The position numbers and the translations under genes are program-made. From Pseudanabaena sp. BC1403 (lineage in GTDB: Bacteria; Cyanobacteriota; Cyanobacteriia; Pseudanabaenales; Pseudanabaenaceae), in assembly GCF_002914585.1 (NCBI RefSeq), contig NZ_PDDM01000032.1:1-53685 (forward strand): 53,685 bases of DNA. Direction: 5' to 3'. The notes under the pieces were generated by a model. It had not been told where the DNA came from. It made no database searches and worked only from the letters and a program-made list of their open reading frames with translations. This document shows, piece by piece, positions 1 through 53,685 of this stretch. How positions within the stretch are numbered: the stretch's first letter is position 1; each line of letters starts with the position of its first letter.

Positions 1-59
1 AAGCGAATATGCTGCCATATTTTATTTCAATTTGGTGATGCTTCTAGTTTACTCTTCTT

Positions 60-374
60 GTGGCGGGTTTGATCGGAATTTGCTGTAAAAACGTAAAACT
101 GCGTAAGTTTTGCGAATCAAAGTCAAGTTCCAAAAAACTACGCGCCCGACTAGCTGACCTCATTGCAGCCGAATCCGTGCAGGATCTAGTTTATGGAAAG
201 CCTCACCCTTTAAAAGGCGATCGCTTAGGACAGTTTGCTGTATCTCTGGAAGGTGCTGAACGGCTTGTATTTGAACCAAGTAATGCTCAAATTCCATATA
301 AGGAAGATGGCGGTATTGACTGGGCAAAAGTAACTGAAGTCTGTATTGTATTTATTGGAGATTACCATGACTGA
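60..374 (+). CDS. HigB/RelE-type toxin of a toxin-antitoxin pair
   Basis: A 104-aa protein resembling plasmid-maintenance killer (HigB-like) toxins, which in characterised members are ribosome-dependent mRNA endonucleases. Visible features are a basic N-terminal half, a LVYGKPHPLKGDRLGQFAVSL stretch typical of the core strand of this fold, and a short acidic end. The GTG at 60 has no clear Shine-Dalgarno sequence; a TTG at 69 would also give a sensible N-terminus. The stop overlaps the start of the next gene by 8 bases, which is the usual translational coupling of such pairs. Toxin-first order is typical of higBA loci. The family call is from motif and context, not alignment. Confidence 0.75.
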   Translation: MAGLIGICCKNVKLRKFCESKSSSKKLRARLADLIAAESVQDLVYGKPHPLKGDRLGQFAVSLEGAERLVFEPSNAQIPYKEDGGIDWAKVTEVCIVFIGDYHD

Positions 375-1479
375 ACAAGATCTTTCCTTTACTCCAGAAT
401 GGGTGTCACCGCCAGGGGATACCATTGTTGATGCGATTGAAGAACGCGACTGGACGCAAGCGCAACTAGCTGAACGTCTGGGCTATACCGAAAAACACGT
501 TAGTTTATTGATTAATGCCAAGGTTCCCATTACTGAAGAGTCTGCCCAAAAGCTATCACGGGTGATTGGCAGTACGCCAGAGTTTTGGCTGCGGAGAGAG
601 GCTCAATATCGCGCTCAATTAGTACAAATTGAAGAAAGAGAGCGTTTACAGTCTTGGGTTCCTTGGCTCGATCGCCTTCCTGTTAAGGATTTAATGAAGC
701 AGGGAGCGATCACCAAGCGACGATTAGATGCTAAAAACAAGCCTGAGATTGTGAAGGAGTTACTTCAACTTTTTGGGGTGGCTTCTCCTGATAATTGGGA
801 AACTTGTTATGAACAAAAGCAGGTAGCCTTTCGCCGCACTCGCAAGGAGCAAAGTAATGTAGGTGCTATTTCAACTTGGTTGCGTTTGGGTGAGATTGAA
901 GCAGAAAAGGCTGAGGTTCCTAAATACAATAAAGCCAAGTTTGAGAAGGCAGTTCAAGAGATACGGAAGCTGACGGTTTTATCTCAAGCGGAATTTATGC
1001 CGCAGATGCAGCGCTTATGTAATGAGGCGGGTGTGATTTTGGCGATCGTCCCTGCGATTCCTTGTGCTTATACAAGTGGGGTGGCGCGTTGGCTAAATCC
1101 GCACAGAGCTTTGATTCAGCTTTCGTTGTATGGCAAACAGAACGATCGCTTTTGGTTTACTTTTTTCCATGAGGCGGCGCATATTTTGCTGCACGATAAG
1201 AAGGATATTTTTCTTGATGATTCTAGTCATGGCGATCGCCTTGAGTCACAGCAGGAGGATGAGGCAAATGCTTGGGCAAGGGAGTTTTTAATTCCATCAG
1301 AGTATGATGTGGAGTTATCTGCGCTGCGATCGCGTGAGGATGTGATTAATTTTGCTGAGAGGCTTGGGATTCATGCTGGGATTGTGGTTGGACGATTACA
1401 GTATGATAAGGTTATTGAGCATAATAGTAAGCTCAATACTATAAAAGTAAGCCTCGATCTTGAAAGTAGAGAGTTGTAG
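367..1479 (+). CDS. HigA-like antitoxin with XRE HTH and ImmA/IrrE-type metallopeptidase domain
   Basis: A 370-aa protein. Residues about 15-75 form an XRE-type helix-turn-helix (WTQAQLAERLGYTEKHVS) of the HigA/VapI type. The C-terminal half is an ImmA/IrrE-like zinc peptidase domain with FFHEAAHILLH (HExxH) near residue 268 and a downstream acidic run EDEANAWAREFLIP. The ATG at 367 was chosen because GGAG lies 7 bases upstream; an in-frame ATG at 346 lacks this. Antitoxins of this fused type bind their own promoter and neutralise the toxin. The peptidase domain could allow regulated self-cleavage, which is inference. It forms an operon with the upstream toxin. Ordinary HigA proteins are about 100 aa, so the peptidase domain explains the length. 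Confidence 0.9.
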   Translation: MTEQDLSFTPEWVSPPGDTIVDAIEERDWTQAQLAERLGYTEKHVSLLINAKVPITEESAQKLSRVIGSTPEFWLRREAQYRAQLVQIEERERLQSWVPWLDRLPVKDLMKQGAITKRRLDAKNKPEIVKELLQLFGVASPDNWETCYEQKQVAFRRTRKEQSNVGAISTWLRLGEIEAEKAEVPKYNKAKFEKAVQEIRKLTVLSQAEFMPQMQRLCNEAGVILAIVPAIPCAYTSGVARWLNPHRALIQLSLYGKQNDRFWFTFFHEAAHILLHDKKDIFLDDSSHGDRLESQQEDEANAWAREFLIPSEYDVELSALRSREDVINFAERLGIHAGIVVGRLQYDKVIEHNSKLNTIKVSLDLESREL

Positions 1480-1550
1480 TTTTAATTATTTTAGCTTTTT
1501 CCCTATCATAACAATGGCTGTCAATTGCTATATTAAAAGAGAAAATTGGA

Positions 1551-2324
1551 ATGTATAACCTAACAGACAATCAAAAAAAGGTCGCAAAATGGCTAGTTAA
1601 AAATGTTAAAGATGAAAATCTAAACGAGGAGTTTCGCATACAATGGGCTATCATACCTACAGAAGGGGTTTATCAATTCTTGATATTGAATTATAAAGGT
1701 ACAGAGCAAGAATTAAAAGATATAGGCATAACCAAAGGTAGCTTAAATGCTTTGGCTACAAATAAGCTGCTTCTTTATCAAACTAACCGAGCAACTCATA
1801 ACAGTACTTCAGAAGACGCTTATAGGCTTCTTATCCCTGAAACTTGGTACTGTACTCTAACAGGTAATATCTATACTGCTGTAGATAATGATTTTAATAC
1901 TCCAGACACCTCTTTTATCAATTATTTGAACCCTCTAGCTAATCCTAGTGATTTTGACGAGGCACTTACAAAGCGATGTTTTCCCATTTTGGCTACAGGA
2001 GGAAGTGATCCAAAACTGTGGGATTCTGCCGTAAGAACCGCAGGAGTGATTTTAGAGGAAAGATTGCGAGATGTTGGGAATATATCTGATCCTAATCAAA
2101 CAGGACAGAGCCTTGTGAGCAAAGTATTTGGCAAAAATGGAACTTTAGAGTCGAAATTTTCTGTCCCTTCAGAACAAAGTGGGTATCGAGATTTATATGC
2201 TGGTATTGTAGGCGCTTTTCGTAATCCATCTGCTCATCGTTTAGTCGATCCCTCTCCAGACGAAGGAGGCGCTTTTATTGTGTTTGTAAATCTTTTATTG
2301 AAAAAACTTGAAGACCTTAGATAG
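1551..2324 (+). CDS. TIGR02391 family (Ymh-like) protein
   Basis: A 257-aa protein. The C-terminal half carries the conserved core of the TIGR02391/Ymh family: SAVRTAGVILEERLRDVG, then FRNPSAHR, then VFVNLLLKKLE. The R-N-x-x-A-H motif resembles the R-x4-6-H active site of HEPN RNases, so an RNase or abortive-infection role is possible but unproven. The N-terminal 130 residues are not recognised. The gene follows the toxin-antitoxin pair by about 70 bases on the same strand. It is AT-rich and contains no GCGATCGC site, unlike its neighbours, which fits recent acquisition. Confidence 0.7.
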   Translation: MYNLTDNQKKVAKWLVKNVKDENLNEEFRIQWAIIPTEGVYQFLILNYKGTEQELKDIGITKGSLNALATNKLLLYQTNRATHNSTSEDAYRLLIPETWYCTLTGNIYTAVDNDFNTPDTSFINYLNPLANPSDFDEALTKRCFPILATGGSDPKLWDSAVRTAGVILEERLRDVGNISDPNQTGQSLVSKVFGKNGTLESKFSVPSEQSGYRDLYAGIVGAFRNPSAHRLVDPSPDEGGAFIVFVNLLLKKLEDLR

Positions 2325-2409
2325 TTTCTCAAGTTGCCAAAGCTCAAGTTTAGGGGCATAAAGCTTTAAAAGCAGATGTAGTATTGCGATCGTCTGATAA
2401 GCGCGATCG

Positions 2410-2718
2410 CTAATTTGTATCATTACTTTCAGTAAACAAAGAATCTAAATCTCTATACCCACTTACCACTCGGACAATCTCTATGGAGTTCTCATTCACT
2501 CGATAGAAGATGATATAGCCACTCAAAGGAATACCACGCAAAGAAGCCTCTATCTCAGTGTAGGCGCGACCAATATGAGGAAAAGCTGCTAAGTTACGAC
2601 ATTTCTTATTGAAGTCATCAACAAATCTCTCGCCAGCATCAACACTAAACTCAGCAAAATAGTCAAAGATATCATCCAAATCTCGACTTGCTAATGGAGA
2701 AATAATGTAGCTTGTCAT
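2410..2718 (-). CDS. parE: ParE/RelE-family toxin
   Basis: A 102-aa toxin of the ParE/RelE superfamily. It has the usual pattern: an N-terminal SPLASRDLDDIFDYFAE helix, FPHIGRAYTEIEASLRGIPLSGY in the middle, and a C-terminal VVSGYRDLDSLF. ParE members typically poison DNA gyrase, while RelE members cleave mRNA; sequence alone does not decide. The start overlaps the upstream antitoxin stop as ATGA, so the two are translationally coupled. Confidence 0.88.
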   Translation of the reverse strand: MTSYIISPLASRDLDDIFDYFAEFSVDAGERFVDDFNKKCRNLAAFPHIGRAYTEIEASLRGIPLSGYIIFYRVNENSIEIVRVVSGYRDLDSLFTESNDTN

Positions 2719-2981
2719 TGATGATTCTCACGAGCATTACGAATCCGTTCCTTCAACCTTGCCATCACACTTTCACCATCCAGCCCTTCACCCCGATCTA
2801 GTTGAGCTAGACCATCAGCCACCTTTTGGCGAGTATCTTGCAGCCATTGTTCGTAATGCCGATCTCTTTCCTCAAGCAACCGAAACGCCTCAAAAATCAC
2901 CTCATCAGCAGAGTTATACTTACCACTTTTCAGCTTTTTTTGAATAAACTGCTCTTGTTCAATTTTTAAGGCAATACTCAT
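2715..2981 (-). CDS. parD: ParD-type antitoxin
   Basis: An antitoxin of the CopG/ParD ribbon-helix-helix class. The N-terminal KIEQEQFIQKKLKSGKYNS followed by ADEVIFEAFRLLEERD is the DNA-binding RHH unit. The acidic and charged C-terminus would wrap the toxin. The ATG at 2981 (MSIALK) is preferred over the in-frame ATG at 2990 because AGGA lies about 8 bases upstream. It precedes and overlaps parE by 4 bases. Complexes of this type normally autorepress their own promoter. Confidence 0.88.
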   Translation of the reverse strand: MSIALKIEQEQFIQKKLKSGKYNSADEVIFEAFRLLEERDRHYEQWLQDTRQKVADGLAQLDRGEGLDGESVMARLKERIRNARENHQ

Positions 2982-3100
2982 GATTTGCATCCTAAGTCAT
3001 ATAATTATCAGTAATTATAGCAAAAGTATTAAAAGCAGATGTATTTAAACAATCGCCTGATATAGCGATCGCGAATCTATACCACTACTTTCAATTGTAA

Positions 3101-3529
3101 CTAAGCAGAAACAACAGTTTCTTTTACAATTGAAATATCAACACCACGTAATCTGTTAGTTTCAGAAACCACATCGCTAGATTGCAGATCGCTATCCACA
3201 CCGATCATCAATCCCGCCATCACCAATAAACGATCTGACTGATGGCGAGTATGCAAAGATAACAGCGATCGCGGCTCCACAGGAAAAACTTGCCACCAAG
3301 CAAGCAACTCCCTATGCATCATCGCCAGCTCTAGCAGAAACTGCTGTGGAACATTCGGCACGCACCAATCAATAGCTAAAGCTGCCTCACGCAGAGAAAG
3401 TTTTGTTAGTTCATCATAAGCAGGAGAATTTGCATAGCGCGATATATTAGCAAGAGTTGAAGCGATATTGCCAATCTGCTGCTGCCAACTTAAAAGTTTA
3501 AATCTTTCATACAGACTTTGACGTTCCAT
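3101..3529 (-). CDS. Hypothetical protein coupled to DUF5674 gene
   Basis: A 142-aa, largely helical protein with no family that I recognise. It is rich in Leu, Trp and Gln (SWQQQIGNIASTLANIS; HRELLAWWQVFP) and lacks a signal peptide or membrane segment. Its ATG overlaps the stop of the upstream DUF5674 gene as TAATG, so the two are expected to be translated together and may work as a complex. The pair sits beside two toxin-antitoxin loci, so a TA-like role can be suspected but nothing in the sequence proves it. Confidence 0.7.
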   Translation of the reverse strand: MERQSLYERFKLLSWQQQIGNIASTLANISRYANSPAYDELTKLSLREAALAIDWCVPNVPQQFLLELAMMHRELLAWWQVFPVEPRSLLSLHTRHQSDRLLVMAGLMIGVDSDLQSSDVVSETNRLRGVDISIVKETVVSA

Positions 3530-3819
3530 TACACCACCTCCAAAAGATAACGAACTATTTTTTCAATTCTCGATTTGAGCTGTAAATCCCTGACTTCCAT
3601 TATCATATTTTGTTGACGAGGACGAATGTTAATAATTGACTCAAACCCGACCTCTTTCGTTTGAGAATACCAATCCGCACCCCAGGTATTTTCTTGTTGA
3701 CTACCATCATCTAGCAATAACTGCTCGCAATCAAAATGAAGTTCACCACCACCAGCTAGAATTCCTCTTGATACATCAACTGCAAGTTTAATTCTCAGGT
3801 CAAAGAATGGTTCCGCCAT
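3529..3819 (-). CDS. DUF5674 family protein
   Basis: A 96-aa protein matching the DUF5674 pattern as I remember it: VDVSRGILAGGGELHFDCE, then LLDDGSQQENTWGADWY, then SIINIRPRQQNMIMEV. The function of the family is unknown. The conserved acidic, Gly and Trp residues suggest a small globular domain. It is first in a two-gene operon, overlapping the next gene by one base. The 227-bp gap to divergent aspA should hold both promoters; I could not place them with confidence. Confidence 0.7.
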   Translation of the reverse strand: MAEPFFDLRIKLAVDVSRGILAGGGELHFDCEQLLLDDGSQQENTWGADWYSQTKEVGFESIINIRPRQQNMIMEVRDLQLKSRIEKIVRYLLEVV

Positions 3820-4046
3820 TTCTCTGATTTTTTCTAAAGTACTAGGTTCTCAAACGATAATCATAAAAACATCATTATCTTTGGCTAATTGATTGAATAT
3901 GGCTTAGCCACTAGGATTATAGCAAAAAGATATGTTCTAGAGCGATCGCCATTCTTTAGTGCAAATAAATGAATTTAATCTCGACCTGCCAAGTTAACAT
4001 TAATCTATAACGCATATCTAAAAAAACAGCCGATCCCAAGATTCCT

Positions 4047-5435
4047 ATGACTAGAACCGAACGCGACTCTATGGGGGAAATGTCCCTACCCGATGACGTT
4101 TACTATGGTATCCAAACTGTAAGGGCGATCGATAACTTTAAAATTAGTGGACTTAAGCCTCTGCCTACCTTTGTGGATGCTTGCTTACTGATCAAAAAAG
4201 CAACAGCATTAGTAAACGCCGAACTCGGTTGTATTCCTGTCGGGATGGGTATGGCGATCGCGGCAGCAGCAGATGAAATATTAGATGGGCATTTACGCGA
4301 ACAGTTTGTCGTTGATGTCTATCAAGCGGGTGCTGGTACATCACATCATATGAATATCAATGAAGTATTAGCCAATCGCGCCCTTGAGATTTTGGGTGAC
4401 GTTAAGGGCAATTACCAAAATGTAAACCCTAATGATCATGTGAATTATGGACAGTCTACTAATGATGTGATTCCTGCAGCGATTAGGATTGGGGCATTAT
4501 TAGCACTTGATCACGTCCTATTTCCTGCTTTAGCAAATCTCAATGAGCAGCTACGGATTAAGGCGATCGCATTTGCTGGCATCGTTAAATCTGGACGCAC
4601 CCATTTACAGGATGCTGTCCCCGTCAGACTCGGCGATGAGTTTCAAGCCTATGCGCAGATTATTAGCGATCACGTCAAACGTATTCACCTAGCGGCGAAT
4701 GATCTCAAAAGCTTAGGTTTAGGTGGTAGTGCCTCTGGTACTGGACTAAATACACATCCGCAGTATTGCGATCGCGTTGCCGAAAAGCTCAGCGATATCA
4801 CAGGGTTTGAGCTAACACCAGCTAGTAACCTAATGGCAGCAATGCAAAGCATGGCTCCCTTTGTAAATGTATCGGGCGCAATCCGTAACCTTGCTCAAGA
4901 TACTTGCAAGATTGCTAATGACTTGCGTTTGATGGATTCAGGGCCAAAGACAGGTTTGCGCGAAATCCAATTGCCACCAGTACAACCAGGCTCATCAATC
5001 ATGCCAGGCAAATATAATCCTGTGATTGCTGAGATGACGAATATGGTTTGCTATCAGGTGATTGGCTATGACACGGCGATCGCCTTTGCGGCTCAGGCTG
5101 GTCAATTGGAACTAAATGTGATGATGCCTTTGATTGCCTATGATTTGATTCAGAGTATTGAAATTTTGGGCAATGCGATCGATACTCTCGCGGCGAAATG
5201 TATTAGAGGAATCGTTGCCGTTGAGGATCGCTGTCTTGCCTATGCCGAAGGTAGCCTTTCACTGGTAACAGCATTAAATACTCACATTGGTTATCTCAAT
5301 GCTGCCGATGTCGCGAAGGAATCCCTAGCAACAGGTAAATCCCTACGTCAAGTAGTTTTGGACAAGGGATTAATGACAGAGGAGAAGCTAGCCGAAGTTC
5401 TTGATCTTGAGCAAATGAGCCGTCCAAATGGATGA
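4047..5435 (+). CDS. aspA: Aspartate ammonia-lyase
   Basis: A 462-aa cytoplasmic enzyme of the fumarase/aspartase superfamily. It reversibly deaminates L-aspartate to fumarate and ammonia, linking amino-acid nitrogen with the C4 acids. Superfamily signatures are in order: GQSTNDVIPAA, SGRTHLQDAVPVRLG and GSSIMPGKYNPV. The last is normally GSSIMPGKVNPV, so the Val-to-Tyr change in the flexible catalytic loop is unusual. The N-terminal TERDSMGEMSLPDDVYYGIQT favours aspartase over fumarase C. It is a single gene followed by a repeat hairpin. Confidence 0.93.
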   Translation: MTRTERDSMGEMSLPDDVYYGIQTVRAIDNFKISGLKPLPTFVDACLLIKKATALVNAELGCIPVGMGMAIAAAADEILDGHLREQFVVDVYQAGAGTSHHMNINEVLANRALEILGDVKGNYQNVNPNDHVNYGQSTNDVIPAAIRIGALLALDHVLFPALANLNEQLRIKAIAFAGIVKSGRTHLQDAVPVRLGDEFQAYAQIISDHVKRIHLAANDLKSLGLGGSASGTGLNTHPQYCDRVAEKLSDITGFELTPASNLMAAMQSMAPFVNVSGAIRNLAQDTCKIANDLRLMDSGPKTGLREIQLPPVQPGSSIMPGKYNPVIAEMTNMVCYQVIGYDTAIAFAAQAGQLELNVMMPLIAYDLIQSIEILGNAIDTLAAKCIRGIVAVEDRCLAYAEGSLSLVTALNTHIGYLNAADVAKESLATGKSLRQVVLDKGLMTEEKLAEVLDLEQMSRPNG

Positions 5436-5482
5436 AATCTTAGAGCATGTTTGAGAAGTCCCCTAGCTAGGCATAAATCTCT

Positions 5483-5568
5483 GCTTTTACCCCCCTTAAT
5501 CCCCCCTTGCAAAGGGGGGAAACTTAAATCCTCCCCCTTTGCAAGGGGGAGTTAGAGGGGGTAAAAGC
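5483..5568. repeat. Composite inverted repeat of G/C runs between aspA and glmU
   Basis: Arms GCTTTTACCCCCCTTAAT and the imperfect complement ending GGGGGTAAAAGC enclose two C-run/G-run hairpins around TTGCAAA cores. The whole can fold as one long stem or as two separate stems. A shorter relative lies at 16099-16135. This looks like a dispersed cyanobacterial repeat and may also terminate aspA transcription. Confidence 0.8.
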
Positions 5569-5630
5569 TTCTCAAATACCCTCTCAACCCCTGAGTACAG
5601 TAAATTTATCAACGGAGAAATAGAAAAATC

Positions 5631-6995
5631 ATGTTAGCAGTAGCAGTATTGGCGGCGGGCAAAGGAACGCGCATGAAGTCAGCGTTACCCAAAGTACTAC
5701 AACCTCTTGGCGGTAAATCATTAGTTGAGCGAGTTCTCAATGCTACAGATGCGCTACAAGCCGATCGCCGTATTGCAATCATTGGCTATTGCAGCGATCA
5801 AGTTCGAGCAGCTCTTGCCGATTATCCCCAACTGGAATTTGCCGAACAAACAGAACAATTAGGCACAGGTCATGCAATTCAGCAACTAATGGAACCTCTG
5901 TCTGACTTTACAGGTGAATTAGTAGTATTAACAGGGGATTCACCCTTAATGCGTACAGAAACTATTCAAGCCTTAATTAATAGCCACCGCCAACACAAGG
6001 CTTCTGCAACAGTACTTACAGGCATTCTTTCTAATCCAACTGGTTATGGTCGTGTGTTTTGCGATCGCGACATGCGAATCGAAAAAATTATCGAACATCG
6101 CGACTGTAATCCTGAGCAGATTCTCAATCAGCGTGTTAGTACAGGTGTCTATTGTTTTGATTGGCAAGAATTGGCTCAGGCTCTGCCAAAGCTCACTACT
6201 AATAATGCTCAAAAGGAATATTATCTGACTGAAGTATTTGACTATCTCACCTCAGTTTATGCCAGTGATTTAGAAGATCCCGATGAAAGTCTTGGCATTA
6301 ACGATCGCATCCAGTTATCTCATGCTTACGAGATCTTGCAAAAAAGAGCGCGAGAAAAATGGATGAAGGCTGGTGTCACCATGCTACTTCCTGAAACAAT
6401 TACCATTGATGATGAAGTGGAACTTGCGCCGAATGTGATTATCGAGCCACATTCCCATTTACGGGGTAATACTAAGGTTGGTGAAGGGACTACGATTGGG
6501 CCTTCAAGTCTATTGTCAAACAGTATTATTGGCGAGAACTGTTCTGTTCAATTTTCGGTGATCGAAGATAGCCAAATTGCAGATAACTGCCGAATTGGCC
6601 CATTTGCGCGAATTCGGGGCGAGTCCAATGTGGGTGAAAAATGTCGGATTGGTAATTTTGTGGAACTTAAAAATGCCAAAGTTGGCGATCGCACAAATGC
6701 CGCCCATCTCAGCTATTTGGGTGATGTCACACTCGGCAAGCAAGTAAATATTGGTGCAGGAACGATTACAGCTAATTATGATGGCTTCAAAAAGCACCCA
6801 ACTGTCATCGGCGATCGCAGCAAAACTGGTTCTAACTCAGTTCTCGTTGCGCCCATTCAAATTGGTGAAAATGTGAATATTGCGGCAGGTTCGATAATTG
6901 TCGAGAATGTTGAAGATAATGCTTTAGCGATCGCTAGAGCTAAGCAAATTGTTAAACCTGATTATTATGATTCAGAAGGACGGAAAAAGAACTAA
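5631..6995 (+). CDS. glmU: Bifunctional GlmU (GlcN-1-P acetyltransferase / UDP-GlcNAc pyrophosphorylase)
   Basis: A 454-aa protein of normal GlmU length. The N-terminal half is a nucleotidyltransferase with LAAGKGTRMKSALPKVL and LTGDSPLM (Mg/UTP site). The C-terminal half is a left-handed beta helix of hexapeptide repeats (VIIEPHSHL, IGPSSLL, IGPFARIRGES, IGNFVELKNAKVG) with NYDGFKKHPTVIGD and SNSVLVAPI. It makes UDP-GlcNAc for peptidoglycan and lipopolysaccharide in the cytoplasm. It stands alone, with a strong hairpin 8 bases beyond the stop. Nothing in the sequence is odd. Confidence 0.97.
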   Translation: MLAVAVLAAGKGTRMKSALPKVLQPLGGKSLVERVLNATDALQADRRIAIIGYCSDQVRAALADYPQLEFAEQTEQLGTGHAIQQLMEPLSDFTGELVVLTGDSPLMRTETIQALINSHRQHKASATVLTGILSNPTGYGRVFCDRDMRIEKIIEHRDCNPEQILNQRVSTGVYCFDWQELAQALPKLTTNNAQKEYYLTEVFDYLTSVYASDLEDPDESLGINDRIQLSHAYEILQKRAREKWMKAGVTMLLPETITIDDEVELAPNVIIEPHSHLRGNTKVGEGTTIGPSSLLSNSIIGENCSVQFSVIEDSQIADNCRIGPFARIRGESNVGEKCRIGNFVELKNAKVGDRTNAAHLSYLGDVTLGKQVNIGAGTITANYDGFKKHPTVIGDRSKTGSNSVLVAPIQIGENVNIAAGSIIVENVEDNALAIARAKQIVKPDYYDSEGRKKN

Positions 6996-7003
6996 ATCCT
7001 AAA

Positions 7004-7038
7004 GCTTATCAGGCAGCGCTTTGTGCTGCCTGATAAGC
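7004..7038. terminator. Bidirectional hairpin between convergent glmU and the diguanylate cyclase gene
   Basis: Perfect 14-bp arms GCTTATCAGGCAGC / GCTGCCTGATAAGC with a 7-base loop, placed between two convergent stops. No long U-tract follows, so it may act as a terminator on both strands or mainly as an mRNA 3' stabiliser. Confidence 0.85.
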
Positions 7039-7070
7039 CCGTAATTTGAGATCAAGAGAATTACAAAACA

Positions 7071-8045
7071 TTATCTTGTCCTCTTGTTGCGTTTTTGCTC
7101 GTACATCATGCTATCGCCATCAGCTAAAAGATCGTTAATTGATTGATGTCGGCTTGGATCAAACGCGGCTATACCAACACTGCAAGCAATATCGTACCCT
7201 CGGACTGTATTTTGGTTATTAAATTCTTCTAGTAATTGCTCTAACCGATGTAAAATCAATTTCGTTTCAACCTGATTAGCATTAGTCAATAAAGCCACAA
7301 ACTCATCACCTCCTAATCTGCCGATTACATCTGACTGACGGAAAGCATCTTGCAAGATTTTACTGAAATTAATTAATGCAATATCTCCTTCCGCATGTCC
7401 AAAGCGATCATTGATTTCTTTAAAGAAGTCTAGATCAAAAAAGAATAGAGAAGCTGGCTTATTCATGCGCTTGCATAGATTTAGTGCATGGATCGCTAAA
7501 GAAATAAATCCGCGTCGATTAGAAATTTGGGTCAACTCATCAATAGTTGCTAATTGGGATGAAACTAGCTCTTGAGCTGCCATCTTCCCAAGGTCGCATA
7601 GTAGCTCTTTGTCTTCATCACTGAGACTTCGAGGTTCTCGATCAATTAAACAGAGCGTACCAACCTTAATTCCATTAGAGATTACTAGTGGGACTCCCGC
7701 ATAAAAGCGAATTCTCGGTTCATTAACAACTAGAGGGTTATCATAAAATCTATCGTCCAATGTGGCATCAGAGATTATAAAAATATCGTCACCTAAAATG
7801 GCATGACCACAAAAGGATGTATCGCGGGACATTTCCGTTACTTCTAAACCTTGACAGGATTTAAACCATTGGCGATTCACATCGACGAGGCTAACCAATG
7901 CGATCGGTACTCCAAATAGACGCTTTGCAATTCTAGTTAGGCGATCAAAGCGCTCTTCTGGTTCAGTATCGAGAATATCTAGAGATCGCAGCATCGTAAT
8001 ACGGCTCTCTTCATTCTCAGGGTGATCTGGGGCTTTCATAGACAT
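7071..8045 (-). CDS. GAF-GGDEF diguanylate cyclase
   Basis: A 324-aa soluble protein. A GAF sensor domain covers about residues 25-160 (PIALVSLVDVNRQWFKS, SFCGHAIL, VGTLCLID) and a GGDEF domain about 165-320. The active site is an intact GGDEF (RLGGDEFVALL), so it should make cyclic di-GMP from two GTP. An allosteric inhibitory I-site RQSD lies five residues before it, implying product feedback. The GAF type is the short FCGHAIL class often fused to cyclases and kinases; no chromophore cysteine context is clear. It is monocistronic, and converges on glmU. Confidence 0.93.
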   Translation of the reverse strand: MSMKAPDHPENEESRITMLRSLDILDTEPEERFDRLTRIAKRLFGVPIALVSLVDVNRQWFKSCQGLEVTEMSRDTSFCGHAILGDDIFIISDATLDDRFYDNPLVVNEPRIRFYAGVPLVISNGIKVGTLCLIDREPRSLSDEDKELLCDLGKMAAQELVSSQLATIDELTQISNRRGFISLAIHALNLCKRMNKPASLFFFDLDFFKEINDRFGHAEGDIALINFSKILQDAFRQSDVIGRLGGDEFVALLTNANQVETKLILHRLEQLLEEFNNQNTVRGYDIACSVGIAAFDPSRHQSINDLLADGDSMMYEQKRNKRTR

Positions 8046-8290
8046 TTACTATTTTGCACACTTATGCAAAATAATAGCTTTAAGGATAAGTGGCATGAAA
8101 ATTACAGTGCTTTACGCTGTAATAAGAACGAAGATCTTTTGTTAAAGTTGTTACTTTACAACATTTTTAACAAAAATTTCATGATTCCTAGCAGGTTTAA
8201 ATTACTATAAGACTGCTAAAAATTATCAAAATAATTCAATATCATTATAATCAAGCAAGATAGAAGAATTAATAAAATTGAAGTGAAACT

Positions 8291-8334
8291 AAAAGCTTAT
8301 TGAGACAACTCATGAGTTATCCAAATAAGCTTTT
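8291..8334. terminator. Hairpin downstream of the first DUF2330 gene, in a 313-bp gap
   Basis: Arms AAAAGCTTATT / AATAAGCTTTT surround an inner palindrome AACTCATGAGTT, giving a two-tier stem. On the minus strand the right arm ends in a short T-run, as for an intrinsic terminator of the DUF2330 gene that ends at 8359. The rest of the gap 8046-8358 is AT-rich and should hold the cyclase promoter; I see no further gene there. Confidence 0.75.
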
Positions 8335-8358
8335 GTAACAAATCCCTATAGCAGGTGA

Positions 8359-9741
8359 TTATTTCCAGATATTTTCCCAGAATGGGACATCCATAGGATC
8401 AGGTAGACTAGAGATGTTCATTTTACGGCGAATATCAGCGATATTCCAACCTGTTAACTTAGATAGATTTTGAGCTTCTTGCTCAAATCGTGGACGTAGC
8501 GATCGCTGATATTCTTTACCTGCGTCACAGTTGGTTTCGCCTTTAAACGCATGTCTTAGAACATAGCGCCCTTGGAAAGATTCTTGATTTGAGGTTTCCT
8601 TAAATGTTAAGTCTTCGGGGAATTTATCGCGGTTGTAACGAATATGTAAGCGTGTAATAAATACTCGACCATCATTAGTAATGACAGGAGGAAAACGGCG
8701 GCTTGATGGTTGAACAGAATCTGAAGAGTCTTGCCAAAAGACACCTGCTTTACGAAGTTCCTCTTGCGAGAGCGGCTCGGCAGAACAAGGATCGCAGCTT
8801 GACATATCCCATGCGTATTCTAAGAAAGCAACTTTGCGCCCTTCTTTATTATAAGAAGTCTTGAACATAGACTTATAGAAGTCACCAAATTCACTCTTCA
8901 CATAGACAGGAATATCATCACCCGATGGCACTTTGATCGTGCGATAGTTGGCTACTTCAGCTTGCCCCTTGGGTGAAAGAATATAGACTAGCAAGTCTTG
9001 ATCGCCGTTAGCATTTAGCATTCCTAAACGGATTGGCAGCATGAACTTTGGTGATTCATATGCCATCATTAGAGGTCTTAGTGATTGTGATCCTGTTTTA
9101 TTTAGTTCCGCAATATTCACCTTTGCCACAAAGAACTTCATGTTTTGGCGAATATATGGCTGAAGTATTTCTTTTGCTCCTTGGGGGATTTTGTAATCAT
9201 TGTCTATTAGCCAAGATTCCAAACCATCAGAGTCTTTGGCACTGAGAATTAGAATGTCATATTCTCCAACTGCAAACTTAGCTTCGATGGTGACTTGATA
9301 ATTATCACGACGCGCTCTAGATTTGCTTGTAGGAGCAACAGTAGAAGGTAGTGGCACAGGACTTAATAATCCATCGTCCTCATACCTTGCACAGGGATCG
9401 GAGTCAAAGTATTCGACTAATCGAGGAGCGCTAAAGGAATCAAGACGATCGATGATTTTCTGTTCGCCGATGCGAACTTGTTCTTTTTTTAACAATACTG
9501 GCACTGGCACAACCAGAGCGAAGTCTTTGACATCTCCTTGATAGTCATTTGCCATTGTTAAAACTGTGCGCTTGCCATCACGGGCTATCACAACTTGCGA
9601 AGCTTTGTTAAAGAGACTAGCATCGGCTTGTGATACATAAAAGCCACAGAAGGCAAAGACTGCTGGGGAATAGGCAAAGACAACTAAGCAAGAAATGGCA
9701 GTACTCAATAGTACGCGCATCCAAACAAGAAATTTTTTCAT
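8359..9741 (-). CDS. DUF2330 secreted protein, copy 1
   Basis: A 460-aa protein with a signal peptide (basic MKKFLVWMR, hydrophobic stretch to about residue 30, cleavage near VFA-FCGF). The mature part starts with the DUF2330 signature FCGFYVSQADASLFNKASQ and DYQGDVKDFALVVPVPV. Paired cysteines (DPCARYE, SSCDPCSAEP, TNCDAGKEY) suggest disulfides outside the cytoplasm. It is nearly identical to the next gene upstream; differences cluster in a Ser/Pro linker near residues 120-145 and in the segment before residue 355. The family function is unknown. It is last in the minus-strand run Coq4-like, RnfD-like, DUF2330, DUF2330. Confidence 0.85.
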   Translation of the reverse strand: MKKFLVWMRVLLSTAISCLVVFAYSPAVFAFCGFYVSQADASLFNKASQVVIARDGKRTVLTMANDYQGDVKDFALVVPVPVLLKKEQVRIGEQKIIDRLDSFSAPRLVEYFDSDPCARYEDDGLLSPVPLPSTVAPTSKSRARRDNYQVTIEAKFAVGEYDILILSAKDSDGLESWLIDNDYKIPQGAKEILQPYIRQNMKFFVAKVNIAELNKTGSQSLRPLMMAYESPKFMLPIRLGMLNANGDQDLLVYILSPKGQAEVANYRTIKVPSGDDIPVYVKSEFGDFYKSMFKTSYNKEGRKVAFLEYAWDMSSCDPCSAEPLSQEELRKAGVFWQDSSDSVQPSSRRFPPVITNDGRVFITRLHIRYNRDKFPEDLTFKETSNQESFQGRYVLRHAFKGETNCDAGKEYQRSLRPRFEQEAQNLSKLTGWNIADIRRKMNISSLPDPMDVPFWENIWK

Positions 9742-9767
9742 AATCTAGCCTTGAGAATTAAATATAG

Positions 9768-9802
9768 GGGTTTTCATTTTGCCTACGGCAAAATGAAAAC
9801 CC
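9768..9802. terminator. Hairpin between the two DUF2330 genes
   Basis: Perfect 16-bp arms GGGTTTTCATTTTGCC / GGCAAAATGAAAACCC around a TAC loop. It lies between the stop of copy 2 and the start of copy 1 on the minus strand, so it could attenuate or protect transcripts and let the two copies be expressed differently. A decayed relative of the core is seen near 50781-50805. Confidence 0.75.
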
Positions 9803-9847
9803 TAAACCCTTACTGTGACTGTTTTTTGCTTTGCAAAATAGCCGTGA

Positions 9848-11323
9848 CTATTTCCAAATGTTTTCCCAGAAGGGAACTTGGACAGGATCAGGTAGACTAG
9901 AGATGTTCATTTTACGGCGAATATCAGCGATATTCCAACCTGTTAACTTAGATAGATTTTGAGCTTCTTGCTCAAATCGTGGACGTAGCGATCGCTGATA
10001 TTCTTTACCTGCGTCACAGTTGGTTTCGCCTTTAAACGCATGTCTTAGAACATAGCGCCCTTGGAAAGATTCTTGATTTGAGGTTTCCTTAAATGTTAAG
10101 TCTTCGGGGAATTTATCGCGGTTGTAACGAATATGTAAGCCCCGGCCTTGGAAAGATTCTTGATTTGAGGTTTCCTTAAATGTTAAGTCTTCGGGGAATT
10201 TATCGCGGTTGTAACGAATATGTAAGCGTGTGATAAATACTCGACCATTATTGCTTGGGAACGGCATAGGGCGACGAATACGCCCACCTGAAGAAGTGTT
10301 TATATTTGAATCCAGCCAAAAGACACCTGCTTTGCGAAGTTCCTCTTGCGAGAGCGGCTCGGCAGAACAAGGATCGCAGCTTGACATATCCCATGCGTAT
10401 TCTAAGAAAGCAACTTTGCGACCTTCTTTTTCATAGGAAGTCTTGAACATGGACTTATAGAAGTCACCAAATTCACTCTTCACATAGACAGGAATATCAT
10501 CACCCGATGGCACTTTGATCGTGCGATAGTTGGCTACTTCAGCTTGCCCCTTGGGTGAAAGAATATAGACTAGTAAATCTTGATCGCCGTTAGCATTTAG
10601 CATTCCTAAGCGAATAGGCAGCATGAACTTTGGTGATTCATATGCCATCATCAGAGGTCTTAGTGATTGCGATCCTGTTTTATTTAGTTCCGCAATATTT
10701 ACCTTTGCCACAAAGAACTTCATGTTCTGGCGAATATAGGGTTGAAGTAGTTCTTTTGCTCCTTGGGGAATTTTGTAATCATTGTCTATTAGCCAAGATT
10801 CTAAACCATCAGAGTCTTTGGCACTAAGAATCAGAATGTCGTATTCTCCAACTGCAAACTTAGCCTCGATGGTGACTTGATAATTACCACCACGGGTTTT
10901 TGCTTCCGTTGCAGGAGCAGCAGATCTTGTTGCGCCCGCAAGGGTTACTCTGTCATAGGCTTCATATCTTGCGCAAGGGTCGGAATCAAAGTATTCGACT
11001 AAGCGAGGGGCGCTAAAGGAATCAAGGCGATCAATAATTTTCTGTTCACCGATGCGAACTTGCTTTTCTTTCAGTAATACTGGCACTGGCACAACCAGAG
11101 CAAAGTCTTTGACATCTCCTTGATAGTCATTTGCCATCGTTAAAACTGTCCGCTTGCCATCACGAGCTATCACAACTTGCGAAGCTTTATTAAAGAGACT
11201 GGCATCGGCTTGTGATACATAAAATCCGCAGAAGGCAAAGACTGCGGGTGAGTAGGCAAAAACGACTAAACAAGCAAGGGCGGTGCTTAAAAGTACACGC
11301 ATCCAAATCAGAAATTTTTTCAT
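9848..11323 (-). CDS. DUF2330 secreted protein, copy 2, with internal tandem duplication
   Basis: A 491-aa paralogue of the downstream gene with the same signal peptide (MKKFLIWMRV... VFA-FCGF) and mature DUF2330 core. It is longer because a 29-residue segment (LHIRYNRDKFPEDLTF through NQESFQGR) occurs twice in tandem near residues 370-430. The duplication is in frame (87 bp), so the protein is still complete. The linker near residue 125 differs from copy 1. The function is unknown; an exported or periplasmic role is inferred from the signal peptide and cysteines. It follows the RnfD-like gene with a hairpin between. Confidence 0.85.
   Translation of the reverse strand: MKKFLIWMRVLLSTALACLVVFAYSPAVFAFCGFYVSQADASLFNKASQVVIARDGKRTVLTMANDYQGDVKDFALVVPVPVLLKEKQVRIGEQKIIDRLDSFSAPRLVEYFDSDPCARYEAYDRVTLAGATRSAAPATEAKTRGGNYQVTIEAKFAVGEYDILILSAKDSDGLESWLIDNDYKIPQGAKELLQPYIRQNMKFFVAKVNIAELNKTGSQSLRPLMMAYESPKFMLPIRLGMLNANGDQDLLVYILSPKGQAEVANYRTIKVPSGDDIPVYVKSEFGDFYKSMFKTSYEKEGRKVAFLEYAWDMSSCDPCSAEPLSQEELRKAGVFWLDSNINTSSGGRIRRPMPFPSNNGRVFITRLHIRYNRDKFPEDLTFKETSNQESFQGRGLHIRYNRDKFPEDLTFKETSNQESFQGRYVLRHAFKGETNCDAGKEYQRSLRPRFEQEAQNLSKLTGWNIADIRRKMNISSLPDPVQVPFWENIWK
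10059..10227. repeat. 87-bp in-frame tandem duplication inside DUF2330 copy 2
   Basis: Two direct copies of 82 bp (10059-10140 and 10146-10227) appear identical and are separated by the 5 bases CCCGG. The offset is exactly 87 bp, so the reading frame is kept. The neighbouring paralogue has a single copy. Identity of the copies points to a recent event, or to an assembly artefact. Confidence 0.9.
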
Positions 11324-11345
11324 ATATCTATCCTTGAAAATCAGT

Positions 11346-11382
11346 AATATGAGTGAGAGCCCGAAGCGCTCTCACTCATATT
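11346..11382. terminator. Hairpin after the RnfD-like gene
   Basis: Perfect 15-bp arms AATATGAGTGAGAGC / GCTCTCACTCATATT with a 7-base loop CCGAAGC, starting 5 bases past the stop of the RnfD-like gene on the minus strand. The likely role is intrinsic termination or an intercistronic stabiliser. Confidence 0.75.
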
Positions 11383-11386
11383 GGTT

Positions 11387-12298
11387 TTAGTTGGAAGGTA
11401 AAGCGCTATAGCGTTTGGGTAACCATTGGAATCGTGGTGCATTCCAGATACGATCGCATAAAACTGTGAACGGTGAGATCAGAAATAATGCATAAAACAT
11501 CGCATCAGCATTGAAAAACACATTGCGGAAAATGAATGCTAAAACTGCGATCGCAAAAGCCCAAATTAACCGCGCCACTTTAGCATTAGGAATGGAACGC
11601 GGATCGGTGATCATAAATAAAGCAAATAGCAACAGAGAACCACTAGTTAAGCGATGGGCAAGGACATCCCAAGTCCAACCCAACCATAGATTTCGCAAGC
11701 CTTCTAAAATCGCATAGGAAGCTAAAAACATAAAGCTCGTATCCCAACGCCCCACTTTTTTGAGAACGATGCCACCTAAGCCCAGAAAGACTAGCGCATA
11801 TAGACTATCTTCACCCCATTGTCCGTTAGAAACCCATGCGTGGCTGTTCCCAACAAAACTGTCTAGCAACAAAACTACAACAATCCCAAAGTTGGCGGGA
11901 TTGAACCAATGTTTGCTATTGGTGCGGAAGATAAATTTGCTTGCGATCGCTAAAAATGAAGCGACTGCGATCGCGCCATAGCTATCGGAGCGCAATAGCA
12001 AACTTAATCCCAAGGCGGTAATTGTAGCGCTTTTGAGTGAGAGCCAACGCTCATGCTTTTGTGGTGTTGCTGGCGGAAATATGCTGACCATACATATTTG
12101 CGTTAGCCAACAAGTCGCAAAGGTAATTGCGATCGCGATCGGTTTCAGTGACCAATCGCGGGTACATACACCGAGTAGGAAAAAGACCGATAAAAATATA
12201 ATCTGATAATCGCGAGCATCTTTGAAGAGTGAGGTGCTAAAAGCGAAAAATCTGGAAAGCGATCGCGGCATCGCCAAAGGAAACTTCAATGACTGCAT
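11387..12298 (-). CDS. RnfD/NqrB-like integral membrane protein
   Basis: A 303-aa protein with about eight or nine hydrophobic segments. The resemblance to RnfD/NqrB (membrane subunits of ion-translocating ferredoxin:NAD or quinone oxidoreductases) rests on HWFNPANFGIVVVLLLDS and RLTSGSLLLFALFMITDPRS. In true RnfD/NqrB an FMN is bound covalently to a Thr in an SGAT-like motif; here the site reads TSGSLL, so covalent flavin may be lost or carried by Ser. No other rnf or nqr subunit is present, so it probably works outside a classic Rnf complex. It lies just upstream of two secreted DUF2330 genes on the same strand. Confidence 0.7.
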   Translation of the reverse strand: MQSLKFPLAMPRSLSRFFAFSTSLFKDARDYQIIFLSVFFLLGVCTRDWSLKPIAIAITFATCWLTQICMVSIFPPATPQKHERWLSLKSATITALGLSLLLRSDSYGAIAVASFLAIASKFIFRTNSKHWFNPANFGIVVVLLLDSFVGNSHAWVSNGQWGEDSLYALVFLGLGGIVLKKVGRWDTSFMFLASYAILEGLRNLWLGWTWDVLAHRLTSGSLLLFALFMITDPRSIPNAKVARLIWAFAIAVLAFIFRNVFFNADAMFYALFLISPFTVLCDRIWNAPRFQWLPKRYSALPSN

Positions 12299-12394
12299 AG
12301 CTTTCTGACCAACAATAAAGTTTGCATCAGTATAAGCTCATAGATTTTAGAAATATAGTCTGTTGCATTTTTTGTAACGATCACTCTAAACCCA

Positions 12395-12435
12395 GCAACA
12401 TAGAAAGGAGTGCTTTGCGCTCCTTTCTATGTTGC
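12395..12435. terminator. Terminator hairpin of the Coq4-like gene
   Basis: Perfect 16-bp arms GCAACATAGAAAGGAG / CTCCTTTCTATGTTGC with a 9-base loop TGCTTTGCG, 8 bases past the stop of the Coq4-like gene on the minus strand. Confidence 0.8.
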
Positions 12436-12442
12436 GCTTACC

Positions 12443-13114
12443 CTATGGCATATATTCTTTGGTTGGTTCTATACCTAATTCTTGCCGCCACTCTATCAAT
12501 GCTCTCTCCCAATTTTCTTCCCATTTCTTTGCAAAAAAAGGTTTAGCTTTTGCTCCTAGTCGATAACCGATCGCAATTTGCTCCAACAATTTATCCAATT
12601 GTTCTGGATGTTTGAATAATGTGCTGAGTAATCCACCAGCAATTAGCACTGCTGACATCGTGCGGTGGGTTTGGGCTAGCTCAAAAGCCTTCAGTCCCAA
12701 TTCTCCAAATACATCTGTACTAAATCCCGCCACAATGTGCCAAATGTCATGGGTTTGACGCATCCGCAAGAGAAAATAGCTGACATCATCTTCGACTTTA
12801 ACACGCCGATAGAAGTTAGGGTCAAAACCAGAATCTTTGATATAAGTAGCATAGGTATATCCGAGGGAATCTGGAGATAGTTGCAGCAATGCCTCAAGAT
12901 TAACCGATGGAGCCAAGTAACGCTCTTGAAAGAGTGCCGCCACTTCGGGTTTCGATTTGACATATTCAACGGCTAATTCTGTAGCTTTAGTGTGCCGCAG
13001 CCCGTCTTCTACATCATAAACAGATTCAGTTTGGGTGGGATCTCTCAATAAAGTTACAACTCCTTTTAGAGTTGAGAGAAAGTCAAGGTTTTGCCGCAAA
13101 TTTGCTAGTGTCAT
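12443..13114 (-). CDS. Coq4 family protein
   Basis: A 223-aa protein of the Coq4 family. It has the zinc motif HDIWHIVAGFSTDVFGE (HDxxH-x11-E) near residues 120-136 and the expected flanking helices (LGLKAFELAQTH). In eukaryotes Coq4 is needed for ubiquinone synthesis. Cyanobacteria make plastoquinone and not ubiquinone, so a quinone or carotenoid-related role is plausible but unproven. The start overlaps no intact gene; just upstream lies a protein-kinase remnant. A hairpin follows the stop. Confidence 0.85.
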   Translation of the reverse strand: MTLANLRQNLDFLSTLKGVVTLLRDPTQTESVYDVEDGLRHTKATELAVEYVKSKPEVAALFQERYLAPSVNLEALLQLSPDSLGYTYATYIKDSGFDPNFYRRVKVEDDVSYFLLRMRQTHDIWHIVAGFSTDVFGELGLKAFELAQTHRTMSAVLIAGGLLSTLFKHPEQLDKLLEQIAIGYRLGAKAKPFFAKKWEENWERALIEWRQELGIEPTKEYMP

Positions 13115-13132
13115 AATTTTTTAAGGTAGCAA

Positions 13133-13300
13133 TTACTTGATTGTACAAAATGACTTCGATGGTTGTAGTTCCGCGATCGCTAAAAATGTCTGCCCCATAC
13201 CACCTCGCCCCAATAGCTTGACCAAACGATAGCGATTGTCCAGTATCAACTTTGTATCGCAGGTTTGGCAAACTTCTATCCGATAAATTTTAATCAGTGA
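13133..13300 (-). pseudogene. Remnant of a cyanobacterial Ser/Thr protein kinase N-terminus
   Basis: The minus-strand frame ending in a TAA at 13133-13135 reads CQTCDTKLILDNRYRLVKLL followed by GRGGMGQTFLAI. This is a C-x2-C element, then DNRYR, then the Gly-rich ATP loop (GxGGMGxTF), exactly the start of 4-Cys-type cyanobacterial kinases. The frame stops at FCTIK, at the position of the catalytic lysine, with the rest of the kinase gone. There is no ATG in frame upstream. A different frame over this stretch also gives a short ORF into the Coq4 gene; I consider that one spurious. Confidence 0.7.
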
Positions 13301-13335
13301 GTCAATTAAATCTTGGGAGTTTTTTACATCTCCGA

Positions 13336-14460
13336 TTAGGTGCTTGTATCTATCGTTAACCTTGGTAAAGTAATACAGATAACTGTTTGATGCCTAACTA
13401 TATTCTCAACAATCTCACTAGAACTTTTAATAGAAAATCCCCCTCCATGTATTTCCACAATGCGTTTGGCAATGATCAAGCCCAGTCCATTACCTTGCTG
13501 TTCGTAATGCTTGCGCTCAAACTGCATATATGCACCGACATTAGTTATTTGTTCATCGGTCATCCCTCGTCCTTGATCAATAATATGTAGTGTGAAAAGT
13601 TTTTCATTGACTCTACTAATTAATCGCACAGGAGTACCAGATTCGGAAAACTTAAAGGCATTCTCGACGATCTCTTCGACTAATTTAGTTAAATATTTGG
13701 ATGACATCCTAATGATCGCATCTTCTAAATCTAGTTCCAAATCTTTCTTTCTCTTTGCTTTTTCAGCAAAATTATGAGCAGAATAGCAAATTATATCTTT
13801 GACATCAGTAAATTCGGGATTATCTTGCCAAACATTAGGACTTGTAGCGATCGCCTCAAGCTCAGAAAAAAATATAAAATTTTTCGCTAATCTATGCAAA
13901 CGCAGACCACAATCATAAATAGTCTGAATTGAATCAATTGTTTCTCTAGGTTCCATCGATTCATAATAATTTAATAGGAGGTCTGACATCCCTAAAATGC
14001 CATGTAGTGGAGTTAGTAATTCATGAGGTAAACAATGAGCAATGTTTAACCTAAAGTTATCTAATTTTGCTGCATTTTCTTGCTTAATTACTTCCTGCTT
14101 CTCAATTCGAGTAGAAATTGCTTTCAGTAATTCTTGAGACGTAAATGGTTTTGTTAAATAATCATCTGCCCCAAGCTCCATTCCTTCCCGCATATGAGTT
14201 CGAGAGTTTTTTGCCGTCAAGAAAATGAAAGGAATATTCGCAGTTAGGGGATTTTGACGTAATATTTTCAAAACATCAAATCCATCTAGTTCTGGCATCA
14301 TAACATCGCACAAGATCAAGTCTGGATGCTCTTCTTCTGCCATTTGCAACCCTCCAATCCCATTTTGTGCAGTAATCGCATGGAAATTTTTTAAGGATAG
14401 AACCTCTTCGACATCCTCTAAAACTTGTTGATTATCTTCAATAATTAAAATTCGTTTCAT
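13336..14460 (-). CDS. Response regulator-histidine kinase hybrid (REC-HisKA-HATPase)
   Basis: A 374-aa cytoplasmic protein from ATG 14460 (MKRILIIEDN); a TTG start 15 bases earlier is less likely. An N-terminal receiver covers residues 3-120 with phosphoacceptor D52 (LILCDVMMP) and K104 (YLTKPF). A HisKA follows with H146 (LPHELLTPLHG) and a HATPase_c with IVENAFKFSESG and GNGLGLIIAKRIVEIHGG. A receiver in front of a kinase lets another kinase control it. It is the last of three signalling genes on this strand; the upstream neighbour is a second REC-kinase 52 bases away. The HisKA arginine is Leu (HELLTPL), a small change from HELRTPL. Confidence 0.93.
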   Translation of the reverse strand: MKRILIIEDNQQVLEDVEEVLSLKNFHAITAQNGIGGLQMAEEEHPDLILCDVMMPELDGFDVLKILRQNPLTANIPFIFLTAKNSRTHMREGMELGADDYLTKPFTSQELLKAISTRIEKQEVIKQENAAKLDNFRLNIAHCLPHELLTPLHGILGMSDLLLNYYESMEPRETIDSIQTIYDCGLRLHRLAKNFIFFSELEAIATSPNVWQDNPEFTDVKDIICYSAHNFAEKAKRKKDLELDLEDAIIRMSSKYLTKLVEEIVENAFKFSESGTPVRLISRVNEKLFTLHIIDQGRGMTDEQITNVGAYMQFERKHYEQQGNGLGLIIAKRIVEIHGGGFSIKSSSEIVENIVRHQTVICITLPRLTIDTST

Positions 14461-14512
14461 GACAACTTGTTCCAATAGCTATATATAATAATTTAGAGGA
14501 TAGGATGAGCTA

Positions 14513-16027
14513 TTAACTGATTGGCAAAGTAACTTTAAAAACAGTCCCTTGATTGACTTCGCTCTCAACTGCGATTTCACCACCATGCGCATCAATGGCA
14601 TATTTAACTATTGCTAATCCCAGTCCTGTGCCTGTGATATTTCTGACATTAGCCGCACGATGGCATAGATTAAATATAAAAGGCAAATCTGCTTTAGGGA
14701 TACCAATACCTTGATCTTGCACCCAAAATGTGACTCTGCCTTTCTCATAGATCAGTCTAAATTGAATATTGACACTATTCTGGGAATACTTAACCGCATT
14801 GGACAGAAGATTTGAGAGAATGTAACGAACTAAATCATGGTCTACATATGTTGGTTCAAGATCGCCATGACAGGAAAAATTAATTACTATTGATTCATTC
14901 TGTCTATTAGCAGGAAGGAGTTTGATCTCTTCCACTATCTCCAAGCAAAGTTTCTCTAGATTTATCAAGGTCGGATTGAAATTAGATAATCCTAGAGCAA
15001 ATATACCAAGAGTTAGCATATTCTCAATCAAACTATTCATCTGAATGACTGAATTTTTAATCCGCTTTAAACGACCCACCCTCTTGTCATTTGGGTAGTT
15101 AGGTTCCTCCAACAAATCGGTGGAGAGCAAAATATTGGTGAGAAATGTTCGCATTTCATGGGATGCCATAGCAATAAATCGTGATTTGAGATTGTTAAGT
15201 TCTTTCTCATTATTTAGCTCTCGATTGATTTTGCTTTTTTCTACCTCTAAGGATTCTGCTTTACGTCGATCGCTATTATCCCAAAGCACCAAAACTGTCC
15301 CTTCGATTAACTCTGATAATTTGCGAATAGGCGACGCACTATCACCTACAGGTTTCTTGATGCCATAGCGATCAATGAGTGCAGTATAGTCATTTAGGTA
15401 AGCTACTTGTCCAGTTTGCAAAACTTGGGAAACAGGATTCACAACTTCGTCGCCGTTATTTTCATCAATTAGCTGTACAACTTCAGTAACATCTTTTCCT
15501 AACGCCTCTGATTGAGTCCATCCTGTTAAACTTTCGGCGGCAGGATTCATGTAAGTAACTGCGGCAACACGATCCGTGGCAATGACGGCATCACTCGTTG
15601 ATTTCAAGATCGTAGAGAGAAAATCCTCGCGCTCAGCAAGTTGTCTTTCCATCTGACATTTGTACAGCGCCGTTTCGATAACAACACGTAAATCTTGCTC
15701 ATTGAATGGCTTCACCAAATAGCCAAATGGCTCGGAGTTTTTTGCGCGTTCCAAAGTTGCATCATCAGTATGAGCCGTAATATAAACTACTGGAGTTTGA
15801 AATTCTTGGCGCATGATCGTCGCGATCGCAATCCCATCTTGCTCTGATCCTCTTAAAACGATATCCATTAACACTAAGTCGGGGATGTTTTCAGAAACAC
15901 TAGCGATCGCATCTTCAGAAGAAGTAACTGTATCTGTAACAACATATCCCAACAACGTTAGTTCTTCTGAAATAACTCTGGCAGTAATCACCTCATCTTC
16001 AACGACTAAAATTTTGGTTGCCGACAT
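14513..16027 (-). CDS. Response regulator-PAS-histidine kinase hybrid
   Basis: A 504-aa soluble protein. A receiver covers residues 1-125 with D55 (LVLMDIVLRG) and KPF. A PAS domain follows at about 135-255 (STSDAVIATDRVAAVTYMNPAAESLTG), then a short coiled linker and HisKA with MASHEMRTFLTNILLSTDLL. The HATPase has SNLLSNAVKYS and GTGLGLAIVKYAIDAHGG. The HisKA box reads HEMRTFLTN, with Phe where Pro is usual, so kinase/phosphatase balance may be altered. It is flanked by the ethylene-receptor-like kinase upstream and a REC-kinase downstream on the same strand, and may receive phosphate from the former (inference). Confidence 0.93.
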   Translation of the reverse strand: MSATKILVVEDEVITARVISEELTLLGYVVTDTVTSSEDAIASVSENIPDLVLMDIVLRGSEQDGIAIATIMRQEFQTPVVYITAHTDDATLERAKNSEPFGYLVKPFNEQDLRVVIETALYKCQMERQLAEREDFLSTILKSTSDAVIATDRVAAVTYMNPAAESLTGWTQSEALGKDVTEVVQLIDENNGDEVVNPVSQVLQTGQVAYLNDYTALIDRYGIKKPVGDSASPIRKLSELIEGTVLVLWDNSDRRKAESLEVEKSKINRELNNEKELNNLKSRFIAMASHEMRTFLTNILLSTDLLEEPNYPNDKRVGRLKRIKNSVIQMNSLIENMLTLGIFALGLSNFNPTLINLEKLCLEIVEEIKLLPANRQNESIVINFSCHGDLEPTYVDHDLVRYILSNLLSNAVKYSQNSVNIQFRLIYEKGRVTFWVQDQGIGIPKADLPFIFNLCHRAANVRNITGTGLGLAIVKYAIDAHGGEIAVESEVNQGTVFKVTLPIS

Positions 16028-16098
16028 TGCTATGTTTCCCTCGATATTTTTCTTTGAGAAACCATTTAAGAATTATTTTCTGCGGTCAACAGATCTAA

Positions 16099-16135
16099 GA
16101 TATCCCCCTTAAAAAGGGGGATTAAGAGGGATATC
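16099..16135. repeat. Short inverted repeat GATATCCCCCTT...AAGAGGGATATC
   Basis: Arms GATATCCC and GGGATATC enclose C-run and G-run blocks (CCCCCTTAAAAAGGGGG). It sits between the two kinase genes on the minus strand. It resembles half of the composite repeat at 5483-5568, so both are likely members of one dispersed family, possibly acting as a terminator. Confidence 0.65.
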
Positions 16136-16154
16136 GTCAATTTTTAAATGATTT

Positions 16155-18080
16155 CTACGTCATTAACATAGGCTTGATTATACCTGAAATTTTGAATGCT
16201 GTGCCATGACAATTTTCTAAGACGACTTTCCCCTTTAGTTGTTTAGTAGCGAGAGAGTAGACGAGTTGTAGTCCTAAGTTCTTGGCATATTTGAGATCGA
16301 TTGCTTCCGCCATCCCTACACCATTATCACGAACGGTTAGAGTATAGCTATTGGCTTCATCTCTAGCGAACTCGATCATAATTTGACCAGAACGCCCTTC
16401 AGGAAAAGCGTACTTATAAGAGTTGGAAACTAACTCGTTAATAATCAGACCGCAATAAATCGCCGTGTCAATATCGACTGTAATAGGATCAGCATTAATA
16501 TTCAAAGATATCCCAGCAGAATTAGATGCATAGGAATTCGTCAAATTTCGAGTCAAGCCTTGGATGTAAGCAATAAAGTCAATATTGTCTAGATCCTTAG
16601 CGCGATATAACTTTTCATGGAGCAGTGACATAGCTTGAATGCGATCGCGGCTACTATTGATGATCTCGCGAGTTTTTGGGTCTTCTACTTGTCTTGCCTG
16701 AAGGTAGAGCAATCCTGAGATGATTTGCAAGTTATTCTTCACTCGATGATGAAGCTCCTTTAGCAAAACAACTTCGCGTTCGTAGGCAGCTCTTAGTTGT
16801 GCTTCTGATTGTTTGCGCCAAGTAATATCTAGAGCGACAGAACCAATTCCATTAACTTCTCCATTGCGATCATAATGGGGTTCAATAGTCAAATCGAAAT
16901 ATCGCTCTTGACTATTAGCGGTTATCAGCACCTCTTCCCGTAAACCCACACCGTTTGTGAGTACTTGTTGTTTGAGGTGGCTTAGTCTTTGAGCATTTTC
17001 TGCAACCTCTAAAATCTCGGAATCTTGCTTTCCTAATACTGATTCCAAACTATTGCCTATAGCCGAGTTGTATAGCCAAATATACCGTAGCTCTAGATCT
17101 TGCATCGAAACTGTAATTGGAGAGTTTTTTAAGACTAGATAGAAACGCTCTTCTGTAAGTTTTCGTTCACTGATTTCAATTTCTAAAGCAGCATTCGCTT
17201 GGGAAAGTTCAAATGTGCGCTCTTGCACTCTTGCTTCTAGTTCAACGTTTAGGTTGCGGATATATTCTTCAGCCAGTTTGCGATCGGTGACATCCTTAAC
17301 TCGCACCATATTGATCGCTTTGCCAGCGACATTGATTGTTTTTGCTGCGATATTCCCCCAAAAAAGCTTACCTTTTCTAGTGATATATTCTATCTCGCTA
17401 CTCCAAAAACCTATCCGATGCATCTGTTCAACAATCGAGACGATCTCTTCATCGCTAAACTGCCGCTTTTGTAAAGTACGTCCCTCAATACCGATCATCT
17501 CATTTTTACTATCAGTTTCAAACATTTCCACAGCTCTTTGATTGCAATCAAAAATCAGCAAATTTATGGGATCGACCAAAAAAATAGCATCAGCGGATTC
17601 GTTAAAAATTGCTTCTCTAAGTTCTCGACTACGAAGTAATTCAAGTTCTGTCTTCTTTCGCTCGGTAATCTCGCTAGCTAAGGTTACATTGATCGCTGCC
17701 AATTGAGATGGGCTAGGGAGTGCAAGAAGTTGGGGAATCAAAGGGATAAGACTAGCAGCCGTAAAAACTGAAATAATCGCTGTAAGTGCTTTTATAGTTC
17801 CTGACACCCAGTAAGTGGGATACCAAAGTGTCCATACCTCCATTAAGTGCGTAGTTCCACAGAAAATTATAAACAGACCAAATAATAAGAAAATCCACTT
17901 AAAAGGTAAGTCTTCGCGCTTACGGACAAAGTAAACTAAACCGATGGGAATTGAGTAGTAGGCGATCGCCGTTAGTACGTCCGACAAAATATGCAGCCAA
18001 ACCAGCCCAGAATTCCATAAATAGCAATGTCCATGGGGAATAAATGCTCCAGAATCAAAAAACTCATGAATTAATTCCAT
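16155..18080 (-). CDS. Ethylene-receptor-like sensor histidine kinase (EBD-PAS-PAS-HisKA_2-HATPase)
   Basis: A 641-aa protein from ATG 18080 (MELIHEFFDSG); an earlier in-frame start adds only 8 residues. Three N-terminal membrane helices (about 25-125) match the plant ETR1 ethylene-binding domain: D34, Y41, I44, P45, C74 and H78 (FCGTTHL) keep the spacing of ETR1 D25, Y32, I35, P36, C65 and H69, the Cu(I)/ethylene residues. Two PAS regions follow (about 165-290 and 320-450, the second with GIGSVALDITWRK), then HisKA_2 (LLKELHHRVKNNLQIISGL) and a HATPase. It should autophosphorylate at HHRVKNN and signal to a REC protein, probably one of the two downstream hybrids. Known cyanobacterial relatives (SynEtr1) bind ethylene and affect phototaxis. 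Confidence 0.92.
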   Translation of the reverse strand: MELIHEFFDSGAFIPHGHCYLWNSGLVWLHILSDVLTAIAYYSIPIGLVYFVRKREDLPFKWIFLLFGLFIIFCGTTHLMEVWTLWYPTYWVSGTIKALTAIISVFTAASLIPLIPQLLALPSPSQLAAINVTLASEITERKKTELELLRSRELREAIFNESADAIFLVDPINLLIFDCNQRAVEMFETDSKNEMIGIEGRTLQKRQFSDEEIVSIVEQMHRIGFWSSEIEYITRKGKLFWGNIAAKTINVAGKAINMVRVKDVTDRKLAEEYIRNLNVELEARVQERTFELSQANAALEIEISERKLTEERFYLVLKNSPITVSMQDLELRYIWLYNSAIGNSLESVLGKQDSEILEVAENAQRLSHLKQQVLTNGVGLREEVLITANSQERYFDLTIEPHYDRNGEVNGIGSVALDITWRKQSEAQLRAAYEREVVLLKELHHRVKNNLQIISGLLYLQARQVEDPKTREIINSSRDRIQAMSLLHEKLYRAKDLDNIDFIAYIQGLTRNLTNSYASNSAGISLNINADPITVDIDTAIYCGLIINELVSNSYKYAFPEGRSGQIMIEFARDEANSYTLTVRDNGVGMAEAIDLKYAKNLGLQLVYSLATKQLKGKVVLENCHGTAFKISGIIKPMLMT

Positions 18081-18107
18081 ATTTTTAGACCTACTACACA
18101 GCATTGT

Positions 18108-18443
18108 CTAGCTAACAGCAAAATCTGTAAACTGTCGCATATAGCTTGAATGGAATCCATTAACGATATTTTGTTTAGGAATACCCATCTCTGCGAGTCT
18201 AACACCAATATCAAACTCCGTGCCATTATGCTGAATCCAGATTTTACCGTCCTTAATATCTAGATGCAGTACACAGCCATAGATCCGATGTTTATTGCGC
18301 CAACCAACATGCGCTAATTGGTAATGATCGCGCTCTGTGTCAAAAATTAATTGTGACTCAACTTCAGAATCTGAAGAACCGTAATTTGCTAACTCTGTTA
18401 GTAAATCTTGGACTTTTTGACGGTATTCAGTTAGCTTTGCCAT
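18108..18443 (-). CDS. xisI: XisI family protein
   Basis: A 111-aa protein of the XisI family. Marks are ESQLIFDTERDHYQLAHVGW, RIYGCVLHLDIKDGKIWIQ and the end GTEFDIGVRLAEMGIPK. In Anabaena XisI and XisH control excision of the fdxN element, but many cyanobacteria carry the pair without xisF or that element, so the role here is unknown. It overlaps the end of xisH by 13 bases, giving coupled translation. No site-specific recombinase is nearby. Confidence 0.92.
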   Translation of the reverse strand: MAKLTEYRQKVQDLLTELANYGSSDSEVESQLIFDTERDHYQLAHVGWRNKHRIYGCVLHLDIKDGKIWIQHNGTEFDIGVRLAEMGIPKQNIVNGFHSSYMRQFTDFAVS

Positions 18444-18847
18444 TTTACAATTTCCTCCTCTTCAGGTAAATAAATTGCCAATTTGAGTTGATATTGCTGA
18501 ATTGTCATTTGGATAAATGGAAGTTGAAAAAATGAGTCATAGGTGCTCAAGGGAATAGCCAAATACAATTTGTATTCTGTATATTGTTCTTGCATCAATA
18601 GACGATAGTTAAGATATTGTCCCAGCGCTGTATGAAACTCTGAAACTGCTGACCCACTTAAAAAGCTTTTTATCTCAATAGCAATTTTTTCGTTTCTACG
18701 TTCTGCCGCAATTATTCGTTCTGCCCCCAAATCCACATAGAGAGAACCTAAACCAAACTCAAGTGAAAGAGGATCATGAGTTATTGTCCAACCATCTTTT
18801 TCTAAAGCAATCTTGACAGCATTATGAAAAATATCGCGTGCAGACAT
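18431..18847 (-). CDS. xisH: XisH family protein (PD-(D/E)XK-like)
   Basis: A 138-aa protein of the XisH family, with MSARDIFHNAVKIALEKDGW at the start, then VDLGAERIIAAER and IAIEIKSFLSGSAVSEFHTA. The D...E-I-K arrangement has the look of a PD-(D/E)XK nuclease core. It is the first gene of the xisHI pair. Nuclease activity is inferred only from the motif. Confidence 0.92.
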   Translation of the reverse strand: MSARDIFHNAVKIALEKDGWTITHDPLSLEFGLGSLYVDLGAERIIAAERRNEKIAIEIKSFLSGSAVSEFHTALGQYLNYRLLMQEQYTEYKLYLAIPLSTYDSFFQLPFIQMTIQQYQLKLAIYLPEEEEIVKWQS

Positions 18848-18934
18848 GATGTAATTTAGTCAAAGTTCTAACGTTCGTATAGATATTAACATTGATCGCA
18901 CTTCAGCTAGTAACCTTTCTAAGGCATAGATGCG

Positions 18935-19702
18935 CTACAAAATCTGTGACAAGAACTTCTTTGTGCGCTCTTCTTTAGGATTTTGGAAAAACTCCTCTGG
19001 AGTAGCCTCCTCGACAATCACACCACCATCCATAAATACAATGCGATCGGCAACTTCACGGGCAAAGCCCACTTCATGCGTTACTACCACCATCGTCATT
19101 CCTGAATCCGCTAGCGATCGCATCACATCCAATACTTCACGTACCATCTCAGGATCGAGGGAAGAAGTCGGCTCATCAAAGAGCATAATTTTTGGTTGCA
19201 TTGCCAATGCTCTCGCGATCGCAACTCGTTGCTGCTGACCACCTGATAGCTGTAATGGATACTTGTGAGCCTGTTGCGAAATGCCAACTCGCTCTAGTAA
19301 CTGCGTAGCAACTTCTGAAGCCTTAGTCTTTGACCATTTACGCACCCATGAAGGCGCGAGAGTAATATTTTGGAAAACCGTGAGATGAGGGAAAAGATTG
19401 AACTGCTGAAATACCATGCCCACTTCGCGGCGGATAGCATCGATATTGCGATGGTTCTCTGGTGATAGCTCAATACCATCGATAAATATTTTGCCCTGCT
19501 GATATTCTTCTAAGGCATTAAAGGTTCGCGCAAACGTGGATTTACCTGAGCCAGATGGCCCCATAATTACTACCACTTCGCCACGATTTACCGTCAGGTT
19601 CACGCCCTTAAGCACATGAAAACTGCCATACCACTTATGCACGTCTTGGGCGACAATCATCGGCTCAGTCATGGATGGATTTGAAGCTAATGTTTCTTGC
19701 AT
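18935..19702 (-). CDS. Polar amino-acid ABC transporter ATP-binding protein (GlnQ/BgtA-like)
   Basis: A 255-aa ATPase from ATG 19702; an upstream in-frame start at 19762 would add a hydrophobic tail not usual in the family. It has Walker [11 protein letters not shown], the Q-loop [12 protein letters not shown], signature [15 protein letters not shown], Walker [15 protein letters not shown] and the H-loop [13 protein letters not shown]. The Y-loop [13 protein letters not shown] and the short length place it with polar or basic amino-acid importers (GlnQ, BgtA). No permease or binding protein is adjacent, so it must pair with subunits encoded elsewhere, as BgtA does in other cyanobacteria. Confidence 0.93.
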
Positions 19703-19778
19703 GATGATTAGGGTGCTTGTGCTAATTACTGAGCCGAAAACCAAGAATGAAATGCTTCGCAAGGCGAATTATTTCATT

Positions 19779-21599
19779 CTATAGGCTATTTTGATGAATT
19801 ACACGCGCATCTAGACCAATTGCCGATCGCACAATTGCTTTTAAGACCTCTGCGCGATCGCGATCGGGGTATCCTTGCACCAGAATAATACTTCCAAAGC
19901 GTGAAGGAATGAGTCTACCACTGGGGACAATGCTGCGGACTCGATTAAGAGCTTCAGCATCTGAAGATGGAATCACGACCAAATAAGGGACTGTATCCCT
20001 TGATGGTCTCGGCACTAGTGCCGCAATTGTAGAATTATAGGGAATTTGGACTGGTGGAGGAGTAATCTGGACTGGGGGAGGAGTAATTGTTGGTGGAATG
20101 GAGGTTGTTGGAGTAACTGGAGTAGTCGGAGTAACTGGAGTAGTTAGTGGTGGATTGCTTGGGACAAATATTGATTTTGGCGGAGTGACAGGCTTAGGTG
20201 GTACGACGGGAACAGGATCGCGATCAATGAGAACTTCGCTAGGACTTTGCGAAAGATTTGTAACTGGAGCCACTGGTTTAGGCGCAGTCACTGGTTTAGG
20301 TGCAGTCACTGAAGCGGTAGGCTGAGGGCTGAAAGCAGAAATCGGTTTAACTGGTGTAACTGGCTGCGGTACATCAGGCAATGGCTCAATGAAGATGCTA
20401 CTGCTAGATGGAGCTAAAGCCGTTGGCGGCTTAACGGGATTAGTAAAACTGGGTTGAGGTTTTGTAATTTCGATAGGATCAACATTGCTGGCATTAGTAG
20501 GCGTCTTAGGGACAGATGTCAATGCTGTTTTAGCCACAGATACTGGAGTACTAGCGATTTGTGGTGCAGGAGCAGTTGGAAATTCTCCGACAAAGGCAAT
20601 ATCTCCTGCAATCTTTTTTGGGTCAATTTGATTGCCGACCGCAACTTGGGTAACACCAGAATTATTGTTAAGATCTTTGCCAAGATTGTTGCGGAATATA
20701 TTTTTACCAGGACTTGTAGAAGTTCCTAAATCGGGGGTGGGATAGCCTTTACGGTCTTTAAGAATCACAATTCCATCGCGTTGATTGTCAGAAATCAAAT
20801 TATTTCGCAAAGTCGGAGCTGATAGATTGGAAATTACAATTCCATCATTATTATTGAGAATATTGTTGCCACTCACATTCACACGCGATTTTTGCCCGAT
20901 CGCAAGTCCAAATCCCGTACTTTCAAAAGTATTATTACGGATTTCGCCCGTGCTACTCCCTACAGCCGAAAGTCCATTTGCACCATTTTTCTTAAAGACA
21001 TTATCACTAACGATCGCATCGGCAGTCCCAGTCAAAAATAAACCTTCGCGATCGCTATTGATAAAAGTATTATTGGCGATCGCCACGCGCTTACCCGACT
21101 CAACCCAAACCGCAGTACCTCTCATATTGGGGTTGATAACGGTAAGTCCTTCAATCCGCGCATCATTGTCAGCAAGCATCGTAATATTTTGACTGGCAAA
21201 GCTGGTACTAATAAACTTGCCACCGCCACGAATCACAGTATTCACGCCTCTAACAGTCGGCGCACCGCGTAGTGTCACACCTGAGGGAAGTTTAATCGGA
21301 AAAGACTCGCCTGTTTCAGAGCTGTAGAGTCCTTCCTGTAGCTGGATCACCGTTCCCGCCACAGGTTTAGTTGCAAGCGCAGCCGCGATCGACGGATAGG
21401 GATTATTTGGCGAACCATCACCGTTAGGGTTAGCACGCGGGGCAACAAAAATCAGTGATGCTGTCTGTGGTAATTGGCTAATTTTCCATGTTTGCGTCTG
21501 CGTCGGTGATAGGGCAGGACGCGCAAACAGCGGCGGGGCGATCGCTAAAACTGTGATACTTGTGGCGATCGCGCTGAAGAGACTAGGTTTGCAACGCAT
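19779..21599 (-). CDS. Secreted DUF1565 beta-helix protein with Pro-rich linker and SPOR-like C-terminus
   Basis: A 606-aa protein. A signal peptide covers residues 1-27 (cleavage near LFA-RPA). Residues 45-340 are a DUF1565 right-handed beta-helix (GDGSPNNPYPSIAAALATKP, with repeats such as IANNTFINSDREG and ISDNQRDGIVI). About residues 345-530 form a Pro/Thr/Val linker with VTPTTPVTPTTS. The last 75 residues (YLVVIPSSDAEALNRVRSIV ... IILVQGYPDRDRAEVLKAIV) resemble a SPOR domain, which in other bacteria binds denuded septal peptidoglycan. An envelope-anchored carbohydrate-interacting role is inferred. Confidence 0.88.
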   Translation of the reverse strand: MRCKPSLFSAIATSITVLAIAPPLFARPALSPTQTQTWKISQLPQTASLIFVAPRANPNGDGSPNNPYPSIAAALATKPVAGTVIQLQEGLYSSETGESFPIKLPSGVTLRGAPTVRGVNTVIRGGGKFISTSFASQNITMLADNDARIEGLTVINPNMRGTAVWVESGKRVAIANNTFINSDREGLFLTGTADAIVSDNVFKKNGANGLSAVGSSTGEIRNNTFESTGFGLAIGQKSRVNVSGNNILNNNDGIVISNLSAPTLRNNLISDNQRDGIVILKDRKGYPTPDLGTSTSPGKNIFRNNLGKDLNNNSGVTQVAVGNQIDPKKIAGDIAFVGEFPTAPAPQIASTPVSVAKTALTSVPKTPTNASNVDPIEITKPQPSFTNPVKPPTALAPSSSSIFIEPLPDVPQPVTPVKPISAFSPQPTASVTAPKPVTAPKPVAPVTNLSQSPSEVLIDRDPVPVVPPKPVTPPKSIFVPSNPPLTTPVTPTTPVTPTTSIPPTITPPPVQITPPPVQIPYNSTIAALVPRPSRDTVPYLVVIPSSDAEALNRVRSIVPSGRLIPSRFGSIILVQGYPDRDRAEVLKAIVRSAIGLDARVIHQNSL

Positions 21600-21704
21600 A
21601 CAGGAAATCCTCTTTAACCAACGGACAAAAATTTACACAGTTGATTATGTGTTTGTGCCAATCAAAATACACGAAAATTCTGCCACTTGCAAAAAATCCT
21701 TAAC

Positions 21705-21757
21705 AAATCCCAAAAGGGAGTTGCGGCGCGAAGCGCCGCAACTCCCTTTTGGGATTT
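21705..21757. terminator. Perfect 25-bp-arm hairpin upstream of the Rpn gene
   Basis: Arms of 25 bases, starting AAATCCCAAAAGGGAG and ending GGCGC, fold on their exact complement with a GAA loop. It lies upstream of both the Rpn-type gene (+) and the beta-helix gene (-), so it is not a simple 3' terminator. It belongs to the family of long perfect palindromes with 3-base loops seen also at 24082, 34601 and 51535. Confidence 0.85.
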
Positions 21758-21784
21758 ATATGATTAAAGCTATACAATTCTTTA

Positions 21785-22627
21785 ATGTATGACAATACCT
21801 GCAAATTCCTAGCCGAAACCTTTCCCGAAGACTTTGCCTGTTGGCTCTTGGGGAATCCAATTCCACTAACCAAACTCGAACCATCGGAACTCTCCGCCGA
21901 GCCTATCCGTGCGGATTCTGTCATATTTCTGGAGTCTTCAGAAATGGTTGTGCATTTGGAGTTCCAGACCAAAACCGATGACGCAATGGCATATCGGATG
22001 GCGAACTATTGGTTGAGGCTTTACGGTAAATATCCGACTAAAGCAATTCATCAAACTGTCATTTATTTAAAGCCAACAAAATCACCACTTGCATACCAAA
22101 CCAGCTTTAAATCGCAGCAGCTAAACCATGAATTTAATGTCATCCGTCTCTGGGAACAACCCACTGATATCTTTCGGCAATACCTTGGACTATTGCCACT
22201 AGCTGTCTTAACCCAAACGAGCAACCCTGAAGAAACTTTAAGGGAAGTGGCGAAACAAATTGATCATATTGCCGATAAACGAGTACAAAGTAACGTAGCA
22301 GCTTCTACCGCTATAATATCGGGTATAGCCTTAGACAAAGCAATCATTCAAAGACTACTAAGGAGTGAAATCATGAAAGACTCAGTGATTTATCAGGATA
22401 TTTTACTGGAAGGCAAAGCTGAAGGCAAAGCCGAAGGCAAAGCTGAAGGTAAAGCTGAAACTGCCCGTCAAATAGCTCTAAACATGTTGCTTTCTAATGT
22501 CTCTACAGATTTAGTTGCCCAATTTACAGGACTGACTCTTAAGCAAGTGCAAAAGCTGCAAAAAATTTCCACAAAAAAGACCAAGATGCCAAAGTCTTCA
22601 AAACCGAAGCGATCGCCTAAATCCTAG
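21785..22627 (+). CDS. Rpn-type PD-(D/E)XK nuclease (putative transposase/DUF4351-like family)
   Basis: A 280-aa protein of the Rpn family (recombination-promoting nuclease), common in cyanobacteria. The N-terminal DNase core has IRADSVIFL and VVHLEFQTKTD, the D and E-x-Q/K residues expected of the PD-(D/E)XK fold. WLLGNPIPLTKLEPSELSAE precedes it. Residues about 209-224 are four GKAE tetrads (EGKAEGKAEGKAEGKAE) forming a charged helix, followed by a Lys-rich tail. It is an isolated gene preceded by a perfect hairpin. These genes spread widely and their biological role is unclear. Confidence 0.85.
   Translation: MYDNTCKFLAETFPEDFACWLLGNPIPLTKLEPSELSAEPIRADSVIFLESSEMVVHLEFQTKTDDAMAYRMANYWLRLYGKYPTKAIHQTVIYLKPTKSPLAYQTSFKSQQLNHEFNVIRLWEQPTDIFRQYLGLLPLAVLTQTSNPEETLREVAKQIDHIADKRVQSNVAASTAIISGIALDKAIIQRLLRSEIMKDSVIYQDILLEGKAEGKAEGKAEGKAETARQIALNMLLSNVSTDLVAQFTGLTLKQVQKLQKISTKKTKMPKSSKPKRSPKS
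22409..22456 (+). repeat. Four 12-bp tandem units coding for EGKA
   Basis: Consecutive units of the form GAAGGCAAAGCT with silent variation at the Gly and Ala codons. Such tracts in Rpn proteins expand and contract in 12-bp steps without breaking the frame, changing the length of a charged helix. Confidence 0.9.
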
Positions 22628-22733
22628 TTTTAAAAGCAGGCTGTGATCGCTATTTTTGAATTATAAATGCGATCTGCTAAACCTTAACAGTAAAACACAA
22701 GAGAGTTGCGGTACAAGTCTCTTCTATTTTTTG

Positions 22734-23618
22734 TTAATAATGCAAAGGCAATACAGCGAGTGGCAAGAGGGAAAAGCCAATCCAAAACAGCGATCGCCAA
22801 GAAAATTGAGGCAAAGGTTCAGGTTCGGCTAGCAAAAAGTTAACCCGCTCTTCTAAGCGATCGCTAGTATTCGTTGCGCCAAATGCCGCCGCAAAGGTTT
22901 GGGTTGGATGCATATTGCTGCTCACCATCGCCAATAATGACTCCGCTATTATCAAACCATCTGCATATTGCGCAGCCCAACGATCAGCACGAAGTTCTCG
23001 CAATAGCAGTAACTCTTCCCATAAAGCTTGGGTATTTGGGAGCCAAGGCATCACTTGGCGGAGGCAACCAAGCCAGAAAAACCAAAATGTATCGCGGTAA
23101 TGGGCATGGGCGCTTTCATGTAATAACACGGCTTCAAGATGCTCGGCATCAAGTGTATCGAGCAAACCTTGACTGACAAAAAGATGCGATCGCCAAAAAC
23201 CAATTTGGGCAGCAAATAGTATCGGCATATTTAGCAGGCGGACTGATTGGTTAACTGAGTTAACATCCTGAGAATCGACAACAAGAGCTTGCAATTTTTG
23301 TAAAGACTGCCAGCCATTCAAGGCAAGTTGTCCGCTGCGAAAAATGCTGTAAATCAAAAATATTAAAGCGATCGCGTAGCTGAGTCGCCCTGCTTGTAAG
23401 CCGATCATTTGTCCTTCAGCTCCCATGCAGAGCACAGCGATCGCGGTCACCAGTACTAATAGTGGCGGCAGAACAAAACATACGAGCGCTTTCTGCCAAC
23501 GCATCTGCCAACCTAGAGGGTAAGCAACATTGCCGCTATTTTGCCAACCGTAGCGCAAGCCCCAAGCAAGGCAAAGCGAACCAAATATCATCACAAAATG
23601 TATGGAGAAAAATGGCAT
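22734..23618 (-). CDS. M56-family membrane metallopeptidase (BlaR1/HtpX-like)
   Basis: A 294-aa membrane protein from ATG 23618 (MPFFSIHFVMIFG); an in-frame upstream start runs back into the regulator gene and is unlikely. There are hydrophobic helices near the N-terminus, at about 60-85 and 90-110, and at the C-terminus. The zinc site is HESAHAHYRDTFWFF (HExxH) with the third ligand expected in RELRADRWAAQYADG (ELRAD). M56 proteins of BlaR1 type cleave a cognate BlaI repressor; here it is paired with a BlaI-like gene 4 bases upstream. There is no penicillin-binding sensor domain, so the signal is unknown. Confidence 0.9.
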   Translation of the reverse strand: MPFFSIHFVMIFGSLCLAWGLRYGWQNSGNVAYPLGWQMRWQKALVCFVLPPLLVLVTAIAVLCMGAEGQMIGLQAGRLSYAIALIFLIYSIFRSGQLALNGWQSLQKLQALVVDSQDVNSVNQSVRLLNMPILFAAQIGFWRSHLFVSQGLLDTLDAEHLEAVLLHESAHAHYRDTFWFFWLGCLRQVMPWLPNTQALWEELLLLRELRADRWAAQYADGLIIAESLLAMVSSNMHPTQTFAAAFGATNTSDRLEERVNFLLAEPEPLPQFSWRSLFWIGFSLLPLAVLPLHY

Positions 23619-23622
23619 GGAC

Positions 23623-24051
23623 TTAACCTTCCTGTGATTGTTCTCGCGATTGACGTATATTTTGGAGACGGACAGCGATCGCTTCAAGCTTGTCCATACT
23701 GGCATGATCGAGATCATTAGCAAAAGCCGCGACAATATCCGCATCACCCACTTCTAAGAAGCGATTGAGTTGGTGATACGCCTCTAATGCTTGTGCTTCT
23801 TCGCGAGAAATTTTTGCTTGCCAATAGAGCGCACGCCCCTCTTTTTCGCAATGAATCCAGCCCTTTTGCTCCAGTCGTCGCAATACAGTCATCACTGAGC
23901 CATAGGCTAATTCGCGATCAGGATCAGACAAGATGCGATCGTGAATATCTGTCGCACCTAACCTTGTGCTATCCCAAATAATATTTAGGATTTCTGACTC
24001 TAACGGGCCTAATGATAGCTGTTTCGGTCGATATTTCGGTAACGGGGTCAT
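23623..24051 (-). CDS. BlaI/MecI/CopY-family transcriptional repressor
   Basis: A 142-aa repressor from ATG 24051; an in-frame TTG lies 6 bases upstream. The winged-helix part has LSLGPLESEILNIIWDS, the recognition helix YGSVMTVLRRLEQKGW, and a wing EGRALYWQAKIS, followed by a C-terminal dimerisation helix region. In the BlaI/M56 system the peptidase cleaves the repressor to relieve repression. Both genes form a tight two-gene operon. The perfect palindrome at 24082-24136 lies just upstream of the start and could be involved in control. No beta-lactamase gene is nearby. Confidence 0.92.
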   Translation of the reverse strand: MTPLPKYRPKQLSLGPLESEILNIIWDSTRLGATDIHDRILSDPDRELAYGSVMTVLRRLEQKGWIHCEKEGRALYWQAKISREEAQALEAYHQLNRFLEVGDADIVAAFANDLDHASMDKLEAIAVRLQNIRQSREQSQEG

Positions 24052-24081
24052 ACTCAAGCCGCATTATTTGATATCACTATA

Positions 24082-24136
24082 GCGCTTTATTGCGATCAAA
24101 GCTTTGCTAAGCAAAGCTTTGATCGCAATAAAGCGC
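24082..24136. promoter_or_regulatory. Perfect 26-bp-arm palindrome immediately upstream of the BlaI-like gene
   Basis: Arms starting GCGCTTTATTGCGATCAAAG and ending in GCTTTGC fold on their exact complement with a TAA loop. It lies 30 bases before the repressor ATG, within the expected promoter or leader. It may be an RNA hairpin in the leader, or a dispersed hairpin element. The usual BlaI operator (TACA-x-TGTA type) is not seen in it. Confidence 0.6.
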
Positions 24137-24188
24137 CTGTTTTGGCAACAATCTTGCCATACTTGTTAAGTAGGAAAGCTTAATTAAA

Positions 24189-24289
24189 TGTAGGATGCGT
24201 TAGTGAAACGTAACGCATCAATTATTTGTTATTTGTCCATGATGGTATTTGTCCATGATGGGTTACGCGATCGCTAACCCATCCTACGT
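24189..24289. repeat. Nested repeat TAGGATGCGTTA / GGGTTACGCGATCGCTAACCC
   Basis: A 30-base hairpin (TAGGATGCGTTAGTGAAACG with TAACGCATCA) is followed by two direct copies of ATTTGTCCATGATGG (24231 and 24247) and a HIP1-centred palindrome at 24257-24283. The outer TAGGATG and CATCCTA are inverted, so the unit looks like a small dispersed repeat of the TAGGATGCGTTA family known to me from cyanobacterial genomes. It fills most of the 305-bp gap before the kinase gene; I see no gene there. Confidence 0.7.
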
Positions 24290-24356
24290 ATAATTCCAAC
24301 AACTTAACTTTATGGCAAGATTGTAATCAAGTCCAAGGCATCCACAGAGATAGTTT

Positions 24357-26420
24357 ATGAGTCTGACAACTGGGCAAATAGTCGGTGGGCATTACGAAGT
24401 TACAGCACGTTTGGGTGGCGGTGGATTTGGGGAGACTTATCTCTCACGAGACTTGCACCTGCCCGATCGCCCCACTAGAGTAATTAAAAGACTAAGTCCA
24501 CATATTCAAGAAGCCAGTGTTTTACAGCTATCGAGGCGACTTTTTGAAACCGAAGCTCAAGTTCTCTATCGACTCGGAACCCATCCCCAGATTCCGCAAC
24601 TGTTTGCCCACTTTGAAGAATTATCAGAATTTTATTTAGTTCAAGAATATATTGATGGCAAAGACCTTAGTCATGAACTGCCGCGCGGCAAGATTTGGGA
24701 ACAGTTTGTAGTTGCTGATTTACTGCAAAACCTCCTAGTCGTCCTCAGCTTTGTCCATCAGAACAATGTGATTCATCGTGATATTAAGCCCGAAAACATT
24801 ATTCGTCGTCGGGATGGACAGCTTTTTTTAATTGATTTTGGTGTTGTCAAGCAAATTGTCACACCCACAGACCTCTTGGCTGGACAACCAGACGATGGCT
24901 ACACGGTGGGAATTGGTACACCAGGATATATGCCTAGCGAACAGGCTCATGGTGAGCCAAAATTTGCCAGTGACATCTATGCGATCGGCATGATTGGCAT
25001 TCAAGCTCTAACAGGTATTCCACCTAGTCATTTAGCCAAAGATGACAACTTAGAAATTTTATGGCGGGCATCTGCGCCTAAGGTCTATCCTGAATTTGCT
25101 GATATTCTTTCGCAGATGGTGCGGTTTGATTTTCGGCAGCGTTACCCTAGTGCTGAAGCGGCTTATAAGTTAATTCGAGAATTTGTCGATCGCTATCCAA
25201 TCTCCCATGTCAATCACAGTTTATCAACTGTACTGATTAGTGGTGAGATGGCGCAAAAAACTAATCAAAACCTTAGTCAGCAAAATACTCCTATACGAGA
25301 TCTTCATTCTGCCCAGAAGCAGGAGTTACCAATATCAAGAATTGGGAAGTATTTTCAGCCTTGGCATTTGGGCTTAGGAATCATCACTCTGGGCGCGATC
25401 GCAATCACGACAATAATTCTCATATTTGGATCTTCCCCTAAGCCGATAAATCCAACTAATCTTGAGGAATCACAAGAAAAAGCTGGATTGCCAGAATCTT
25501 CACCTAAGCCAATAAATCCATCAACTTCAGTTCCATCAGTAATGAAGGAATTGACAATCAATGAAGCAAAGGATTTAATCTATGGAGTTACAATTAGCCC
25601 CGACAATAAAATTTTGGCAGTGGCAAGCTCAGAGCGCATTATTGAGCTATGGGACTTAACCAAAAGCAAAAAATTACAGACACTCAAAGGTCATACAGGA
25701 AGAGTCTATGATGTGTACTTTAGTCCTGATGGCAAGCGTTTAGTTAGTGGCAGCGATGATCGCAAAGTAATCATTTGGGAAGTTTCCACTGGCAAAATCT
25801 TAAATACGTTAGTGGGACATCAAGATCGCATATATACTGCTATCTTCAGTCCTGATGGCAAGTTGATCGCTAGTTCTGGAGCTGATCGCACAATTCGCCT
25901 ATGGAATGTAGAAACTGGCAAACTAATCAGCACGTTAACTGAAAAATCTTGGGTCTACGATGTCTCATTTACACCCGATAGTAAATTCTTAGCAAGTGGT
26001 AGTGAAGATGGCGCAATTCGATTATGGAATGTGGAGACAGGAAAAGTTCTTAAGACCTTAGTAGAGAGTGGTAGCCCCGTGCGATCGCTTGTTTATAGCA
26101 ATGATGGTAAGGTGATCGCTAGTGCGATGGAAGATAATACTGTGCGTCTATGGGATGGAAAGACGGGGCAGTTAAAGGATGTTCTTACAGGTCATACGGG
26201 TGAGGTGCATACGATCGCTTTCAGTAATGACGGGAGTTTACTGGCTAGCGGCAGTGCTGATAAAACAATTCGGATTTGGTTTTTAAAAGACAAGCGATCG
26301 CCTCAAGTTTTATCAGAGCACGAGCGTGGCGTGTCATCGATTAAATTTAGTGCTAATCAAAAGCTGTTGATAAGTGGCAGTCTCGACGGCAAAGTGAAAA
26401 TCTGGAAATTAGCGAACTGA
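24357..26420 (+). CDS. Ser/Thr protein kinase with C-terminal seven-bladed WD40 domain
   Basis: A 687-aa membrane protein. The kinase domain is about residues 12-275: Gly-loop GGGGFGETYL, VIKRL lysine, HRDIKPENII, DFG (LIDFGVVKQ) and GTPGYMPSEQ; all catalytic residues are present. A single membrane helix follows at about 338-360. A low-complexity spacer with two SSPKPINP copies leads to seven WD40 blades (about 400-687), each with a W-D/N/E-x closure such as ELWDL, IIWEV and RLWNV. The propeller is probably on the far side of the membrane and could be a ligand or protein sensor. It is followed by sufS 95 bases on; a shared function is not implied. Confidence 0.95.
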   Translation: MSLTTGQIVGGHYEVTARLGGGGFGETYLSRDLHLPDRPTRVIKRLSPHIQEASVLQLSRRLFETEAQVLYRLGTHPQIPQLFAHFEELSEFYLVQEYIDGKDLSHELPRGKIWEQFVVADLLQNLLVVLSFVHQNNVIHRDIKPENIIRRRDGQLFLIDFGVVKQIVTPTDLLAGQPDDGYTVGIGTPGYMPSEQAHGEPKFASDIYAIGMIGIQALTGIPPSHLAKDDNLEILWRASAPKVYPEFADILSQMVRFDFRQRYPSAEAAYKLIREFVDRYPISHVNHSLSTVLISGEMAQKTNQNLSQQNTPIRDLHSAQKQELPISRIGKYFQPWHLGLGIITLGAIAITTIILIFGSSPKPINPTNLEESQEKAGLPESSPKPINPSTSVPSVMKELTINEAKDLIYGVTISPDNKILAVASSERIIELWDLTKSKKLQTLKGHTGRVYDVYFSPDGKRLVSGSDDRKVIIWEVSTGKILNTLVGHQDRIYTAIFSPDGKLIASSGADRTIRLWNVETGKLISTLTEKSWVYDVSFTPDSKFLASGSEDGAIRLWNVETGKVLKTLVESGSPVRSLVYSNDGKVIASAMEDNTVRLWDGKTGQLKDVLTGHTGEVHTIAFSNDGSLLASGSADKTIRIWFLKDKRSPQVLSEHERGVSSIKFSANQKLLISGSLDGKVKIWKLAN

Positions 26421-26515
26421 TAAACATGGGTTAGCGCACCTCGCTGTCTCATGCTTTTTGGGTTTTGAACTGTTAAAATGCAGATAGCAGTTACGACAGC
26501 AACTATGTAAGACTC

Positions 26516-27766
26516 ATGACATTAACCTATGAAAAGACCTTAGCAGATCGGGTCAGAGCAGATTTTGAGATTTTGGATCAAGAGGTCAATGGCAAGCCTC
26601 TCATTTATTTTGATAATGCCGCCAGTTCTCAGAAGCCAAAATCGGTGCTTGCAGCATGGAAATATTATTACGAGCATGACAACGCCAACGTACATCGTGG
26701 CGCTCATACTCTCAGTGCTAGAGCCACCGATGCCTATGAGGGAGCGCGGGACAAAATCGCTAAATTTGTCAATGCTAAGTCATCACAGGAAATCATTTAT
26801 ACCCGCAATGCCAGTGAAGCGATTAATCTCGTTGCCTATACTTGGGGATGGGCAAACCTGAAAGCAGGGGATGAAGTAATTCTCTCAGTGATGGAGCATC
26901 ACAGTAATATTGTGCCTTGGCAGTTGATTGCTCAGCGTACAGGCGCAGTTCTTAAATTCCTAGAACCAACCATCTTAGGGGAATTGAGTTTAGAGCAATT
27001 TAAGTCTTTACTCAACCCTAAAACTAAACTGGTATCAATTGTCCATGTTTCCAATACTCTTGGTTGTGTGAATCCAGTGGAGGAGATGATTCCATTGGCT
27101 CATGCTCAAGGCGCAAAGGTATTGCTAGATGCTTGTCAGAGCGTGCCACATATGCCCATTGATGTGCAGGCGCTTGATTGCGATTGGCTAGTGGCTTCGG
27201 GACATAAGATGTGTGCGCCGACAGGAATTGGGTTCCTCTATGGTAAGCGTGACCTATTGCTAGAAATGCCTCCGTTTATGGGTGGTGGCGAAATGATTGC
27301 GGATGTCTTTCTCGATCATTCTACTTATGCTGGCTTACCTCACAAATTTGAAGCAGGGACTCCTGCAATTGGCGAGGCGATCGCTCTCGGTGCAGCGGTG
27401 GATTACTTGACTGCGATCGGCATGGATAAAATCCATGATTATGAACAGGAATTAATTGAATATTTGATGGATTATCTCGACGATATTCCTGACATCAAAG
27501 TTTACGGGCCAAGACATCACCGCGCAGGTTTGGCATCCTTCACGATCGCCCATGGGATTCATGCCAATGACTTATCGGCGATGCTCGATCAAGATGGTAT
27601 CGCTATTCGTTCAGGACACCATTGCACTCAGCCATTACATCGCTTTTTAGGAATTAGCGGCACGGCAAGAGCCAGTGTCTATTTCTATAATACCAAAGCC
27701 GAAATTGATACCTTTGTCGCTTCCCTAAATGATGCGATCGCCTTTTTTAAGAATGTAATGGCATAG
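26516..27766 (+). CDS. sufS: SufS-type cysteine desulfurase
   Basis: A 416-aa PLP enzyme of group II desulfurases. It has the N-terminal [15 protein letters not shown], the [13 protein letters not shown] region, the PLP lysine in [18 protein letters not shown] and catalytic cysteine in [15 protein letters not shown]. It takes sulfur from cysteine to SufE/SufBCD for Fe-S cluster building, the main pathway in cyanobacteria. The rest of the suf genes are not in this window. An adenylate-kinase-like gene follows after 4 bases, indicating co-transcription. Confidence 0.96.
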
Positions 27767-27770
27767 ACCT

Positions 27771-28331
27771 ATGGCAAGAATTATTCTATTAGGGGCATCG
27801 GGCTCAGGACGTACTACGCAAGCTTTACATCTACAATCTTTGCTCAATATTCCTGTGATCTCAACTAGTGAAATTTTGCGATTAGAGATGGCAACAGCAA
27901 CAGATTTAGGTATGGAAGTAAAAAAATTCATCGATGCTGGTGAATTTGTGCCTGACATGCTGATGATTGAGCTGATGCGATTGCGGCTTGAGATGGAAGA
28001 TGCTCAACAGGGGTGGATTTTAGAGGGCTATCCCCGCACTTCTTTTCAAGCCGAGGAGTTAGATTTTTTATTGGATGAGTTGGGCTGTCCTCTTGACCAT
28101 GCAATTTATTTACAAGCTTCTGAAGAGACATTGATGCAGCGATCGCGATCGCGTGGCGGCTCTGATGACTCGATTGAGATAATTCAAAAACGAATTGAGC
28201 AATTTTTAGATCTGACTATTCCTTTATTAGAATATTACGGCTATAAACAGAAATTACTCACTATCGATAGTGAGTTAGATGTAGCCACGGTCAGCGCTCA
28301 CCTAGAGCGTGGCATAAACTCAAACTTATAG
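27771..28331 (+). CDS. Adenylate-kinase-like nucleoside monophosphate kinase with altered P-loop
   Basis: A 186-aa protein of the adenylate kinase fold: N-terminal GASGSGRTTQALHLQ P-loop, NMP-binding ISTSEILRLE and FIDAGEFVPD, then WILEGYPRTSFQAEELDFLL and a short LID (RSRSRGGSDDS). The P-loop lysine that contacts the phosphates is replaced by Arg (GSGRTT instead of GKGT), and GFPRT reads GYPRT. Activity may be low or altered; the core Arg (PRT) is kept. It is the second gene of the sufS operon and its stop lies inside a terminator stem. It is probably a paralogue of a true adk elsewhere (inference). Confidence 0.85.
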   Translation: MARIILLGASGSGRTTQALHLQSLLNIPVISTSEILRLEMATATDLGMEVKKFIDAGEFVPDMLMIELMRLRLEMEDAQQGWILEGYPRTSFQAEELDFLLDELGCPLDHAIYLQASEETLMQRSRSRGGSDDSIEIIQKRIEQFLDLTIPLLEYYGYKQKLLTIDSELDVATVSAHLERGINSNL

Positions 28332-28368
28332 GATTGTGCTCACAGGGGCGCAATCCTATAAGTTTGAG
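28319..28368. terminator. Terminator hairpin of the sufS operon
   Basis: Perfect 18-bp arms CTCAAACTTATAGGATTG / CAATCCTATAAGTTTGAG. The kinase stop codon lies inside the left arm and A/T-rich sequence follows the right arm. dprA begins 35 bases later. Confidence 0.85.
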
Positions 28369-28402
28369 AAATTTATTTTGAGTACTTAACACAACAGAAT
28401 TC

Positions 28403-29515
28403 ATGAGCCTTAGCCCAAATCAGGAAAGAGCCTATTGGTTAGCATGGTCACAAATACGTGGTATTGGGCCAGTATTGATGAAGCGACTTTATCAAGCCTT
28501 TGGCGGCTCCATGTCTGAGGCTTGGAATGCTATGCCGAGTGATTTACAAGCTGTCGAAGGTATTGGTGGTCAGACCCTCGAAGCAATTCGTCAAGCGCAG
28601 CGCGAAGTAGAACCTGTGGCTCTATTGGCTGTACATGAACATAACAATCTTAACTTCTGGACTCCAAGCGATCACGAATATCCGCAGTTACTTTGGGAGA
28701 TTCCTGATCCACCACCAATTTTGTATTATCGAGGAAATCTAACTAATTGGAATGAGCGGAACACCGTTGCGATCGTGGGGACGCGCAACGCTACACCATA
28801 TGGAAGACGGTGGACAAAGAAATTAGTCTCAGCGTTAGCTAGTCGTGGATTTACGATTATCTCTGGTATGGCAGAAGGTATTGATGGAGAAGCACACAAA
28901 GCTTGCTTGGAAGTTGGTGGTCAAACTGTTGCTGTAGTGGGGACAGGAGTCGATCGCATTTATCCATACAAACACAAGTCTCTATACGAGCAGATTGTGT
29001 CTTCAGGCTTAGTGGTAAGTGAATATCCCCAAGGGACTCCACCCGACAAAACTCATTTCCCTGCCCGTAATCGAATTATTGCAGGACTTAGCCGCGTGAC
29101 ATTAGTAATGGAAGCACCAGAGCGATCGGGAGCCTTAATCACCGCCTATCAGGCAAATGAATATGGGCGCGATGTCTATGCCTTGCCAAATTCCCTCGAA
29201 GTGAGTGAAGCAAAGGGCTGCCTGAATCTTTTGGGTAAAGGTGCACAGGCAATTTTAGGTGTGGATGAGCTGTTAGAATCTTTGGGAATGTTGCCGAATT
29301 TAGATAAGCCAGCACCTGCGATCGCAATTTCTGAATTACCACTCCTGCAACAAAATATTCTCCAAGCGATCGGGTTTGGCGATCCCGTTGGTTTAGATTG
29401 GATTGTGGAACAAACCCAAATTCCTTCGGGTGAGGTGTTGGGGGCTTTGACATATTTGGAGCTTGTCGGTGCGATCGCGCCATATCCTGGAATGCGATAT
29501 CAACGTTTGGTGTAA
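28403..29515 (+). CDS. dprA: DprA, DNA-processing protein
   Basis: A 370-aa cytoplasmic protein. An N-terminal helix-hairpin-helix region (WSQIRGIGPVLMKRLYQAFG; VEGIGGQTLEAIRQA) is followed by the DprA Rossmann fold: IVGTRNATPYGRRW, ISGMAEGIDGEAHKACLE, VVGTGVDRIYPYKHKSL and FPARNRIIAGLS. A C-terminal winged helix (about 310-370) is also present. It loads RecA on incoming single-stranded DNA in natural transformation, consistent with competence in the host. It follows the sufS operon terminator and is cut off from the next gene by a REP-like unit. Confidence 0.96.
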   Translation: MSLSPNQERAYWLAWSQIRGIGPVLMKRLYQAFGGSMSEAWNAMPSDLQAVEGIGGQTLEAIRQAQREVEPVALLAVHEHNNLNFWTPSDHEYPQLLWEIPDPPPILYYRGNLTNWNERNTVAIVGTRNATPYGRRWTKKLVSALASRGFTIISGMAEGIDGEAHKACLEVGGQTVAVVGTGVDRIYPYKHKSLYEQIVSSGLVVSEYPQGTPPDKTHFPARNRIIAGLSRVTLVMEAPERSGALITAYQANEYGRDVYALPNSLEVSEAKGCLNLLGKGAQAILGVDELLESLGMLPNLDKPAPAIAISELPLLQQNILQAIGFGDPVGLDWIVEQTQIPSGEVLGALTYLELVGAIAPYPGMRYQRLV

Positions 29516-29539
29516 CTTGCGCAGAAGCCTTGGACGGAT

Positions 29540-29733
29540 GCCTTGCACTCAAGTGCAGGCTAAGAGCTAAAGTCCTCTGAAGAGGACTGAATATGGCGGG
29601 TTTCTTTTGCCGTAGCAGCAATAGAACTGCTTTGCTCAGTTATTTGCATCTAGCGAATTCATCTATCTTGTTAGTACATTTTTTAGTCCTCTTCAGAGGA
29701 CTTTCGCTCTTAGCCCGCACTTGAGTGCAGGGC
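29540..29733. repeat. REP-like paired palindrome unit, copy A
   Basis: The left half has CCTTGCACTCAAGTGCAGG (29541-29559) and AGTCCTCTGAAGAGGACT (29571-29588). The right half mirrors them as AGTCCTCTTCAGAGGACT (29685-29702) and GCCCGCACTTGAGTGCAGGGC (29713-29733). The 96-base middle does not match copy B. Four hairpins in inverted order around a free middle is the plan of bipartite REP (BIME-like) elements. It starts 25 bases after dprA and ends 7 bases before the tnpA 3' end. Confidence 0.9.
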
Positions 29734-29739
29734 TTTATT

Positions 29740-30150
29740 TCATTCGCCATCTTTCTCCAAAGATAAAACAATAGAGCCATTCTGATGATGTATTTTCTGA
29801 TTTTGTACATAGGCGATCGCCCAGTCTAATTGTTTTTGCCCAAAAGAAAAAACGCCATATCCACCCTGCCATGCAAAGGCATTTCCTGCGATCGCTAAGT
29901 TCTGATTCCAATCATGGGAGCTACTTCCTTTAATCCTTTTGATGAACTCAGACAAAGCAATGGTTGGTGGAACTGAAGCTACTAGATGAATGTGATTTTC
30001 TGTTCCATTAATTGCGTAAACAATTGCTCCTAGCGAATCAGATTTACCAATAATAAAATCATAAAGATGCGATTCCTTGTCAGGGCTAATGAGTGGCAGA
30101 CGATCTTTGGTTGCCCAAACAAAATGATAGTAAAGTTGCCAGAAAGACAT
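29740..30150 (-). CDS. TnpA Y1 transposase (IS200/IS605 or REP-associated type)
   Basis: A 136-aa single-domain Y1 HUH enzyme. It starts SFWQLYYHFVWATKDRLPLI, typical of the family, has the HUH motif in GTENHIHLVASVP, and places the catalytic tyrosine in the helix IAYVQNQKIHHQ. It would nick and join single-stranded DNA next to hairpins. It is bracketed by two REP-like units whose inverted palindromes are the obvious substrate. There is no tnpB. The length fits IS200 TnpA and small RAYTs; I cannot tell these apart without a tree. The gene seems intact. Confidence 0.88.
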   Translation of the reverse strand: MSFWQLYYHFVWATKDRLPLISPDKESHLYDFIIGKSDSLGAIVYAINGTENHIHLVASVPPTIALSEFIKRIKGSSSHDWNQNLAIAGNAFAWQGGYGVFSFGQKQLDWAIAYVQNQKIHHQNGSIVLSLEKDGE

Positions 30151-30219
30151 GAGGTTAAGGTTGCAATCAAAATTTTTGGATTGCTTTGCATTTTAGCTTG
30201 AGATTAAGCCTTGTATGTG

Positions 30220-30406
30220 AGCCTTGCACTCAAGTGCAGGCTAAGAGCTTAAGTCCTCTGAAGAGGACTGAGTACTTAATATTAAGAGCATCTTGCTATT
30301 CACGATCGCATTTTCGAGAATCACAATCGATAATTAACAAATCATCAAGACAATACCAGTCCTCTTCAGAGGACTTTTGCTTTTAGCCCGCACTTGAGTG
30401 CAGGGC
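30220..30406. repeat. REP-like paired palindrome unit, copy B, running into recJ
   Basis: It has the same four hairpins as copy A: GCCTTGCACTCAAGTGCAGG (30221-30240), AGTCCTCTGAAGAGGACT (30252-30269), AGTCCTCTTCAGAGGACT (30358-30375) and GCCCGCACTTGAGTGCAGGGC (30386-30406). The middle is unrelated to that of copy A. The right end lies inside the recJ reading frame and provides its last codons and stop. It sits in the promoter region of tnpA, so the hairpins could also control the transposase. Confidence 0.9.
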
Positions 30407-32701
30407 GTTCTTCAACAACTGACTATCAAAAAATTGTTGCTGGAAAGCTAACTCATTTGCGGCTTGGATAAATTGGCTTGCTGAGGTAAATCCATCATAT
30501 GTTGATAGAATAGAGCTTATACGGATAATCGAATCTCTATCATCTGACGAAACAGCGATCGCATCCATAGCATAACCATATTGTTGAAGCTCCTCAAATC
30601 CAATCTGCAACACATCTTGATCATCAATTCCTAATTTTGCGATTAGTTGCGATCGCCTAATTTCTTTTCCAGTTCGACTTAAATATTTGGCAATTCCCAC
30701 TAAGGTTTGCCATGCGATCGCTCCATTTATCTGTTCAGGGCGAGGATAGACCAAAGCAATAGCTTGATTAGCTTGATGGGCGCGATCGATAATAGTGTTG
30801 ACATCTTGCCAACTTTGAGGACAGCGATCGCAGATAGTTGCTGAATTAGTTGCTAATAAGTGGGAATCAAGATCGCTCGGATTACGCCCGCGCCAATCAA
30901 TGATCTTGAGATTTAGATCAGAATTTTTGATTGATGTTGCGAGGGATGGCAACTCAGCGCTCAGAGGCGCACTCTGAGCATGAAAATCAAGCAGTCGCAC
31001 ATCATAACGGCGGCGAAAAGCATTATCGACTAGTTCAATCACCACATCGCAACTGGTATCAGGCAACTCATAACTATAATGCCCCCACCAATCGCCATAA
31101 ATCTGATTGCCATTGCGATCGCTTAGAGTAAATTCTGTCTTAATATATTCAACTTTCTGTCCTTTTTGAGTCCGAATATTCGCATTGGATATCTCTGAAA
31201 ATTGGCAATCACGAACTAACAACTTGGGGTAGGGATTACCCATACCAAAAGGTTCTAGTTGTTTAAATTCGTTAAATAATTCTTTGCTAAGATCGGCGAT
31301 ATTTACTTCTAAATCAATGTTGATCGCTTTACTTTGCAATTGACCATATTGACTCCAAAACTTCTGATCGATCGACTCAGTCAGCAACTGCAAATTCTCA
31401 AGTGCAAAACTCAAACCGCCTGCAAGCGGATGTCCGCCGAAGCTGAGCAATAGATGTTCTTGCCCTTTGAGGAGATCGTAAAGATTTATACCCTCTAGCG
31501 ATCGCGCACTGCCTTTAGCAATTCCATCTTCAACTGTACAGAGAATCGTCGGACGTGCATATTCGGCAACCACTTGTCCCGCCACTAAGCCTAAAACGCC
31601 TACTGACCATTGCGGATCGGCCAGCACAATCAGCCCTGTCGTAGAAAGATCGAGTTGTTCGATTTTAGCTTGAACCTGTTTAAAAACCTTTTTTTGTAAA
31701 GCTTTACGCTGTGTGTTAGCCAGTTCAGTCTGTTCAATTAGCGCTTTGCAGACCCTCTCGTCGCGAGTAGTCAGCAATTCTACGCATTTCCGTACATCGC
31801 CCCAAATTCTACTCACGGCATTAATACGCGGAGCAATCCCAAAGCTAATATCTATCGGGCGATCGCCGACTCTTTTACATTGCTCCAAGAGCATTTTGAC
31901 TCCGAGGCGTTGCTTTTGCCGCAATACTTCTATTCCCTTTTGCGCAAGATATCGACAATCTCCAGTAAGTTTCACTAGGTCAGCCACTAAGCCGATCGCA
32001 ACCAAATCCAACAAGTCCTCTAAGGGCTTCTGGGGAATTTCTGGTAAGGTTTCATATAACGCTTCCATTAATTTGTAGGCAACTGCTACCCCCGACAAAT
32101 TAAATAATGGATGCTGATTTGGTAAGTAACGCGGATTGATAATTGCAGCTACTGGTGGACGCTCGTCTGGCAAAGTATGGTGATCGGTGACAATCACATC
32201 AATTCCTAAATCCTGAGCATAGGTTAACGCATCAAAACAAGTGCTACCCGTATCACAAGTAATGATTAAGCTTAGTGATTTTCCTGCTGATTGACATTGC
32301 GATCGCAGCTCATCTAAACCTCTAATCGAGATCCCATGCGACTCTTTGAGCCGATCTGGGATATAAAACACTAAACGATCGCCTTGAGCAAAAAATTGTC
32401 CTAATCCTTCCCATAAGACGGATGTTGCAGTAATCCCATCCGCATCAAAATCCCCCCAAATTGCGATCGTTTCTCCCTGTTCATAGGCTTTCTGGATTCG
32501 GGCGATCGCCTGCTCCATCTCTATACCAAAAGCAAAGGCACTAGTGGGTTGATAAGCAGTAATATCTAAAAATGATTCTACTTGCTCAGGCTCAATGATT
32601 CCTCTCTGACAAAGTAACTGCGCTGCAAATTTACCAACTTTTTCGCTTAACCAAGTCGGTATTTCAACTGTTTCTAAAATTCGCCAATTGGTTAGAGACA
32701 T
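30383..32701 (-). CDS. recJ: RecJ single-stranded-DNA 5'-3' exonuclease, with repeat-derived C-terminus
   Basis: A 772-aa protein from ATG 32701 (MSLTNWRILETVE); an upstream TTG at 32728 is less likely. DHH-family motifs are present: WGDFDADGITATSVL (motif I), LIITCDTGST, VIVTDHHTLPD, INPRY and FGGHPLAGGLSF. A C-terminal OB/extra region follows, as is usual for cyanobacterial RecJ. The last eight codons (ALHSSAG-stop region) lie in copy B of the REP-like unit, so the natural end has been replaced. The DHH core is complete and activity is expected. It overlaps the upstream acetyltransferase gene by 10 bases. Confidence 0.95.
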   Translation of the reverse strand: MSLTNWRILETVEIPTWLSEKVGKFAAQLLCQRGIIEPEQVESFLDITAYQPTSAFAFGIEMEQAIARIQKAYEQGETIAIWGDFDADGITATSVLWEGLGQFFAQGDRLVFYIPDRLKESHGISIRGLDELRSQCQSAGKSLSLIITCDTGSTCFDALTYAQDLGIDVIVTDHHTLPDERPPVAAIINPRYLPNQHPLFNLSGVAVAYKLMEALYETLPEIPQKPLEDLLDLVAIGLVADLVKLTGDCRYLAQKGIEVLRQKQRLGVKMLLEQCKRVGDRPIDISFGIAPRINAVSRIWGDVRKCVELLTTRDERVCKALIEQTELANTQRKALQKKVFKQVQAKIEQLDLSTTGLIVLADPQWSVGVLGLVAGQVVAEYARPTILCTVEDGIAKGSARSLEGINLYDLLKGQEHLLLSFGGHPLAGGLSFALENLQLLTESIDQKFWSQYGQLQSKAINIDLEVNIADLSKELFNEFKQLEPFGMGNPYPKLLVRDCQFSEISNANIRTQKGQKVEYIKTEFTLSDRNGNQIYGDWWGHYSYELPDTSCDVVIELVDNAFRRRYDVRLLDFHAQSAPLSAELPSLATSIKNSDLNLKIIDWRGRNPSDLDSHLLATNSATICDRCPQSWQDVNTIIDRAHQANQAIALVYPRPEQINGAIAWQTLVGIAKYLSRTGKEIRRSQLIAKLGIDDQDVLQIGFEELQQYGYAMDAIAVSSDDRDSIIRISSILSTYDGFTSASQFIQAANELAFQQQFFDSQLLKNALHSSAG

Positions 32702-33192
32702 GTTGCGATCGATAACTTCTTCTCCCAAAATAACGCATGACCCATTTGTGGGTTTAGTTCATAACCACTAAAACCAAAAGATTTATATGCAGCTTTAGCC
32801 ACATGATTGCCATCTAAGACTTCTAGCGTTATTTTACAACAGCCTAAATCCAATGCGATCGCCTCTACCATCTGGAGTATTAATTTCGACAAACCTTGAC
32901 CTCGGTAAGGGGCAGAAACAATCAGATCATGAATATTCAGTAGCGGCTTACAAGCGAAAGTAGAGAAACCTTCCAAACAGATAGCTAGACCCGCAGGAAT
33001 GCGATCGACGAATGCGATAATGACATGCACAGAACTACGCCTAGATAATTCGGCAACTAGATTATTTTTAGCAAATTCTGACAGATCTTGACCTCCTCCC
33101 ATTGAATCAAGAGCATATTCACTCATCAATTGGATTAACGCTTCTGCATGATCCTGCTTACTAAGATCTGCCTTAATTATTTCAATTGTCAT
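32692..33192 (-). CDS. GNAT-family N-acetyltransferase
   Basis: A 166-aa GCN5-type acetyltransferase. The acetyl-CoA loop is in VSAPYRGQGLSKLILQMVE (R/Q-x-x-G-x-G/A), followed by LGCCKITLEVLDGNHVAKAAYKSFGFSGYE, the typical beta-bulge and C-terminal strand. The substrate is unknown. It lies between a Uma2 gene (11 bases upstream) and recJ (overlapping by 10 bases), so all may share a transcript. Confidence 0.88.
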   Translation of the reverse strand: MTIEIIKADLSKQDHAEALIQLMSEYALDSMGGGQDLSEFAKNNLVAELSRRSSVHVIIAFVDRIPAGLAICLEGFSTFACKPLLNIHDLIVSAPYRGQGLSKLILQMVEAIALDLGCCKITLEVLDGNHVAKAAYKSFGFSGYELNPQMGHALFWEKKLSIATCL

Positions 33193-33203
33193 AAATCTTT
33201 CTC

Positions 33204-33827
33204 TTAAATTTGTTCGCCATCAACAAAATCGATGTTTTCGTAAAGTGCTGATAGAGGAAACTGGAGATCGATACTGGTGATGTGAATAAGCGGATCATCT
33301 TGGTCAAAATTTGTCTGCTCGATCGCAATCGATATATATTCCCAAACCCGATCAAGCCTCTGGTAAATTTCAATTCTGGGATGCTCAGAGTTGATAAGGA
33401 TATAGGTTTGCAGCGTATCGATCAACATATAGTTTTGCTGCTTAATACCGCGATCGCGAGCTTCTGTTGTAGGCGATAAGACTTCGGCAATGAGAGTAGG
33501 ATATTGCAAGAAATCACGAGAGAAGCGATCGCGCTCATCACAGGAAACAACCACATCAGGATAATAATACTTCCCAGATCTGATGGTGACCTTGGCATCA
33601 TTGCCAGATACCTTGCAACCTTTACCCCGCAGATGCGGAATTAATAATGCCGATAAATTTGCAGGAATCTGGCTATGGGGAACTGTGCCGCCAGTCATCG
33701 CAATAATTCTACCGTTTTCGTATTCATGTCTGCTATCTTGCTCACTTTCCCAAGCGAGATATTCTGTAGGCGACATGATTAGTTGATCATCTTGTGGGCT
33801 TATGTATTTTGGTTGAGCAATCATCAC
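33204..33827 (-). CDS. Uma2-family (DUF820) endonuclease-like protein, first of two
   Basis: A 207-aa protein of the Uma2/DUF820 family, greatly expanded in cyanobacteria. It has the N-terminal MSPTEYLAWESEQDSRHEYENGRI, then YYYPDVVVSCD and PTLIAEVLSPTTEARDRGIK, with acidic residues and the Lys of a PD-(D/E)XK-like core. GTG 33827 or ATG 33824 may serve as start; AGGAG lies just upstream. It follows the other Uma2 gene by 9 bases. The role of these proteins is not established; a Holliday-junction or nuclease function is only inferred from the fold. Confidence 0.9.
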   Translation of the reverse strand: MMIAQPKYISPQDDQLIMSPTEYLAWESEQDSRHEYENGRIIAMTGGTVPHSQIPANLSALLIPHLRGKGCKVSGNDAKVTIRSGKYYYPDVVVSCDERDRFSRDFLQYPTLIAEVLSPTTEARDRGIKQQNYMLIDTLQTYILINSEHPRIEIYQRLDRVWEYISIAIEQTNFDQDDPLIHITSIDLQFPLSALYENIDFVDGEQI

Positions 33828-33836
33828 ATAACTCTC

Positions 33837-34544
33837 CTATAAATCTCCAAAGCGATCGCGATATTGTTTGAGTTGTTCTGCCATTTCTGCAAGCTGTTGA
33901 GCCGCTAGATCAGCCCTTTGCTTTTCCTGATCAGCCCGATCGCTTTCTTGCGCTAACTTTTGATTAATCTCGATATAAGAATAAAACTTAGTACCGTCAG
34001 GACGATAAATCTGTAACTCCTCACTGATATCAAAGCGAATACCAAGCCTAGGACTGACCCAATTATGCGCCTCGCTAACACTGTCCAGACTGCGATCGCC
34101 TCTAATCCATACTTCTAAATCATTGGTGTCAGGATCGTAAACATAATATTCTTCCACATCGTAGAGCGAGTAAAATAGTAACTTCTTTGACATCTCAATT
34201 CGAGAATTACTAGGAGAGAGAATCTCAAATACAACTTGCGGTGCAATATCATCCTCTAGCCATTGCTGATATGAACCGCGATCGCCCTTTGGTCTACCAA
34301 ACACCACCATCGTATCGGGAGCTGCCACGATTTTATTTTGTCCCTTGACGGGATACCAAAACAGATCGCCTGCCACAAATACCTGAGCATCATTGGCATA
34401 TAGCCAATCAATATTTTGCTGAATCGTCAAAATCCAACGAAATTGTTTTGTATTATCTGCCATTGGTTTTCCATCACTTTCAGGATAGAAGGTATCTCCT
34501 ATGCTTTCAGACGTGCTTTGACTTTTGCTTAATTGACTAACCAT
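33837..34544 (-). CDS. Uma2-family (DUF820) protein with C-terminal coiled coil, second of two
   Basis: A 235-aa protein. The DUF820 core has FWYPVKGQNKIVAAPDTMVV and PQVVFEILSPSNSRIEMSKK, then EEYYVYDPDTNDLEVWIRG. From about residue 195 a charged coiled coil (ESDRADQEKQRADLAAQQLA) extends to the end, a common tail in the cyanobacterial group. It is first in a Uma2-Uma2-GNAT-recJ run on the minus strand. The two Uma2 proteins are of different subgroups, so this is not a recent tandem copy. Confidence 0.9.
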   Translation of the reverse strand: MVSQLSKSQSTSESIGDTFYPESDGKPMADNTKQFRWILTIQQNIDWLYANDAQVFVAGDLFWYPVKGQNKIVAAPDTMVVFGRPKGDRGSYQQWLEDDIAPQVVFEILSPSNSRIEMSKKLLFYSLYDVEEYYVYDPDTNDLEVWIRGDRSLDSVSEAHNWVSPRLGIRFDISEELQIYRPDGTKFYSYIEINQKLAQESDRADQEKQRADLAAQQLAEMAEQLKQYRDRFGDL

Positions 34545-34600
34545 AGCTTTGCATTGTCCAAACTCAGGTTGATTTGATTATATCGCTGTTCTCGAAAACC

Positions 34601-34655
34601 AAAACCAAAAGATCGTGAGGTGGCGCTTTGCGCCACCTCACGATCTTTTGGTTTT
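34601..34655. terminator. Perfect 26-bp-arm hairpin between the amidohydrolase and Uma2 genes
   Basis: Arms AAAACCAAAAGATCGTGAGG plus TGGCGC fold on their exact complement with a TTT loop. It begins 3 bases beyond the amidohydrolase stop on the minus strand. Runs of T and A at the ends fit an intrinsic terminator. It belongs to the 3-base-loop palindrome family. Confidence 0.85.
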
Positions 34656-34657
34656 GA

Positions 34658-35875
34658 CTATCCCAAAAACTTCTCTACACAACGGGCAAAAATCTCTACG
34701 CCAGTTGCTAGAGCCTTCTCATCGAAATTGAATCGAGGATGATGGTGAGGATATGCCAAACCCTTATCAGGATTTGCAGAACCGAGAAAGAAATAGCACC
34801 CACGCACAGCTTCCAAAAAGAAGGATACATCTTCACCGCCCATTGTTTGGCATTCAGGAACTATACCTGCGGGAGTTTCGATCACGGTTTCAGCAACAGA
34901 GCGAACTAATTCTGCGATCGCATAATCATTAATCACAGGCGGATAGAGCTTTGTATATTGCAACTCGTAAGTAGCTCCATGCGCTGCACATACACCTGCG
35001 ATCGCTTCCTCTATACGTAATGCTAGCTTTACGCCAACTTCAGGATTAAAGAATCGCACCGTTCCACTGATTCGTGCAGAATCAGCAATGATATTTGTAG
35101 CAGAACCTGCGTGAAATTCTCCGATACTAATTACTGCGGAATCAAGAGGACTGATATTGCGGGAGACAATCGTATGAAGCGTATTTACGACTTGGGCTGC
35201 TACTAAAATCGAATCAATCGTCTGATGTGGAAGAGCACCATGTCCACCCCGTCCAATAATCTTGCAATGAAAATATTCTGTAGCTGCCATCAATGCACCT
35301 GCTCGCACTCCGACTGTGCCAAGGGGCAAGCTATTCCAAAGATGTAACCCAATCACCGCATCAACCTTAGGATTTTCGAGTACCCCCGCTTCGATCATCG
35401 GTTTTGCACCTCCTGGCCCCTCTTCAGCTGGCTGGAAAATTATTTTCACAGTGCCACTAAACCGATCGCGATTTTCCCACAGATATTTTGCCGTACCGAT
35501 CGCGATCGCGGTATGCCCATCATGACCACAGGCGTGCATCAGTCCGTCAATTTGCGATTTATAACTAACGATATTTTCTTCTTGAATCGGGAGCGCATCC
35601 ATATCAGCACGGATCGCTAAAACTTTATTATTGCCTTTTTTTGTCCCTACGATCGTTGCAACAATGCCTGTTTGGGCTATGCCTGTTTGGTGTGGAATGC
35701 CCCATGCCATTAATTTTTCTGCGATCGCATTAGCTGTACGCTTTTCTTTAAATCCAAGCTCAGGAAAGCGGTGAAAGTCTCTACGCCATTGGACAAGGCT
35801 AGCTTGCAGTTCGAGAATATCAGCGCGAATCTTGAAGTTAGTATGGGTAGGTGAGGCGGTGGTAGCAAAAGTCAT
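34658..35875 (-). CDS. M20-family amidohydrolase (N-acyl amino acid / hippurate hydrolase type)
   Basis: A 405-aa cytoplasmic metallohydrolase of the M20D/HipO type. It has the start WRRDFHRFPELGFKEKRTA, metal site MHACGHDGHTAIAIG, then FQPAEEGPGGAKPMIEAGVL (catalytic Glu and metal Glu) and HLWNSLPLG; the C-terminal LPYPHHHPRF-type end (AYPHHHPRFNF) binds the second metal. It would cleave acyl or related groups from amino acids; relatives also act on indole-3-acetyl conjugates. The exact substrate is unknown. It is a single gene with a strong terminator hairpin. Confidence 0.93.
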   Translation of the reverse strand: MTFATTASPTHTNFKIRADILELQASLVQWRRDFHRFPELGFKEKRTANAIAEKLMAWGIPHQTGIAQTGIVATIVGTKKGNNKVLAIRADMDALPIQEENIVSYKSQIDGLMHACGHDGHTAIAIGTAKYLWENRDRFSGTVKIIFQPAEEGPGGAKPMIEAGVLENPKVDAVIGLHLWNSLPLGTVGVRAGALMAATEYFHCKIIGRGGHGALPHQTIDSILVAAQVVNTLHTIVSRNISPLDSAVISIGEFHAGSATNIIADSARISGTVRFFNPEVGVKLALRIEEAIAGVCAAHGATYELQYTKLYPPVINDYAIAELVRSVAETVIETPAGIVPECQTMGGEDVSFFLEAVRGCYFFLGSANPDKGLAYPHHHPRFNFDEKALATGVEIFARCVEKFLG

Positions 35876-36049
35876 GATCTTGTTGGGCGATCGCTATATA
35901 GGCAATATTACTATCTCCAATATAACAATCTCAGCTTTACCATTCATATCAAGGTTTGAAAATGGCGATTAGCAAATGAGGCTGGGTAATTGACAACATC
36001 CTGAGCTTCGGAGTCTTGCTCTTTTAAACTATCGGCGATCGCCATTAGT

Positions 36050-36094
36050 AATACCAAAACACAAAGTGGCGTAGCCATTTTGTGTTTTGGTATT
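36050..36094. repeat. Inverted repeat AATACCAAAACACAAAGTGGC in a 381-bp gap
   Basis: Arms of 21 bases with one mismatch around a GTA loop. The same sequence family recurs at 51535-51567 (ACACAAAGTGGC / GCCACTTTGTGT). The gap 35876-36256 otherwise holds the amidohydrolase promoter region and the first 63-bp repeat array; I see no gene in it. Confidence 0.8.
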
Positions 36095-36112
36095 ACATCG
36101 GTTTTAAGTTAA

Positions 36113-36250
36113 GTACGATCACACCAACAATCTATCTCCTAAAGCCGATCGCCATTACTGTGAGCCATGATTTCTATGCGATCGCATCAACAATCTATCT
36201 CCTAAAAGCGATCGCTATTACTGTGAGTCATAATTTTTAGGGGATTACAT
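36113..36250. repeat. 63-bp HIP1-containing tandem repeat, array 1
   Basis: Two full units and a decayed third, period 63 bp: the segment CACCAACAATCTATCTCCTA at 36122 recurs shifted by 63 as CATCAACAATCTATCTCCTA. Each unit also contains a GATCGC(C/T)ATTACTGTGAG block. Two more arrays with the same unit occur at 36705-36930 and 43940-44085. Confidence 0.85.
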
Positions 36251-36256
36251 CATAAG

Positions 36257-36553
36257 TTAAGTCAGCATAATGCTTTTATAATGTTCTACTGTCGGGAAGG
36301 GATCGTAAAAGTGGTGAAGTAGAGAACGCCATTTTTGATATTGTGGCGACTGTCTAAACCCGATTGTATGATCTTCTAATTTTTGCCAACGCACAAGGAG
36401 AATATAGCGATTTTTAGTTTCTAGGCAACACTGTAACTCATGGGAAATATAACCCGACATGGAAGCTATAATTTTTGAGGCGACTTTGAAAGCACTTTCA
36501 AAATCTTCCGTCAAATCAGATTTAACATCAAGAATCGCAACTTCTAAAATCAT
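36257..36553 (-). CDS. Antibiotic-biosynthesis-monooxygenase (ABM) domain protein
   Basis: A 98-aa single-domain protein of the ABM/dimeric alpha-beta barrel type. It shows the N-terminal ILEVAILDVKSDLTEDFESA, the central GYISHELQCCLETKNRYILLVRWQ and DHTIGFRQSPQYQKWRSLLH, the usual ABM order. Such proteins are small oxygenases, heme-degrading enzymes or stress proteins; which one is not clear. It is a lone gene placed between two 63-bp repeat arrays. Confidence 0.85.
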   Translation of the reverse strand: MILEVAILDVKSDLTEDFESAFKVASKIIASMSGYISHELQCCLETKNRYILLVRWQKLEDHTIGFRQSPQYQKWRSLLHHFYDPFPTVEHYKSIMLT

Positions 36554-36600
36554 AATCTACATATCAAAACTTATTTCAGAATTAAACAAAAAGATTTCAT

Positions 36601-36693
36601 TAGGACTTACGCAAAAATGGCTTAAAACCCGCATTTCATCGTAGGGGCAATTCATGAATTGCCCCTACATTTCGTTCTTTTGCGTAAGTCCTA
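36601..36693. mobile_element. 93-bp MITE with target duplication TTCAT
   Basis: Terminal inverted repeats of 16 bp, TAGGACTTACGCAAAA and TTTTGCGTAAGTCCTA, bound a short element whose middle is a perfect hairpin (GTAGGGGCAATTCATG / AATTGCCCCTAC region, 36641-36668). It is flanked by TTCAT at 36596-36600 and at 36694-36698, consistent with a 5-bp target-site duplication. There is no coding capacity, so a transposase must act in trans. Confidence 0.85.
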
Positions 36694-36704
36694 TTCATCA
36701 TATT

Positions 36705-36930
36705 CTACTGCTGAAGCCGATCGCTATTACTGTGAGTCGTGATTTCTAGGCGATCGCCTCAACAAGCAATCTCATAAAGGCGATCGCACTAATAATCTAT
36801 TTCCTAAAGGCGATCGCTATTACCGTGAGTCGAGATTTCTAGGCGATCACACCAACAATCTATCTCCTAAAGGCGATCGCTATTACTTTGAGTCGTAATT
36901 TATGGAGCGATCCTGTTAATAATCTGTTTT
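36705..36930. repeat. 63-bp HIP1-containing tandem repeat, array 2
   Basis: Successive copies are spaced at 63 bp (segments at 36786, 36849 and 36912), with an extra copy 30 bp earlier that lacks half of the unit. The unit reads GGCGATCGCTATTACTGTGA, GTCGTGATTTCTAG, then GCGATCGCATCAACAATCTA and TCTCCTAAA. The remainder of the 36554-37029 gap is the MITE (left) and about 100 bases of unassigned sequence (right). Confidence 0.85.
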
Positions 36931-37029
36931 TTAAGGCGGTCGTCGATCAATCTTTACTAAGCACGGATGCCAGCGAGCAGGACTTATGAATGCACAACAT
37001 GGGTTGAGGTTGCAGTGAATTATTCGAGC

Positions 37030-37800
37030 TTATAGCCAGTCAGCTTTTGCTCTCTCTGCTCTTGTGAGTGGATTGATTGACGTTCTATCGGCATTACTTT
37101 CCTTCTTGTTGATTCGTGATCGAAGGGATTCATTGAGGAGTGAACCATCGACCCCATGAGTAATTTCGGAGTGGCAGTTTGGGCAAATGGCGGCTGTATT
37201 AAAGATTGAGTCTTCGCCTCCTTTGCTGAGATCATTAATATGGTGAACTTCGAGGTAAGGTTCTCCGTTACGGCTGATAAACGGCGCAATCTCATCGCAA
37301 CACTCACAAATTCCATTCGCTCGGAACCGAACGTATGCCTTGACCCTATCACTCCGAGAATAGCGATTGGTTGCGCTCTCGGTTACATGGGACTCTGAGC
37401 TTACTTTGAGGGCACTTTGGCGGATGGATTCGAGATCGGTTCCAGTCAACTCCCCCAGATCAATGTAGCTGTATGATCTTTCGCTGATGGAGCTAGAATT
37501 GAGTATGGCATGAATAGCCCTCTCAGGTGTGTAGTCTTCAATTCGCACAATAGATGATTTATCAGCACGAAGATAGGGCTGACCTAGAACCGAACCGTCT
37601 TTATTGTGTTTTTGGCACACTCGAAGGTTGCATCGGAATCGCGTTCCAATCGGATTTTTTTCTCTGAGAGTTCTTGGAAACTCGACCCGCCAATCGGACG
37701 GAAGCTCCTCATGAAGTGGTCGAACCCGCGGACGAGAAACGTCAGGGTCAACGCAAGTCTCGACAAGCGCATCTTCAAAGGTAGTTCCAACGTCAATCAT
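37030..37800 (-). CDS. HNH endonuclease
   Basis: A 256-aa protein. The C-terminal 80 residues form an HNH domain: CECCDEIAPF, YLEVHHINDLSKGGED, FNTAAICPNCHSEITHG, with two CxxC-type zinc pairs and the catalytic HH-N-H. The N-terminal 170 residues are not recognised. It is a candidate restriction or homing-type nuclease. No methyltransferase is adjacent. The gene and flanks (about 36.93-37.9 kb) have no GCGATCGC site and it lies beside a MITE and repeat arrays, so recent acquisition is likely. Confidence 0.88.
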   Translation of the reverse strand: MIDVGTTFEDALVETCVDPDVSRPRVRPLHEELPSDWRVEFPRTLREKNPIGTRFRCNLRVCQKHNKDGSVLGQPYLRADKSSIVRIEDYTPERAIHAILNSSSISERSYSYIDLGELTGTDLESIRQSALKVSSESHVTESATNRYSRSDRVKAYVRFRANGICECCDEIAPFISRNGEPYLEVHHINDLSKGGEDSIFNTAAICPNCHSEITHGVDGSLLNESLRSRINKKESNADRTSINPLTRAERAKADWL

Positions 37801-37921
37801 TTACTTTTTCTGCCTAAAGACTGAATTAAGCGACTGAGAATATCTTTCGATTACAATCAAAATATCACTCTTTAGTGCTCTCAAATGATTTATTATTGCT
37901 TTGTTTTGTGATCGCCATTAA

Positions 37922-38641
37922 TTAATGACCAGCGTCAATATTGGGAACGAGTTTGCCATCTTCCATATAGACAATGCGATCGGCGATGTCGAGGATGCGA
38001 TTGTCGTGGGTGATGAGGAGAATTGTGCAGCCTTTTTGTTTGGCGAGGGTTTGCATGAGTTCCACCACTTCGCGACCCGATTTTTTATCAAGGGCTGCCG
38101 TGGGTTCATCGGCTAGGACGATTTTGGGTTGAGAAACTAGCGCACGAGCGATCGCTACCCGTTGTTTTTGACCACCAGAGAGGCTATCGGGATAATATTC
38201 GAGGCGATGTCCTAGTCCGACTGCTTCGAGCATAGCAGATGCCTTACCATCAAGATCGGAAGTTCCATCCTCATCGTGAAGTTCTAGAGACATGCGTACA
38301 TTTTGTCTAGCCGTGAGGAAAGTCATCAAATTATGGGCTTGAAAGATATAGCCAATATTGCGGCGGATTTGTATGAGAGAGTTTTTATCAGCGCCACGAA
38401 TTTCTTGATTTAAGATTTTAAGACTACCCTCCTGAGCCGATCGCAACCCGCCCATAAGCGTCAGGAGCGTAGTTTTGCCTGAACCAGAGGGCCCCGTCAT
38501 GATGATGATTTCGCCAGCATGGATATCGAGATTGATATCAAAAAGTGCCTGTTTGCGTAAGTCTCCATCGCCAAAATAATGATTGAGATTTTGGGAGGAA
38601 ATTACGGGAGTAGATGTAGCAATGGGAAGTGGGGAATTCAT
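37922..38641 (-). CDS. devA: DevA-type ABC transporter ATP-binding protein
   Basis: A 239-aa ATPase of the MacB/LolD-like group: Walker A GPSGSGKTTLLTLMGG, signature [15 protein letters not shown], Walker B IVLADEPTAALDKKSG and H-loop LLITHDNRILDIAD. It pairs with DevC (FtsX-like permease) and DevB (HlyD-like adaptor) as in the heterocyst glycolipid exporter family DevBCA. It is the last gene of the operon. A membrane gene is inserted between devC and devA, which is unusual. Confidence 0.93.
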   Translation of the reverse strand: MNSPLPIATSTPVISSQNLNHYFGDGDLRKQALFDINLDIHAGEIIIMTGPSGSGKTTLLTLMGGLRSAQEGSLKILNQEIRGADKNSLIQIRRNIGYIFQAHNLMTFLTARQNVRMSLELHDEDGTSDLDGKASAMLEAVGLGHRLEYYPDSLSGGQKQRVAIARALVSQPKIVLADEPTAALDKKSGREVVELMQTLAKQKGCTILLITHDNRILDIADRIVYMEDGKLVPNIDAGH

Positions 38642-38643
38642 AA

Positions 38644-39360
38644 CTATGGAAGTTTGATTGATGGATTTCCAAAGGTAAAGGCAAGGCTATGAGAGAAGCA
38701 GTCAGCAATCAGAAAGATGCCTAATCCCAAAAGCACGAAACGAAGAATATGAGGTGAATAGATAGCAATGGAGCGGTTAATGCGCTGGAGGAGAGACAGG
38801 ACAAAACTTTGACGATGAAATAAAAGATAGAGAACAACTAGAGCGATCGGTGGTAAGACAAAAATTAGGTTATAAAGTGCTAAAATACTGGCGATCGAGA
38901 GCAGATCTAGGTTAGCACGGGCAATCTGTTCGATTGCTGCGAAATAAGGTAAAGCGGTGGGAAGTTCTAAAACCGTTACGGACATTCCCAGTAGGAAGGT
39001 TCTTGCTAGGGTTAATTTTGTCGGTGCTTTTACTGGTTCAGTTTGAGCAGGAATTCGGAGCGTAATGCCCACTACCAATAAAATTATGCCAATCAGAAGC
39101 TGAATTGTATAAAGTAATGGCGTAGATAAAGAGATTCCAGAGTTCGCAATTACGGTCTGAATAAATTGATTTAAGCCTAATACTGCCAATAATCCCGATG
39201 TCCAATAGGCAAGAAATATGCCGATCACAAAGGCGAGCGATCGCGGAATTGGCTTTGTCGTTCCTAGCAAATAGACTTGTAAAGCGATCGCGGATGGATT
39301 AAGGCTATCGAGTGCCGCGATCGCAATTAGCGATGGAAGTAAGGCTGACATAAAGTTCAA
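38644..39360 (-). CDS. GAP-family (LysE-like) six-helix membrane protein within the dev operon
   Basis: A 238-aa polytopic protein with about six helices. It begins LPSLIAIAALDSLNPSAIAL, the Asn-Pro helix of GAP/LysE-type exporters, and has GMSVTVLELPTALPYFAAIE. The GAP family includes mycobacterial proteins needed for export of glycopeptidolipids, so a lipid-export helper role would fit the exporter context (inference). It is encoded 8 bases after devC and 2 bases before devA. Starts at 39360 (MNFM) or 39351 (MSAL) are both possible. Confidence 0.75.
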   Translation of the reverse strand: MNFMSALLPSLIAIAALDSLNPSAIALQVYLLGTTKPIPRSLAFVIGIFLAYWTSGLLAVLGLNQFIQTVIANSGISLSTPLLYTIQLLIGIILLVVGITLRIPAQTEPVKAPTKLTLARTFLLGMSVTVLELPTALPYFAAIEQIARANLDLLSIASILALYNLIFVLPPIALVVLYLLFHRQSFVLSLLQRINRSIAIYSPHILRFVLLGLGIFLIADCFSHSLAFTFGNPSIKLP

Positions 39361-39368
39361 AAAAATGA

Positions 39369-40541
39369 TTAGAAAATATCAGCAGGATCGGCAGTTTGAA
39401 TTTTTCGCATGGCGATCGCACCCGAAACCGTACACATGACCACAGTCATCACAAAGACAGAAGCGGCGCGTTCTAGCGTCATTTTTATGGGTAACATCGT
39501 GGCGGCGTAGGTAACTTGATAGAGTCCGACAGAAAGTAGGAAACTAGGTAGAAACCCCAGACAAGCCAACAAAAGAGCTTCTTGAAAAAGGATGCTCAAG
39601 AGAAAGCGATCGCTGTAGCCCATCGCCTTGAGAGTGGCATATTCCGCAAGGTGTTCCGAGACATCGGAATAGAGAATTTGATAGACAATCACGATGCCGA
39701 CAATAAAGCCCATTGCCACGCCCAAACCAAAGATGAAGCCAATACTGGTTCCCGTTTCCCAATAGCTTTTTTCGACACCTGCCCATTCTTCGGTAGTCAG
39801 AACGCGCATATCATCAGATAACAGGATAGCAAGTTCCCTTTTGACTTGCTGAACGTCGGCTCCTTCTTTGAGATGAATTAGTCCCATCTCAATGCGATCG
39901 CTGCGTCGGTCTGGAAATAAACGTAAAAAAGTCGCATCACTGGTGATAATATTGCCATCCGCCGCAAAGGAAGAACCAACCTCAAACAGTCCGCCAACCT
40001 GCACCAATTTATTATTTAGCTGGGCTTCCAGTTCACCCTTTTGCATAAACATATTGGCAACATCACCATATTCGGGACGACCAGCGCGATCGAAGAGAAC
40101 GCGATCGAGTTGCTGAATTTGTGGAATTTGTTGGGCGGGATCGGGTAAGTTGACGCTTGGATTACCCGCATCAACTCCCCAAATGAGAATCGCTCGATTT
40201 TGGCGAGTTTCAGGATTGCGCCATTGACCCGCAGCGGAAATATAAAGTGGAGAAACAGATTTAACTTGGGGATGGGCAAGGGTTTGGTAAAGGCGATCGC
40301 GTTGAAAACTCGGCGTAGAGATGAGGGTTTGGAACTGAGTACTTGCGATCGCTAAATCCGCCTGAATCAGTTCGCGATAGGGCTTCATCGCCGAATCATA
40401 GAGCGCTCCTTCAAATCCCAACTGTACGAACATCAAGATATCGGCAAAGGCAATACCCGATAGCGCCACGACAAAGCGAACTTTATTGTGAGTCAGTTGG
40501 AGCCAAGCAAGAGGTGTTTTTCTTAATAATTTACGGAGCAT
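39369..40541 (-). CDS. devC: DevC-type permease (FtsX-like)
   Basis: A 390-aa membrane protein. It starts LRKLLRKTPLAWLQLTHNKV with a first helix at about 22-45, a periplasmic domain of about 220 residues, then three helices at about 265-290, 320-345 and 355-375, the layout of DevC/MacB-like permeases. It would form the membrane channel together with DevA and the DevB adaptor. The C-terminal QTADPADIF is typical of cyanobacterial DevC proteins. Confidence 0.93.
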   Translation of the reverse strand: MLRKLLRKTPLAWLQLTHNKVRFVVALSGIAFADILMFVQLGFEGALYDSAMKPYRELIQADLAIASTQFQTLISTPSFQRDRLYQTLAHPQVKSVSPLYISAAGQWRNPETRQNRAILIWGVDAGNPSVNLPDPAQQIPQIQQLDRVLFDRAGRPEYGDVANMFMQKGELEAQLNNKLVQVGGLFEVGSSFAADGNIITSDATFLRLFPDRRSDRIEMGLIHLKEGADVQQVKRELAILLSDDMRVLTTEEWAGVEKSYWETGTSIGFIFGLGVAMGFIVGIVIVYQILYSDVSEHLAEYATLKAMGYSDRFLLSILFQEALLLACLGFLPSFLLSVGLYQVTYAATMLPIKMTLERAASVFVMTVVMCTVSGAIAMRKIQTADPADIF

Positions 40542-40592
40542 AGGTTCTCAGTAATGGGGGTAGTGGAGCTTTTAGCGATTGGCAATAAGCTT

Positions 40593-40814
40593 TTAGCTGG
40601 CTTTCTGAATGAGTTTGCGATCGCCATTAAAAAAAGTAGATAGACATTCTATTCCGAAAGTGAAAGTCATTTCTAACGGTTTGAATATCGCAAAGGCGAT
40701 CGCGCAATTGATGACATCGGGATCGTAAGCGGCGTAGTATTCAAATTCAGCGATCGCATCTTCTAGAACTGAGGCGACATTGGGCAATTGCCCTAACAAA
40801 AATGTATATGACAT
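40593..40814 (-). CDS. 73-aa hypothetical protein in the dev-type operon
   Basis: A short protein (MSYTFLLGQLPNVASVLEDAI, then EFEYYAAYDPDVINCAIAFA) of unknown family. An AGGAG lies 8 bases before the ATG, so it is very probably translated. It is placed between the acetyltransferase and devC genes with gaps of 16 and 51 bases, in the middle of the operon. There is no signal peptide; the middle is mildly hydrophobic. Its function is unknown. Confidence 0.65.
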   Translation of the reverse strand: MSYTFLLGQLPNVASVLEDAIAEFEYYAAYDPDVINCAIAFAIFKPLEMTFTFGIECLSTFFNGDRKLIQKAS

Positions 40815-40830
40815 TTTTTATCTCCTGAGA

Positions 40831-41511
40831 TTAAGCTTGAGGTGATCGCATCATCATCCATAAGGGAGGTGCATCATTGAGAACTCGTAATTCATCGCGC
40901 ACCACAAATCCATGCCGTTGATAGAATTTTACGGCGCGATCGGTGGAAGTAAAGAGATAGCAAATCTCACCTTGGCGATCGGCTTGCTGTAGAACGGGCT
41001 GCAATAGCAAGCCGCCAATCCCTTTGCCTTGCGCGTTCGGTGATACGGCTAATCCCTCTAGATACCAGTGCGGGGTTGGACAGTCACGCAGGCGATAGGC
41101 TTCCGTTTTGGTCAAGGTGTTAAGTACTCGGCTTGTAGAACGAAAACCGCCCTGTAGAAATATTTCAAAAATTAAGGGAAGTGATTCTAATAATGAAGGT
41201 GACTTGACGTTAGGAGGCAACCAACTAGCAATCCCTAATAGTTGAGCGTTCATCGAAGCCGAAGTATCGCTATGTTCTTGACCACTGCAATAGACATGTC
41301 CTAAATGAATGTCATGATTTATCGTTTTGCGCCAAGCTTTTTCGAGGATTTCTAAGCGATGGCGTTCACTGGGAATGAGATAGCAAGATAGGGGATCGGG
41401 AAAGAATGTTGTCGCCATCATTTTTGCGGCAACAGAAATTTGAGATTGTTGAAGAGAAAGGATTTGCGGCTCTTCATTCCTAACATTCATTTTGTCATTG
41501 AGAATATTCAT
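40831..41511 (-). CDS. GNAT-family N-acetyltransferase in the dev-type operon
   Basis: A 226-aa GCN5-type acetyltransferase. The acetyl-CoA loop is in LEGLAVSPNAQGKGIGGLLL (Q-G-K-G-I-G), followed by GEICYLFTSTDRAVKFYQRHGFVV, typical of the family. An AGGAGG lies 8 bases before the ATG. It sits directly downstream of devB and could acetylate the exported compound or its precursor, as in some toxin self-protection clusters (inference). Confidence 0.9.
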   Translation of the reverse strand: MNILNDKMNVRNEEPQILSLQQSQISVAAKMMATTFFPDPLSCYLIPSERHRLEILEKAWRKTINHDIHLGHVYCSGQEHSDTSASMNAQLLGIASWLPPNVKSPSLLESLPLIFEIFLQGGFRSTSRVLNTLTKTEAYRLRDCPTPHWYLEGLAVSPNAQGKGIGGLLLQPVLQQADRQGEICYLFTSTDRAVKFYQRHGFVVRDELRVLNDAPPLWMMMRSPQA

Positions 41512-41531
41512 AAATATACCTCCTGATGATA

Positions 41532-42713
41532 TTAATTTGTGGATGAAAGCTGGATCTTGCCTTGAACTTGTAAGTTGGTAAAAGCAGCTACGCGGCGGCT
41601 ATCCTCTGGGCTTAAACGTACCTTGACCTCAATCACGCGGCGATCGAGATTCTCTCCTGCTTGGTTTGTTGCTTGGCGCTGACGTTCAACTTGTAAACCA
41701 ACTTGAGAAACAATACCCTTTACTTCGCCTTGAAATGCTTGTCCTGTAATTGTTGCGGATTGTCCAACTTTGACGCGATCGATCTCCGTTTGATAGATTT
41801 CTAGCACGGCTACCATGCGATCGGTTGCGCCTAATTCGACGATGCCGTCATTGCTAACCTTTTCCCCTAATCGCGTGCGGATTTTGAGGACTTGTCCATC
41901 TCTAGGAGCACGAATATAAGCTTGGGCAAGGTTAGTCTCTGCCCGTTTGAGAGCAGCGATCGCACTGTCTACTTCTCTTGCTTTGGTGGCAATATCTACG
42001 GGTCGAACTTCGGCAATGCGATCGCGAGTACTAGTTGCTTCAAGAACTTGGGCTTGGAGGGTATTAGCAAGGCGATCGCGGTTGCTCAGAGCTTCCTGTA
42101 ACTGAGCGCGAGTTGTTTCCGCCGTGAGGCGTTTAGTATCTAAAACTGAAGAAGAAACTGCGCCTTGGGCATAGAGTTGTTGAAAACGCGCCAACTCTGT
42201 CTCAGCAGTGCGAACTTCCGATTGCCATCGAGAAATAGTCGCAGACTGGGCTGCATCGCCACCGCGCAAATCTGCTTGCAAGCGCACGATTGTTGCTTCT
42301 TGAGCTTGTATTTCCGATTGTTTTGCGCCAGCCCTAACTCTGGCGAGTTCTGCTTGAGCGATCTCCACCTGTGCCTTGGCTTGCGCCACTTCATCAGCAA
42401 AGCGATCGCTAGCATCTAGTACGGCGATAATTTGCCCTGCTTTCACCCGATCGCCTACTTGGACACGCAATTCCTTTAGGCGATCGCCATCTAGAACAAC
42501 AGGAGCCGCTAAACGCATGACTTCTCCTTCTGGTTCTAATCGACCCAGTGCCGTTACGGGCAGAGGCGCACTTGCGATCGCTGGAGTATTATTCGGAATA
42601 TTAGGCTTGCTCGAAGAGACAACGCTATAAATAGAAATTCCTGTAGCTAGAGTCGCAATGAAAATCCCCCCAAGCCAAAGATGGCGGGAGTTAAAGAAAG
42701 ATTGAGATGTCAT
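41532..42713 (-). CDS. devB: DevB-type HlyD-like membrane fusion adaptor
   Basis: A 393-aa periplasmic adaptor. There is one N-terminal membrane helix (about 12-32), then PVTALGRLEPEGEVMRLAAP with lipoyl half-motifs (GDRVKAGQIIAVLD and IRAPRDGQVLKIRTRLGEK). Between them lies a long coiled coil (about 115-265), and a beta-barrel domain ends the protein. It would link the DevAC pump to an outer-membrane TolC-like protein. It is the first structural gene after the TetR regulator. Confidence 0.93.
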   Translation of the reverse strand: MTSQSFFNSRHLWLGGIFIATLATGISIYSVVSSSKPNIPNNTPAIASAPLPVTALGRLEPEGEVMRLAAPVVLDGDRLKELRVQVGDRVKAGQIIAVLDASDRFADEVAQAKAQVEIAQAELARVRAGAKQSEIQAQEATIVRLQADLRGGDAAQSATISRWQSEVRTAETELARFQQLYAQGAVSSSVLDTKRLTAETTRAQLQEALSNRDRLANTLQAQVLEATSTRDRIAEVRPVDIATKAREVDSAIAALKRAETNLAQAYIRAPRDGQVLKIRTRLGEKVSNDGIVELGATDRMVAVLEIYQTEIDRVKVGQSATITGQAFQGEVKGIVSQVGLQVERQRQATNQAGENLDRRVIEVKVRLSPEDSRRVAAFTNLQVQGKIQLSSTN

Positions 42714-42749
42714 GTTTTACTAATCTATTTCAAAGAAATTTAGCAAGCT

Positions 42750-43325
42750 TCAGTCATCGGTATAAGTCATCCGAATTAGTTCGGCAATTACCTGCGATCG
42801 CTCCTCATCAGAAATGCAGTTAAGCCCTAGTAACTGATTCCAAGAAAGTCCATCCGAAGCTAAGAGAATTACCCCTGCCTTGAGTGGAGCAATACCACAA
42901 TTACTAACTTGCTGATGCCACCGTATTGAAGCTTCTTGGTATGGTTGCAGGAGTTTACTATCCTTCGCGACAGCCGCTAGCAATCCAGATTGAATTGCAG
43001 CACTCTGACAATCGAATGCATCTCCAGCCCTGATGTAAGCCCGTAACCAAGCACCTTTGGCGGTGAGATCACCTTCGCGAGTGAGTTCTAGCTCTAATAA
43101 TTGCTCGAACTCGGCGATCAGGTTTGCGACCATACTCGTCAGTAGAGCTTCTTTATTAGGGAAATGATAGAGCAATCCGCCTTTACTTACGCCAGCTTCT
43201 TTAGCAACTGCATCAAGGGTCAAAGCGTCAGCCCCAAAGCGCAAAACGACTTCACCTGCTGCATTGAGCAGTGATTCTCGCGTCGCCGATCGCGATCGCT
43301 TGCCTACCTCTAAAGCCTCTGCCAT
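42750..43325 (-). CDS. TetR-family transcriptional regulator of the exporter operon
   Basis: A 191-aa repressor. The N-terminal helix-turn-helix is ESLLNAAGEVVLRFGADALT, then LDAVAKEAGVSKGGLLYHFP. The C-terminal ligand domain has no known specificity. It heads the operon, 36 bases before devB, and the palindrome ACCGTCCAGACGGT in its own promoter is the probable operator. TetR repressors of this kind release DNA on binding the exported compound or a related one. Initiation is at the ATG with AGAAGG just upstream. Confidence 0.93.
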   Translation of the reverse strand: MAEALEVGKRSRSATRESLLNAAGEVVLRFGADALTLDAVAKEAGVSKGGLLYHFPNKEALLTSMVANLIAEFEQLLELELTREGDLTAKGAWLRAYIRAGDAFDCQSAAIQSGLLAAVAKDSKLLQPYQEASIRWHQQVSNCGIAPLKAGVILLASDGLSWNQLLGLNCISDEERSQVIAELIRMTYTDD

Positions 43326-43378
43326 AACCTTCTGCCCGAATACTAAAAAATTAAGACAATAGACTTGTCTTGAAAATA

Positions 43379-43407
43379 ACTATACCGTCCAGACGGTTTA
43401 GTGTCAA
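43379..43407 (-). promoter_or_regulatory. Consensus sigma-70 promoter with TetR operator in the spacer
   Basis: On the minus strand TTGACA (43407-43402) and TATAGT (43384-43379) are 17 bases apart. The spacer plus one base holds the palindrome ACCGTCTGGACGGT (43384-43397, two 6-base arms around a 2-base centre). This stands 54 bases before the TetR start. Placing an operator between -35 and -10 is a standard way to repress. It should drive the TetR-devB-GNAT-73aa-devC-GAP-devA operon. Confidence 0.85.
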
Positions 43408-43415
43408 CTACCAGA

Positions 43416-43904
43416 TTAAATTTTTTGATGATAGCTATTATCGTCAACAGCAATGTCGAAATGAAGCACATCTTCACGTACACCAAGCTTTGTATAGAGT
43501 GCGATCGCAGGGTCATCTCCATGATCTGCTTGTACAAAAATAACGTAGGCTGCTCGCGCAACAGCAATTTTCTTTAATTCCTGAATTAATGCCGTAGCTA
43601 TTCCTTCCCGTCGATGCTCTGCTGCTACAGCCAGATCGTAAATATAAATTTCACTTCGCTCTTGTTCAAATTTCTGAAGTTCATAAGCGGCGAGACCTGC
43701 AACTACTGCTCCATTTTTTAAGGCTGCAAGGGCGATGAAATAATCGCTACTTAGTAAACGCTTGAGATACGCATCGCTTGGACAAGATGAGCTATAGGTA
43801 TCAACTTCCTCAAAAGCTTCACCAAAGACACCCAATAATTCTTCCATAAGTGCCAATTCATTGGCGGAAAGCTGACAAATGCTAAATAGTTCAGAAGATG
43901 TCAT
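43416..43904 (-). CDS. AAC(3)-I-like GNAT acetyltransferase
   Basis: A 162-aa acetyltransferase from ATG 43904 (MTSSELFS); an in-frame GTG at 43916 is also open. The pattern matches aminoglycoside 3-N-acetyltransferase type I proteins: [20 protein letters not shown] at the acetyl-CoA loop and [20 protein letters not shown] plus VLHFDIAV at the end. Environmental members need not act on aminoglycosides, so resistance is not implied. It is upstream of the TetR operon on the same strand; its stop is only 9 bases from the -35 box. Confidence 0.85.
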
Positions 43905-43939
43905 TGGGAAAATCACTCCAGATATTGTGTTAAGTAAAA

Positions 43940-44085
43940 CCTAATCGCATCAACAATCTATTTTCTAAAGGCGATCGCTATTATTGTGAGTCTTGATTTA
44001 TATGCGATCGCCTCAAAAATCAATCTCCAAAGGGCGATCGCTGTTACTGTAAGTCGTGATTTTTAGGTGATCGCGTAACTATTAT
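43940..44085. repeat. 63-bp HIP1-containing tandem repeat, array 3
   Basis: Copies of the unit at 43948, 44011 and 44074 are exactly 63 bases apart. The sequence is the same as in arrays 1 and 2 (ATCGCATCAACAATCTATTT, then GGCGATCGCTATTATTGTGA, then GTCTTGATTT). About 290 bases of gene-free sequence follow before the next gene, where I see no recognisable feature beyond a weak promoter-like AT-rich stretch. Confidence 0.85.
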
Positions 44086-44374
44086 TTGTCTTTGAGGTCG
44101 CCAACAACTTCTCCGAACTCAATAACGAATTTAGCCATTTTTGATGGCACAATCTCGACTAAAAACAGACAACCTTAACGGGAAACTAATCTATGCCAGG
44201 ATAGAAAGTATTGCAGCTTTCTTGAGTTATAGAAAGACCGTGTTAATATAGATTGAAAAGCGATACCGTGTCATAAGCCCTTTTTCCTCAATCCCAATGG
44301 TGTAAGAATTAAGGTTGAAAAAAGCAACGCGCTGCACAAGTTAAAACTGCTTGAAACTAAAACTGCTTGAAAAC

Positions 44375-45634
44375 ATGAATATAATATCAAGAGAAGAAAG
44401 CTATCTTTACCAGTTACTTAGTTTAATTGAGGAAGAAGGATGTCTTACAGTTGTCAATCATCAAGGTGAAGAATTTCACTTTGGGAAAACTTCGTCTTCT
44501 CAAAATTTGCGTGTGTTTATTAGAAACTCTGATACATACAAGTACATCTTTGCTTTTGCTTCTCTTGGCGTTGGTGAATCCTACACAGAAGGTTGGTGGG
44601 ATGAGGAGAATGATAATATTGTAGACTTAATGGGCTTATTTCTCAGAAGTAGCGTATCTTCAAATGCTCGTGGTCAGATTCCTTTAGTCTTAAAGATTTT
44701 TGCTCAACGATTGTTAACATTACCACTTCTTATCCAAAACAGTAGACGAAATGTTTCACACCATTACGATATTGGAAATGATTTCTATCAACTTTTTCTT
44801 GATGAGAGCTTAACCTATTCGTGTGGATATCAGCTTGACTCGACTGACTCCCTTAAAGAGATGCAGTTACAGAAATACGAGTTGATCTGCCAAAAATTAG
44901 ATTTACAGCCTAGTGATAATATCATCGACATTGGCTGTGGTTGGGGAGGAATGTTAATATACGCAGCGGAAAAATACGGAGTTCATGGAACTGGTATTAC
45001 GCTCAGCGAAGAACAGGCAAAACTGGCTGAGGAAAAAATCAGAAAAAGGGGACTTTCAGGACGTTTAAAGATATTACTCTGTGATTACCGCCAAGTCCAT
45101 GGACAGTTCGATAAGCTAGTTAGTATTGGCATGTTTGAACATGTAGGAAAGTCTAACTTTTCCACATTTATGGAAAAATCTTCAGACCTTTTAAAACCTG
45201 GTGGAATAGGACTGCTGCATACTATTGGTACTATTGGAAGTGTAAGAAACGACCCATGGATAGCTAGATATATTTTTCCTGGTGGCTATCTACCGAAGCT
45301 TCATGAGTTAGCCCAAGCAATGTTGGAAGCTGGTCTTACGGTTATTCACTGTGATAATTTAAAGCCTCACTACGCAGAAACATTGAAGCGATGGTCAGTA
45401 AATCTCAAAAATAATAGAGATGAAATACTTGCCCTCTCAAAAGGCTATGACAACTCTTTCATTCGAATGTGGTACTACTATCTACAAGCTTGTGAAGCCA
45501 GCTTTAGATACAATAATATGCAACTTTATCAAATCTTGTTCTTTAAAGGCAAGCAATGGCCATTCAGTAAAACACTCGTTTTCCCAGCAGACAAAATTCG
45601 TGAAGAAGCACAATCCGTAGTAAATCTTTTTTAA
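44375..45634 (+). CDS. cfa: Cyclopropane-fatty-acyl-phospholipid synthase
   Basis: A 419-aa SAM-dependent enzyme from ATG 44375 (an in-frame TTG lies 24 bases upstream). It has the N-terminal lipid-binding domain (EGCLTVVNHQGEEFHFG; YTEGWWDEENDNIVDL), then VSHHYDIGNDFYQLFLDESL-TYSCGYQ, the SAM site DIGCGWGGMLIYAAEKYG, and the C-terminal MWYYYLQACEASFR. It methylenates unsaturated phospholipid acyl chains. Cyclopropane fatty acids are not typical of cyanobacteria. The gene has no HIP1 site, unlike its surroundings, so horizontal origin is likely. Its stop directly abuts the stop of the converging gene. Confidence 0.92.
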   Translation: MNIISREESYLYQLLSLIEEEGCLTVVNHQGEEFHFGKTSSSQNLRVFIRNSDTYKYIFAFASLGVGESYTEGWWDEENDNIVDLMGLFLRSSVSSNARGQIPLVLKIFAQRLLTLPLLIQNSRRNVSHHYDIGNDFYQLFLDESLTYSCGYQLDSTDSLKEMQLQKYELICQKLDLQPSDNIIDIGCGWGGMLIYAAEKYGVHGTGITLSEEQAKLAEEKIRKRGLSGRLKILLCDYRQVHGQFDKLVSIGMFEHVGKSNFSTFMEKSSDLLKPGGIGLLHTIGTIGSVRNDPWIARYIFPGGYLPKLHELAQAMLEAGLTVIHCDNLKPHYAETLKRWSVNLKNNRDEILALSKGYDNSFIRMWYYYLQACEASFRYNNMQLYQILFFKGKQWPFSKTLVFPADKIREEAQSVVNLF

Positions 45635-47890
45635 TTAAAAACCAAACATGCTGGATATTATTGGTAATAATTTGTTACAAGATTCGACTAGCTTTGTCAC
45701 ATCTGGAAGTCCAGTAACTATCCCTTTTAACATCGTAGTTGCTTGTTTCGCCATTTTTTTCATGACTCCATCGCTCGGATTTTTTCCAGCTTCCGCTAGT
45801 TTTTTAAGTTGTTCTAGAGCTTCAACTTTATCTTCATCACTCAAACTGGTTTCGCTAGAAACTGCCTTCTGAAGCTCAATCAATATCTCTTTAAGCCCTA
45901 GTTTGTCCGATTGAGTAGAATCATGCAACTGATCGATTGCATTGGTCACACTGCCATTGATTGTCCCAAGATTAACAATTCCATTAATAGCAGCATCTCC
46001 ACCTATGAATTGTCCAAAAGTACTGCTAGCAATATTGATTTGCTTCTGATTCTCATTCATCTTAACTTCTCCAAAATAGTTGTGGTTGATAATTGGAAAA
46101 TACTTTTCTTTTTGGTTAGTCGCAAAAGCCAAAAGGTTTGCAAGCGTCTGAGTTGGATTTCCGCTTTTTTCAAGTAGGGAATTAATCTCTTCAGATGGCA
46201 ATACCTGCATTTCTTGAAATATGTCAGAGTAATCTTCTCCTAACTCAGCGTGGTTAGACTGCTCTGAGGTTGCAAGTCTAGTTAATATATTACCTTTTTT
46301 CCCCTTTTTTTCTATAGAAGCAAGTCTGATGTCTGCGTCTGGATGTTTTTCGTATAAACCTCTGATAGATAGTGCTAAAACACGAGGGTCAACATTCTGA
46401 TTATGGTAAAGATCAAGAGTGTGAACCATTGGAGCAATGAAATCAGCGAACTCTCCTTCTGCAAATTTTTTTCTGTCATCGTCAGGTTTGCGACGACAAT
46501 TTTGATCGAAATCATCTGGGTCTGGCAAACGCATATAAGCAAATTCGCACTTCACGTCGTCCAGTCTAGTTTTTGTCGTGATACCCCAATCTTCAATGTA
46601 TGCTGCTGTGAGATTAGCTCCTCTCAAGTCTGCATTGTCAAGCTGCGCTTGCACTAACTGCGCCTTACGAAGATCAGCGTTTTGTAGGTCTGCTTCATTA
46701 AGGTTAGCTCCGATCAATCTAGCGCCTTTTAAATTAGCATCTTTCAATATAGCTTCCTCAAGGTTAGCACCTACAAAGATAGCTTTTACTAGATTGGCTC
46801 CTTGCAAGTTAATGCCTTGCAAGTTAAATCCATCAAATACTTTTCTTTCTCCTTGCCGCTTAGTTATTAGCTGTCTCACTGAGCGATGCTGCAAGTAGCT
46901 TTCACCAGGACGAGTCCAACTAAGACTCTCAGCAGAAGCCCAACAGGTATGCATTAGGATAGCACCTCTAAAATCTGAACTTTTAAGTTCTGCTTGAGTA
47001 AAATTAGTATCAGTTAAATCAGCTCCTTTAAAGCATGTGCCCCTTACGGCAGCAAGAACACCTGCTAATTTACGAGATAGGTTGTAATTCTCATCACCCA
47101 TAAGTGTTCTTCGGCTAATATAACTGCTTAAGAGTATAGATAGTACACCTCCACTAGCTGCCATAAATGTACCTAGATCTTGACGACCAGCATCTACCAT
47201 GGCGATTGCACCTACTGAGGCTCTAGCTGAGACAATAGTATTAGCGGATGCTGCAGATAAAACTGCTGCTACTATTGCAGCCGCAATCACAACTAAAACA
47301 GAAATTGTAGAGCCTGCAACAATTCTGGCTGCAGTGACAGCCGCAGCACCTGCCAATGCAGCAGCTGTTGTTCCTACTGCTGCTGCAATTATTGTTATAG
47401 CTACGGCTAAAGAAATATCTACAGCCCCTCTTACACCAGAGATTGCAGTGCCTGCTACTACAATTGCTCCAATGCCAGCTATAAATCCTAAAGCCGTTTC
47501 TAGCGGTTGACAGGCAGCAAAGCAAATAAGCATCAAAAATCCCGCTGATACTAATAGCCCAGGAAAAATAGTGTATTGCTGAATTATTTTTGGAAGAAAA
47601 TAATAGGGAATCCACCAGTAAGCTAGCGATAGGGGAAATCCCGACAAAGCTAAAAGAACTAGTAGTCCTATAACCAAAGCAACTGCCCAACGTCGCTGCA
47701 ACCCAGCCTGGACACCTATGAAGCTAGCTCCCTTAAGGACAGTTTTGGTAAAGTTTGCTCCTCGAACGTCAGACTGACTCAGATCTATTCCTGAAAGATC
47801 TTGATCCGCAAAAGATTGACCGCGAATAATCTCTCGACTGAAATCGCGTCTTCCACTTTTAAAAAGTCTCACGAGTTCACGAGATTTCAC
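45635..47890 (-). CDS. Pentapeptide-repeat membrane protein with Ala-rich helices and extended C-terminus
   Basis: A 751-aa protein starting at GTG 47890 (GAGGA just upstream). Layout: pentapeptide repeats at about residues 25-60 (ADQDLSGIDLSQSDVRGANF), hydrophobic Ala/Val-rich region at about 66-260 with six or seven helices, then more pentapeptides at about 285-315 and 350-430 (LQGANLVKAIFVGANLEEAI). A soluble part follows, with ADFIAPMVHTLDLYHNQN and DIRLASIEKKGKKGNILTRL, a segment resembling other cyanobacterial pentapeptide proteins, then a short Gly/Asn repeat (FGQFIGGDAAINGIVNLGTI) and a helical tail. The role is unknown. There is no HIP1 site in the gene. Confidence 0.8.
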   Translation of the reverse strand: MKSRELVRLFKSGRRDFSREIIRGQSFADQDLSGIDLSQSDVRGANFTKTVLKGASFIGVQAGLQRRWAVALVIGLLVLLALSGFPLSLAYWWIPYYFLPKIIQQYTIFPGLLVSAGFLMLICFAACQPLETALGFIAGIGAIVVAGTAISGVRGAVDISLAVAITIIAAAVGTTAAALAGAAAVTAARIVAGSTISVLVVIAAAIVAAVLSAASANTIVSARASVGAIAMVDAGRQDLGTFMAASGGVLSILLSSYISRRTLMGDENYNLSRKLAGVLAAVRGTCFKGADLTDTNFTQAELKSSDFRGAILMHTCWASAESLSWTRPGESYLQHRSVRQLITKRQGERKVFDGFNLQGINLQGANLVKAIFVGANLEEAILKDANLKGARLIGANLNEADLQNADLRKAQLVQAQLDNADLRGANLTAAYIEDWGITTKTRLDDVKCEFAYMRLPDPDDFDQNCRRKPDDDRKKFAEGEFADFIAPMVHTLDLYHNQNVDPRVLALSIRGLYEKHPDADIRLASIEKKGKKGNILTRLATSEQSNHAELGEDYSDIFQEMQVLPSEEINSLLEKSGNPTQTLANLLAFATNQKEKYFPIINHNYFGEVKMNENQKQINIASSTFGQFIGGDAAINGIVNLGTINGSVTNAIDQLHDSTQSDKLGLKEILIELQKAVSSETSLSDEDKVEALEQLKKLAEAGKNPSDGVMKKMAKQATTMLKGIVTGLPDVTKLVESCNKLLPIISSMFGF

Positions 47891-48513
47891 ACTAGATCCT
47901 CAATTTTACAATTTTGCTTTTGTGTTTTAGGTATATTTGTATCATGAAGATATTAAATGTCGAACTTCCTAGGGGGTATATATCAAGACTTTCAAGATCT
48001 GTTTTTTACACCTTATAGAAGACTACAATCGATACTTCACCTAAAGAATAAGATAAATTAAGTAACTTTTCTGGATTTCAAAAATTGCAATGAATTTAAC
48101 CAATTCATTTTTAACCTAACAAGAGAATAAATACAAGTTTTTTAGTGCTAAAGTTTAATTCTGTTAAGGTAACCAACAAACTTGCCTTATCCTAGCAATA
48201 TAATTCAGTAAAATTTCATACTATATGTTTTAATTATAGATCTTAAATATAGAATTTTATACAAAAACTTTCGGTCTAATCATCCCACAATGGGATCTTA
48301 GGCGGAAGGTTTCTGTCTAAGATCCTAAATCGTTGTAATAGACAGAAACATCCATGTATTATTTAGCTATATAATCCTGAAGCATTTATACAAAAATATG
48401 TAAGTTGAGCCACAACCGCGCAAATTTTTAGATCTTATATCAGGCTGGGCTATGAGTAGAGAGATTATTTTACTCTTGGGCTTTGGTTGCAATCACATCA
48501 ACAATCTATCTGT
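47891..48513. other. 623-bp AT-rich gene-free stretch with an overlapping hairpin pair
   Basis: I see no supported gene here. At 48293-48326 GGATCTTAG and CTAAGATCC are inverted, and the overlapping pair GTTTCTGTCTA / TAGACAGAAAC lies at 48309-48349, so two alternative stems compete. There is no HIP1 site up to about 48530. The left part should contain the promoter of the pentapeptide gene. Confidence 0.6.
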
Positions 48514-49392
48514 TCAAGGATTTGCTGAAGGCGATCGCATCTTAACATTACGAGATTTTGCCCAATCATCTCCACTTGGAGAACCTAAAGCGATCGCAAG
48601 GCGATCGCGCCAAGATGGAGTCATCTGCATATCGCGAAACATTCTTGCCCATTCATGTAGCGCAATGATAATTGGATTATGCGAACGAACTGGCTTCGTT
48701 AAGCCGTAAACAGGTGGATTGGCAAGATTTTCTTCGGTGAATGTGCCAAATAAGCGATCGAAGATAATTAAAACCCCGCCGTAGTTGCGATCGATATAGG
48801 CTCGATTAGAAGCATGATGGACACGATGGTGTGATGGAGTATTGAATATCCATTCTAAAAAGCCGAGTTTCGGTATCAATTCGCTGTGAATCCAAAATTG
48901 ATAAAGCAGATTGAGTGATAGACCAACCCCAACTGCGATCGGATGAAATCCTAACCAAACGGGTGGTAAAAAGAATAGGAAATTCCCTGATATCCAGCCA
49001 GTCCATGCCAATCGATAAGCCGCCGAAAGGTTGAGATGATTAACTGAGTGATGCACCGCATGGCTTGCCCAGATCCAACGAATGCGATGGGAAGCGCGAT
49101 GCTGCCAATAATAAAAAAACTCGATCACTAAAAACAACAAAAGGATTCCCCACCAAGTATCAAGCGGGACTGTTAGTAATCGATGTTCCCAAATCCACAT
49201 CGATAAACCGACTAGAAATATTTTGGAAATGCTTCCTGATGCGACATAGCCAAGAAATACGCCAAGCGAGGCGAGGCTTTCTCTCCAAGAATAATATCGA
49301 GGCAATTTGTTATGCCAAAATAGAAATGTCAACTCGATCGCGATCGCTATAGCTATAAATGGGGCAACATTGAGAATGAATAGGTCCTGCAT
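48514..49392 (-). CDS. Sterol desaturase / fatty acid hydroxylase superfamily protein
   Basis: A 292-aa membrane di-iron enzyme. Histidine boxes are WQHRASHRIRWIWASHAVHHS (two HxxxH/HxxHH) and later HSELIPK with NTPSHHRVHHASN, consistent with the family. Four or five membrane helices come between. It would hydroxylate or desaturate a lipid, sterol or carotenoid; the particular substrate cannot be told. HIP1 sites return within the gene. It is monocistronic and divergent from the kinase gene. Confidence 0.92.
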   Translation of the reverse strand: MQDLFILNVAPFIAIAIAIELTFLFWHNKLPRYYSWRESLASLGVFLGYVASGSISKIFLVGLSMWIWEHRLLTVPLDTWWGILLLFLVIEFFYYWQHRASHRIRWIWASHAVHHSVNHLNLSAAYRLAWTGWISGNFLFFLPPVWLGFHPIAVGVGLSLNLLYQFWIHSELIPKLGFLEWIFNTPSHHRVHHASNRAYIDRNYGGVLIIFDRLFGTFTEENLANPPVYGLTKPVRSHNPIIIALHEWARMFRDMQMTPSWRDRLAIALGSPSGDDWAKSRNVKMRSPSANP

Positions 49393-49564
49393 AGAAATTT
49401 ATCCAAATGAAATAACGAACCAGAATAAAATTTTCAAGTAGCAAGTGTTTGTTGCTTTCTTTGATGCTTTACAATCTATGTCAAACACCAGTAGTCATGC
49501 CAGTGATGTTTGTCCCGATCTCTTCGGGACATTTGTCCCAAATCCATAAAGAGAAAAATGCTGT

Positions 49565-50776
49565 ATGCAAATTCGGATAAATACGCGATTAAATACGCGA
49601 TCGCCTTTATTGCAGCTTTTACTAATCCTAGAATGGATTTTGCTTGGTCTAGTCGCAATTACGCAAATTCTCGTCGCGAATAAATTCAACTCTCCAACTG
49701 ATGTTATTTCTAACGAAATTGGGATATTGATATTTGCAGTCCTTGGAGTCGCATTTCCTCTGGTTCCATTACATAAATTGCTGTACATTATTGCTGAATT
49801 CACCTTGATTTTTTGGTTGACGCTCAAGGGCAATATTTCACTTTTTCAATTACTATTCATTGTATTAGTGATTCGCAATTGCGTGATGCTAGAAGGGCGA
49901 TCTCGATCGAGTGTGACTGGACTTGCCCTATTCTCAGTACTGATCTGCATTACAGATCGGATGAGAAGCCAGAGCTTATTGGTTCAGATTGATCGCGATC
50001 GCACTCTACTCTATTGGGTTGGATTTCTGATTATGCTGGGCTTAGTATTTCTGTTTTTACAACTATTGGTTGAGTCAGCTTTATCCGAACGCAAAAGCCG
50101 AGAAGAACTGTTAATTGCGAACAAGAGACTGACAGAATATGCGACTCAAATAGAAGAACTTGCCACTGTGCAGGAGCGTAACCGCATAGCCCGTGAGATC
50201 CATGATTCTTTGGGACATTCACTCACAGGCTTTAATTTGCATCTAGAAGCAGCTTTACGATTATTGCAATCCGAGCCTGATGAAGCAAAACAACTTTTAT
50301 TGGAAGCAAAACAACTTGGATCAACTGCATTAAAAGAAGTTCGAGCATCAGTGAGTGCGTTACGAAGTGAGCCGCTAGAAGGGCGATCGCTTAAATTAGC
50401 AATTCAATCACTAGTTGAAGAATTTCAGCGATCGACGGGGATTACTTCTCAGACTGACATAGACGATTTCATCGATAGCGATCGCCAGATTTCGCCGCAA
50501 CTAAAAACCATCGTTTATCGCATTGTTCAAGAATCACTGACAAATATTAGCAAGCATTCTCAAGCAAGCTTTGTAAATATCTCCTGCCATGTAAAAAATC
50601 AAGAGCTAGAAATAGCGATCGAAGATAATGGCAAAGGATTCGATATTACTCAAAACGTATCAGGATTTGGGCTGCAAGGGATGCAAGAACGAGTGATGGC
50701 AGTATCTGGCAACTTAGAAATTAAGACATCACATGGTAATGGTTGTAAAATCATTGCTAGGTTCAGAAATATATAG
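49565..50776 (+). CDS. NarL/DesK-type sensor histidine kinase
   Basis: A 403-aa membrane kinase. There are about six N-terminal helices in the first 180 residues, then a coiled linker and HisKA_3 (QERNRIAREIHDSLGHSLTG, phospho-His in IHDSLGH), and a HATPase with ESLTNISKHSQASFVNIS and GFGLQGMQERVMAVSGN. The sensor part is not recognised; signal unknown. It forms a two-gene operon with the response regulator 40 bases downstream. Confidence 0.93.
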   Translation: MQIRINTRLNTRSPLLQLLLILEWILLGLVAITQILVANKFNSPTDVISNEIGILIFAVLGVAFPLVPLHKLLYIIAEFTLIFWLTLKGNISLFQLLFIVLVIRNCVMLEGRSRSSVTGLALFSVLICITDRMRSQSLLVQIDRDRTLLYWVGFLIMLGLVFLFLQLLVESALSERKSREELLIANKRLTEYATQIEELATVQERNRIAREIHDSLGHSLTGFNLHLEAALRLLQSEPDEAKQLLLEAKQLGSTALKEVRASVSALRSEPLEGRSLKLAIQSLVEEFQRSTGITSQTDIDDFIDSDRQISPQLKTIVYRIVQESLTNISKHSQASFVNISCHVKNQELEIAIEDNGKGFDITQNVSGFGLQGMQERVMAVSGNLEIKTSHGNGCKIIARFRNI

Positions 50777-50816
50777 CAGGTTTCATTTTGCCCACAAATG
50801 AAAATTATAATTTGCG

Positions 50817-51449
50817 ATGATACAGATTCTTTTAATTGACGATCAAGACTTAATTCGGCGCGGCATGAAAGCGCTATTGAAGTCTGATGAAGAGTTACAA
50901 GTAGTTGGGGAAGGCGAAAATGGGATTGAGGCGATCGCTCTAGTTAAAACCCTACAACCTGATGTTGTTTTAATGGATGTGAGAATGCCAGAAATGGATG
51001 GCGTAGCCGCAACAAAAGAGATTTGTCAGCTTTTTCCAGAGGTCAAAGTACTAATTATGACCACCTTTGACGATCGCGAATATATCACTCAAGCTTTGCG
51101 TTTCGGTGCGGCTGGATATTTGCTCAAAGATACTCCCTTTGAGGAACTCACCCAAGCAATTCGCTTAGTCCATAAAGGCTATATGCAGCTATCACCAGGA
51201 TTAGCGACTAAGTTGCTTGCTCCTGAACCTCCCAGCCAAGTTCCATCGGAATTTGCAAAATTAACACCTAGAGAACAGGAAATTTTGAGGCTAATTGCCA
51301 AAGGTGCTAATAATCGTGAAATCGCTGATACGTTATTTATTTCCGAGAAGACGGTAAGAAATAATATTACTAACATCTTTAGTCAGTTGGGTTTGCGCGA
51401 TCGCACCCAAGCAGCGATCTGGATGAACAATCATCTAGATTTTGCCTAA
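50817..51449 (+). CDS. NarL/LuxR-type response regulator
   Basis: A 210-aa regulator. The receiver has LIDDQDL, phospho-acceptor D54 (VVLMDVRMPEMDG) and YLLKDTPFEEL; the LuxR HTH is LTPREQEILRLIAKGANNRE, then IADTLFISEKTVRNNITNIF. It is the cognate partner of the kinase just upstream. Targets are unknown; no inverted operator was spotted nearby. A composite repeat follows the stop. Confidence 0.95.
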   Translation: MIQILLIDDQDLIRRGMKALLKSDEELQVVGEGENGIEAIALVKTLQPDVVLMDVRMPEMDGVAATKEICQLFPEVKVLIMTTFDDREYITQALRFGAAGYLLKDTPFEELTQAIRLVHKGYMQLSPGLATKLLAPEPPSQVPSEFAKLTPREQEILRLIAKGANNREIADTLFISEKTVRNNITNIFSQLGLRDRTQAAIWMNNHLDFA

Positions 51450-51474
51450 CCACCACAGCGATTGCTATTATACC

Positions 51475-51567
51475 AATTCACAAAAGTGTGACAACACTTC
51501 TGTGAATTAAAAACCAAACCCTGTAAGGGTTTTAAAAACACAAAGTGGCGCAGCCACTTTGTGTTTT
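51475..51567. repeat. Two adjacent inverted repeats in the 250-bp gap after the response regulator
   Basis: The first, 51475-51508, has arms AATTCACAAAAGTGT / ACACTTCTGTGAATT with one mismatch. The second, 51535-51567, is perfect (AAAACACAAAGTGGC / GCCACTTTGTGTTTT, GCA loop) and belongs with the 36050-36094 repeat. They may end transcription of the response regulator operon and of the small protein gene on the other strand. Confidence 0.75.
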
Positions 51568-51701
51568 GGTATTACTGTGAGACTTGTCTAAGCGATCGCA
51601 AAAGCAAACAATTATTGACACTCAAAAATCTTTCTGAGTTTTAAGTCAGCGCAAAGCTCTGTATTCAACTTCGTAGACAGTTATATATTTGATAGGTGAA
51701 A

Positions 51702-51842
51702 TCAATTACTTAATAAAGAAGTCTTTTCTAGCTCTGGAGGTTCTTGGAAAGATCGATTTTGCAACCACGCAAACATTGCGGCAGATCCAAGTAAAATCAA
51801 AGCCATAATACTAACGATTTGAATCATAATGATGTATCGCAT
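51702..51842 (-). CDS. 46-aa single-helix membrane protein after the ferric-reductase-like gene
   Basis: A 46-aa protein: MRYIIMIQIVSIMALILLGS, then AAMFAWLQNRSFQEPPELEK, with one strong hydrophobic helix (about 4-27) and a charged end. GGAAGG lies about 7 bases before the ATG at 51842. It begins 24 bases after the flavocytochrome stop on the same strand, so co-expression is likely; it may be an accessory subunit. The family is unknown. It is too short to have been called by simple ORF listing, but the helix, SD and position support it. Confidence 0.6.
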   Translation of the reverse strand: MRYIIMIQIVSIMALILLGSAAMFAWLQNRSFQEPPELEKTSLLSN

Positions 51843-51866
51843 AAGTCTTCCTTCCGTAGTTAAGAA

Positions 51867-53207
51867 CTAAACTAGATTGAAGTGTTCCATTTGGATATTG
51901 GTTATAGGCACCTCTAAATCATGAAGTGCTTCTTCAACTTGCTCCATCATAACTGGAGCGGCACAGATAAAATATTGTCGGCTACCGCGATGGATAGGAA
52001 TGTATTTTTGTAACAGGGCTTTGTCAACATAGCCAGTTTCGCCTGTCCAGTCTTCGGAAGGCTGACGCAACACATAAATGATCATGAGATCTATGGAGTT
52101 AACGAGACCATCTAATTCCTCGCGGAAAGTCATATCTTCCCAGCTTTTGTTGGCATAAATGAGTAAGTACGGGCGATCATCTCTCCGCTCAACAGCAGTA
52201 ACCAGCATACTCATCATTGGGGTGATGCCTATCCCACCAGCAATGAGTACGAATCCTGAGGCATCCCAGTAGCGATCGCTCGTAAACACACCGTAAGGAC
52301 CATCAAGATAAGCCTTTGTGCCTGCCTCAATATTCTTAATGGTGTGGGTAAAGTCTCCTAGAGCTTTGATGGTAAATTCCAACCGTTCAGGGTGGTCGCC
52401 ACTCGAAGACATGGAAAAGGGATGTTCGCGCATCCGAAAGGGCGAAATGTCGAGGGTGATCCAAGCAAACTGTCCAGGTTGAAATCGAAATCCCTTATGT
52501 CCTTTCGGACGAATAGCTAGAGTCCACACATTTCCCCTTTGAGGAATGACTTCTTCTACGAAGTAGGGGCGTTTGGTCATTATCCAAGGTTTGACGAGGC
52601 GGACATAAATCAGCAACCATAAAGCGCTTAGGGCGATCGCACTCCACAACAGCTGTTTCCAGAACAGTCCCAGATAATAGCTGACTCCCAGTCCATGGGC
52701 TAAACCCAAGGTCACCGCTACCACTGCCAGAATACCGTGACTCGTACGCCATAGCTCATAGGAAATGTTGAGGCGCTGCCGCCAAATTGAGGTAAAAACC
52801 AGTATTATCAGTGCTAGAGTGCCAGTCACGGCAAATTTGGCTCGCCACGGAGCCTCAAATATATTCAGTAACTTTAACGTTTCGGGTTGATTAACAAAGA
52901 GAATAAGGGGATGAATCAGGATCAGGGCGAAAGCCACTAGAGATATATAGCGATGGAATTGCAGGATGATATCAACTCCGTAGGATGCCTCAATTCGATG
53001 GATTCGAGCGGTGATGGCAAACTGAAGAGCTAACATTGCCAACCCCACAAACCCCAGAGAAACTGAAAACTCCGTCCAAAAGCCGCGTCCAGTCGAAGCG
53101 GGAGGGTATAGGAGTAAAACAAAAAGAGGCAGTAGGGCGATCGCCAGATAAACAGCGATCCAGAAAGCAGCCACTGCGACTGGACTTTTAGTTAACAATC
53201 TTTGCAT
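51867..53207 (-). CDS. Ferric-reductase-like transmembrane flavocytochrome (NADPH oxidase/FNR fold)
   Basis: A 446-aa membrane oxidoreductase. The N-terminal part (about residues 1-215) has six helices with heme-ligand candidate histidines (FALILIHPLILF, LWRTSHGILAVVAVTLGLAH). The C-terminal part is an FAD/NAD(P) module: REHPFSMSSSGDHPERLEFT binds FAD, and GGIGITPMMSML and YFICAAPVMMEQVEEAL bind the nicotinamide nucleotide. It would move electrons from NAD(P)H across the membrane to an external acceptor (Fe(III), Cu(II) or oxygen). AAGGAG lies upstream of the ATG. A 46-aa membrane protein follows. Confidence 0.9.
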   Translation of the reverse strand: MQRLLTKSPVAVAAFWIAVYLAIALLPLFVLLLYPPASTGRGFWTEFSVSLGFVGLAMLALQFAITARIHRIEASYGVDIILQFHRYISLVAFALILIHPLILFVNQPETLKLLNIFEAPWRAKFAVTGTLALIILVFTSIWRQRLNISYELWRTSHGILAVVAVTLGLAHGLGVSYYLGLFWKQLLWSAIALSALWLLIYVRLVKPWIMTKRPYFVEEVIPQRGNVWTLAIRPKGHKGFRFQPGQFAWITLDISPFRMREHPFSMSSSGDHPERLEFTIKALGDFTHTIKNIEAGTKAYLDGPYGVFTSDRYWDASGFVLIAGGIGITPMMSMLVTAVERRDDRPYLLIYANKSWEDMTFREELDGLVNSIDLMIIYVLRQPSEDWTGETGYVDKALLQKYIPIHRGSRQYFICAAPVMMEQVEEALHDLEVPITNIQMEHFNLV

Positions 53208-53685
53208 TTCGATCTCCTTACTTTTTCAGTCTATTGATCAAGTCGATTCATGTTCTTTGGGTTTCGCGATGGGTCGAGGAACAAAATGTAACTTATGCAA
53301 CTTGTTTTAGCGGATCTTAGCCCACAGGTAATTTGCATTGAGTTAAGTTTTGGATACTTTGCATTGCATTAAGGCATCTCTAATATCGTTGATTGCATTA
53401 ATGGTAAAGGGTTTGCGATAGGCGATCGCTTTAAAATTTTGTCGTAACCGAAGATTGTAAAGTTTTATCATCTTGATTAGGACTAACTCCATTTTTCCAG
53501 AGTTCATATTCGCTAATATCAATATCTTCGCAAGGTTGTAGCATACAAAAATCTTGGCTATTCCATATATGCTAAAGGCGATCGCTATTACTGCAAGTGG
53601 CGTTGTTGCATGAATAAAAAGAAGCCAAAAGATGGAGGATCTTAGGATAGACAATTAACGAACAACAGAACAGGAGACAGGTTTA
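53208..53685. other. 478-bp right-hand end: promoter region and a possible receiver-domain remnant
   Basis: Next to the flavocytochrome start lies its promoter region. On the minus strand, 53343 to about 53490 reads a C-terminal fragment that resembles the end of a receiver domain (AYRKPFTINAINDIRDALMQ, with the KPF motif), but no REC start is present; I call it a possible degenerate remnant only. One half-unit of the 63-bp repeat family (GGCGATCGCTATTACTGCAA) lies at 53577-53596. The last bases (AGGAGACAGG) could be a ribosome site of a gene past the edge. Confidence 0.35.

Follow-up and report, generated by a model that had tools for sequence, protein, structure and literature searches.

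Which protein receives the signal of an ethylene-receptor-type kinase when the genes next to it encode further kinases? This question is raised by a locus of Pseudanabaena sp. BC1403 in contig NZ_PDDM01000032.1 (assembly GCF_002914585.1); the whole stretch of 53,685 nucleotides that was analyzed is called the window here. In the cyanobacterial ethylene pathway with described later steps, SynEtr1 of Synechocystis acts on a response regulator and, through it, on a small RNA (PMC6682694; PMC6508509). SynEtr1 carries a cyanobacteriochrome and signals to the response regulator slr1213 (PMC6682694, section 3), which in the modeled pathway raises csiR1 and slr1214 (PMC6682694, section 3; PMC6508509). 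The window receptor resembles SynEtr1 (slr1212, with slr1213 and slr1214) in its N-terminal ethylene-binding domain (EBD), its histidine kinase and the nearby partner receiver genes. In contrast to the cyanobacteriochrome and slr1213 of that system, the window has PAS domains, HisKA_2 and kinase partners (Table 1). Pfam gave no GAF match in the receptor at E<=0.001, with two PAS regions present instead, and no slr1213-like DNA-binding response regulator among the scanned window neighbors, in agreement with the first-pass annotation of this DNA, which had set the arrangement apart from that of SynEtr1.

Table 1. Features of the receptor locus in the window, with the basis of each assignment.
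Feature	Position	Strand	Description and basis
Receptor, EBD-PAS-PAS-HisKA_2-HATPase kinase	16155..18080	minus	641 aa from ATG 18080
Ethylene-binding domain ETR1_N, residues 26-121	17718..18005	minus	Pfam profile, helices in model
Stretch with ETR1-type binding residues D34, Y41, I44, P45, I71, C74, H78	17847..17981	minus	Alignments
HisKA_2 phosphoacceptor domain, residues 442-517	16530..16757	minus	Pfam, E=2.6e-28
Gap between receptor and gene 2	16028..16154		127 nt, inverted repeat AATCCCCCTTTTTAAGGGGGAT at 16102-16123
Gene 2, REC-PAS-HisKA-HATPase	14513..16027	minus	504 aa; Pfam; putative direct partner
Receiver of gene 2, motif MDIVLRGSEQDGI	15677..16012	minus	Acceptor D55, T84 and K106 conserved; Pfam, alignment
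Gene 3, REC-HisKA-HATPase	13336..14475	minus	379 aa from TTG; Pfam; possible later step
XisI (18443-18108) and XisH (18847-18431)	18108..18847	minus	Upstream of receptor; Pfam
Coq4	13114-12443	minus	Downstream of gene 3; Pfam

A kinase gene is indeed present where the first-pass annotation had placed one, on a strand that it had left unstated. The open reading frame offers a second in-frame ATG at 18104, which would yield 649 aa; we set the start at ATG 18080 because Pseudanabaena relatives start at the same methionine. The ETR1_N profile matches the receptor with 147.5 bits (E=1.4e-43, cut-off 27) in the Pfam scan of the window proteins and with E=1.9e-44 in a profile search of the whole genome, of which it is the sole ETR1_N match. 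Behind it follow PAS_9 (residues 164-266), PAS_4 (319-423), HisKA_2 and HATPase_c (545-631, E=4.4e-8, with the boxes NELVSN, DNGVGM and NLGLQLV), and the description as a HisKA_2-type kinase with two PAS domains is thereby borne out. Such matches are much stronger than chance would yield. HisKA_2 has three matches in the source genome. In the receptor its HHRVKNN motif begins at residue 444; the second histidine, H445, is the one that the listed relatives conserve, the first being replaced by Y or N in some of them, and is the candidate phosphoacceptor. The closest named relatives are all Pseudanabaena: a P. frigida MAG reaches 86% in its best segment, P. biceps PCC 7429 74% and Pseudanabaena sp. 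FACHB-1998 73%.

The proposal of an ethylene receptor had started from six residues with the spacing of ETR1 within a three-helix N-terminus. All six are present: D34, Y41, I44, P45, C74 and H78, which we take to correspond to ETR1 D25, Y32, I35, P36, C65 and H69 (numbering from that annotation), and I71, presumably the equivalent of ETR1 I62, supplies the seventh required residue, which had gone unnamed. In the alignment the receptor thus carries the required residues at 7/7 positions. The seven columns are invariant in all 17 rows of one EBD alignment, and among 30 HisKA_2-type EBD rows, three of which are duplicates, 29 hold all seven residues, the thirtieth being truncated by a contig end. 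An N replaces D25 in 6 of 140 EBD rows, all of other architectures. Ethylene binding by ETR1 needs these seven residues (PMC6682694, section 11; PMC11819568, section 6). An AlphaFold2 model of residues 1-143 (mean pLDDT 79.7) contains the expected three long helices (24-54, 61-86 and 90-120), followed by a fourth (124-142); the three N-terminal helices match the three membrane helices of ETR1-type domains and would insert into the membrane. No PDB relative of the domain was found by sequence at E<=1, nor did a fold search of the PDB return any match at E<=0.001. The profile match and the complete set of residues support an ETR1-type ethylene receptor, which would bind ethylene through Cu(I).

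Ethylene domains are common in these bacteria. Within the order, profile searches detect ETR1_N in 14 of 38 genomes (19 places), and within the class in 208 of 388 cyanobacterial genomes. To describe their surroundings we used a neighborhood set of 120 fetched regions, 18 further loci and the window; the 120 regions comprise 15 of the order's 19 places (the window and three places cut by contig ends excluded) and 105 places of the class, which are the best-scoring among the matches listed and not a random sample. Domains in this survey were called with HMMs built from the window's proteins, Pfam being applied to the window proteins and one further protein set. In the neighborhood set 23 rows, with duplicates counted, have the architecture EBD-PAS-PAS-HisKA_2; only EBD-HisKA-HATPase-REC is more frequent (25). 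Since the domain is common and the architecture ranks second, the receptor by itself belongs to a family that is already known.

The two downstream hybrids with N-terminal REC domains that had been noticed were confirmed by Pfam as gene 2 and gene 3. They are not, as had been stated, the only neighbors on the strand: XisI and XisH lie upstream, XisI ending 27 nt before the receptor ATG, and Coq4 follows gene 3, all on the same strand. The Pfam scan of the window neighbors returned the two REC-kinases, XisH, XisI, Coq4 and an NQR2/RnfD/RnfE family protein. XisH and XisI were considered as parts of the system and rejected, as each model matched one protein, the window's own, among the fetched stretches; moreover, in the Pseudanabaena genome G030 different genes separate the receptor from an ABC gene that is 96% identical, which also argues against their membership. 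Both XisHI and Coq4 vary among related loci. In gene 2, H290, the N-box and both G-boxes are conserved. The receiver of gene 3 has its acceptor at D57, counted from the TTG, and all receiver and kinase motifs searched for are present; ATG 14460 is the more likely start of this gene than TTG 14475.

With a gap of 127 nt and an inverted repeat before gene 2, receptor and gene 2 may or may not be co-transcribed. The repeat is not a clear terminator, being absent from the four predicted terminator-like sites, nor a frequent repeat, with just four copies in the genome at <=1 mismatch (the three others with one mismatch each). Promoter and terminator predictions in the window were close to expectation (18 vs. 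17.7 and 4 vs. 4.3, respectively), and the promoter calls were set aside.

The association with gene 2 extends far beyond this locus. We sought partners on the same strand, no more than two ORFs and 300 nt downstream, by a receiver motif, MDIxL..DG[IV], consisting of the acceptor stretch [LI][VI]LMDIxL, four or five residues and DG[IV] (the search expression was slightly wider). In the sampled neighborhoods, window included, such an MDI-type receiver gene lies downstream of 27/27 distinct kinases that combine an EBD with HisKA_2 and of 0/106 EBD kinases without HisKA_2; the motif was fixed post hoc, after inspection of the data, so that these counts hold but are not usable as a significance test. 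Excluded from the counts were L049-L051, duplicates of L071, L070 and L069, and four EBD rows with too little downstream sequence (L174, L178, L110 and L126); L062 and L116, apparently broken EBD+HisKA_2 genes spread over several ORFs, were scored as EBD kinases that lack both HisKA_2 and partner, and in both of them a partner gene is present farther downstream. HisKA_2 kinases without an EBD have the partner in 13/24 cases and none within 300 nt in 11/24, in a class that was drawn from ten genomes chosen for having EBD kinases plus three survey-locus ORFs and is not clean: L116_6 is part of an EBD gene, and L193_3 is a partner kinase that matches HisKA_2 weakly. In two members of this class, L191 and L208, a partner whose motif is similar stands beyond the 300-nt limit. 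In this sample the partner follows the HisKA_2 kinase type, not the ethylene domain.

Within the 27 pairs the partner is the next ORF in 26 and the second ORF in one. Kinase and partner are separated by at most 23 nt in 22/27, of which 12 overlap according to our own ORF calls. The window, with a motif-bearing receiver gene downstream at a larger gap, fits the same pairing. The partner is a REC-PAS-HisKA-HATPase protein in 24 cases, a REC-HisKA-HATPase-REC protein in P. biceps and a REC-PAS-GGDEF-EAL protein in two genomes, L165 (where the EBD is incomplete, cut at the contig start) and L167. One more case comes from outside the sample: on plasmid pA of Kovacikia minuta an EBD-PAS-PAS-PAS-HisKA_2 gene overlaps a REC-PAS-HisKA gene with the same motif, and this was the sole HisKA_2 match by our own HMMs among 11 inspected plasmid EBD loci, of 18 matching records. 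Co-occurrence in related genomes, which had been proposed as a test of the relay, therefore holds for gene 2 in 27/27 cases and fails for the set of three genes.

Kinase and receiver also vary together. Across 39 of 43 pairs (four without a partner HisKA were dropped, and no gap limit was applied), distances between the kinase cores (HisKA_2 and ATPase) correlate with those between the receivers at r=0.811, compared with 0.320 for the partner HisKA and 0.397 for the partner HATPase, the rows being related and not independent. After thinning to 31 pairs the values are 0.768, 0.384 and 0.444. When only EBD rows are considered they are 0.902, 0.425 and 0.556 (25 rows), or 0.844, 0.378 and 0.491 after thinning (18 rows). 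The contrast is smaller, with 0.763 against 0.598 and 0.575, in a set of 29 pairs obtained from the thinned 31 by leaving out two rows from a list of four odd ones. The ethylene domain shows correlations too: in the EBD rows they are 0.701 (thinned 0.562) with the kinase that carries it and 0.711 (thinned 0.605) with the receiver. Because the partner kinase domains share the receiver's species and neighborhood, common ancestry alone fails to explain the contrast. Taken together, co-occurrence, co-variation and the shared motif make phosphotransfer from the HisKA_2 kinase to the receiver of gene 2 a well-supported prediction.

In Pseudanabaena the surroundings of this pair have changed repeatedly. 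The window and the loci L067, L069 and L070 share one order, EBD-PAS-PAS-HisKA_2, REC-PAS-HisKA and REC-HisKA, consecutive on one strand. P. biceps retains the receptor and a receiver that is 80% identical to the window's, with HisKA-HATPase-REC behind the receiver and gene 3 absent; the kinase part of this partner is 46-51% identical to the kinase parts of four Pseudanabaena EBD hybrids. Three further Pseudanabaena genomes, G017, G021 and G029, gave no EBD match in the ETR1_N profile search and encode a PAS-PAS-HisKA_2 kinase with a core 67-71% and a receiver 72-75% identical to the window's, the receiver being part of a REC-PAS-PAS-HisKA-HATPase-REC protein. Another genome, G009, has an EBD-PAS part 80% identical to the window's over 271 residues that is fused to a HisKA-HATPase-REC hybrid, and the MDI-type partner is absent. 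In G030 a contig end truncates the receptor, which reaches 78% over 393 residues, and a relative of gene 3 (65%) opens another contig; this would fit a gene order like that of the window.

Trees are in line with these exchanges. In the HisKA_2 core tree, from which L193_3 (a very long branch in the first tree) and L201_4 were excluded and to which four rows were added, G017, G021 and G029 are placed next to the clade of the window (100/99 for the nine-row set, a weaker 87/60 for the joining fork). On this tree the EBD label must have changed no fewer than six times, and well-supported branches force at least four of these changes. The EBD tree, without L049-L051, L062, L066 and L165, does not unite the HisKA_2 type in one clade (14 changes, at least three forced; nearest EBD 86%), on few columns and with many unresolved forks. 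The swaps in Pseudanabaena therefore indicate that the kinase-receiver pair is constant, with sensor and output exchanged around it.

We consider it probable that the HisKA_2 kinase is gated by ethylene and passes its phosphate to the receiver of gene 2, thereby setting the activity of the gene 2 kinase, with gene 3 as a possible extra step at the level of the genus. Ethylene on Cu(I) in the three-helix domain would alter autophosphorylation of H445; ethylene inhibits the AtETR1 kinase and, by indirect evidence, that of SynEtr1 (PMC11819568). The phosphoryl group would then pass from H445 to D55 of gene 2, as co-occurrence, co-variation and motif suggest, and the phosphorylation state of the receiver would switch the PAS-HisKA kinase behind it, so that the signal goes from kinase to kinase. 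Control of the gene 2 kinase by its own receiver would have a precedent in CheA3-CheS3 of Rhodospirillum centenum, where one kinase acts on the output of a second receiver-kinase by phosphorylating its receiver (PMC3868531); that system is of the chemotaxis type with other sensors, and the analogy is one of function. More generally, the sampled cyanobacterial HisKA_2 kinases would usually have the MDI-type receiver as their acceptor, with the EBD as one among several sensors mounted on the pair.

The first-pass annotation had the ethylene signal feed two REC-HisKA proteins, and the evidence is unequal for the two. For gene 2 the constant pairing and the kinase-receiver co-variation argue for it; for gene 3 the case is weak, since a third REC-HisKA gene follows the pair in 4/5 Pseudanabaena EBD+HisKA_2 loci, while none of the 22 such loci outside the genus, nor P. 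biceps, has a third REC-kinase within 500 nt. A fixed relay of three proteins, in which the kinase passes phosphate to the gene 2 receiver, the gene 2 HisKA to the gene 3 receiver and gene 3 to an output, gains from the fact that the three genes stand one after another in the same direction in the window, L067, L069 and L070, from an EBD-free HisKA_2/REC-HK/REC-HK triple in L194 and from the receiver and kinase motifs of gene 3; its absence from all those other loci makes us lean against it, though not strongly. The genomes of L067, L069 and L070, together with G030 and G029, contain gene 3 relatives at >=60%, the one in G029 (62%) belonging to a genome that gave no EBD match, and relatives at 37-48% are widespread, with some match at E<=1e-60 in 33/38 genomes of the order, which also speaks against a fixed set of three. 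It is plausible that gene 3 acts as a further relay step in Pseudanabaena, not as a rule, and it may there carry the signal one step on to regulators encoded elsewhere. Chance adjacency of unrelated signaling genes is most improbable, even though two-component genes are numerous in these genomes and XisHI and Coq4 vary between related loci; for gene 2 it is contradicted by 27/27 vs. 0/106, to which the receiver-specific co-variation adds, whereas gene 3 may still be such a neighbor.

Two other readings, both unlikely and about equally so, revise what happens at either end. In the first, the kinase works through gene 2 as above and the EBD no longer serves ethylene, sensing copper or another small ligand instead or anchoring in the membrane a kinase in which sensing falls to the PAS domains: EBD-free relatives of the kinase, each with two PAS domains, occur in G017, G021 and G029, N stands for D25 in the few rows of other architectures mentioned above, and for the HisKA_2-type group ethylene binding is deduced from sequence. 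All 29 HisKA_2-type rows that cover the seven residues nevertheless keep them, and EBDs bind ethylene in bacteria as distant as Synechocystis (PMC6682694) and Azospirillum (PMC11819568, section 6). At the other end, gene 2 of Pseudanabaena might not be a working kinase: as a phosphate sink, or by reversing the flow, it would serve its own receiver or another one as phosphotransferase or phosphatase. Gene 2 lacks the H-box proline in all four Pseudanabaena loci where it is whole (SHEMRTFL twice, SHEIRSFL and SHEIRTLL), most other listed partner kinases keep it, and because of this loss the kinase activity of gene 2 may be altered in the genus; PhyK of Caulobacter offers a precedent for a phosphotransferase (PMC5964349). 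Against this, H290, the N-box and both G-boxes are intact in the window's gene 2.

Compared with described ethylene receptors, the arrangement stands apart in its partner. GeiEtr1 and GeiEtr2 of Geitlerinema sp. PCC 7105 are likewise cyanobacterial EBD kinases with the seven conserved residues, but both have a GAF domain, and the section that describes them mentions, instead of a REC-kinase partner, genes for a lycopene cyclase, or for a diguanylate cyclase domain protein and a starch phosphorylase, as grouped with them (PMC6682694, section 11). AzoEtr1 of Azospirillum brasilense is an EBD-PAS-kinase followed by an overlapping receiver gene for a 135-aa response regulator (PMC11819568, section 6); in contrast to the window, its kinase is HisKA by our own HMMs and the partner a lone receiver with another motif, as read in L217, a different Azospirillum strain with protein lengths equal to those of AzoEtr1 and its regulator. 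Alphaproteobacterial HisKA_2/HWE kinases that share one receiver are known (PMC5964349), and a wide range of putative outputs has been stated in general terms (PMC7700396). A search of titles and abstract openings among the papers listed, with incomplete coverage of older literature and hence as weak evidence, returned no description of an EBD kinase with HisKA_2 and a REC-kinase partner.

The pairing may point to a second general ethylene route in cyanobacteria, in which the EBD was mounted several times on HisKA_2 kinases, each with one co-evolving receiver that gates mostly another kinase and, in two sampled genomes, GGDEF-EAL; we regard this generalization as evenly poised. If true, what ethylene controls would be a second kinase's activity or cyclic di-GMP, not a DNA-binding regulator, and the ethylene domain would be an interchangeable module in front of a kinase-receiver pair that stays constant, an apparently recurrent alternative to the SynEtr1 route. 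In the sample the kinase type behind the EBD predicted the partner, which the EBD alone did not. Pseudanabaena offers natural swaps of sensor and output as controls, together with a concrete partner gene. The partners in L165 and L167 suggest a possible link from ethylene to cyclic di-GMP in these two genomes, for which PcrK-PcrR of Xanthomonas campestris is a parallel as a receptor kinase for a plant hormone (cytokinin) that acts via cyclic di-GMP (PMC7700396), with a CHASE sensor, in another bacterium and in an arrangement other than that of the window.

The REC-PAS-GGDEF-EAL proteins encoded at two sampled loci from other genomes, L165 and L167 (table), are partners in the sense used here, i.e., products of the gene downstream of a HisKA_2 kinase that open with an MDIxL receiver and are the inferred phosphoryl acceptors. 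They may provide a direct route from ethylene to cyclic di-GMP. No receiver gene was found within 300 nt downstream of six PAS-HisKA_2 kinases (L190, L202, L203, L205, L206 and L207), which are mutually similar and all from Pseudanabaena. Each is preceded by a gene of 460-464 aa, overlapping the kinase gene as called, in which the two-component HMMs, grown from the window's own proteins, found no match.

In six ethylene-binding domains (EBDs; L142, L160, L107, L168, L177 and L184) the residue that corresponds to ETR1 D25 is Asn, with the remaining six binding residues intact, and a HisKA_2 match is absent from all six proteins.

In the window, a XisH/XisI pair immediately precedes the receptor; among the stretches fetched, it is absent beside related receptors. 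In the Pseudanabaena genome G030, different genes separate the receptor from an ABC gene that the window also has. A genome-wide search for the inverted repeat gave one perfect match and three copies that differ by a single mismatch, and its reversed control had none in the same search.

An open stretch that separates gene 3 (REC-HisKA-HATPase) from Coq4 looks like the remnant of a Ser/Thr protein kinase start, the family being assigned by eye. Further downstream, the 491-aa protein of a tandem pair contains, by eye, an internal repeat of 28 residues, LHIRYNRDKFPEDLTFKETSNQESFQGR.

Coordinates of the features discussed (window unless a locus is named)
Feature	Position	Strand	Remark
REC-PAS-GGDEF-EAL partner	L165:1642-3738		of EBD and HisKA_2 kinase
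REC-PAS-GGDEF-EAL partner	L167:4600-6729		of EBD and HisKA_2 kinase
XisH/XisI pair	18108-18847	minus	
Inverted repeat	16102-16123		AATCCCCCTTTTTAAGGGGGAT
Open stretch	13115-13336	minus	includes LDNRYRLVKLLGRGGMGQTFLA, ends at a stop
Tandem pair	8359-9741 and 9848-11323	minus	460 and 491 aa, closely similar by eye
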